Shown here: one piece after another, positions 1 to 36,387 of the stretch | Numbering within the stretch: position 1 is the first letter of the stretch | Layout: each line of letters begins with the position of its first letter | Source: Chitinophaga pinensis | GTDB lineage: Bacteria > Bacteroidota > Bacteroidia > UBA7662 | Length of the DNA stretch: 36,387 nucleotides | Assembly: GCA_945874665.1 (NCBI GenBank) | Contig: CAMCHJ010000019.1 | Location: 1 to 36,387, forward strand | Reading direction: 5' to 3' | The notes under the pieces: generated by a model | The model's input: the letters and a program-made list of their open reading frames with translations, nothing else | What the model was told of the DNA's origin: nothing | Databases searched by the model: none | Program-made: the position numbers and the translations under genes

Positions 1-204
1 TGGAATGTAAGCATTCACTTCTTTCTGGTTGGTCAATCTTACACGCGCCACTTTACGCATGGCGGAGTTTGGTTTTTTAGGTGTAGTTGTATACACCCGG
101 GTGCAAACACCGCGACGTTGCGGGCAAGCATCCAATGCCGGTGATTTGCTCTTATCAGCCTTATGCTCACGGCCTTTTCTTACGAGTTGCTGTATGGTTG
201 GCAT
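1..204 (-). CDS. rpsL: 30S ribosomal protein S12, N-terminal part (runs off the left edge)
   Basis: The minus strand from the ATG at 204-202 to the window edge encodes 68 residues that match the S12 N-terminus: [12 protein letters not shown], then the [12 protein letters not shown] segment. S12 lies at the decoding centre of the small ribosomal subunit and checks codon-anticodon pairing. The lysine of the TPKKPNS loop, where substitutions give streptomycin resistance in other bacteria, is the wild-type residue. Bacterial S12 is about 124-137 residues, so a little over half is present. Downstream genes (usually rpsG and fusA) would lie outside the window. A textbook Bacteroidota promoter precedes the gene. 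Identification is secure. Confidence 0.97.
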
Positions 205-261
205 GCTATAATTTAATACGCTATTCTAATAAACACACTACTCCCTATCTTCAAGGGACTG

Positions 262-292
262 CAAAGGTATTTAATTCCTCAATAATTGCAAA
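262..292 (-). promoter_or_regulatory. Bacteroidota-type promoter for rpsL
   Basis: Read on the minus strand, TTTG (292-289) is followed after 19 bp by TACCTTTG (269-262). This fits the Bacteroidota housekeeping consensus of a TTTG -33 element and a TAnnTTTG -7 element with about 19-21 bp between them. It lies about 58 bp upstream of the rpsL ATG. Element identity and spacing are both exact. Confidence 0.7.
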
Positions 293-415
293 ACGCCACG
301 TCCAAATTTTTGGAATCGAGCAGGTTATATGTGGATAAGCTACCCTCTAATTGAGTCAAAAACAGCCATTATATGCTTCATTCGCCATATTATCCCCTTC
401 CTACTATTTTTAAGA

Positions 416-423
416 TAAGTTTG
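416..423 (+). promoter_or_regulatory. Candidate -7 promoter element for the aminopeptidase P gene
   Basis: TAAGTTTG at 416-423 fits the TAnnTTTG -7 consensus and lies 65 bp upstream of the ATG at 489. No clear TTTG -33 element is visible at the expected distance, so this is weaker than the rpsL promoter. The 205-488 interval otherwise holds no gene and serves as the divergent control region between rpsL and this gene. Confidence 0.35.
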
Positions 424-488
424 ATAAAATGGAAATGACCCGAAAAAACCGTGGAAAACTCCTAATTTGGTGGTCTTAATTCAAAAGC

Positions 489-1784
489 ATGCGTTACGAA
501 CCCATCGATCCCAAACTTTTTATCCATAACCGCAGTCGTTTTGCGGCCGATATGCAAACCAACAGCATCGCCTTTTTTGTGTCGAACGACCAATTTCCAC
601 GCAACGCCGATGCCAATTACTATTTCAGACAAAACAGCGAGCTTTTTTGGCTCACGGGCATCGATCAAGAGGACACCTATTTAATGCTCTACCCCGATTG
701 TCCGAACCCCCGTTTCCGTGAAGTCCTATTTATATTAGAGACCAACGAGCACATTGCTGTTTGGGAAGGCCATAAATATACACAAGCCGAAGCCGCTGCC
801 ATGTCGGGCATCACCACGGTGCTTTGGAACAAAGATTTTCGTTCGACGCTCAACACCTATATAAAGTACACCGACGCCTGTTACCTAAACACCAACGAAA
901 ACGACCGGGCAAGTAATCCTTTAGCCACGGCCGAACTGCGTTTTGCGCGTGAGCTGCAGCAGCAGTTTCCCCTCCATACTTATAAGCGTGCCGCCAAAAT
1001 CATGGAACAGCACCGCTCGCGGAAACATGCCATTGAAGTGGACCTACTCAAGCGTGCTATCAACATCACGGCGGGTGGCTTACAGGAAGTGCTCAAAACG
1101 ATCAAGCCGGGCACTTGGGAATTTGAAATCGAAGGCACCCTCCTCAAGCACTTTCTCAGCAACCGCGCCAATGGCTTCTCTTTTGAGCCCATCATTGCGA
1201 GTGGCGCGAGTGCTTGTGTGCTGCATTACGTTAAAAACGACAAGCAATGTAAAGATGGGGATTTGATGTTACTGGATTTTGGAGCCGATTATGCCAATTA
1301 TTCGGGTGACATGACCCGTTGCTTCCCAGTAAATGGTCGCTTTAGCAAGCGCCAAAAGGAAGTGTACGATGCGGTACTGCGTGTGAACTACGCTGCCACC
1401 AAACTGCTAGTCCCTGGCCGCACGCTCGACGAGTACAACCGCGAGGCTGCTTTGATCATGCAGGAAGAGCTGCTGGGCTTGGGTCTCATCACCCGCGACG
1501 ACATCGCCAAGGAAAATCCGAATTGGCCCGCTTACAAAAAATACTTCCCGCACGGCACTGGGCACTTTTTAGGGATTGATGTGCATGATATCGGCGCGCG
1601 TTACGGCAAACTCGACGAAGGCATGGTGATTACTTGCGAGCCCGGCATTTACATTGCGGAAGAAGGCCTCGGCATCCGCATCGAAAACGACATCCTGATC
1701 ACCAAAAACGGCCCGGTAAATCTCATGGCTGGCATCCCAATTGAAACCGAAGAAATTGAAGCAGTGATGCTCGCTGGCAAATAG
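489..1784 (+). CDS. pepP: Xaa-Pro aminopeptidase (aminopeptidase P, M24B family)
   Basis: A 431-residue cytoplasmic metallopeptidase expected to remove the N-terminal residue when the second residue is proline. The N-terminal half (about 1-150) is the aminopeptidase P N-terminal domain. The C-terminal half is a creatinase/'pita-bread' domain with the full dinuclear metal set: D263 (LLDFGA), D274 (SGDMTR), H359 (second His of HGTGH), E384 (TCEPGIY) and E399 (RIENDI). These align with D260, D271, H354, E383 and E406 of E. coli PepP, and the length is close to that enzyme's. No signal peptide is seen. The start is the first ATG after the upstream stop and begins the expected N-terminal domain. 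It stands alone, divergent from rpsL. Confidence 0.93.
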   Translation: MRYEPIDPKLFIHNRSRFAADMQTNSIAFFVSNDQFPRNADANYYFRQNSELFWLTGIDQEDTYLMLYPDCPNPRFREVLFILETNEHIAVWEGHKYTQAEAAAMSGITTVLWNKDFRSTLNTYIKYTDACYLNTNENDRASNPLATAELRFARELQQQFPLHTYKRAAKIMEQHRSRKHAIEVDLLKRAINITAGGLQEVLKTIKPGTWEFEIEGTLLKHFLSNRANGFSFEPIIASGASACVLHYVKNDKQCKDGDLMLLDFGADYANYSGDMTRCFPVNGRFSKRQKEVYDAVLRVNYAATKLLVPGRTLDEYNREAALIMQEELLGLGLITRDDIAKENPNWPAYKKYFPHGTGHFLGIDVHDIGARYGKLDEGMVITCEPGIYIAEEGLGIRIENDILITKNGPVNLMAGIPIETEEIEAVMLAGK

Positions 1785-1804
1785 GCGGTTTCTGATTCTT
1801 TATA

Positions 1805-1867
1805 AATGACGCATTATGCATTATTCAAGCTGCATAAGTCTTTTTGCATGATACATGATGCGTCATT
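1805..1867. repeat. Inverted repeat in the gene-free stretch 1785-2066
   Basis: AATGACGCAT (1805-1814) is the exact reverse complement of ATGCGTCATT (1858-1867). The pairing extends inward imperfectly to about 16 of 19 positions, giving a hairpin with a loop of roughly 25 nt shortly after the aminopeptidase stop. There is no T-tract, so it is not a typical intrinsic terminator. The rest of 1785-2066 shows no convincing gene: both strands can be read for a few dozen codons but match nothing I recognise. Confidence 0.45.
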
Positions 1868-2066
1868 CATTTTGCTCAACGCGGCTTGCAGGCGCTCAAA
1901 ACCAAAGAGATGATCCAATGGGTGGAGGTAGAAATCTATTGGCACGTGTATGATTGTTTTCTCAGCCGCTGGCTTGCCTGGAAATACGAAAGCAGTCGGC
2001 CATAAAATGCTAGGCACAGCGTTGGCACCCTGCCACAAACCGCTTTTTATCCGCTATTTTTGATAG

Positions 2067-2756
2067 ATGTTAGTGCGCCCCGATACTTTCTGGGATTTTG
2101 GTGGCTTTGTGCAGTATGAACCCATTACTGTAATCACCGATTTGGTGGTAACGGCGGTCTGTTGGTGGGCCTTCATCAAACTAAAAGGCTCCCCGCCCGG
2201 CCAGCTCAAAAATTTATTTAGGGCTTACTTCTTTACCATGGGCCTAGCTACTGCTTATGGCGGCATCATTGGCCACGGTTTTATTGTGCAGTTGGGTTTT
2301 GTTTGGAAGATGCCCGGCTGGTACATATCGATGTTTTCGGTGGCTTTGCTCGAGCGCGCTGCCATTTTCCATGCCCAGCCTTTGCTCTCAGAAAATACCG
2401 GCCGCTGGTTTGCTCGCTTAAACCTGGTGGAGCTGTTTAGTCTTTGCGCCATTGTAGCCTACACCCAAAACTTCTTTTTTGTAGAAGCGCATGCCGCTTA
2501 TGGGATGTTGGTAGTGGTATTGTCGCTTGAATTTTACGTTTACCGCAAAACCACCTCCAGGGGTAGTCGACAGCTGCTCTTGGCGGTAGGTGTTGCCGCG
2601 CTTGCTGCCACTGTGCACTTACTGGAGCTCGGCATCCACCGCTGGTTTAATCACCTCGATTTAAGTCATTTGCTGATGGCCTGGGGCGCTTGGCATTTCT
2701 ACAAAGGCGCAGCCACGATTTTGCAAGAAAACCCTATTCCGTTACGCAAACCGTAG
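2067..2756 (+). CDS. Polytopic membrane protein, about seven helices, CREST/DUF6962-like (uncertain)
   Basis: 229 residues with about seven hydrophobic segments (approximately 20-38, 52-70, 83-100, 118-135, 141-157, 168-187 and 200-218) and no cleavable signal. Conserved-looking histidines lie in or near helices: GHGF after helix 2, HLLELGIHRW in helix 6 and SHLLMAWGAWHF in helix 7. A His-rich seven-helix layout recalls the CREST group (alkaline ceramidase, PAQR, DUF6962), whose members are metal-dependent membrane hydrolases, but I assign this by resemblance only. The ATG at 2067 is the first in frame and leads straight into the predicted topology. It converges on gltA across a shared terminator. 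Confidence 0.6.
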   Translation: MLVRPDTFWDFGGFVQYEPITVITDLVVTAVCWWAFIKLKGSPPGQLKNLFRAYFFTMGLATAYGGIIGHGFIVQLGFVWKMPGWYISMFSVALLERAAIFHAQPLLSENTGRWFARLNLVELFSLCAIVAYTQNFFFVEAHAAYGMLVVVLSLEFYVYRKTTSRGSRQLLLAVGVAALAATVHLLELGIHRWFNHLDLSHLLMAWGAWHFYKGAATILQENPIPLRKP

Positions 2757-2797
2757 CTCCTGGGCTGCCAACATCATCACCAAATTTTTGGGCAAAA

Positions 2798-2821
2798 AAA
2801 ATGAGGCCGAAGCCTCATTTT
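2798..2821. terminator. Bidirectional intrinsic terminator between convergent genes
   Basis: AAAATGAGGC (2798-2807) and GCCTCATTTT (2812-2821) form a perfect 10-bp stem with a CGAA loop. A-runs lie on the left and T-runs on the right, so it can act in both directions. It sits between the stops of the membrane-protein gene (2756, +) and gltA (2838, -). Confidence 0.85.
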
Positions 2822-2837
2822 GTAAATTTTTTGCGCC

Positions 2838-4124
2838 TTAACGCTTTGTAATAGGCACATATTCGCGCGCAGGGTGACCGATGTACACCTGACGCGGGCG
2901 ACCGATAGGCTCATTACCTTCACGCATCTCTTTCCACTGGGCAATCCAGCCGGGGAGGCGTCCCAAGGCAAACATCACCGTAAACATATCGGTAGGAATG
3001 CCGATGGCGCGGTAAATGATACCTGAGTAAAAATCGACGTTCGGGTACAACTTGCGCTCAATGAAATAAGGATCACTCAAGGCAACTGTTTCGAGTTGTT
3101 TGGCGATATCGAGGATGGGGTCGTTGATGCCCAATTTGTTCAATACCTGATCGCAAGCAACTTTTATGATTTTAGCGCGTGGGTCGAAGTTTTTGTACAC
3201 CCGGTGCCCGAAGCCCATGAGGCGGAAAGGGTCGTTTTTGTCTTTAGCCTTGTTGATGTACTTCATGGCATCGCCACCATCCGCTTTGATTTGCTCGAGC
3301 ATTTCGATTACGGCTTGGTTGGCACCACCGTGTAGCGGTCCCCACAAAGCCCCAATACCTGCCGACACGGAGGCATAAATATTGGCGTGTGACGAGCCTA
3401 CGATACGTACCGTTGATGTTGAGCAATTTTGCTCGTGGTCGGCATGCAGGATCAGTAATTTATTCAACGCATCTACCACCACTGGATCTGGCACATATTC
3501 TTCGGTACGGTGACCGAACATCATTTGGAGGAAGTTACTCACATAATCCAACTTATTGTTTGGATACATATAAGGGTGCCCAGTTGATTTTTTGTACGTC
3601 CATGCGGCAATGGTGCCCATTTTAGCAATGAGGCGATGAATGGTGCGATCAACTTCTTCAGATGAGCGATTTGGATTAAGCGAGTTGGGGTAGAAGCTCG
3701 ATAAAGAAGCAACCGTACACATGAGCACGCCCATGGGATGCGTGCCGCCAGGGTATGCATCCAAAAATTTCTTAATGTTCTCATGCACGAGGGTGCGGCG
3801 AGATATAGAATAGTTGAAGCTTTCGAGTTGCGCTGCGGTTGGCAATTCACCGTTGATCAACAGATAACTCACCTCCATGAAGGTGGAATTCTCAGCCAAC
3901 TGTTCGATGGAGTACCCTCGGTAGCTCAAGATACCTTCATCGCCATCAATAAAGGTGATGGCGCTTTTGGTAGCACCTGTGTTTTTATAGCCAATATCGA
4001 GGGTAATGAGACCTGATTCATCGCGCAACTTAGAGATATCGATGGCCGCCTCATTCTCGGTACCAACAATTACTGGGAGTTTGTAAGATTTGTCGCCGTA
4101 TTGTATTTCAGCAAATTGAGACAT
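2838..4124 (-). CDS. gltA: Citrate synthase
   Basis: 428 residues. The enzyme condenses acetyl-CoA with oxaloacetate to give citrate, the entry step of the TCA cycle. The catalytic triad is visible: H265 in GPLHGGAN, H307 in GFGHRVYK and D364 in PNVDFYSG, equivalent to H264, H305 and D362 in E. coli GltA. Length and the N-terminal beta-rich segment (about 1-50) fit the larger hexameric type II enzymes of Gram-negative bacteria. The start gives the expected N-terminus. Transcription runs leftward from the 4125-4287 region and ends at the 2798-2821 hairpin. Nothing unusual in the sequence. Confidence 0.96.
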   Translation of the reverse strand: MSQFAEIQYGDKSYKLPVIVGTENEAAIDISKLRDESGLITLDIGYKNTGATKSAITFIDGDEGILSYRGYSIEQLAENSTFMEVSYLLINGELPTAAQLESFNYSISRRTLVHENIKKFLDAYPGGTHPMGVLMCTVASLSSFYPNSLNPNRSSEEVDRTIHRLIAKMGTIAAWTYKKSTGHPYMYPNNKLDYVSNFLQMMFGHRTEEYVPDPVVVDALNKLLILHADHEQNCSTSTVRIVGSSHANIYASVSAGIGALWGPLHGGANQAVIEMLEQIKADGGDAMKYINKAKDKNDPFRLMGFGHRVYKNFDPRAKIIKVACDQVLNKLGINDPILDIAKQLETVALSDPYFIERKLYPNVDFYSGIIYRAIGIPTDMFTVMFALGRLPGWIAQWKEMREGNEPIGRPRQVYIGHPAREYVPITKR

Positions 4125-4185
4125 ATATATGTTGTAATTTTAGTGTTTTCGAACCTCGTGCGGCTTCCTAAAGCTTTGGCGTTGT

Positions 4186-4211
4186 AAAAATCCACAAAAA
4201 GTAGGATTTTT
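4186..4211. repeat. Short inverted repeat between gltA and the PCD gene
   Basis: AAAAATCC (4186-4193) pairs with GGATTTTT (4204-4211) across a 10-nt A-rich loop, in the divergent control region of gltA and the pterin dehydratase gene. It could be an operator or a leader hairpin. There is no further evidence for either. Confidence 0.35.
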
Positions 4212-4287
4212 CACAGCTATATCGCCTTTTTTTTAATCCGTGCTTTCAGAAAACATGCAAGACACAAAAATTTCCAAAACTACAAAT

Positions 4288-4578
4288 ATGTCTAAGCGCC
4301 AACTCCTCTCCCTCGACGCCCTCCAATTATTACAACCGCAATTACCTGATTGGGAAATTAGCACAGCTGCCTTAAAAAGAAAACTCGAATTCGCCAATTT
4401 CAGTGAGGCTTGGGCCTTCATGAGTCGGGTGGCGTTGCTCGCAGAGCAGCTCGACCACCACCCCAACTGGAGCAACGTATATAACAAGGTAGAGCTGCAG
4501 TTGAGCACGCACGACCGCGGAGGGGTTACCCCATTGGATGCGCAGCTGGCCGCAGCCATCGACGAAATATTGCAATAA
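4288..4578 (+). CDS. Pterin-4a-carbinolamine dehydratase (PCD/DCoH family)
   Basis: 96 residues from the ATG at 4288. The family dehydrates 4a-hydroxytetrahydrobiopterin during pterin cofactor recycling, classically beside phenylalanine hydroxylase; in many bacteria the physiological partner is unknown. The signature is present: [18 protein letters not shown] followed by THDRGGVT and the conserved D of [12 protein letters not shown] chose 4288 because it begins right before the family N-terminus and gives the usual length. Upstream alternatives at 4255 (ATG) and 4240 (GTG) would add 11-16 polar residues. No aromatic amino-acid hydroxylase is nearby. It converges on pntB with only 5 bp between stops. 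Confidence 0.9.
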
Positions 4579-4583
4579 TGCTT

Positions 4584-6005
4584 TTAGAGCGCCTTTACGG
4601 CCTCCACCAAGCTACTTAAAGCCTTTTTAGCATCGCCAAAAAGCATGCGCGTTTTGGGATTGTAGAAGAGTTCGTTTTCGATACCTGCGTAACCAGCGCC
4701 CATGGAGCGTTTGATGACGATGATGTTTTGCGCGCGGTCGGCTTGCAAAATAGGCATGCCGTAAATGGGACTTGCAGGATCGAGTTCAGCGGCCGGGTTA
4801 ACCACGTCGTTGGCACCAATGACTACCACCACATCGGTTTGAGGGAAGTCGTCGTTGATTTTTTCCATCTCAATGAGCTTCTCATACGAAACATCCGACT
4901 CAGCCAGCAGCACGTTCATGTGACCAGGCATGCGCCCAGCCACGGGATGGATACCATATTTGACCTCAACCCCTTTCGATTCGAGCAGCTTTTCAAGCTC
5001 ATGCACCACGTGCTGGGCTTGTGCCACGGCCAAACCATAGCCGGGTATAATAACCACTTTGCGGGCGTAGGCCAGTAGGATAGACGCGTCGCTTAGGTTT
5101 ATTTCACGGTAAGTAGTGTCGATTTCGCGGTCGGATGCAGCCCCAGAGCCGCTGTTGAAAGCCCCCAACAAAACGGCAACGAGTGAGCGGTTCATGGCCT
5201 TACACATGAGCACGGTGAGCAAAAAGCCTGCAGAACCTACGAGTACGCCACCCATCAACATTACCTTGTTGTCGAAAAGCAAGCCAGTAGTGGCCGCGGT
5301 GAGTCCTGTAAACGAGTTCAGCAGCGAAATAACCACTGGCATATCTGCGCCGCCAATCGGCATCACAAACAACACTCCAAACAGCAGTGAAAGCAGCAAA
5401 ATAATGTAAATCAACATTTCGTTGCCTTCTCCAATAAAGAAAAAGAGCACAGATAAGGCAGCAATCAACAGCAACAAGCCGTTGTTGGTGAGCTTTTGCA
5501 TGGGCCAACGTACCGATTTACCGCTCACAAAGCCTTGTAATTTACCCATGGCAATGATGGAACCAGTAAACGACACCCCTCCTACTACTAAACTCACCAG
5601 CAGCGCTGCGAAGTAGAAATAAAAGGTACTGTTGGGATTCAGCATCAACACCGCCATACCGATATCGGCGCCGTGATAAATGCCATATACCTCAGCAATG
5701 GCTATCAATGCTGCTGCCGCACCGCCCATGCCGTTAAAAAACGACACCATTTGCGGCATATCGGTCATTTTTACACGATTCGACATCAACATACCCACTA
5801 CGCTGCCAAGGGCAATACCTGCAGCACTCAGCGCAATGTTGTTGAGCCCGGGCGTGAAAAAAGTAGCCAAAACGGCTAACGCCATGCCCGCTGCCGCCCA
5901 CAAATTGCCTTTGCGCGCACTGTCGGGGTGCCCCATGTATTTAATACCCAGCACAAACAGCACCACGGCTATCAAATAAATTATATCTATGATTTGAATC
6001 AGCAT
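4584..6005 (-). CDS. pntB: NAD(P)+ transhydrogenase, beta subunit
   Basis: 473 residues. Together with PntAA and PntAB it forms the inner-membrane enzyme that uses the proton gradient to reduce NADP+ with NADH. The N-terminal two-thirds contains about nine membrane helices. The C-terminal part (about 285-473) is the NADP(H)-binding domain III, with GYGLAVAQAQ, the GRMPGHMNVLLAE segment and VVVVIGANDVVNPAA. The length is typical. Its ATG overlaps the pntAB stop by one base (TAATG read on the minus strand), which indicates translational coupling. Confidence 0.96.
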   Translation of the reverse strand: MLIQIIDIIYLIAVVLFVLGIKYMGHPDSARKGNLWAAAGMALAVLATFFTPGLNNIALSAAGIALGSVVGMLMSNRVKMTDMPQMVSFFNGMGGAAAALIAIAEVYGIYHGADIGMAVLMLNPNSTFYFYFAALLVSLVVGGVSFTGSIIAMGKLQGFVSGKSVRWPMQKLTNNGLLLLIAALSVLFFFIGEGNEMLIYIILLLSLLFGVLFVMPIGGADMPVVISLLNSFTGLTAATTGLLFDNKVMLMGGVLVGSAGFLLTVLMCKAMNRSLVAVLLGAFNSGSGAASDREIDTTYREINLSDASILLAYARKVVIIPGYGLAVAQAQHVVHELEKLLESKGVEVKYGIHPVAGRMPGHMNVLLAESDVSYEKLIEMEKINDDFPQTDVVVVIGANDVVNPAAELDPASPIYGMPILQADRAQNIIVIKRSMGAGYAGIENELFYNPKTRMLFGDAKKALSSLVEAVKAL

Positions 6006-6316
6006 TACTTCTTCTTTTTACGAAACATATCTAACATGCGGTCGGTAACCGCGAATCCACCCACTACATTGAGCGTGGCCAAAACCACCGCAACAAAACC
6101 CAGGGCTAAGGCCACATAGTTATCGGGATCGGTTTTGCCCATCACCAAAATAGAGCCAATGATCACCACGCCGGAGAGGGCGTTAGAACCCGACATGAGG
6201 GGGGTGTGCAGCACTTGGGGCACCTTGCTGATGACCTCAACGCCCACAAAAACCGCCAGTACCAGCACATAAATAAGTTGCAAGTTCTCGGAAATGAGTG
6301 CAAGTAAATTTTCCAT
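6005..6316 (-). CDS. pntAB: NAD(P)+ transhydrogenase, small alpha-2 membrane subunit
   Basis: 103 residues with three to four hydrophobic helices, including the SNALSGVVIIGSI segment typical of the domain II portion of PntA. In E. coli this region is fused to the C-terminus of PntA. Here it is a separate gene, as in Rhodospirillum and many Bacteroidota. It overlaps its neighbour by one base on each side (TAATG junctions at 6314-6318 and 6003-6007). The C-terminus is lysine-rich (FRKKKK), consistent with a cytoplasmic end. Confidence 0.94.
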   Translation of the reverse strand: MENLLALISENLQLIYVLVLAVFVGVEVISKVPQVLHTPLMSGSNALSGVVIIGSILVMGKTDPDNYVALALGFVAVVLATLNVVGGFAVTDRMLDMFRKKKK

Positions 6317-7428
6317 TATTGTTTATTTAGCGGTCCCCAAACCACAGCTCCCCCATGGGTAATGACGCTGCCTTTGATGATTTCGTCTTCGAAATTGAGT
6401 GATAACTGGCCTTCTTTGATGCAAGGCGTGAGGTAATTGAGCATATTTTTGGCGTACATGCGACTCGCGTCCTGCGGCTTTTCGGCTGGCAAGTTACCGT
6501 TGCCAACAATGATTACCTCGTGCTTGGTGCAAATTTGATTGTTTTGGGTAAGCTCGCAGTTGCCACCCGCCGCGGCAGCCAGATCAATGATCACACTGCC
6601 CGCCCGCATGCGCTCCACCATAGAGGCGGTAATGAGCACGGGGGCTGTTCGGCCAGGAATCAAGGCGGTGGTGATCACCACATCAGCGGCTACGATGCGC
6701 TTTTCGAGTTCTTCGGATTGTTTTTGCTTGTATTCGGCACTCTGTTCTACGGCATAACCGCCAGCACCTTTGTCTTCCACGGCACCTGCCACTTCCACAA
6801 ATCGGCCGCCTAAGCTCTCCACTTGTTCTTTTACCGATGGGCGCGTATCAAAGGCTTCTACTACGGCACCCAAGCGTTTAGCGGTAGCGATGGCTTGCAA
6901 ACCGGCTACGCCTGCGCCTATCACCAATACTTTAGCAGGGGCAATGGTACCGGCGGCGGTCATCATCATCGGAAACAAACGAGGCAACAAGCTGGCGGCC
7001 CGCAGCACGGCTTGGTAGCCGGCGAGGGAAGCCTGACTCGACAGCACGTCCATGCTCTGGGCGCGGGTAATGCGAGGGATGGCATCCATGCTGATGCAGC
7101 TCACGCCTCTTTCAGCGAGTTTTTGCATGCGCTCGGCATTTACCAAGGGCTGATACATGCCAAAAAGCAATTGGTTGGCTTGTAAATCTCCGAAAGCGTC
7201 GGTGGCCAAAGGCTGTATGCCGATGAGTAGTTCGGCGGTGAGGACGGTTTTGCGGGGACTGATTTCGGCCCCTGCCGCTTCATAATCGCTGTTGCGAAAG
7301 GAGGCGGCCAAACCAGCCTCTGTTTCTACCAAAACTTTCGCGCCTTTGTCGATTAAGGCTTTAACCACCTCAGGGGTAAGCGCTACCCGTGTTTCAAAAT
7401 CGGGTTCTTTAAGTAATCCTATGACCAT
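6316..7428 (-). CDS. pntAA: NAD(P)+ transhydrogenase, alpha-1 NAD-binding subunit
   Basis: 370 residues from the ATG at 7428. It is the peripheral domain I subunit that binds NAD(H). It opens with MVIGLLKEPDFETRVALTP, the conserved N-terminus shared with alanine dehydrogenases, carries the Rossmann motif VIGAGVAGLQAIATAKRLGA, and ends with the AEKPQDASRMYAKN region. The reading frame can extend 22 codons upstream to 7494, but those residues do not resemble the family, so 7428 is preferred. It is first in the pntAA-pntAB-pntB operon. A small hairpin (7486-7503, 6-bp stem, no T-tract) lies between hflC and this gene. Confidence 0.95.
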   Translation of the reverse strand: MVIGLLKEPDFETRVALTPEVVKALIDKGAKVLVETEAGLAASFRNSDYEAAGAEISPRKTVLTAELLIGIQPLATDAFGDLQANQLLFGMYQPLVNAERMQKLAERGVSCISMDAIPRITRAQSMDVLSSQASLAGYQAVLRAASLLPRLFPMMMTAAGTIAPAKVLVIGAGVAGLQAIATAKRLGAVVEAFDTRPSVKEQVESLGGRFVEVAGAVEDKGAGGYAVEQSAEYKQKQSEELEKRIVAADVVITTALIPGRTAPVLITASMVERMRAGSVIIDLAAAAGGNCELTQNNQICTKHEVIIVGNGNLPAEKPQDASRMYAKNMLNYLTPCIKEGQLSLNFEDEIIKGSVITHGGAVVWGPLNKQ

Positions 7429-7516
7429 CTGCTTCAAATATCGAGTAAATATACAAGTTACATTGAAACTGAGTTCCAGAAGTAGCGGATTCACTCAAAT
7501 CCGGCGCAGAAATAAT

Positions 7517-8455
7517 TTAATATGTCTTTTTAAGATAACTAAACAACTCACTGTCGGTGGTGAGCACAATGCTGGTTTGCGCGTCGAGCGACTTTTCAAG
7601 GGTTTCCATCGACTTCATAAAGGTGTACAACGCGCGCGCTTGGGGTGATTTGTTGTAGGCGGAAGCATAGATAGAAGTGGCTTCGGCATCGGCTTTACCG
7701 CGGATGATATCGGCATCGCGCACGGCGGTAGACTGAATTTCGGCCAAATCGCGTTCCTTATCGCCTTCAATTTTGCGGGCTTCTCCTTCACCTTCAGAGC
7801 GAAACTGATCGGCGATGCGGTTACGCTCCGAAATCATGCGGTCGTACACCCGTTGGCGCACTTCTTCCACATAATTCACACGCTTAAACCGAAAATCCAG
7901 GATCCTTACGCCTAAATCTGCACAACGCTGGTTGGCTTTGGCAAGAATAGCGGCTTCGATTTTATCGCGACCAACGCCGATACTGTCCAGTTTTTCGAGT
8001 TCCTGCATGAAGCTCTCCGAAATTTCGGGGGCGCGGTTAGTGGAGCGTACAATGTCGAGTAATTCGTTGGAGGCAATGGCATTGCGGGTTTCCCCGTCGA
8101 GGATATCGTCGAGGCGCGACTGTGCCGACCTTTCATCGCGCAGGCGGATGAAAAACTGCAGCGGGTCGGTGATCTGCCAGCGGGCGTAGGTATCTACGAA
8201 GATGAATTTTTTATCCTTCGTAGGCACCTGATTCGGATCTCCATCCCAAGCCAAAAAGCGCTTATCGAAATACTGCACTTTTTGCACGAATGGCATTTTA
8301 AAATGGATGCCTGGCGCCGTTCGTGGCTCGCCTACAGGCTTACCAAACTGCGTAACGATGGCCTGTTGGGTTTCGCTGAGCACAAAAACACTTCCGAAGG
8401 CCACGATAAGCACGATGGCTATAGGAATGAGTAGGTATAAATAGGTACGGCTCAT
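7517..8455 (-). CDS. hflC: HflC-type SPFH/prohibitin-domain membrane protease regulator
   Basis: 312 residues. HflC forms a large periplasmic-side complex with HflK that binds the FtsH protease and modulates turnover of membrane proteins. One N-terminal helix (about 5-25) anchors it. The SPFH domain follows, with QQAIVTQFGKPVGE near the start and WQITDPLQFF, and then a charged helical stretch about 210-260 (coiled coil, EGEARKIEGDKERD). The ATG overlaps the hflK stop by four bases (ATGA), the standard coupled arrangement. Confidence 0.94.
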   Translation of the reverse strand: MSRTYLYLLIPIAIVLIVAFGSVFVLSETQQAIVTQFGKPVGEPRTAPGIHFKMPFVQKVQYFDKRFLAWDGDPNQVPTKDKKFIFVDTYARWQITDPLQFFIRLRDERSAQSRLDDILDGETRNAIASNELLDIVRSTNRAPEISESFMQELEKLDSIGVGRDKIEAAILAKANQRCADLGVRILDFRFKRVNYVEEVRQRVYDRMISERNRIADQFRSEGEGEARKIEGDKERDLAEIQSTAVRDADIIRGKADAEATSIYASAYNKSPQARALYTFMKSMETLEKSLDAQTSIVLTTDSELFSYLKKTY

Positions 8456-9426
8456 TTGCTAGTCTTTTTAATTTGCTCCAAATTCAACAAAGGCAAAACG
8501 TTGTTCCCTTTTTCATCTACAATTACCTTGTTACCTATTTTGGGCAAGATGCGCTCCATGGTTTCGAGGTAGATGCGCTTCTTAGTAACTTCTGGTGCCT
8601 TCATGTATTCGGTATAGAGTGAATTAAAGCGGGCAGCTTCGCCTCGTGCGCCATTTACCCGGGTGAGGGCGTAGGCTTCGGCCAACTGCACCGTTTCTTG
8701 CGCTTCGCCTTTGGCCCGCGGCACCACGCGGTTGTATTCTGATTCGGCTTTGTTGATGAGCGTTTCGCGCTCTTGTTGGGCTTGGTTTACGGCATTAAAG
8801 CTGGCGCGCACGGGTTGCGGTGGATTTACGTCTTGCAGTACTACTTGGTCGATACGGATGCCGTTTTCGTACTCATCGCACAACTTTTGCAGCAATACTT
8901 CGACGGTTGAAGCTACCTCTTGGCGGCCTACGGTGAGCACTTCATTCACGGTGCGGTTGCCAACTGTTTTACGCATGGCTGATTCCGACATATCGCGGAG
9001 CGCTTGCTCAGCATCGCGTACTTTAAAGAGGTATTTATACGAGTCCACGATGCGATACTGCACCACCCACTCTACATCAGCCATGTTTAAGTCGCCACTG
9101 AGCATGCTCGATTCGTCTTCATAACTGTCGTCCGCATACTCAGTGCGCGTGCCTGGATTGGTAGTTCTGAAGCCAAATTCATGCTTGAGTTGGCGCTGCA
9201 CCGGAATTTTATGCATCTTCTCAACCCCAAAAGGCAGGATGAAATTAAGACCGGGCTGCAGGGTACGACTGTATTTGCCGAGGTTGATCACTACGCCTTC
9301 TTCTTCGGGACCGATGGTGCGGATAGAGGTGGCCAAGGTAATCACCACCAACAAGCCAAAAATAAGGCGCATGGCATATTTTCGTAGCAGGTATTCGTAA
9401 TAATTCCAGTTAAACGCTTCGGCCAT
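8452..9426 (-). CDS. hflK: HflK-type SPFH/prohibitin-domain membrane protease regulator
   Basis: 324 residues, partner of HflC. A transmembrane helix at about 20-36 is followed by IGPEEEGVVINLGKYSRT and LQPGLNFILPFGVEK, which is characteristic of HflK SPFH domains, then by a helical region about 230-300. It lacks the long Gly/Gln-rich N-terminal extension of the E. coli protein, so it is shorter, as is usual in Bacteroidota. It is first of the hflK-hflC pair. The gene-free stretch behind it would carry its promoter, but no good consensus was seen. Confidence 0.93.
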   Translation of the reverse strand: MAEAFNWNYYEYLLRKYAMRLIFGLLVVITLATSIRTIGPEEEGVVINLGKYSRTLQPGLNFILPFGVEKMHKIPVQRQLKHEFGFRTTNPGTRTEYADDSYEDESSMLSGDLNMADVEWVVQYRIVDSYKYLFKVRDAEQALRDMSESAMRKTVGNRTVNEVLTVGRQEVASTVEVLLQKLCDEYENGIRIDQVVLQDVNPPQPVRASFNAVNQAQQERETLINKAESEYNRVVPRAKGEAQETVQLAEAYALTRVNGARGEAARFNSLYTEYMKAPEVTKKRIYLETMERILPKIGNKVIVDEKGNNVLPLLNLEQIKKTSK

Positions 9427-9778
9427 AACAATTTCATTTGAGATTTCACAAGATACCGAAAAGCCAGCTATAAGATTGAAAATTAACGCTTTTTAGGGAA
9501 TGTACTGGTGCTGCCTGCTGGAGCAAACGGCGACTTCTACGGAGGAGTCAGGCCAGTGCGTATGAAGCACCTTGCTGAGCGGCGCGGTCTGTAAACGTAC
9601 ATGCGACTGTAGCAAAAGAGACGCTAACAAATTTTGCCTAAAGTCAAAAAAACACTGGCTGAAGGCCCGCTTACTATCTCCTTTCAGAAAAAAAAACAAG
9701 ACTTATAGTACAATTAACAATTTCTTATTAATTTGCTCAAGATTTCATCACATAAATTCAAAAAACAATAATATAACC
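9427..9778. other. Gene-free divergent region between hflK and the T9SS protein gene
   Basis: About 350 bp with no convincing coding sequence. The plus-strand frame of the next gene remains open back to 9572, but those codons give a basic, low-complexity stretch unlike a signal peptide, so it is treated as leader. The last 80 bp are AT-rich and include TATTAATTTG, a poor match to the -7 consensus, so the promoter is not located with confidence. Confidence 0.5.
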
Positions 9779-10768
9779 ATGAAAAAAGCACTACTCCTCC
9801 TGGTGTTGGTAACGGCAGGTTACTTTGCAAAGGCTCAAACCACCAACGTGACTTTCCAGGTCGACATGAACGCCTACACCGGCACCTTCACCACCCCTGA
9901 GCTCAATGGCACCTTCAATGGCTGGTGCGGCAATTGTGCGCCCATGAGTGACCCAAACAACGACGGCATTTGGACCATCACCATTCCGCTGCCTATAGGT
10001 GCTACTGTTGAGTATAAGTTTTCGCATGACAACTGGGCTGGTCAAGAAACAAACAATCCAGCTGAGTCATGCACCAACGGCAACGCCCAATTTACCAACC
10101 GTGTATTGGTTGTACCCAGTGCCGCCACCACCTTGGGCGTAGTATGCTGGGGCTCTTGCTCGCCATGTGCGGCTACACCAACGACTGCCAATGTAACTTT
10201 TAGGGTCGACATGAACGAGTTCACAGGCACCTTCACCACACCTGAGCTCAACGGCACCTTCAACAGCTGGTGTGGCAACTGCGCCCCGATGACCGACGCG
10301 AACAACGACGACATTTGGCAAATCACCATCAACATGCCACTTGGCGACACGATAGAGTACAAATTTTCGCACGACAACTGGGGCGGGCAAGAAACCAATG
10401 ACCCTACAGCGCCATGCACCAACGGCAATACCCAGTTCACGAACCGCGTATTGATTATAAGTGGCGACACCATCATGCCAGCGGTATGTTGGGGCAGCTG
10501 CTTGCCGTGTGGCATGAGCAGTAACGTGGCAGAAATAGCGCCTAACAGTGTGCGCATGTTCCCAAATCCTGCCAAAGGCACCGTGACTTTTGAGAGCGAC
10601 GAGGCAGGCAGCATCCAGCTTTACGACCTCACTGGCCGCTTGGTGCTGCAAACCAAACTCGAGGCAGTATCACAAACGGTTTCGCTTGAGGGCCTCAAAG
10701 CGGGCTTGTATGTGGCGCAGTGGCAGGGACAAAAATCGACACAAAGCCTACGACTCATCGTACAATAA
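9779..10768 (+). CDS. Secreted protein with two carbohydrate-binding-like modules and a T9SS sorting domain
   Basis: 329 residues. A signal peptide (1-20, ending AKAQ) is followed by two near-identical modules of about 109 residues (from about 23 and 138). Each runs NVTFxVDMN, ELNGTFNxWCGNC, IEYKFSHDNW and CWGSCxPC, and each has conserved cysteines. The VDM...GTFN.W...YKF pattern resembles starch-binding-type (CBM20/CBM48-like) beta-sandwiches common in secreted Bacteroidota proteins. Residues about 257-329 (MFPNPAKG, LYDLTGRLV, LKAGLYV) form a type A T9SS C-terminal domain, so the protein should be exported by T9SS and fixed to the cell surface or released. There is no catalytic domain. The start at 9779 is chosen because it begins the signal peptide. 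Confidence 0.88.
   Translation: MKKALLLLVLVTAGYFAKAQTTNVTFQVDMNAYTGTFTTPELNGTFNGWCGNCAPMSDPNNDGIWTITIPLPIGATVEYKFSHDNWAGQETNNPAESCTNGNAQFTNRVLVVPSAATTLGVVCWGSCSPCAATPTTANVTFRVDMNEFTGTFTTPELNGTFNSWCGNCAPMTDANNDDIWQITINMPLGDTIEYKFSHDNWGGQETNDPTAPCTNGNTQFTNRVLIISGDTIMPAVCWGSCLPCGMSSNVAEIAPNSVRMFPNPAKGTVTFESDEAGSIQLYDLTGRLVLQTKLEAVSQTVSLEGLKAGLYVAQWQGQKSTQSLRLIVQ
9845..10516 (+). repeat. In-gene tandem duplication of a ~109-residue module
   Basis: The DNA from about 9845 and from about 10190 encodes the same module twice at a 115-codon period. Many codons match between the copies (for example CACCTTCACCAC and CACCTGAGCTCAA-type stretches), so the duplication looks fairly recent. It is separated by a short Ala/Thr/Pro linker. 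Confidence 0.85.
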
Positions 10769-10787
10769 AATTCTCCCTTATCTTAGA

Positions 10788-10815
10788 GCCCTCTCACAGC
10801 AGAGGGCTTTTTTTT
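10788..10815 (+). terminator. Intrinsic terminator after the T9SS protein gene
   Basis: GCCCTCT (10788-10794) pairs with AGAGGGC (10801-10807) across CACAGC, followed by eight T residues. It is a strong rho-independent terminator 19 bp after the stop at 10768. Its T-run ends only about 15 bp before the next ATG (10831). Confidence 0.88.
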
Positions 10816-10830
10816 GCCTAAACACAACTT

Positions 10831-12249
10831 ATGCGTAAATCACTCTTATTTATCGTTTCGGTGTTTTTCTTTTGGGGCTTTGTAGCTGCCAGCAACGACA
10901 TCCTTATCCCTGTTTTTAAAGAAAAACTACAGCTCTTACAGTGGCAAAGTCAGATGATTGCCTTTGCATTTTACGTAGCCTATACCGTAGGTTCGTTGAG
11001 TTATGTCGCCATTTCTAAGCTGCGTGGGCGCGATTTGGTAGCGAGTTGGGGCTACGGTAAATCGTTGGCCGTAGGATTGTTTATATCGGCGGCGGGTACG
11101 TTGTTATTCATCCCGGCAGCCAACAATGCTTCCTTTCCGTTATTGTTGATGGGTTTGATTGTGGTGGGCATCGGTTTTAGTCTGCAACAAACGGTTGCCA
11201 ATCCGCTCGCCATTTCCTTAGGCAGTCCCGAAACCGGCTCCCAACGCCTCAGCATGGCTGGCGGCATCAACAACCTCGGCACCACCTTAGGACCGTTATT
11301 ACTCAGCTTTGCTATTTTCGGACAAGCCGGTACGGGTGCAGCGCCAACGCTTGATATTGCAGCGGTTAAAATCCCTTACCTCATCCTTGGCGCCTGCTTC
11401 GTGTTTTTTGGCATGCTGTTTTGGCGGATGGATTTAGGAAAGCCCGAAGAAGCCATTTTGGATGAAAGTTCAAACACCCTCCCCACCGAAAGCATTTTCA
11501 AAGCACCACAAGTGTGGATGGGCATGATCGCCATCTTTTTATATGTAGGCGTCGAAGTAAGTACGGCCAGCAATTTGCCAGAGTACCTCAAAATGTACCA
11601 TGACATTAAGCTCGATCAAATGGCCCCTTACATTTCGTTGTTTTGGGCGAGTTTGATGATCGGTCGCTGGACTGCTGCCTCGGGTGCCTTGGGTGCTAAA
11701 GGCAGCCAACGTGCGCTTCTCCGTTGGGCGCTGCCAATGGTAGCTTTTGGCCTGTTTATGCTCATCAACATGCTCGGCGGCTATGATGTAACGCAGTTCA
11801 TACCCTTTATAGGCGCAGTATTGGTGCTGATAGTGGCCGATTTGCTGGTGAAAGGAAATCCTGTGAAGCAGTTGTTTTTATATGCCAGTCTGGGCATTGT
11901 AGCCACACTCGTAGGCATGTATGCAGAGGGGCCTGTGGCCATCTACTCCTTTATAGCTGTAGGTTTGTTTTGCTCTACCTTGTGGCCCTGCATTTTTACC
12001 TTGGCCATTGCTGGTATGGGCACCCGTACTTCGCAAGTTTCGAACGCCTTGATCATGATGATCATGGGTGGTGGTTTTGTAAGTGTTTTTCAAGGCTGGT
12101 TGAGCTCCGACGAACTGATGGGCATCCGCGGCTCCTACTGGGTGGGTGTTGTTTGCTTTGCCTACCTCGCCTTTTATGCCTACCGCATGCGGCTGGTATT
12201 GCAGAAAAGAGGCATTGTGCTGGAGGAGGCTGCTTCGAGCGGCCACTAA
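10831..12249 (+). CDS. MFS sugar:proton symporter, FucP/GluP family
   Basis: 472 residues with about twelve membrane helices. The N-terminus (FFFWGFVAASNDILIPVFKE) and the helix-4/5 region QQTVANPLAISLGSPETGSQ, GGINNLGTTLGPLL are typical of the fucose/glucose-galactose permease family (FHS group of the MFS), which imports free monosaccharides with protons. The conserved ANPL, in place of the NPY of FucP, favours the glucose/galactose branch, but the substrate is not proven. It converges on the carbohydrate operon with 6 bp between stops. The strong terminator just upstream leaves very little room for a promoter. A role in taking up sugars released by the adjacent glycosidases is inferred. Confidence 0.9.
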   Translation: MRKSLLFIVSVFFFWGFVAASNDILIPVFKEKLQLLQWQSQMIAFAFYVAYTVGSLSYVAISKLRGRDLVASWGYGKSLAVGLFISAAGTLLFIPAANNASFPLLLMGLIVVGIGFSLQQTVANPLAISLGSPETGSQRLSMAGGINNLGTTLGPLLLSFAIFGQAGTGAAPTLDIAAVKIPYLILGACFVFFGMLFWRMDLGKPEEAILDESSNTLPTESIFKAPQVWMGMIAIFLYVGVEVSTASNLPEYLKMYHDIKLDQMAPYISLFWASLMIGRWTAASGALGAKGSQRALLRWALPMVAFGLFMLINMLGGYDVTQFIPFIGAVLVLIVADLLVKGNPVKQLFLYASLGIVATLVGMYAEGPVAIYSFIAVGLFCSTLWPCIFTLAIAGMGTRTSQVSNALIMMIMGGGFVSVFQGWLSSDELMGIRGSYWVGVVCFAYLAFYAYRMRLVLQKRGIVLEEAASSGH

Positions 12250-12255
12250 GCTTGT

Positions 12256-12984
12256 TTAAAGCTCGAAAAGAAAGCCCTTTTGTACCAGTTGTTCGTAGCG
12301 CTTCGGATCGAACCTGAACAAGCGTGCGGGACGGTGGCGGACTTCTTTTTGGGTTTTGTCGAGGGGAATGAGCACATTCATCGACAACATTTTCTTTCTG
12401 AAATTCCCTTTGTCGAAAGCGGTATTGAGGATGGTTTCGTACAAATGTTGCAATTGTGCCAAGGTAAATTCTTCGGGCAAGAGCTCAAAGCCAATGGGCT
12501 GGTGCTGCACCTTGTGATGCAGGTGCGCCATGGCTGCTTCCAAAATTTGGCGGTGGTCAAAGGCCATCTCCCCGATTGCATCTAAATTTTTCCAATATGC
12601 TTCGCTGGCCCAGGAGGATGGGTGGGGATTGTACAAGTTTTTATCTAGCAAAGCGTAATACACCACTGTTACAACGCGCCCAATGGGGTGGCGGTGCACA
12701 GCACCAAAGGTGTTTATTTGTTCGAGGTATATGTCGGGAAGGCCTGTTAAATCGTGTAAAACGCGTTTAGAGGCCTGGGTGATGTCTTCATTCAACGTTA
12801 CCAAATCACCAGGTATGGCTTCAAAGCCGGCATAAGGCTCTACGCCCCGTTCAACCAACAATACCTGCAGATTTTGTCCGTCGTAACCAAAAACCACACA
12901 ATCAACCGAGATGCCAAACTGGAAAAAACTGTCTAATCGTTTGCGCTCGGCTTGCAGGTCGGAGGATATTTGGACTTGCGTCAT
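12256..12984 (-). CDS. NrtR/AraR-type regulator: inactive Nudix domain plus winged helix
   Basis: 242 residues. Residues about 20-150 form a Nudix fold (VDCVVFGYDGQNLQVLLVER) and about 155-242 a winged helix with the family signatures GFELLPEEFTLAQLQHLYE, GNFRKKML and RPARLFRFD. This is the layout of NrtR (NAD regulator) and of the Bacteroidota arabinose regulator AraR. The Nudix box from G59 to L82 keeps R74 and G81, but the catalytic glutamates of REUxEE are V75, D78 and L79, so hydrolysis is unlikely and ligand sensing is expected. It is the last gene of the eight-gene operon, 10 bp after the GH3 gene, so it probably regulates that operon in response to a sugar. Confidence 0.86.
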   Translation of the reverse strand: MTQVQISSDLQAERKRLDSFFQFGISVDCVVFGYDGQNLQVLLVERGVEPYAGFEAIPGDLVTLNEDITQASKRVLHDLTGLPDIYLEQINTFGAVHRHPIGRVVTVVYYALLDKNLYNPHPSSWASEAYWKNLDAIGEMAFDHRQILEAAMAHLHHKVQHQPIGFELLPEEFTLAQLQHLYETILNTAFDKGNFRKKMLSMNVLIPLDKTQKEVRHRPARLFRFDPKRYEQLVQKGFLFEL

Positions 12985-12994
12985 GGGTTTTGTA

Positions 12995-15235
12995 TTAATC
13001 GATTACAAAGGTAAGTGAATTAGCAACATCCGCGCTATTGGGCACCAGCCATGCGGTTACTTTTCCTTTAGCAAGATGTTTTTGTCCTTGGGCATCAAAA
13101 TGTGCAAGCGATCCAGGCGTAAGCATAAAAACCACCTTTTTGGTAGCGCCGGCTGCCAGTGGTAGCTGTTGAAAATCGAGCAATTGGCGGCCCGGACTTA
13201 TACCGTGCTTGCTGGCGGGTAGCTTGGCGTAAAGCTGTACGGTTTCGGTGCCAGCGACTTGCGATGTATTGGTGATTTCGACGCTTAAAACTACTTTGCC
13301 GTTGGGCAGTTGTTGTAATTTGGGCACGCTGTAAGTAAAGGTGCTGTAGCTTAGGCCGTAGCCAAAGGGGTAAACTGGACTGTTGGGCAGGTCGTTGTAC
13401 TGCGACCAAAACACCTCTTTCGAAGGTCCTGGCCGGCCGCCTGTATAATCATTGTAAGCCATGGGGATTTGGCCCTCGTGCCGTGGGAAAGTCATCGGCA
13501 GGCGCCCCGAAGGATTGTGATCGCCCAGGAGCACGGCTGCCACCGCATCGCCGGCATGGGTGCCAGGTTGCCAAGCGAGCAGCAGGGCACCGAGTTTGGT
13601 GCGGATGTCATCGGGAATTATGAGCGGCCTGCCTGCAAACAGCACCAGTACCACCCTTGGATGCTGCTGCACCAAGGCGCGTAAAAAAGCTTCTTGCAAA
13701 CCGGGTAGGTGAATGGAGGCACGGCTGCGGCCTTCACCCGACTGGTAGCCATGCTCGCCGAGTGCTACAATGGCCGTTTTGGCAGATAATGCCAGTGCCA
13801 TGGCCCCTGCCCAGCCTGTAGTGTCAGTTTCATTTACTTGTATAGGGGCGTGGAAGGCCTCGATACCGCTCCAAGCCACAGGACCACCTGCCCAGCGCAG
13901 GTCGGGGAAATAGGCCTGCAAACCCGTTGTGAGGGGAATGGCCGTACCATTATCAGCCGACACCCGCCAGTTGCCCAGGGGCGCCGTGCGGTCATTGGCC
14001 AAGGCCCCAAGCAACACTACGTCTTCGTTGAGTTGTAGGGGCAGTATCCCTTTGTTTTCGAGCAAAACCATCGATTTTTTCGCCATTTCAAGCGCATCTT
14101 TGTGTAAAGTGGCGCTGCCGATGGTGGTGGCCTCGCGTTCTTCATCGCAATAACGATAAGGATCATCGAACAAGCCGAGGGCGAATTTGAGTCGCAGGAT
14201 GCGTCGCACGGCTTCGTTAACACGCGCTTCTGGCACCCGCTTTTGCCTCACAGCATCGGCCAAATGCCGGACGTAGGCCATCGATTCCATGTCCATATCG
14301 CAACCCGCCAAGGCCGCCAACTCCGCAGCCTCCTGCAAAGAAGCCGCATACCCATGGGCCATCATTTCCTGAATGGAGCCCCAATCCGATACCACCATCC
14401 CCTTAAAAGCCCAGTCCTTTTTAAGAATCTGGCGCATCAAAAACGAATCGGCCGACGCAGGAACGCCATTGTAAGCCGTAAAGGCATTCATAAAAGTGGC
14501 CACCCCAGCCTCTTGCGCGGCTTTAAAGGGCGGCAAAATGTTGTTGTACAGGGTATAAGCGCTAAAATCGGTGTGGTGGTAATCGCGACCCGCTTGCACA
14601 TAGCCATAACCTGCAAAATGTTTGGCGCAGGCGGCGATGGTATTGGGTGCACTTAAATCATCCCCCTGAAAACCCCGCACCCGTGCCGTAGCAATACGCG
14701 CACCGAGGTAAGGATCTTCGCCGGCACCTTCCATCACCCTGCCCCAGCGTGGGTCACGCGAAATATCGACCATCGGCGCGAAAGTCCAGTTAATACCCGC
14801 CGCCGATGCCTCTGTGGCCCCATTGCGTGCAGACTTTTCGATGGCTTGGAGGTCCCAGCTCGCCGCCTCCGCCAAAGGAATGGGCGTAAGGGTTTTGTAA
14901 CCGTGAATGACATCGCAGCCAAAAATCAAAGGAATACCCAAGCGGGTTTGCTCCACGGCAATTTTTTGCAAGGCCCGCACTTCTTTTACACCCTGTACAT
15001 TTAAAACCGAACCTACCCCGCCTTTTCTAAGGATTTCGTAGCGCTCTAAGGAGTTGCCTTCGGCGGGCACAGGCCCTGTGGCATTCCAAAAGCCGTTAAA
15101 CTGGTTCATTTGACCTATTTTTTCATCCAAAGTCATGAGCCGCATCACCGAATCGATGCGCTGCTCAAAGTTTTGGGCAGAAACCAGGGAGGCACAAGGC
15201 AAAAAAAAGAGCGAAAGGAGTAAACGCAGCTTCAT
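12995..15235 (-). CDS. bglX: Periplasmic beta-glucosidase, GH3 family
   Basis: 746 residues from the ATG at 15235 (a GTG one codon upstream is possible). A signal peptide (about 1-20, ending SAQ) precedes a full GH3 architecture: the N-terminal barrel with LMTLDEKIGQM and GCDVIHGYKT, the nucleophile D284 in GMVVSDWG, the C-terminal sandwich domain (ALGEHGYQSGEGRSRA) and a fibronectin-like domain with YPFGYGLSYSTF. The family releases terminal beta-glucose from short beta-glucans, and BglX of E. coli is the closest named relative. It is seventh in the operon, directly after the GH16 gene, which fits a two-step breakdown of beta-1,3/1,4-glucan. Confidence 0.94.
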   Translation of the reverse strand: MKLRLLLSLFFLPCASLVSAQNFEQRIDSVMRLMTLDEKIGQMNQFNGFWNATGPVPAEGNSLERYEILRKGGVGSVLNVQGVKEVRALQKIAVEQTRLGIPLIFGCDVIHGYKTLTPIPLAEAASWDLQAIEKSARNGATEASAAGINWTFAPMVDISRDPRWGRVMEGAGEDPYLGARIATARVRGFQGDDLSAPNTIAACAKHFAGYGYVQAGRDYHHTDFSAYTLYNNILPPFKAAQEAGVATFMNAFTAYNGVPASADSFLMRQILKKDWAFKGMVVSDWGSIQEMMAHGYAASLQEAAELAALAGCDMDMESMAYVRHLADAVRQKRVPEARVNEAVRRILRLKFALGLFDDPYRYCDEEREATTIGSATLHKDALEMAKKSMVLLENKGILPLQLNEDVVLLGALANDRTAPLGNWRVSADNGTAIPLTTGLQAYFPDLRWAGGPVAWSGIEAFHAPIQVNETDTTGWAGAMALALSAKTAIVALGEHGYQSGEGRSRASIHLPGLQEAFLRALVQQHPRVVLVLFAGRPLIIPDDIRTKLGALLLAWQPGTHAGDAVAAVLLGDHNPSGRLPMTFPRHEGQIPMAYNDYTGGRPGPSKEVFWSQYNDLPNSPVYPFGYGLSYSTFTYSVPKLQQLPNGKVVLSVEITNTSQVAGTETVQLYAKLPASKHGISPGRQLLDFQQLPLAAGATKKVVFMLTPGSLAHFDAQGQKHLAKGKVTAWLVPNSADVANSLTFVID

Positions 15236-15241
15236 CACAGG

Positions 15242-16075
15242 CTAAAAGGGTTCGTACAAAAACGAGCGAATCACAATTTCATAGTCGTTGGCCGTGCTCG
15301 GTCCTGTGGCCTGGTTGGTTACCAACCACAAATTGATGCGGGCGTTGGTGGTAGGCCCCGGCGCCGGTATGATGATTGGTCTGCTGGTGATGCCCCCCTC
15401 CTCTTTTACACGCGCAGGATTATTTAGATCGAACTCCCAAGTAGCAAAAGGCGGGTCGCTGCTTTTGTCGCCGAGCCAGCTTTTCCAGCTAATGAGACTG
15501 TCGGTCCATATAAACTCATGGGTAGTGTGTGTGGTGGCCGCTGCCGCTGGCATTTGATAGCCTTGGGTGCGTTCGGCTTTAAAAGGGCCAAACCAAACGG
15601 GCTGCACCGACATGTGCAATGTTTTGGGATCGCCGGCCACGCCCCAACGGCTAAACTCAATATCCACTTCGCTGTTGGCTTCGTTGACCAGGGTGTTGTT
15701 GTCCCAGGTAAATAACCCCAGCACTGTGTTATCGGGAATATTTACCATATCCGACTCCACCACCCATACATACCGGCCATAGCCTACCACATCGTTCGAA
15801 ATCACCTCAGAGCAATACCAACGGTTGTCGTTGAACTTGCGGATATTGAGGTGCAGGTAGCCACGGTCGTCGAGGTAAGCCGAGCGGAGGTCTTTGCTGA
15901 AGTAATTTGGGCCTGGACCGAACTGCTCTGTGCCCCCTTTGACCGTCCAAATGCGGCCGCTAAAATTGAGCTGATCGCCTGATCGTCCTTGCGGCGCCGG
16001 GGCCGTTTCGATGGCACAGCCAGACAAAAGTGTACTGGCCAACAAGGCCAAAAGCGCTAGGCGTTGCTTTTTCAT
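15242..16075 (-). CDS. GH16-family lipoprotein (beta-glucanase-like)
   Basis: 277 residues. A lipoprotein signal ends at Cys20 (LLSGC), so the protein is membrane-anchored, probably in the outer membrane. The body fits a GH16 jelly roll. The catalytic strand is SEVDIEF at 135-141 (E136, D138, E140), matching the ExDxE core of GH16 with two catalytic glutamates. Aromatic-rich segments (NRWYCSEV, GRYVWVVESDM, LGLFTWDN) line the predicted cleft. GH16 enzymes cut internal beta-1,3 or beta-1,4 bonds in laminarin, lichenin, agar or carrageenan; the exact substrate cannot be read here. Neighbouring GH3 and clan-A genes favour a beta-glucan. Confidence 0.87.
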   Translation of the reverse strand: MKKQRLALLALLASTLLSGCAIETAPAPQGRSGDQLNFSGRIWTVKGGTEQFGPGPNYFSKDLRSAYLDDRGYLHLNIRKFNDNRWYCSEVISNDVVGYGRYVWVVESDMVNIPDNTVLGLFTWDNNTLVNEANSEVDIEFSRWGVAGDPKTLHMSVQPVWFGPFKAERTQGYQMPAAAATTHTTHEFIWTDSLISWKSWLGDKSSDPPFATWEFDLNNPARVKEEGGITSRPIIIPAPGPTTNARINLWLVTNQATGPSTANDYEIVIRSFLYEPF

Positions 16076-16083
16076 GGTACTAT

Positions 16084-17328
16084 TTAGGGTTTAAAGAGTA
16101 ATTCGCCCCATAAGGCAGGACTTTGGTGAAACCCTTCTTGGTCGGCACTGTTCCAGCGCAACTGTTCGCGGCGTGCACGGGCATCGCCTTGGTCGCGGGC
16201 CATTTCGAGCAGGTAGCGACCAGCAAGGCGCCAGGGCTCGCGTGCCAAATCGCTCCAGCGGAGGGTAGCCGTTACGCGGTAGCCACCCTGAGGCAGGGCT
16301 GTTATTTCGCGTTGTAATGGCACTGACTGCTGGGTGCGGAAATCGATGGCTTCGGCCTTTTCGCCTAAACCAATGCCCAGATGGATGTCGCTGAATAAAA
16401 AGCGACCGCGGGGTCGGCTCGACAATTCGGGTTGGGCAGCCAGGGCCACTTCCAAAGCATCACCGTTCCATAAGTTGGCCCCTGTTTGTCCGTTTTGAGG
16501 CATTTCGGCATCGGCCAAGAGGGCTTCTACGCATAAATGTTGGTTGTCCCAGCGCAAGCGCATCGAGTCGCTGCCCACGGCCTGCCAAGGAATTTGCGTA
16601 AAATTGCCCGCCGTTGCTGCTGCCGCTTGTTTGCGGGAAGTGCCGGCATGGCGCACAAGGCGGATGTGCCGCAAAATCACTTCTCCGGCTGCTTCAAACT
16701 GAATGATGAGCTGCTTGATGTTGGAGGCATCTGTGTTTTGCTCGGCCCAGTTAAACTCCTGCAAAGGCAAGCGGATGTGGGCGTATTGGTTGCCAATGGG
16801 ACCGTCGATTACCCAGCGGGCCGACATGCCCATCCAGGCTTGGCGGTTGCTGTAGTCTTCGAGACCAAAAGCCAAGGGCAGGGTCTTTACTGGCCTGCCC
16901 GCCGGAAGTTTTACCTTGAGTTCGATGGCGGCACTGTCGAGCAAAGGCGCCAGGTTTTTACCCGACCACATGTCCCAGCCCACGCCCATGCCCACCCAGC
17001 TGCAGCCCCCACCGGGCTTGTCCCAGCCAATGGTATAAGTAGTATCGCCATTCAGTTTGATTCGCATGCAGCCCTTTTTACTGTCACTCCAGAGCTCCTC
17101 TCCTGCTGCGCCATCTAAAATAACGAGCGACGAAAAGCCTGCTATTTGCTCGTAGTCATTATCGGGATTAGCCATTTCGTACAGCCCCTGGTTGGCAGCA
17201 AAAACCACCTTGCGCGTACTTTGCACTTCCACCTCTTGGAGGAAAAGGGTACGCAGGCTGTCGGGCAACTGTGCCCATGCACTACCTACCAGCAACAAAA
17301 ACGCCATGGCCAGGAGTCCTTTTCTCAT
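16084..17328 (-). CDS. Secreted protein with galactose-binding-like and CBM9-like domains
   Basis: 414 residues with a signal peptide (1-19, ending AWAQ). Residues about 40-230 look like a CBM11/galactose-binding beta-sandwich (GWDMWSGKNLAPLLDSAAIELKV, IRLPLQEFNW, KQLIIQFEAAGEVILRHIRL, each only a short part). Residues about 245-414 resemble CBM9 (MRLRWDNQHLCVEALL, NLWNGDALEVAL, GYRVTATLRWSDL), a domain that binds sugar chain ends. No glycosidase motif is seen. The first four bases overlap the end of the preceding lipoprotein gene (ATGA), so the two are probably made together and may form a glycan-binding pair. Function is inferred from fold resemblance. Confidence 0.75.
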   Translation of the reverse strand: MRKGLLAMAFLLLVGSAWAQLPDSLRTLFLQEVEVQSTRKVVFAANQGLYEMANPDNDYEQIAGFSSLVILDGAAGEELWSDSKKGCMRIKLNGDTTYTIGWDKPGGGCSWVGMGVGWDMWSGKNLAPLLDSAAIELKVKLPAGRPVKTLPLAFGLEDYSNRQAWMGMSARWVIDGPIGNQYAHIRLPLQEFNWAEQNTDASNIKQLIIQFEAAGEVILRHIRLVRHAGTSRKQAAAATAGNFTQIPWQAVGSDSMRLRWDNQHLCVEALLADAEMPQNGQTGANLWNGDALEVALAAQPELSSRPRGRFLFSDIHLGIGLGEKAEAIDFRTQQSVPLQREITALPQGGYRVTATLRWSDLAREPWRLAGRYLLEMARDQGDARARREQLRWNSADQEGFHQSPALWGELLFKP

Positions 17329-18317
17329 GGCTGAACGGGTTGATTGATTGAAAAGGCCAATAAATCCATATCACACTCGGTGTATCCGCTCGTAGGATTT
17401 CCTAAAAACAACATATCTACCCGGAGTAACTTATGAGGTTCGTGCACGCCATTGCCTTTGGGCGCGCTAGGAGCACCATTTTCGAGGGCTACCAAATCGA
17501 CATAACGGGTGCTTTTTAACTCCCAAATGGCCCCTGGCCGGATTTCAATGGCCCACATATCTTCATTGGCTTGGTTAAAAGTACCATCACCATTATCATC
17601 TTCGCGAAATTGCAGCAGGATGATGCCATTGTTGAGGTTGGCGCGCTGCCTGTAAATACCGTTAAAATACACGGAGGCTGCGTTGTTTGGTAATCCAAAA
17701 CCAGCTGTGCTGTTGTAGGCAGCGGCATTAAGGGTAAGCATGCCCTTGAGCCAGTCCCAATTCACGGTGCCACCCATCTTATAATACTGCTTGCCTTCGG
17801 CCAAAGGCGGGGTGGAATCGATCCTAAACTTCATTTCGGCGCCTGTTTGTACAAAGGGCACCCAGGTACCAGAAATCCCTGTTTCAAAATTATCGAGTAC
17901 AATGGCATCGAGCACCCGCTTGCCGGTTACTTCGATGGTACTGCGCAGGGTATCGGTTTGGTCTTTGAAGGTGAGCATCACATCGCAGCTTTCTAAGCCA
18001 AAAGTGGGAAATTGCGTGGTTTCACCCAGCCAGCGGCTGTTGGTGAGTTCGATGCTGCGCGACTTGCCGGTGATGCGTTTTACTGCGCCTGACGTACGGC
18101 CAGTAATCTCGATTTGCCAATCGATTAAAATGCTCATTCGGGCTGAAAAATGGACTTGTTCGCCAGTTTCAAAATTCACTTGCGTGGCCGAAACTGTCAA
18201 GGGCTCGAGGACGCGGAAATTGCCGTATAAATCCGACAAAAGTGGGCCTGCGGGTTCTAAATCGCGTTGACATCCACCAAAAACCAAAAGGGTTAAACCA
18301 AAAACCAGGTATCTCAT
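17325..18317 (-). CDS. Lipoprotein of unknown function in the glycan operon
   Basis: 330 residues. The signal ends at a lipobox cysteine (LLVFGGC, Cys16) and is followed by a beta-rich body. About 25-130 looks like an Ig/PKD-type fold (VSATQVNFETGEQVHFSA). About 140-330 has the look of a CBM11/galactose-binding sandwich (IVLDNFETGISGTWVPFVQ, YYKMGGTVNWDWLKGMLTLN). I recognise no named family. Position suggests a surface glycan-binding protein taking the place that SusD/SusE-type proteins hold in ordinary loci. Its end overlaps the CBM9-like gene by four bases. Confidence 0.7.
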   Translation of the reverse strand: MRYLVFGLTLLVFGGCQRDLEPAGPLLSDLYGNFRVLEPLTVSATQVNFETGEQVHFSARMSILIDWQIEITGRTSGAVKRITGKSRSIELTNSRWLGETTQFPTFGLESCDVMLTFKDQTDTLRSTIEVTGKRVLDAIVLDNFETGISGTWVPFVQTGAEMKFRIDSTPPLAEGKQYYKMGGTVNWDWLKGMLTLNAAAYNSTAGFGLPNNAASVYFNGIYRQRANLNNGIILLQFREDDNGDGTFNQANEDMWAIEIRPGAIWELKSTRYVDLVALENGAPSAPKGNGVHEPHKLLRVDMLFLGNPTSGYTECDMDLLAFSINQPVQP

Positions 18318-18320
18318 GAC

Positions 18321-19976
18321 TTAAAATTGAATAAAATAAGCTAAAAATCCAGAACGGATGTTCATTTGAATACCGGCCTCGCGCACATTGCTGAGCAGCA
18401 TTCCGGCTTGGAGGGTCGATTTGCCGAATACCTTGTAGCTCACCGATAAAACGGGCAGGGTTTCAACATAGTCGTATTTCACTTCGTTATAGAACACAAT
18501 TTCGTTTTGGGCATTGCGCTCCGCATTGAAACCGGTTCCGCGGTTTTGTACTTGAATCAAACCGGCATCAAAACGCAGGTCTTTATTGAGCTGATACCCC
18601 AAATTGGCACTCAACCAAGGCATTTGCACGTTGAGGGCAGGCACCTCGGCATTATCGCTGGGGCGGAAGGCATTTTGGTAGCGGTACATCAGCTTGGCAT
18701 CGAACTTTCGCAGGGCATAGCCTGCGGTTACCTCAGCTCTTGTGAACTGGGTGAGGTTGGTAGTTCCGCTGCCGCGGATTTCGCTGAACCATTGCAGGCG
18801 GGTGCTGAGCGACAAGCCCTTTACCAAGACACCAGGCTGCCAACCGATGGTTACACCGCGGCGGTTGGGGGTGGCTTCTCCAAATGGATCGAGCAAGAGG
18901 TAGTTCGATTGATCGTCGCCCAGGGTGGTACTCCAAGCCGCACGGTACAAACCGGCTTCGCGGGCAAAGTCGTACAAACTGGCAGTGCGCAATGCACGTT
19001 CGTTGCCTACTGCACGAAACGAGCGGGGAATGCCGGCGGGATTGTACGCTGTGGTTTGGGCGGCGGGATTAAAATAATCGGGGCCCACTTCCGCATAACG
19101 TACTTGCCACTGCTTGCCTATTTTGAGGCCAACGGTGTAGAAATAGTCGCTTTTGACAGTATTACCTGTGTCGGCAAACTGACTGCGTGAGTTGCCCAGC
19201 TCCCAGTTTAAACGCAGGAATCCGTTGCCCAAGCTGCCATCGGTAGCCAATACGGTATTGCGGTACAAGTCGGTGCTGGCCGAGGTGCCACCTAGGTCGT
19301 TAACCGATACCAAGGTACCACCCACCCGCAACGGAAAATCGCCCCAAATGAGTTCGGTGCGACCACCAAATGCCCATTGCTCGGTGGCAGCACCGCCAAA
19401 ACCTGGGCGCAAACGCATGGCAAAAAGGGAGTTAGACATTTTTTGAGGTCCTTTTTTAAACAACAGCCCAAAATCGAGCGCGGCGCCTTGCGTACGCCAG
19501 GTACCGTTGTTATTCATAAACACATCGTAGCCCGGCATGTTTTGTTGGATGGTTTGCATGGCCTGCACCCCATTAAACAGCTCCAAAACTGGAGCAGCAC
19601 GAAACATGGTATAGGGTGTGAGGGCATAATCCATATCGCCCACGGTGTACTTAAAGCGGTTTTGGATGAGGCCCTTCACGGTAAGCTGACGGATATCGAA
19701 ACTAACGCCTGAGCCCCAAAAGCCGCCATAATCGTTACGTATGCGCACCATGGCTTGCACCTCGGTAGCGGCATTGGGCCGGATGTTGACGCCCAAATCG
19801 GCCAGCACATGGCCCGAATTTTCGCGTGGCAAGGTCACCGTATCACCTGCCAGCTGTAGCCGGTCGGCAAAATACACCGCCCGTGCCCCGCCATTAAGCG
19901 AAAATTTAGGGGGTGGCGACTGACCGAAGCTTTGTACGGCCGAAAATAAACTTAGCAGAAGGAGGAAATTTTTCAT
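18321..19976 (-). CDS. Outer-membrane beta-barrel protein (551 aa), family not recognised
   Basis: Signal peptide (1-19, SFGQ), then alternating hydrophobic/polar strands throughout (FTRAEVTAGYALRKFDAKLM, RFDAGLIQVQNRG) and a terminal strand ending AYFIQF. A C-terminal phenylalanine preceded by alternating aromatics is the signal read by the BAM assembly machine. There is no TonB-dependent plug domain or TonB box, so it is not a SusC. A porin-like role is inferred. Its ATG overlaps the stop of the larger barrel gene (TGATG at 19974-19978), so the two barrels are translationally coupled. Confidence 0.8.
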   Translation of the reverse strand: MKNFLLLLSLFSAVQSFGQSPPPKFSLNGGARAVYFADRLQLAGDTVTLPRENSGHVLADLGVNIRPNAATEVQAMVRIRNDYGGFWGSGVSFDIRQLTVKGLIQNRFKYTVGDMDYALTPYTMFRAAPVLELFNGVQAMQTIQQNMPGYDVFMNNNGTWRTQGAALDFGLLFKKGPQKMSNSLFAMRLRPGFGGAATEQWAFGGRTELIWGDFPLRVGGTLVSVNDLGGTSASTDLYRNTVLATDGSLGNGFLRLNWELGNSRSQFADTGNTVKSDYFYTVGLKIGKQWQVRYAEVGPDYFNPAAQTTAYNPAGIPRSFRAVGNERALRTASLYDFAREAGLYRAAWSTTLGDDQSNYLLLDPFGEATPNRRGVTIGWQPGVLVKGLSLSTRLQWFSEIRGSGTTNLTQFTRAEVTAGYALRKFDAKLMYRYQNAFRPSDNAEVPALNVQMPWLSANLGYQLNKDLRFDAGLIQVQNRGTGFNAERNAQNEIVFYNEVKYDYVETLPVLSVSYKVFGKSTLQAGMLLSNVREAGIQMNIRSGFLAYFIQF

Positions 19977-22000
19977 CAGAACAACAACTTCAATTCAATA
20001 GTAGATTCAGTGCCGCGGTATTTGTCAAATTCATAACTGCGGTCTTCAAAAGCAAAATATTTGTGGCGCAAGTACACGCACACATTATCGGCTGCCCAAA
20101 TGTCGATACCGATGCCGCGGGCAGCACCATACTGTTCAAAAGGCCGGCCAAGAACGTTCTGAGGGATCACAATACCCCCTAAAGAAATGTCGCCGCTGAG
20201 CATCATTACCAAACTGATGCGGCTGTTCCACTGCAGATAAAGCTCATTTTCGGTAGCGTATTGGCGCAGTATGGCTTGCGGCGCCGTTTTAATTACAGCG
20301 GCTTGGGTTTGCACCGAGGCAGCGCGCAGGAGGTGGTTAAACACCAGCACCTTTTCGCCCAAACGGATGCGGTACAAGGCCTGCAACTCGAGCTGAGAAA
20401 AATACAAGGCTTCGTTGATGGGATTTCTAAAATCGAAACGCTCGTAAGTGCTGCGGTATAAAACATTGGTTCGGCCATAGGGACCTACATGTTGCGGGAA
20501 GCCCCATCGGTAAAAGCGACTGCGGGTAAGTGCGTTCACCGGCCTGCCAAACGAAATGTTGGTGGCGCCGGTAGTGATTTCGCGACTCAAACTATATCCT
20601 CCCGAAAAATACACATTGGCGGGTTGAAAGCCGATGTTGAGGTCGATGCCTTGTCGGTTGTTGGCCAACTGTCCAAAGCCCAAAAGCGACGAGCCACTGG
20701 GAAAAAGCAGCGCACCACTGCCAGCTTGTCCTGCCGGGATATTCGAAATTGACGCCTCGGCCACGCTGGTATTTACAAAAGCCCCCACGTTGTTTACTGC
20801 ACCAGGGTCGATGTAATAGGCCTGACCAAAGAGTCGCAGGCTTTTGTTGATTTGCCAGCGCACCTTGGATTGGGCCACGAGGCCGCCTTGCTGACCAAGT
20901 TGGGTAGACTGGTAACCGGAATAACCTGCCTCTAGGTCAAAATTAAATTGCTTTTGCAAGCGACTTATTTTAACCGTATGGATTTGCGAGCCAAACCGTT
21001 GGGTCAACAAACTATCGGTGTACGACCGTTGGTTCATGGTTTGGGCACTCAGTCGCCAGTGCGTGGTCATGAGCCATTGGTATTGTCCACCCCAAGCCGC
21101 ATTCGGCCGCAGGTCGAAGCCCCCATTTTGCTCGTTTTTACCAAACATCAATTTGGCACTCTGATTTTTTGGCAGCTGGCTCATGCTCAAGACGGCACCT
21201 GTAAAGGCTCTTTTACCCCAGCGCTCTTCTTGATCTACCCTGCCTGCATCCACATAGCGGTTGTATCGCTGATGCACACTGCTGCCAATGGGATCCCAGG
21301 GATTGCGATCAAACAGCATGTAGCGCTCATAGGCGGTGTAGGCACCCATGGTCAGGTCGGTCATGTCTTCCCAGTGAATGCCTCCCAATTTAATGGCCAA
21401 CGGACCCAGTGCGGTAGGCACCGTGGCGTGCAGGTTGATGCCCAGGTTGAGTAAAAGACTTTGACCGAGGCGCGGGCTGCCGAGGGGATTATCGAGACCA
21501 GGGCGAGCGGTATCGGCCGTAGGCTGACTGTAGGCCGCCAAACCTGGCCTGTCGAGGAACTGAAAAGCGAATAAATCTAACCCCCAACTCACTCCTGAGC
21601 GCGATTTGCCGTTGATGTTGATGAGCATATTGGGCAGTTGCGTATCGTCGCCAATAAACACCTCACGCAAAGGCAAATTGCTGGTGGGCAAGAAGGCATA
21701 CGGCGCAGGCATGTTGCGGTAAGTACCAAAAAACCGGTAAAAGCCATTCACATTCAGCGACCGCAGGCGGCTGGGCTCCATTTTTGGGAAGGTACCAAAA
21801 TCGGTCGACGCCAGACGTTGGTTATTGTTGCTATCCACAAACAAGCGCCACAGCAAAGATGCTTGGGGACTGAGCCGTTTCAAAGGCGCTGAGGTGGTGC
21901 TGTCGGCCGGCATTAAAGCGGGTGCTGAAGGCTGGGCCATCGCCCTGCCCGTACCTATGAGGACCAATGCCAGCAGTAGAAAACGTAAAAACTTGTTCAT
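19976..22000 (-). CDS. Outer-membrane beta-barrel protein (674 aa), family not recognised
   Basis: Signal peptide (1-22, AMAQ) followed by a short Pro/Ala/Thr-rich stretch and a long beta-strand region beginning SLNVNGFYRFFGTYRNMPAP. The protein ends in a terminal strand finishing ELKLLF, a BAM-type C-terminus. It has many aromatic-girdle strands and large asparagine/glycine-rich loops, as in porins or outer-membrane scaffolds, and no TonB plug. The start overlaps the GH gene upstream by four bases (ATGA). Possible roles are oligosaccharide diffusion channel or anchor for the surface enzymes; sequence alone does not decide. Confidence 0.8.
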   Translation of the reverse strand: MNKFLRFLLLALVLIGTGRAMAQPSAPALMPADSTTSAPLKRLSPQASLLWRLFVDSNNNQRLASTDFGTFPKMEPSRLRSLNVNGFYRFFGTYRNMPAPYAFLPTSNLPLREVFIGDDTQLPNMLININGKSRSGVSWGLDLFAFQFLDRPGLAAYSQPTADTARPGLDNPLGSPRLGQSLLLNLGINLHATVPTALGPLAIKLGGIHWEDMTDLTMGAYTAYERYMLFDRNPWDPIGSSVHQRYNRYVDAGRVDQEERWGKRAFTGAVLSMSQLPKNQSAKLMFGKNEQNGGFDLRPNAAWGGQYQWLMTTHWRLSAQTMNQRSYTDSLLTQRFGSQIHTVKISRLQKQFNFDLEAGYSGYQSTQLGQQGGLVAQSKVRWQINKSLRLFGQAYYIDPGAVNNVGAFVNTSVAEASISNIPAGQAGSGALLFPSGSSLLGFGQLANNRQGIDLNIGFQPANVYFSGGYSLSREITTGATNISFGRPVNALTRSRFYRWGFPQHVGPYGRTNVLYRSTYERFDFRNPINEALYFSQLELQALYRIRLGEKVLVFNHLLRAASVQTQAAVIKTAPQAILRQYATENELYLQWNSRISLVMMLSGDISLGGIVIPQNVLGRPFEQYGAARGIGIDIWAADNVCVYLRHKYFAFEDRSYEFDKYRGTESTIELKLLF

Positions 22001-23310
22001 GGCAGCTGACTAAAAGTTTCAAATTGCACCATTTTGCGAGGGCGCTGGCCTTCGGGGAGCGGCTGCACAAAAACCGGCACATTGCCGTATGCTACCCAGC
22101 CATCCACATCGGCATAAATAAAAATGCGGTAGGCGCCTTCGGTTTCAGGAGCTTTGAGCGACAAGGATTTTCCATTGAATTTGCGCACCTTTTTGCGCTC
22201 AATGCTGGCTGGACGACCTTCTACGTCGCCACCGGATTTAATGTCCTGACTTTCGGGGATAATTTCGTACCTCAATTTCACCTCCTCCAGCGACTGGCTT
22301 TGCAAAGCCAAGGGTAACTCGATGGCATCGGCCGCTTGGGTCATCAAATAGGGTTTTTCGAAGCCGCCCAACGATACGGGGGCGGGCTCTTGGGTGCCCA
22401 TCCAGGCTTGTTTAATGGCCCAGAGGGTTTCGGTTTTTTCTTTGTATTCGGTGAAAATGCCGTACCAGCTGGGCGTGGTTTCTTGTTTTTGTCCCCATAA
22501 AAACACGTAAGAGCCCATGCAATGCGCCTTCTCCGCCCAAATTTTATCTTGATAGCGGCGGGTATAACTTTCGGCCTTTTGTGCGCTGCTTTGCTCGAGG
22601 GGTGCTCCCCAAGGCGCGCGTTTTACTTCCCAGTGGCCGTTAGGGCCCCATTCGGTAATCATGTACGGGCCCGTCCAGCCGAAGCGCTCAATCTGACTCG
22701 GCAGTTTATCGAGGTCGCCATAAGTATTAATGCTGTAAAAATCGAGGCTCGGACAGCGCGCTTTGATCAGCTGCACCTCAATAGAATCGAGGCCGGCGGT
22801 AATGGTAGTAGTAGGATGGTGCGGGTCGATTTCTTTGATCATTTTGGCGATGTCTTCTACCGCGTACCACACATTGGTATTGCTGTAATTGAGGTCTACC
22901 TCGTTACCCACACCCCAAGCCAATAAGGCGGGATGGTCTTTCAGTGCCAGCACCTCCTTGCGGAAGGCATCTTTTTGTCGGCGCACCGCCACCGAATCGT
23001 CGTAATCGAAGCCATGGCGCTCGTGCTGCAGCCAGAGGCCCATCATCACCGTGAGCCCATGTTTGTGGGCTTCATCCAAAATTTGCAGCGCATTTTCGGC
23101 GCCCCAAGTGCGGATAGAGTTGCCACCCGATGCCACCACTTCTTTGAGATAAACCGAGCCACCGGCGCCTTTTACGTAATAAGGCTGGCCATTGCGCAAC
23201 AGCGTAAATTCACCGGAAGCGTTTTTACCTACTTCGGTATGAACTGGCTGCGCCTGAAGACGAGCGCTTGTGAGCAGCCAGCCAGCTATCCATAATAAAG
23301 TCCACCTCAT
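21997..23310 (-). CDS. Clan GH-A glycoside hydrolase (GH2-barrel-like), first gene of the operon
   Basis: 437 residues. Signal peptide (1-20, LQAQ), then a TIM barrel opening with LLRNGQPYYVKGAGGS, the loop also found in GH2 C-terminal domains. SIRTWG, the acid/base E137 in WGVGNEVD and the nucleophile E220 in YMITEWGPNG mark it as a clan A retaining enzyme. Residues about 320-437 form a beta-sandwich appendage. It lacks the two N-terminal sandwich domains of ordinary GH2 enzymes. Activity on a beta-glucan is likely from context but not shown. The gene is preceded by a promoter-like sequence and leads the eight-gene operon. Confidence 0.86.
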   Translation of the reverse strand: MRWTLLWIAGWLLTSARLQAQPVHTEVGKNASGEFTLLRNGQPYYVKGAGGSVYLKEVVASGGNSIRTWGAENALQILDEAHKHGLTVMMGLWLQHERHGFDYDDSVAVRRQKDAFRKEVLALKDHPALLAWGVGNEVDLNYSNTNVWYAVEDIAKMIKEIDPHHPTTTITAGLDSIEVQLIKARCPSLDFYSINTYGDLDKLPSQIERFGWTGPYMITEWGPNGHWEVKRAPWGAPLEQSSAQKAESYTRRYQDKIWAEKAHCMGSYVFLWGQKQETTPSWYGIFTEYKEKTETLWAIKQAWMGTQEPAPVSLGGFEKPYLMTQAADAIELPLALQSQSLEEVKLRYEIIPESQDIKSGGDVEGRPASIERKKVRKFNGKSLSLKAPETEGAYRIFIYADVDGWVAYGNVPVFVQPLPEGQRPRKMVQFETFSQLP

Positions 23311-23334
23311 GCAACAATTTTAAGATTTGCCCGA

Positions 23335-23366
23335 CAAGTTATAGTATATTTTACAATTACCACAAA
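23335..23366 (-). promoter_or_regulatory. Candidate promoter of the carbohydrate operon
   Basis: On the minus strand TTTG (23366-23363) is followed after 19 bp by TATAACTTG (23343-23335), a near match to the Bacteroidota -7 element at the correct spacing, about 25 bp upstream of the first ATG (23310). No obvious palindromic operator for the Nudix regulator was found in 23311-23521. Confidence 0.35.
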
Positions 23367-23521
23367 AGCTTGGACTTTTTTTCGATAAATATAAGGAGTC
23401 TGCCTATTTACAAGCTCGAAGCGAACGGATAAGCCATTTTCTTTTTTTCCAGCAAGCAAACGTGGCGCTGTAAGCTCCCTCAAAATTTCATGATTTAAGT
23501 AGCCGACAAAAACGTTTAGCT

Positions 23522-23780
23522 TTATAAATGCACTTTTGAAAAAGAGCAGATTTTCACCAAGTCAAATTGCCAGCATACTAAGTGGTGGTTTAGTGTGTTG
23601 GATATTGTAGGTCTGCTGAACGAAGAATCGGACTACACCAAAGTCCGAAACTATTGGGAATACCTAAAAGCCAAACTCAAAAAGCAAAACAATCAGTTGG
23701 TTAGTGCCACTACCCAACTGAAGCTGCTGGCTGCCGATGGCAAAAAGTATAAAACCGATGTGGTAGATTGCCAAGTATGA
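23522..23780 (+). pseudogene. Remnant of a BRO-N/phage antirepressor-type protein
   Basis: An open frame from about 23522 to the stop at 23778-23780 reads EKEQIFTKSNCQ, KWWFSVLDIVGLLNEE, SDYTKVRNYWEYLKAKLKK, TQLKLLAADGKKYKTDVVD. This is the Bacteroidota form of the BRO N-terminal domain found in phage antirepressors and mobile-element proteins (usual pattern: WYFSVVDIV, YW..LK.RL, QLKL.A.DGK...TDVAD). There is no ATG before the conserved part, so translation could only begin at poor GTG/TTG codons near 23595, and the protein stops right after TDVVD where intact members continue for 100 or more residues. It is a broken gene, likely left by a mobile element. Confidence 0.7.
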
Positions 23781-23873
23781 ATGAGCATTCAGAAAATGTT
23801 TATGAAGGGCATTGATTATTCGTATTACTACGAAACGTAAAAACACTGGAGCACTTCCTCCCCCCCTAATCCC

Positions 23874-25235
23874 TTACCGCAAAATATAATACTGATACGG
23901 CGCTAGGCTCAGCTCGCTGCCCAAGGTCAACGAATCTTGCGCCATCACATCCCACCAGGTTTTGTTGGCCAAGGCGGCGGGTAGGCTCAGCGATTGCTGG
24001 CTGTTGCGTACATTAGCAAAAACGGCCACCGTTTCAGCCTGGTGGGTTTTGGTAAAGGCCACTATGTTGGTATTGGCAAAGCTGGTAAGCGCACCTCGCC
24101 TTGCGGCCCTGGAGCTGGCATAAAACTGCAGCATGCGCTGTTTGGCGGCTAAAAAAGCAGGGTTGGCGTTCCAGTTGATGGTGGAGCGGCTGAAAAAAGG
24201 CAGTGTGCCGGATCTGGCTACTTCCTGACTGCTGTAAAGGAGCGGCACGCCATTCAAAAAATTAGTGATGACCCAGGCCGACATGGCCCCTGCTTGTCCG
24301 TTAAACAGCTGAATAGGCGTGGCGTCCCAGGCCGACTCGTCGTGGTTGGTGGTAAAGCGCACCCAATGTTTGCCAGCGGGAGTATTGAGGTATTCGTTGC
24401 TGCTGGTGGTAACCAAATGACCAGCGGTTTGTCCGTTGAACACATTTTTGAGGGCGCCATAAAAGGCCCAGCCAAAGCTCAGGTCGAAACCCGCTTCGAA
24501 ATGATTGCTGCGACTACCTTCTGCAAAAAAGATGATGTTGCGTCCAGCCATGGTGTCGGTGCTTTGGATGGCCTGCTGCCAGAAGTCGAAAGGCACGCCG
24601 TCGGCATAATCGCACCGAAAGCCGTCGATGTTGGCCTCATAAATCCAGTAGTGCATGGCCTCAATCATGGCCTTGCGCATGTTTTGGTTGTTGAAGTTGA
24701 GGTCGGCCACGTCCAACCAATTGGTACCTGGCGGGTGGATGATGGTACCGCTGGCATTTTGGGTGTACCAGCTGGTGCTGTCGAGCCACGGGTGGTCCCA
24801 GGCGGTGTGGTTGGCCACCCAGTCGAGCATCACGGCCATGCCGCGGGCGTGGGCGGCATCGGTAAACTGGCGGAGGTCAGCGAGACTGCCGTATTCGCTG
24901 GCCACGGCTTTGTAATCGCGCACCGAGTAGGGCGAGTTTACCGAGTTCACCGTGCCAATGGGGTAGATGGGCATGAGCCAGATGACATTGGTGCCCAGAC
25001 TTTTGATGTGATCGAGCTTGGCGATGACGGCTTGCAAATTGCTGCCAGGACCAAAAGCCCGCAGGTTTACCTCGTACATCACAATGTCGTCGATGGCAGG
25101 CATGGCGGTAAACGGCTGTCCGTAGCCTGGGCGATTGTTGGGATTTTGCGGATCGATGAGCGTGTTAGGGGTATCTTTTTTACAGCCAGTAGTCCCCAGC
25201 AAAACCAGCAGCAGCCAAACGGCAACCTTCATCAT
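23874..25235 (-). CDS. GH13 alpha-amylase-family lipoprotein
   Basis: 453 residues from the ATG at 25235. A lipoprotein signal ends at Cys18 (LLGTTGC). All four GH13 signature regions are present: D138-W-V-A-N-H143 (region I), GFRCD with nucleophile D209 (region II), acid/base E239 in FFAEG (region III) and N297-H298-D299 (region IV). These enzymes cut alpha-1,4-glucans such as starch, glycogen or maltodextrins. The short C-terminal beta domain ends YQYYIL. The frame extends 35 codons further to 25340, but those residues are not signal-like, so 25235 is preferred. It is a single gene separated from the beta-glucan operon by the BRO-N remnant. Confidence 0.9.
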   Translation of the reverse strand: MMKVAVWLLLVLLGTTGCKKDTPNTLIDPQNPNNRPGYGQPFTAMPAIDDIVMYEVNLRAFGPGSNLQAVIAKLDHIKSLGTNVIWLMPIYPIGTVNSVNSPYSVRDYKAVASEYGSLADLRQFTDAAHARGMAVMLDWVANHTAWDHPWLDSTSWYTQNASGTIIHPPGTNWLDVADLNFNNQNMRKAMIEAMHYWIYEANIDGFRCDYADGVPFDFWQQAIQSTDTMAGRNIIFFAEGSRSNHFEAGFDLSFGWAFYGALKNVFNGQTAGHLVTTSSNEYLNTPAGKHWVRFTTNHDESAWDATPIQLFNGQAGAMSAWVITNFLNGVPLLYSSQEVARSGTLPFFSRSTINWNANPAFLAAKQRMLQFYASSRAARRGALTSFANTNIVAFTKTHQAETVAVFANVRNSQQSLSLPAALANKTWWDVMAQDSLTLGSELSLAPYQYYILR

Positions 25236-25505
25236 GCGAAGCCCACGGGGGTTGCATACAAACAGACGAAGGAAACAAAGGGGCATGCGCTCGTATTTAA
25301 GTGTGCAAGCTAAGCAATTCATGCAATTCCCGAAAATCAAAGCCTTTGGATGGGGGGAAATCGCCTGTTTTTCGAATCAGCACAATAAATATTACCTTAT
25401 TTCAAAAGCAAAACGCCCAACATCCCTCAAAGCACAGCTAATGAAGCCGATTCAAAAGCAGGTAAATAGGCACCAAAAAACAGGTAACAAACACTTCATC
25501 CCAAC

Positions 25506-25895
25506 TCACATATAAAAATAAAAGAACACAATCACCTGCCTGCGCCTGAGTCCATCGGCCCTGCCTATAAACCTGCCGTTGCCATCATACAGCCGGTCGC
25601 CATCTATCCGCCCTAAATTGGCTCCTGTGCCACTGTAGAGCCTATCGCCATCCACGCGGCCCATTTGGCGCCCGTTGCCGTCGTAAATGCGCTCGCCATC
25701 GATCCTGCCAATGTTTCTGCCTGAGCCGTCATAAATCCGCTCGCCATCGACCCTGCCGATGTTACGACCACTGCCATCGTAATAGCGTTCGCCATCTACC
25801 CTGCCGATGTTACGACCAGTGCCATCATACATGCGCTGCGCATCGGCGGCAGTGAAGCAAAGCAGGAGCAGGAACATCAGGATTAGCTTATGCAT
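25506..25895 (-). CDS. Small secreted protein of six 16-residue repeats (beta-flower-like)
   Basis: 129 residues. A signal peptide (1-20, ADAQ) precedes six tandem 16-residue repeats of the form YDGxGRxIGRVDGERx (residues 23-118) and a short hydrophobic aromatic tail (VIVFFYFYM). Such repeats are predicted to make short beta strands with DG turns. The pattern resembles Bacteroidota proteins described as five-fold beta-flower proteins, an assignment I make from memory of the repeat style. The ATG at 25895 starts the signal peptide; the frame is open to 26024 but the extra residues are not signal-like. Function unknown. The next protein at 26667 has the same plan with different repeats. Confidence 0.82.
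   Translation of the reverse strand: MHKLILMFLLLLCFTAADAQRMYDGTGRNIGRVDGERYYDGSGRNIGRVDGERIYDGSGRNIGRIDGERIYDGNGRQMGRVDGDRLYSGTGANLGRIDGDRLYDGNGRFIGRADGLRRRQVIVFFYFYM
25542..25829 (-). repeat. Tandem 48-bp coding repeats, six copies
   Basis: Six in-frame 48-bp units encode YDG-x-GR-x-IGR-x-DG-x-R. The copies nearest the N-terminus are the most alike (stretches such as CTGCCGATGTTACGACCA recur) while the last ones have drifted, which suggests expansion at the 5' end. Confidence 0.9.
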
Positions 25896-26175
25896 GTCTT
25901 TTATTTTTAAAGATTGACAACGTACGGCTGCTAAGATAACAAGGTTTGAACGTTGTAATAGCACATGTCGCGTATTTCGCTCCGCAGCTACGCCTTGTTC
26001 ACCGCCTGAGACGCTCTTGACCACCGTGTGCGCAGCACGCCATCAAAAAAGCCCTACTTTTAGCGAAAAGACCGCATGTCTTTCATTTTGGAGCAAAAAC
26101 ACATCCTCAACCAGCATTTTGAAATAATGCCTGGCAGGCTAGTTATATTCACTCCTTGATTAAATACTAAACAAA

Positions 26176-26565
26176 ATGAAGCTACCGATAAAAGCACTTG
26201 GCGTGCTGTGCTTAGCCGCTGCTATTTTGGGGGGTTGTGAAGACAATTCCGTTTCTGATAAAAGCAACCAGGCAGCACAGCCAGCCGAAGTAAGTCCCCC
26301 GGCACCCACCGAAAAAGAAGACACCAACAGCAACGACGGTGTTTACGCGGGCAGCAAAAACATCAGTGGTTTGGAACTCAGCGCTGAACTCACCATCAGC
26401 GGAAACAGCTGGTCAGCAGTATCTCAACTTGGAGACGACAGTCCTGAATACCAAAACGGCATCCTGAAAGACCAAGATTTGTACGACGACTCCGGTCTGA
26501 TCAAAATCGGATACGTTTCTGGCAGTTTAGTCAGCCTAAATGGTTACCCCAACATGCGCAAATAG
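26176..26565 (+). CDS. Small lipoprotein, unknown function
   Basis: 129 residues. Lipobox LGGC (Cys21), followed by a Ser/Pro/Glu-rich linker (about 22-55) and a compact beta-rich domain (GVYAGSKNISGLELSAELTI, only part quoted, then SGNSWSAVSQLG and KIGYVSGS). The linker-plus-small-domain plan is typical of surface or periplasmic lipoproteins. No family recognised. It lies between the two tandem-repeat secreted proteins and reads in the same direction as the second. Confidence 0.72.
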   Translation: MKLPIKALGVLCLAAAILGGCEDNSVSDKSNQAAQPAEVSPPAPTEKEDTNSNDGVYAGSKNISGLELSAELTISGNSWSAVSQLGDDSPEYQNGILKDQDLYDDSGLIKIGYVSGSLVSLNGYPNMRK

Positions 26566-26666
26566 TATTGGTTTTACACGAGCCCTTGCTACATTAGCAG
26601 GCTCAGCAGTCCCACACCCGCCACTGCTGCCTCATCAAAACCAAACACATAAACACAACCACAGGC

Positions 26667-27152
26667 ATGAAAAACTTGATACTAACAACGCTGGCCTTGT
26701 TTTTATTTGGACTGGCACAAGCGCAAACAAAAATCAGGCAGGGCGATGGCACCAGTACCTCCAACCGGGTGCTGTACACGGTAGATGGCCAAAAAGTACA
26801 CGAAGGCGCTGGTACGTCATCTAGTAACAAAGTGCTTTATACCTTTGATGGTGTTAAATTTAGGCAGGGTAACGGCACCAGCACGTCGAACCAAGTGCTC
26901 CTGACCATTGATGGCGATAAAATCAGACAAGGCAACGGCACCTCTTCATCCAACCAAGTGATTTACACCATAGACGGCAATAAAATACGGCAAGGCAACG
27001 GGACAAATACATCCAACAAAGTGCTCTTCACCATAGATGGCGCCAAAATCAGGCAAGGCGCTGGAACCAGTTCGGCTAACCAGGTGCTTTTTACCATTGA
27101 TGGCAGCTTATCAATCACCAAAGCAGCCTGTTTACTATATTACGTGCTTTAA
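26667..27152 (+). CDS. Small secreted protein of six 21-residue repeats
   Basis: 161 residues. A signal peptide (1-20, AQAQ) is followed by six 21-residue repeats of the form KIRQGxGTSxSNxVLxTIDG (residues 22-147) and a short hydrophobic tail (KAACLLYYVL). Each repeat predicts two short beta strands separated by a Gly/Ser/Asn turn. The organisation (signal, six repeats ending in DG, aromatic/hydrophobic last strand) parallels the protein at 25506-25895 although the repeat length differs, so they probably share a fold type. Function unknown. Confidence 0.82.
   Translation: MKNLILTTLALFLFGLAQAQTKIRQGDGTSTSNRVLYTVDGQKVHEGAGTSSSNKVLYTFDGVKFRQGNGTSTSNQVLLTIDGDKIRQGNGTSSSNQVIYTIDGNKIRQGNGTNTSNKVLFTIDGAKIRQGAGTSSANQVLFTIDGSLSITKAACLLYYVL
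26730..27107 (+). repeat. Tandem 63-bp coding repeats, six copies
   Basis: Six in-frame 63-bp units encode KIRQG-x-GT-xxSN-x-V-x-x-TIDG-x. Units are separated by no spacer and are clearly homologous in DNA, with third-position drift between them. Confidence 0.9.
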
Positions 27153-27170
27153 TAGCACCAGCTTTTTATT

Positions 27171-27184
27171 GCGGCGGCCGCCGC
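27171..27184. repeat. 14-bp GC-only palindrome
   Basis: GCGGCGGCCGCCGC is a perfect palindrome in an otherwise AT-leaning gap between the repeat-protein stop (27152) and the CIA30-domain gene (27227). It could be a compact hairpin, but there is no loop and no T-tract after it on the plus strand. Confidence 0.5.
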
Positions 27185-27226
27185 GCCGTGGCAACCCGAC
27201 CAAACGGATAAAATGACCTTAAAACC

Positions 27227-27763
27227 ATGAAATACCTCAGCATGTTACTCCTACTCAGTTTTTCCACACCAGCCAGTACGAGCAAGATTTATACTTTCTC
27301 ACCACAAACCAACATCCAAGACTGGCGCGTTGTGAACGATGGCGTGATGGGAGGCATTTCCAAAAGTTCAATCGTGCTTACCAAGGATGGACATGGGTTG
27401 TTTTCTGGTCACGTTTCCTTGGCAAACAACGGAGGATTTGCCTCTGTGCAAATGAACACAAAAGTGAAGCGGGCGCAAGGCCAGGAATTTATTGTTTTGC
27501 GTGTAAAAGGGGATGGCAAGCAGTATGAATTTCGTTTGAAGGCCGCGCAATCACAACCTGAGTCTTACGTGCACCCCTTTGCTACTTCAGGCGAATGGCA
27601 AATCATCAAACTGGCGATCAGTGATTTTTACCCACAGTTTCGAGGACAAAAATTAAACCGTCCGAATTTCAATTACGATACGATCGAGCAACTGAGCTTT
27701 TTAATTGCCAACAAGCAAGCCGAAGACTTTGACTTGCTGCTTGATTGGATAGCCTTGGAGTGA
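27227..27763 (+). CDS. CIA30/NDUFAF1-like domain protein, secreted
   Basis: 178 residues. A short signal peptide (about 1-18) precedes a CIA30-type galactose-binding beta-sandwich: DWRVVNDGVMGGISKSS near the start, GHVSLANNGGFASVQMN, LRVKGDGKQYEFRLK and a C-terminal LLLDWIALE strand. The conserved NDGVMGGxS motif is diagnostic. In mitochondria the domain belongs to a complex I assembly factor. In bacteria its role is mostly unknown, and an exported form such as this one is unlikely to act on complex I. Single gene. Confidence 0.86.
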   Translation: MKYLSMLLLLSFSTPASTSKIYTFSPQTNIQDWRVVNDGVMGGISKSSIVLTKDGHGLFSGHVSLANNGGFASVQMNTKVKRAQGQEFIVLRVKGDGKQYEFRLKAAQSQPESYVHPFATSGEWQIIKLAISDFYPQFRGQKLNRPNFNYDTIEQLSFLIANKQAEDFDLLLDWIALE

Positions 27764-27866
27764 TTGAGTGCCGATAGCTTGATCCGTAGGACTTTTCATA
27801 GCTTTCAAAGCAGCTGTTAACCGGAGCTCAGCTGGGCACTATGTAACACAAAAACCTCAGACCGAC

Positions 27867-29087
27867 CTAATCCAGTTCGTGGTAATTGAGGTCCTTACTA
27901 AAGGTCTCTTTCATGAGGTATAACGAGAGCAGTGCTACGCCCATACAAACACTTCCCACTAGCAATGCGGCATTTTGAACAGACATGCTTTCGCTTAAAA
28001 ATTTAAAAGAAAGCGTGATGGGTACTACGCTAAACCTTACAAAATTGGGAACTGTATTGGTGACTGTACTCCGGATGTTGGTCCCGAAATTTTCGGCTGC
28101 TACTTGAACAAACAAGGCCCAATAGCCGGTGCCCATGCCGAGTAACAAACAACTCAGTTTAAATTGAGTGAAACTTTGAACAGGCGTGTTTAGGTAATAC
28201 AGCAAGAGCACAATCGAAAAAAACAGATAGCCGTAAATGACTTTTTTTCTACTTCTCAAAAGTTGACTTAACAAGCCGCTAAGCAGGTCGCCGGCACTCA
28301 ACCCGATGTAGGTGAACATGACCGCGCTTCCAAGCATTACTTTTGTATCGATGCCCGCAACCGTTATAAATCGAGGTGACAAATTGATTAAAACGCTGAT
28401 CATGAACCAAATGGGTACGCCAATGGCAATCGATTGGAGGTACAAAAAGGCGCGTTCTTTGGTTTTAAACAGCAGAAAGAAATTGCCTCTCGAAATGGAT
28501 TTGTCGGTTTTTAGTTGGCTGTACATCCCCGATTCAAAGGCCCCTGCTCTCAAAAGCAATAACGCTAAACCGAGTCCCCCGCCCAAAAAATAAGCGGTTT
28601 GCCAAGGCACAACATTGCCTATAAAGGCGGCAAAAACAGCCCCTAAAGCACCAAACGACACGATGATCATGGTGCCAATGCCCCTTTTTTCCTTGGCCAT
28701 TGTTTCGCTAACCAAGGTGATACCGGCACCCAATTCACCTGCCAACCCAATGCCTGCAATAAATCGACAAAGGGTGTATTGTTCAATATTGGTTACCAAA
28801 CCATTGGCTATGTTGGCCAAAGAGTACAGGAGGATTGATCCAAAGAGCACGGAAATCCTGCCCCTTTTGTCGCCTAAAATGCCCCAAAGCAACCCTCCGA
28901 ATAGCATTCCAAACATTTGCCAATTGAACAATGAAATCTCGTACTTTTTGTACGCCTCTCCACTGATACCGATCGCCGCCAAACTCGTTTCTTTTACCAC
29001 ATTAAATAAAATGAGGTCATAGATGTCAACAAAGTAGCCAAGCGCGGCAATGACAACAATTAGGTAGGGTTTATGCTTGCTTTTCAT
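27867..29087 (-). CDS. MFS transporter, sialate/metabolite:proton symporter-like (SHS) type
   Basis: 406 residues with about twelve membrane helices and no signal peptide. It shows DIYDLILFNVV in helix 1, the MFS motif A GDKRGRISV after helix 2, and RFIAGIGLAGELGAGITLVSE in helix 4, a form common in metabolite:H+ symporters for organic acids, sialate or other anionic compounds. The central loop (about 195-210) is short and basic. Substrate cannot be assigned. It is alone on its strand, with a 545-bp gene-free stretch upstream. Confidence 0.85.
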   Translation of the reverse strand: MKSKHKPYLIVVIAALGYFVDIYDLILFNVVKETSLAAIGISGEAYKKYEISLFNWQMFGMLFGGLLWGILGDKRGRISVLFGSILLYSLANIANGLVTNIEQYTLCRFIAGIGLAGELGAGITLVSETMAKEKRGIGTMIIVSFGALGAVFAAFIGNVVPWQTAYFLGGGLGLALLLLRAGAFESGMYSQLKTDKSISRGNFFLLFKTKERAFLYLQSIAIGVPIWFMISVLINLSPRFITVAGIDTKVMLGSAVMFTYIGLSAGDLLSGLLSQLLRSRKKVIYGYLFFSIVLLLYYLNTPVQSFTQFKLSCLLLGMGTGYWALFVQVAAENFGTNIRSTVTNTVPNFVRFSVVPITLSFKFLSESMSVQNAALLVGSVCMGVALLSLYLMKETFSKDLNYHELD

Positions 29088-29530
29088 CGTATAAAACTGG
29101 TGCTCAAAGCAGGTATGCCTTTAAATAGTGCTGTTTTAATGCTAATTGTTGCGGAAAAAGACTTCCAGGCAACAGCATTGGGGTGTAGATCAACAGCATC
29201 AGGTGGTAATAGGCGTTACTTAACAAAGTTATACTTTTAAACCACAATTACGCAGCAGGACAGAAAAGTAAGGTGTCGCACCAGCCAGGTTTTATAGATG
29301 TGGTATAGCCTTGAGATGTTGGGGGTGCCTTAATGCACTTGGGCACCTGAAATTAGGGAAGTAGGTACTTTAGACATTCAATTTCATAGCTGCACTAGCG
29401 AATAACAAGCTGCTGATTTTTGGGTAGTTCACACTACAACATCTACCATTTATTTTAATTGCTTCAAAATTGCCAACTAAATACCTAGATAATGTAATAA
29501 ATGCGCATTTAGCAAATCTATTATATATAA
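29088..29530. other. Gene-free stretch upstream of the MFS gene
   Basis: About 440 bp with stop codons in all frames and no recognisable RNA. Composition turns clearly AT-rich through this stretch and stays so to the right edge, so I read it as the border between the chromosome-like part and the accessory part. Any promoter for the MFS gene would lie near 29090-29150; no exact consensus was found. Confidence 0.5.
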
Positions 29531-29563
29531 AAAAGGCCATTTTCATTTTGAAAATGGCCTTTT
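29531..29563. terminator. Strong hairpin, probable bidirectional terminator
   Basis: AAAAGGCCATTTTCA (29531-29545) and TGAAAATGGCCTTTT (29549-29563) form a perfect 15-bp stem with a TTT loop, flanked by A and T runs. It lies about 70 bp beyond the stop of the minus-strand barrel gene (29633) and would end its transcript. Confidence 0.8.
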
Positions 29564-29632
29564 ACACTTAAATACTCTAGACTCAAATTTATATCAATTG
29601 AAGGATGTCTATTTTCTCAAATAGAAAATCAA

Positions 29633-30475
29633 TTAAAAATAAAAGTTAAGTTTTATTTGACCATTTAATCCAGTTATATCTGAAGTTGATAAACCATCTC
29701 TATAAGAATTGCTTTTTTCGATTTCGATAATTGATTTTGGTTCGCCACCACTCACTGCATCCCAGCTTTCAAATTCTGCTTCACCTCTTGGAGAGGATTC
29801 ACGCAGGAATAAAAAGCCATACTCGGCACCCAACGAAATTTTCGGAGCAACAAAGTACTCAACACCAACAAACGTACGAAGACCAAAAACAAAACCTCTT
29901 TCCTTGTAAGACAGTTCTCTTTCGTCGCCTAAAGCCATGTAACCTGCATCAAAGGCCTCCTTGGTAAATGCTTGGCCATATTCTGTACTCCCGCTCTCTC
30001 TGAACGAACCAAGCACCAAATCCGTGCCATAATAACCCTGCAAACGATTATACCCTCTGCGCTTTTCAATTCCCAGAGTTATAAGACTCTCATTAAAGAC
30101 TGATGTTTCAATGTCAACTAATTCGCCAGGAGTAGCAACGTTGTTAGATACGTCTATTGGATTATCAAAATAACGATTATCCTTGAAGCGCTCCCTACTA
30201 ATGTCGAATGATCCGCGAAACGCTACATCATCTTTCCAAAAATATTTTACACTTAAGCCGTTAATGCCGTTCGGCAATTGAGCGGTCTGTCCTGTGTTGT
30301 TCATGATGTTAACCGCATTTAATGCAAAATCTAAAATGGGCACAGCGTCTACTGCAACAGAAAAATCGCCAGCTTTCGGCAACATTTCAAACCCCCTTTT
30401 ATTGGTAAAATTGGTGGTTTGAGCAAAGGCTACGTTAACAGATAGAACGGAGCAAAAAAGAAAGAACTTTTTCAT
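29633..30475 (-). CDS. Outer-membrane beta-barrel-like protein, 280 aa
   Basis: A signal peptide (1-18, AFAQ) is followed by beta-strand-rich sequence (GLSVKYFWKDDVAFRGSFDI, TFVGVEYFVAPKISLGAEYG) and a terminal strand ending KLNFYF, again a BAM-type C-terminal phenylalanine. Size fits an 8-12 strand barrel. Around 190-215 the sequence resembles small Bacteroidota OmpA-barrel-like proteins, but no peptidoglycan-binding domain is present. No family name is offered. It is a single gene closing on the 29531-29563 hairpin. Confidence 0.75.
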   Translation of the reverse strand: MKKFFLFCSVLSVNVAFAQTTNFTNKRGFEMLPKAGDFSVAVDAVPILDFALNAVNIMNNTGQTAQLPNGINGLSVKYFWKDDVAFRGSFDISRERFKDNRYFDNPIDVSNNVATPGELVDIETSVFNESLITLGIEKRRGYNRLQGYYGTDLVLGSFRESGSTEYGQAFTKEAFDAGYMALGDERELSYKERGFVFGLRTFVGVEYFVAPKISLGAEYGFLFLRESSPRGEAEFESWDAVSGGEPKSIIEIEKSNSYRDGLSTSDITGLNGQIKLNFYF

Positions 30476-30629
30476 AACATTTTTTTAGGTTAAATTATGT
30501 TTAGTGAACCTACAATTTTCAAAAATTAAAAACAAACTTTTTTTCAATAAATTTAATAATCGTGCTGAAAAATTAAAATAAAAGCGTCTATATTTTAAGT
30601 ATAAAATCCCCATTTACAAAAGCTAACAT

Positions 30630-30673
30630 GAGGCCCTCCCGATACTTCGGGCACTTTTACTAGGGTTATCAGG
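30630..30673. repeat. Diverged intergenic repeat, copy 1
   Basis: This 44-bp stretch, in the gene-free interval 30476-30796, aligns with 33733-33777 at about 35 of 45 positions with one gap. The shared core is CCTCCC(G/T)ATACTTC followed by CTTTTA and TCAGG. It contains the small hairpin CCCGA-TACT-TCGGG. The rest of 30476-30796 shows no gene or other clear signal. Confidence 0.5.
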
Positions 30674-30796
30674 CTTGATCCATTTATAAAATAAACACCT
30701 TTAGATATCCCATACCGATATGGGTACGACAATACGAAATAATAGGCATTTAATTCCTGCGTTAGATTGATCTCCACTTCTTCTCAACAGTAAATT

Positions 30797-31846
30797 ATGC
30801 AATACATAAAGCAATGTGCATTTATTCTATTCATCACTATACTCATTTCCACAAACCTATCAAATGCTCAAATGTATCGTGAGAGTGGATTAAACAAACT
30901 CTTAAGCGAAGCGGAAAAAGACACAAAATCAGCCATTGAATACCAAGCAACAATTCAATTTCATCTCTTATTAAATAAGTACAGAAAAACAAAAGGGCTT
31001 GCTGAAGTATCATTCGATTATATTTATTGGATTACCTGCCGAAATCACAATTTATGGATGTCTAAAAACTTCCTGAGTCATTCGCAAACCAAAGGCTCTA
31101 TAAACTACACTGGGGCTGACCCAGGCCTCAGATTAAAATTTGTCAGTAAGGCGTCTTGCGATTGGCTAGGTGAGAACTGCCTTATGAATTTCTCGTATTT
31201 CGAAACAGATTCAATAAAAGAAGTAGCCCATCACATTGCAGCCGTTTCAATAGAACAATGGAAAAACTCAAAAGGCCATAATGACAATATGCTAGGCACA
31301 TACAATAATGAAGCAACAGCCTTTTTAATCACTTCAGATGGTTCGGTTTGGGCTACATCCTTATTTGGCTGGTGCTATGAAGCTCCTAAAATGGATGATA
31401 ACTTTAGGCCTTCAAGCACACCATCTACAAATATACAGGCAGCACAACCTGAGACAGCAAGGATAAAAAGTATGACAAAAGGAGAAGTTCAAAGAATTCT
31501 CCAGACAAACTTTGAAGCAAAGAGCATAGCACCAAAAAACCACCTTCAAAAAGCAGCATTTTCATATCGTAATGAAAATAACAACTGTATATCGACGAAC
31601 CTCCGAAAAAGACTCATCCTATCAAGTTATGGGCTTTGTTTATTTGATAAATTTTATAAAACAAAGGAATTTATCTTTTGTAAGACCTACGCGAATAACG
31701 ACAAAATTGAAATAGAAATAAAAGAAGACATTAATGCTTGGGTAATTTCGAATATTCAAAATGAACTTAGGGGTTATGGCTATTCGTTAAAATTCAAAAA
31801 AAGTGACAAAATGATAAAAGTGACCATTTGCTTGATAGTAAATTGA
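30797..31846 (+). CDS. Secreted CAP/SCP-domain protein with a C-terminal extension
   Basis: 349 residues. Signal peptide (1-24, SNAQ), then a CAP (SCP/PR-1/TAPS) domain of about 45-200: LLNKYRKTKGLAEVSFD, H95 in LSHS, E126 in GEN and H161 in SKGHNDNML. These are the His/Glu cleft residues of the family. Bacterial CAP proteins are secreted and mostly of unknown function, and some bind lipids or metals. The C-terminal 150 residues (about 205-349) are a separate beta/alpha region I do not recognise. AT-rich composition unlike the first 28 kb. Two further CAP proteins lie downstream on the other strand. Confidence 0.85.
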   Translation: MQYIKQCAFILFITILISTNLSNAQMYRESGLNKLLSEAEKDTKSAIEYQATIQFHLLLNKYRKTKGLAEVSFDYIYWITCRNHNLWMSKNFLSHSQTKGSINYTGADPGLRLKFVSKASCDWLGENCLMNFSYFETDSIKEVAHHIAAVSIEQWKNSKGHNDNMLGTYNNEATAFLITSDGSVWATSLFGWCYEAPKMDDNFRPSSTPSTNIQAAQPETARIKSMTKGEVQRILQTNFEAKSIAPKNHLQKAAFSYRNENNNCISTNLRKRLILSSYGLCLFDKFYKTKEFIFCKTYANNDKIEIEIKEDINAWVISNIQNELRGYGYSLKFKKSDKMIKVTICLIVN

Positions 31847-31920
31847 AAATCGCAGGTTTATTCTACGCTATGGACTCGAATTTTTAAAATCCTATCGTAC
31901 CAACGGCACTACATCGATAT

Positions 31921-31938
31921 CGAGCTAACACCCTCCCC
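31921..31938. repeat. 18-bp repeat shared with 33903-33920
   Basis: CGAGCTAACACCCTCCCC at 31921-31938 matches CGAGTTAACACCCTCCCC at 33903-33920 in 17 of 18 positions. Each lies downstream of a plus-strand secreted-protein gene. Just after it, ACTGCACACTTC and ACTGCACACCTC form a short tandem pair. Confidence 0.5.
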
Positions 31939-31983
31939 ATTTCCCTCCCAACTGCACACTTCACTGCACACCTCCAAAAATAA

Positions 31984-32011
31984 AGGGTATTCTCATCGCT
32001 GAAAATACCCT
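31984..32011. terminator. Hairpin after the CAP gene, possible terminator
   Basis: AGGGTATTCTC (31984-31994) pairs with GAAAATACCCT (32001-32011) at 10 of 11 positions with a six-base loop. It lies 138 bp past the stop at 31846 and lacks a long T-tract, so the terminator call is moderate. Confidence 0.45.
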
Positions 32012-32132
32012 ATAACTATTTGATTTAGCACAACTTGTGCCCACGAGTAACATCGAAAACTATCAAAAGTTTAGGAAACTTCTATAATCCATGAATATGT
32101 TCACTCCCGCCTAAAAAGTAGGTTTGACAAAA

Positions 32133-32147
32133 TGTACAATTAGTACA
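32133..32147. promoter_or_regulatory. Interrupted palindrome TGTAC-AATTA-GTACA, operator-like
   Basis: TGTAC (32133-32137) and GTACA (32143-32147) are perfect inverted half-sites separated by five AT bases, nine bases upstream of a short ORF (32156-32281). The size and symmetry suit a dimeric DNA-binding protein. Confidence 0.4.
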
Positions 32148-32155
32148 ATAGAGAA

Positions 32156-32281
32156 ATGGAATACGAACAAAATCGTTTTGCGGTGGAGGCCCGAGACATT
32201 ACCAAGAAGTACAAGAAGGAGTGTTTATTTGAGCTTACTCTCAGATTTCTACATCGTAACAACCCATATCGAATGAGATAA
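32156..32281 (+). CDS. Possible short protein, 41 aa, or gene fragment
   Basis: ATG at 32156 to TAA at 32279-32281 gives a charged, helical-looking peptide beginning MEYEQNRFAVEARDITKKYK and ending NNPYRMR. It is below the usual ORF length cut-off. The residue mix (Arg/Lys/Glu with regularly spaced Leu/Phe) looks more like a real protein than random sequence, and the operator-like palindrome sits immediately upstream. No family recognised. It could be an intact micro-protein or the 5' end of a degraded gene. Confidence 0.3.
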   Translation: MEYEQNRFAVEARDITKKYKKECLFELTLRFLHRNNPYRMR

Positions 32282-32376
32282 GTTGGTCCCACTCTGAGGT
32301 AAAGGTAAAATTGAAATCATTAAACCTTAAAAAGAAAAGTGAGCGTCTTATAAATAGGGAGAAGACTGCAAAGAAA

Positions 32377-32859
32377 TTACTTGCTGATAAAATTAAATTC
32401 ACCCGTTGCAACAATTGCATTGTTTTTAAGGGCTTTAAAAGTTGCAACAATCTCTCCAGGCACATTGTATTTAGTAAAAACTATCTCAGAATAATCAAAA
32501 TCTAACCGTACGCCGTCTATATCGCACCCAAATTCAAAATCATCTTCTGAAGCCATCCAATCACCTGTTGATTTGTATATCTTATTAATTACAATGTTTT
32601 TGCCGATTTTATCAAAAGGCCAAATATCTAAATCCGCATAATTTTGAACATCAAAGTATGCCGAAATAAGGGCTCTATTTGTAGATTGAAATGAAAATGT
32701 GTTAGAAGCACTTGGCAATGGCGCATCTGTATAAGTTGCATTTAAAGTTGGCCCATTACTAATAACAAGTTTGAAATTCCCCGATTGTGAATTTGATTTC
32801 TCCTTTTTACAAGATGTTAAAGAAAAAATTATCATCACCAGTATTACATACTTTTTCAT
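32377..32859 (-). CDS. Small lipoprotein, unknown function
   Basis: 160 residues from the ATG at 32859 (an upstream TTG at 32865 is a weaker choice). The lipobox SLTSC places the lipidated cysteine near position 17, followed by KKEKSNSQ and a beta-rich domain of about 30-160 (FKLVISNGPTLNATYTDAP, IVINKIYKSTGDWMA, GEIVATFKALKNN). The layout matches Bacteroidota lipoproteins with a single C-terminal beta-sandwich. The last strand ATGEFNFIS closes the domain. No family name is offered. Confidence 0.72.
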   Translation of the reverse strand: MKKYVILVMIIFSLTSCKKEKSNSQSGNFKLVISNGPTLNATYTDAPLPSASNTFSFQSTNRALISAYFDVQNYADLDIWPFDKIGKNIVINKIYKSTGDWMASEDDFEFGCDIDGVRLDFDYSEIVFTKYNVPGEIVATFKALKNNAIVATGEFNFISK

Positions 32860-32988
32860 CTTCAAGTTGATTTATTATTTAACAATGAAATAAAATTAAA
32901 ATAAAAATCTGAACTCGCAAAAAAGGCACACTTTTTTTAAAAAAATTAACATTGAAATCAGTATTCCTGATTGCCCCCTTAGGGTTTG

Positions 32989-33205
32989 ATGAAGAAAAAT
33001 GAATTTAAAACCATTGAGGTGGGTCAGTTTCTATTATTAACCGTGAAGTTTTCTATGATACGTCGCCTGCGATGAATATCTTGCCTATGAGGCTAACAAA
33101 AAAGCCTCAAAACGGCAAGCATACTCCCGTGCCCCTATTGATATGCAAGTCAATGGAAATGAAAAATATTTTGCAACGAAGAAAAAATTACCTGTTGTAA
33201 AATAA
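32989..33205 (+). pseudogene. Short gene broken by two frameshifts
   Basis: Joining three frames gives one continuous protein-like sequence of about 71 residues. Frame one from the ATG at 32989 reads MKKNEFKTIEVG. After a one-base loss near 33022 it continues SVSIINREVFYDTSPA. After another one-base loss near 33070 it continues DEYLAYEANKKASKRQAYSR, then PIDMQVNGNEKYF and KKKLPVVK to the TAA at 33203-33205. The clean junctions and the sensible start and stop argue for a real gene disabled by two deletions, or for two sequencing errors. No family recognised. Confidence 0.55.
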
Positions 33206-33274
33206 CAATCAATCACTTAATTTTCAAATTCATTTATCCCAAACAACCTGAAGTCGTACGCGACATAATTTATT

Positions 33275-33706
33275 ATGAAACATTTATTTTTACTTTCAAC
33301 AATTGCAGTATTCTTATTTACAGGATGTAAAAAGGATTCAGGTTCTGGAAACGTAACTTTAAAGTATGAGATTGAATCATCAAGTGCTTTCACACCAGTA
33401 ATTTTGAATGGAGTGCAGCTAATTCCACCCCTTACAGTTACATATATAAATGAGACTGGACAACAACAAAGGGAAGAGATAAATTCTACTTCATCTTCTT
33501 GGTCTAAAACAATTCAACTTACAAACACTCAACGTCCCATAGCAATTCTGTTTTATGTTTCAGCAAGCACATTAAATTCACAGGGTACAGGTGTGGTTAG
33601 AATTTATGCAAATGGCAGCCTAGTAGCCAGTCAAAATGCCACTATAATGGGTGGATTAACCGGTACTGGTTTGTTTAGTGGGAATCTAGTACATAACCTG
33701 TTTTGA
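33275..33706 (+). CDS. Small lipoprotein with a beta-sandwich domain (MmpS-like resemblance)
   Basis: 143 residues. Lipobox LFTGC (Cys18) followed by KKDSGSG and a beta domain beginning VTLKYEIESSSAFTPVIL, with TVTYINETGQQQREEI and VVRIYANGSLVASQNA. The order of strands and the VxYE...VTY.NE.G pattern recall Bacteroidota lipoproteins sometimes annotated as MmpS-like; I give this as resemblance only. Probably periplasmic or surface-anchored. Single gene, AT-rich. Confidence 0.72.
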   Translation: MKHLFLLSTIAVFLFTGCKKDSGSGNVTLKYEIESSSAFTPVILNGVQLIPPLTVTYINETGQQQREEINSTSSSWSKTIQLTNTQRPIAILFYVSASTLNSQGTGVVRIYANGSLVASQNATIMGGLTGTGLFSGNLVHNLF

Positions 33707-33732
33707 TTCATAAGACTCTTCAATTCAGTATT

Positions 33733-33804
33733 GACGTCCTCCCTATACTTCTGACGCTTTTAATTAGAGTTTTCAGGATTATAGGCCCCCCTATACTTCG
33801 TAAC
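33733..33804. repeat. Diverged intergenic repeat, copies 2 and 3
   Basis: 33733-33777 aligns with 30630-30673 (about 35 of 45 positions). Directly after it, 33784-33804 repeats the core GGCCCCCCTATACTTCGTAAC. The gene-free interval 33707-34026 also contains the 18-bp element at 33903-33920. Reading frames here are short and none resembles a protein. Confidence 0.5.
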
Positions 33805-34026
33805 CCACTTTCTTTTTATTTAAAGAACCCTTGGCGTTACACTTACCTGCTGAGAATAGACCAGGCTCTATTTCCGCTAACCCCGATAATGTCATTGTAA
33901 CCCGAGTTAACACCCTCCCCCATTTTCTTTGGCCAATGACTCTTACTCAGGATTTAAGACTAAATGATGGGAATCCCTGAAAAAGCTAGCAAAAGTGCCT
34001 GCTGCACATACAGGACTACAGCTATC

Positions 34027-34515
34027 CTATTTCAGGCCGAGTGTGAGACAATAGCTTGCACCTGATCGATCTACCCACTGCGAAATACCAATTCCTAGCT
34101 GAACCTGATCATTTATTTGTGGACACAAAATAAGCTCATAATGCGCTGGCGAATCTATCCAAGCTTGCACAACGCCCTTTGCGGTTTTTGCATGTGATTC
34201 ACCAGCGGGATACCACCGCAAAACATTCTCGCCAAATCCCCTACATCCAAATTTTGCAAATCGATCACTTGGTTCGGCTAAAGGTATGATTTGGCCAATT
34301 CGCCGAAACTCGGTGTGACCGCCTGATCTGGCCTCCGCCATCCAATTTGCATGGTGCTGCGCGGCTCGATCAAGGCATTCACTCGTCCCAAGCGGAGCCA
34401 AGCTCTTCTCAGCTCTAAAAAAGTTAATCTCCGCAATAATCAGTTCACTCAAAGTTTGAGCCCCCACCATATCACTGATTACTAGATAAAAACATATAAA
34501 GATTATCTTTTTCAT
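34027..34515 (-). CDS. Secreted CAP/SCP-domain protein
   Basis: 162 residues. Signal peptide (1-20, VGAQ) and a single, nearly minimal CAP domain: AEINFFRAEKSLAPL, AAQHHANWMAEA, H67 in GGHTEF, E96 in GFGENVL and H125 in WIDSPAHYELIL, with a final strand SYCLTLGLK. The cleft His/Glu residues are all kept. Cysteines at 47, 91, 131 and 156 could form disulfides, which fits an exported protein. It resembles the other two CAP proteins in this region only at the motif level, so these are old paralogues or independent arrivals. Confidence 0.87.
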   Translation of the reverse strand: MKKIIFICFYLVISDMVGAQTLSELIIAEINFFRAEKSLAPLGTSECLDRAAQHHANWMAEARSGGHTEFRRIGQIIPLAEPSDRFAKFGCRGFGENVLRWYPAGESHAKTAKGVVQAWIDSPAHYELILCPQINDQVQLGIGISQWVDRSGASYCLTLGLK

Positions 34516-34737
34516 GATGTTGATTTACCAAACGTGTAGGTAACTACGCCAACCTTATTTCACAGATTCAAAAAATCCTATTGTTTGGGGCCCTTTTGAC
34601 TGTTATCTCCATCATCACATTCAAAACATCAAATTTGTAAACTCAAATGATAAATGTTGTTGCCCCAACTGCTTCTCAGAATTAGATTTAGTGTCAGATA
34701 TTGACCATAAAGGCCCTTTACGGGTCTGTGCGCACAT

Positions 34738-35316
34738 TTAGTAATAGTTATGAAATTCGCTTGGTTGCGGGCAAATATCATGATACGAGGCAACTACTCG
34801 GATTGAATTTCCGTCTAGTTGCGTAATCGTGGTAATAGTTGAATATTTGACGTATTTATTGCCAATCAAATAATTATGATCATTTGAATTGATCCACAAT
34901 TGCACAATCTTGTTTGCAATCACTCGTTTCTCTTCATTAGTAAAGACTGTATCATAGAGCGGATTGCCACGAGCCGGCACCTGTTTTTGACAAAATGCTG
35001 CAATACATTCAGTATCATATCCCTTAAATCTAAATTCTCCTCTAGAGTGATTGAACAGATCATTTGAACGTGATGCATTCAATTCGGTTATCCTAAAGCT
35101 CACCTGGCGGAGGTCGGTGCTATCAAAATAGGCAACAGGTTTGCGGCCCAGTGTTTGTCGATACCTGTTTATCTCTTCCCAAATCATTCTATCTAAATCT
35201 ATATGCTTGCTTTCATTTTTTTGAGCAACTGAAATTTGGGGTAGTAAAAAGAAAAATAGAAGGTAAACCAACTTTAGAATGCCTTCAAACGAAGGATTTA
35301 AGATTTTTTTATTCAT
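34738..35316 (-). CDS. Secreted CAP/SCP-like protein, divergent
   Basis: 192 residues from the ATG at 35316 (a TTG at 35343 would add nine residues). Long signal peptide (1-32, ISVAQ). The CAP plan is visible: MIWEEINRYRQTLGRKPVAY, H90 in LFNHSRG, then E103 in DTECI where GEN is usual, and H147 in LWINSNDHNYLI. The cleft His and Glu are retained, but the surrounding consensus has drifted, so it is a divergent member. It is next to the 162-residue CAP gene on the same strand with a 222-bp gap, so co-transcription is uncertain. Confidence 0.75.
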   Translation of the reverse strand: MNKKILNPSFEGILKLVYLLFFFLLPQISVAQKNESKHIDLDRMIWEEINRYRQTLGRKPVAYFDSTDLRQVSFRITELNASRSNDLFNHSRGEFRFKGYDTECIAAFCQKQVPARGNPLYDTVFTNEEKRVIANKIVQLWINSNDHNYLIGNKYVKYSTITTITQLDGNSIRVVASYHDICPQPSEFHNYY

Positions 35317-35425
35317 AGCTGTTAAATATTTGAATGGGTTCAAGCGGCTCTTTCAGAGCTGCTTTTTTTTCGAGTTTAATAATATCCTAGTTAACAAATA
35401 TTCTTTAATTAGGCCAAAACATGCA

Positions 35426-35818
35426 TCATTCAGGAATTCCCGTGATCACTGCAAGATTTTTGTATTTATTGAATCCTTTTGGGAAATCATCTTCAGAAAA
35501 AGACTTATGCATGGAGATGTCAGAAAATGAAAACAGAGCCTTTGGATTTACTTTCTTTCCTTGATAAGGAATACTCACAGCCCAATGAGAGCTATCCTGC
35601 ACTACAGTATAGTAAGTGGTCATACAAGTGAACTCCAGTAGTTCCGCATTTTTTACCTCTATTCGAGCGCTGTAATTTGCTTCTCCTGCATGAAATATTA
35701 CAAGGCCAAGCAAATCGTTGTTGACAATTATAAATGGGTGATCAGTACTTTTTTTTGAGACTAATAGAATGCCATCGCTGGAAGTGATTAAGTGGAAAGT
35801 TTCGTAAGTTAATTGCAT
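35426..35818 (-). CDS. Hypothetical protein, 130 aa
   Basis: The gene starts MQLTYETFHLITSSDGILLV and has no signal peptide, transmembrane helix or lipobox, so it is probably cytoplasmic. Predicted structure is mostly beta in the first 90 residues (HPFIIVNNDLLGLVIFH, ARIEVKNAELLEFTC) with a charged C-terminus. No family recognised. It lies 74 bp after the end of the truncated gene at the right edge, on the same strand, so the two may be co-transcribed. A small cytoplasmic protein beside a larger one could be a partner or immunity protein, but nothing in the sequence shows that. Confidence 0.6.
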   Translation of the reverse strand: MQLTYETFHLITSSDGILLVSKKSTDHPFIIVNNDLLGLVIFHAGEANYSARIEVKNAELLEFTCMTTYYTVVQDSSHWAVSIPYQGKKVNPKALFSFSDISMHKSFSEDDFPKGFNKYKNLAVITGIPE

Positions 35819-35892
35819 TGCTTTAATTATTTTATTTGGTTAAAATCTCACCGATTAACGGCATTTCATTTACGCTTGTTGTTGTATTGAAA

Positions 35893-36387
35893 TTAAAATC
35901 CATATGGGTGCTTCAGGAAATTTGGATTTTTTTGAGCACAATGCTGAATATAATTGTTGATTTTTATATGCGGGCGTAAAGAATCAAAGTCGGTTCCAAT
36001 GCCACGCACGGATGTAACTCCATCACCTTCGCAGATAATTGAATTTCGATTAACAAATCGATCAGGGTCGTGCCGGAAAAGTTTAAGCGCATAATTAGGC
36101 ACGCTTTGGAGGGCACAAACAAAACTATTTTTACCAAGACACAGCGCTTTTGTGTCTTGTGTCATATTAGGGTCTGCATACCATGCTAGGTTAGCCAATC
36201 GTGTGTCGATTCTCCAGAAACTGTAGTTACGAAAATGACCTGATGAGATCCTGTCCTCTGGCTCAAATAAATCAAAATCTAAGAAATAAGGGAAAGTATC
36301 CGCGAAATGATCTACATTGTTGTGAGCAAAAACAGCATAATTTTTAGGACAAAAAAGCCCCTCAAAGGCAATTTGCCAATTGCGACT
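35893..36387 (-). CDS. C-terminal part of an unrecognised protein (runs off the right edge)
   Basis: The frame is open from the stop at 35893 to the window end (164 residues), with no ATG that would allow an in-window start; a TTG at 36198 could only give a short version. The sequence contains aromatic- and His-rich stretches (CPKNYAVFAHNNVDHFADTF, HFRNYSFWRIDTRLANLAWY) and several cysteines. I recognise no family. Because the N-terminus is missing, export signals cannot be judged. Confidence 0.65.
   Translation of the reverse strand, partial: SRNWQIAFEGLFCPKNYAVFAHNNVDHFADTFPYFLDFDLFEPEDRISSGHFRNYSFWRIDTRLANLAWYADPNMTQDTKALCLGKNSFVCALQSVPNYALKLFRHDPDRFVNRNSIICEGDGVTSVRGIGTDFDSLRPHIKINNYIQHCAQKNPNFLKHPYGF

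Follow-up and report, generated by a model that had tools for sequence, protein, structure and literature searches.

Organization of the locus

The window, that is, the whole 36,387-nucleotide stretch of Chitinophaga pinensis DNA that was analysed, contains eight tightly coupled genes on the minus strand, between positions 12256 and 23310. In the order of transcription, they encode a GH158 enzyme, two outer-membrane barrels (BarA and BarB), a lipoprotein (LIPO), a CBM protein, a GH16-like lipoprotein, a GH3 enzyme and a Nudix-type regulator. The GH158 and BarA genes overlap by 4 nt, the BarA and BarB genes by 1 nt, and the LIPO and CBM protein genes by 4 nt. The other junctions are gaps of 3 bp (BarB/LIPO), 8 bp (CBM protein/GH16), 3 bp (GH16/GH3) and 10 bp (GH3/regulator). 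An earlier note on this DNA had described eight same-strand genes, separated by at most 10 bp or overlapping by 1-4 nt, without SusC or SusD. The coordinates and junctions indeed match the list of open reading frames, and the eight genes include neither a TonB plug nor SusC or SusD. The extent of the locus had been drawn too narrowly: all eight genes are present, but a secreted CBM protein and an MFS symporter (9779-12249) also belong to it. This pair, a T9SS-secreted protein and a GluP-type symporter, lies to the left of the unit on the opposite strand and is convergent with it, and homologues of both adjoin the corresponding locus in relatives. The gene content is supported directly.

A GH13 gene upstream of the unit (23874-25340) was considered as a further member and rejected, because it is 563 bp distant and not conserved in locus L002. 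Elsewhere in the window, a minus-strand gene at 25506-26024 encodes a short protein in which a unit of about 15 residues (YDGSGRNIGRVDGER) is repeated in tandem. Between 28000 and 36387, the G+C content drops from about 0.50-0.53 to 0.35-0.41 and the open reading frames are short and scattered, possibly marking an island or foreign segment.

Enzymes

The first gene of the unit (21997-23310, minus strand) encodes P0008, a GH158 endo-beta-1,3-glucanase with a Sec signal peptide (signal peptides were judged by eye). In a phmmer search of the PDB, P0008 matched 9oro (E 2e-91) and 6pal (E 1e-60) over nearly its full length, and its catalytic glutamates E137 and E220 align with those of the GH158 structures. 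Both criteria for the family, homology and the Glu pair, are met, so that the previous description as a clan GH-A enzyme can be refined to this endo-beta-1,3-glucanase family. The likeness to 9oro and 6pal concerns the enzyme only; the transport module is not part of the comparison.

The GH16-like lipoprotein (15242-16075, minus strand), a putative endo-beta-glucanase, carries an E-x-D-x-E motif (E136/D138/E140) and a lipobox cysteine (C20) that are invariant in 14 homologues. It does not match the Pfam GH16 model, and its profile finds the GH16 lichenases (1,3-1,4-beta-glucanases) only weakly (E 0.004). The requirements for GH16 membership, the ExDx(x)E motif and homology, are met by an invariant motif and a weak profile match, and the identity proposed in the note is upheld. 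As the motif is of the lichenase type, mixed-linkage glucan is a possible substrate. For GH158 and the GH16 lipoprotein, both the surface and the periplasm are possible sites of action.

The GH3 enzyme (12995-15238, minus strand) is a BglX-like beta-glucosidase according to Pfam and NCBIfam, with a Sec signal peptide and a predicted periplasmic location. Its listed start is a GTG, with an in-frame ATG one codon further on. The protein has about 30% identity to the GH3 enzymes in the usual position of other modules; judging from this divergence, an exchange of GH3 seems to have occurred in this lineage.

Barrels, lipoprotein and CBM protein

BarA (19976-22000, minus strand, 674 aa) and BarB (18321-19976, minus strand, 551 aa) occupy the positions of CHU_1276 and CHU_1277 in the Cytophaga hutchinsonii cluster discussed below. 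The AlphaFold model of BarB (pLDDT 88.5) has about 22 strands, the first of which begins at residue 25, leaving no space for a plug. Two long BarB segments, 117-160 and 297-372, look internal and are rich in conserved residues. For BarA, the model is of moderate confidence (pLDDT 76), with a disordered N-terminus and a barrel from about residue 80. Homology between the two proteins is supported by hhalign (E 2e-11), and an N-R-x-G motif is common to both. Neither has a confident match in Pfam or NCBIfam, sequence profiles found none in the PDB, and the TonB plug model PF07715 did not match, so that the plug criterion of a TonB-dependent receptor is not met. In Foldseek searches, both barrels came out near generic barrels alone (porins, ushers, AlgE and TonB receptors), at TM-scores no higher than about 0.5; for BarA, the neighbours comprise both porins and TonB-dependent receptors. 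Assignment of BarB to the DUF6029 barrels was rejected. On the strength of the predicted structures and the missing PF07715, the two proteins can be regarded as plug-less barrels, as the note had it. Its reading would have fallen had they proved to be known unrelated proteins, and no such family was matched.

LIPO (17325-18317, minus strand) resembles surface glycan-binding lipoproteins and stands in the position of CHU_1278. Its lipobox cysteine C16 is invariant in 38 homologues, but Pfam, NCBIfam and PDB searches gave no confident family match, and the only domain signal is a weak one for CBM11. The CBM protein (16084-17328, minus strand), in the position of CHU_1279, lacks a lipobox. It had been described as CBM9-like, which holds for its C-terminal domain (CBM9_1); to this must be added an N-terminal CBM30/CBM11-like domain (profile match to 2c24/1wmx in the PDB, E 6e-5).

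Secreted CBM protein, symporter and regulation

P0011 (9779-10768, plus strand) contains CBM48/CBM20/CBM56-like domains and a T9SS C-terminal sorting domain according to Pfam. Its start was set at the ATG at 9779, the mechanical ORF beginning at 9572. A homologue adjoins the locus in many relatives. The MFS symporter (10831-12249, plus strand) is of the GluP/FucP type, predicted to import glucose across the inner membrane; it matches TIGR01272 (gluP) with E 1e-50, under the curated cut-off. The symporter is adjacent to the locus in L002, L003, L004, L041, L042, L059 and L061.

The last gene of the unit (12256-12984, minus strand) encodes a regulator in which the Nudix domain and the NrtR/AraR winged helix were both found (PF21906, PF19368, PF00293), in agreement with its earlier designation. 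It shares this combination of domains with the NrtR/AraR Nudix regulators, and its homologues lie next to GH158 in many loci. It probably belongs to a sugar-responsive branch.

One operator-like element of 17 bp is present upstream of each transcription unit: CTTATAGTACAATTAAC (9702-9718, plus strand) before the secreted CBM protein and MFS genes, and GTTATAGTATATTTTAC (23338-23354, plus strand) 28 bp upstream of the GH158 start, where it overlaps a Bacteroidota-type promoter recognized by eye. The two share 13 of 17 bases. The pattern was derived from these two sites, and their count in the window is therefore not independent evidence. The exact 23338 element occurs once in the genome, and L002 has a conserved counterpart in front of GH158. 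In other genomes, matches of at least 13/17 precede the CBM or Nudix genes in 10 of 21 loci, compared to 3% of 348 control upstream regions. The shared element is thus directly supported; binding of the Nudix protein to it is inferred.

Other regulatory genes are found at some modules. A gene for a protein of 236-247 aa immediately precedes GH158 and the module in L054, L059 and L062, and encodes an ECF sigma factor in L059. In parallel, an ECF sigma factor reportedly controls CHU_1276. In L066, L067, L068, L075, L076 and L077, a divergent protein of 940-960 aa adjoins the module in place of the Nudix regulator; that of L067 combines Reg_prop/Y_Y_Y repeats with a LuxR-type helix-turn-helix.

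Conservation of the module and related substrates

Of 395 Bacteroidia genomes sampled, 48 contain BarA and 49 contain BarB. All 48 genomes with BarA also have BarB, and in the sole genome with BarB alone the locus runs into a contig end. In about 40 loci, BarA, BarB and LIPO follow one another in this order, as a rule with the CBM protein next, and the gaps are mostly -4 to +11 bp; larger negative values arise because the longest start codon was chosen. The same order of BarA, BarB and LIPO is also found outside Bacteroidia, in other classes of the phylum. BarA and GH158 occur together in 43 genomes, against 8 expected (Fisher p 6e-35, uncorrected for shared ancestry), which directly supports the linkage to a beta-1,3-glucanase. 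Conservation of the gene order without SusCD had been suggested as a check, and it holds in dozens of genomes. Decay of a SusCD locus through loss of its transporter was rejected as an explanation, since the module is conserved and co-inherited. GH158-like genes also occur as adjacent pairs (L138-L141, L144, L147 and L148), with SusCD and the barrel module absent nearby; in several cases one member of the pair is very long, about 1,300 aa.

Related modules are accompanied by GH18 and NagB-type deaminases (chitin, family f14) or by GH9 (cellulose). One adjoins GH97 and a GH13-like gene (alpha-glucan), and its substrate is probably a starch-like glucan. The loci were labelled by their neighbouring enzymes, and all those left over were labelled beta-1,3-glucan; GH18 was confirmed in 6 of the 7 loci with the chitin label. 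On the BarA tree, the four labels require three changes, the minimum possible, and none of 200 shuffles gave an equally low number. The chitin-type module of L160 adjoins phosphofructokinase and GAPDH genes, with genes of similar size at L154, L157, L159, L161 and L162.

Absence and replacement of SusCD

SusCD is treated as a hallmark for finding glycan loci of Bacteroidota. The window locus meets one criterion of a canonical polysaccharide utilization locus (PUL), with its clustered CAZymes, glycan-binding surface proteins and linked regulator, but not the transporter criterion, as no SusC or SusD was found among the window genes. None was found beside the modules examined either, although the same detector finds SusCD at the control loci L133 and L135-L137. 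At L189, a distant module locus, a TonB receptor without SusD lies about 5 kb away. The only SusCD pair in the window's genome adjoins an amylase, and several genomes of the order have no SusCD pair.

In two genomes, G374 and G390 (L136 and L137), a SusC/SusD pair, a candidate PKD-CBM4 lipoprotein and a GH16 enzyme stand where BarA-BarB-LIPO-CBM would be expected. The flanking genes, for the secreted CBM protein, Nudix regulator, GH158, SSF symporter and GH3, are those of module loci. In the GH158 tree, 37 module-linked sequences and those of L136/L137 form one clade (98/95), with the latter two nested inside it (99/95). The replacement itself is directly supported; that SusCD displaced the module there, and not the reverse, is most likely in view of the nesting in the tree. 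Of all the findings, this exchange speaks most strongly for a functional equivalence of the two systems.

Proposed function

We think it likely that the locus is a SusCD-free utilization system for beta-1,3-glucan, combining capture, cutting, passage through BarA/BarB, glucose import and Nudix control. The substrate may be a beta-1,3-glucan of laminarin, callose or curdlan type, perhaps along with mixed-linkage glucan. The secreted CBM protein, LIPO and the CBM protein would capture the glucan at the surface, and the GH16 lipoprotein would cut it; these locations are inferred. The resulting gluco-oligosaccharides would cross the outer membrane via BarA/BarB, where LIPO and the CBM protein would serve as a lid or for docking. 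The barrel fold is supported by prediction; passage through the barrels and its independence of TonB are inferences. Periplasmic GH158 and GH3 would then release glucose for import by the GluP-type symporter, and the Nudix regulator may control both transcription units through their common 17-bp element. The evidence for the window locus consists of sequence and models, without growth, expression, binding or transport data. The note had suggested an alternative machine for glycan capture, digestion and uptake: conservation without SusCD and replacement by SusCD in two genomes speak for it, and uptake via the barrels is still an inference. Its beta-glucan pathway is supported by the GH158, GH16 and GH3 trio, and can be sharpened to beta-1,3-glucan specifically.

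The barrels might instead be scaffolds or adhesion platforms for the lipoproteins and GH16, with oligosaccharides entering through one of the 20 plug-bearing TonB receptors encoded elsewhere in the window's genome. Import by one of these is not excluded, and in C. hutchinsonii even CHU_1279 variants that bind cellulose poorly can rescue growth, pointing to a structural part for this protein in a complex (PMC12016534). We nevertheless consider this explanation unlikely, as SusCD takes the place of the module in the same gene context and the barrel lineages follow the neighbouring enzymes. A paper on CHU_1276, at least by its title as cited in PMC12016534, also names a protein involved in glucose uptake.

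Tight coupling of the barrels with lipoproteins in nearly every locus would equally suit conduits that export or display the lipoproteins and GH16, one or both barrels not being importers at all. It is hard to explain, however, why SusCD should functionally replace an exporter, or why barrel clades should track the substrate, and the surface lipoproteins of SusCD loci are not known to need a locus-specific exporter. An export role thus appears quite improbable. Remodelling or recycling of the cell's own beta-glucan exopolysaccharide is harder still to credit: self-made beta-1,3-glucan is a conceivable substrate of the enzymes, but no glycosyltransferase, polymerase or export gene was recognized nearby, and the linked MFS or SSF sugar symporters, the sugar-type Nudix regulator and the chitin and cellulose enzymes of sister modules speak against such a role.

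It is about as likely as not that BarA-BarB-LIPO serves Bacteroidota as a second, general system for importing glycans across the outer membrane. Such a system would work without a TonB plug, comprise lineages specialized for beta-1,3-glucan, chitin, cellulose and probably alpha-glucan, and have been interchangeable with SusCD in evolution. About 12% of the 395 sampled Bacteroidia carry the module, so that SusCD-based surveys would miss such loci. Through the natural SusCD swap, it can be tested directly whether the barrels perform the same task without TonB.

Comparison with known systems

The Bacteroides uniformis 1,3GUL has the same GH16, GH158 and GH3 trio and surface glycan-binding proteins, but SusC/SusD and a hybrid two-component regulator in place of BarA/BarB and the Nudix regulator (PMC7157763). 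A literature search for a published SusCD-free GH158 locus gave only a laminarin PUL without susCD in an NS4 MAG (PMC10108472), and nowhere were BarA and BarB described.

The closest architecture is that of chu_1276-chu_1280, an "atypical PUL" of C. hutchinsonii with two outer-membrane proteins, two SGBP-B-like proteins and an endoglucanase, which was reported from three cellulolytic species only (PMC12016534). Where tested, these genes are important or essential for cellulose use, whereas the SusCD pairs of C. hutchinsonii are not (PMC12016534). Both loci have tandem outer-membrane proteins followed by SGBP-like proteins, a glycanase and no SusCD, and the architecture criterion is met. They differ in the enzyme, a cellulase there and GH158, GH16 and GH3 here, and in the Nudix regulator and MFS symporter of the window. 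As C. hutchinsonii is not among the sampled genomes, the connection is indirect and relies on gene order and CHU_1279 landmarks. The GH9-type loci encode a 380-aa tandem CBM protein with landmarks YxxF 89/92, F180, YxxF 255-256/258-259 and F349-350; the six landmarks of CHU_1279 (375 aa; W89, F92, F180, Y253, F256, F343) recur there at the same or slightly shifted positions. BarA, BarB and LIPO of these loci are homologous to those of the window; by this indirect chain, the window locus appears to belong with the chu-type system. The window CBM protein also matches the CHU_1279-like protein of GH9 loci (hhalign E 3.5e-5, probability 72%).

In view of the chu cluster, the idea of a SusCD-free PUL is not wholly new. 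The locus is nevertheless real and conserved, and represents a beta-1,3-glucan form, so far largely undescribed, of an atypical SusCD-free locus type previously known only for cellulose. The module generalizes the puzzling cellulose system of C. hutchinsonii and adds variants for soluble glucan and chitin, which lend themselves more readily to assays.
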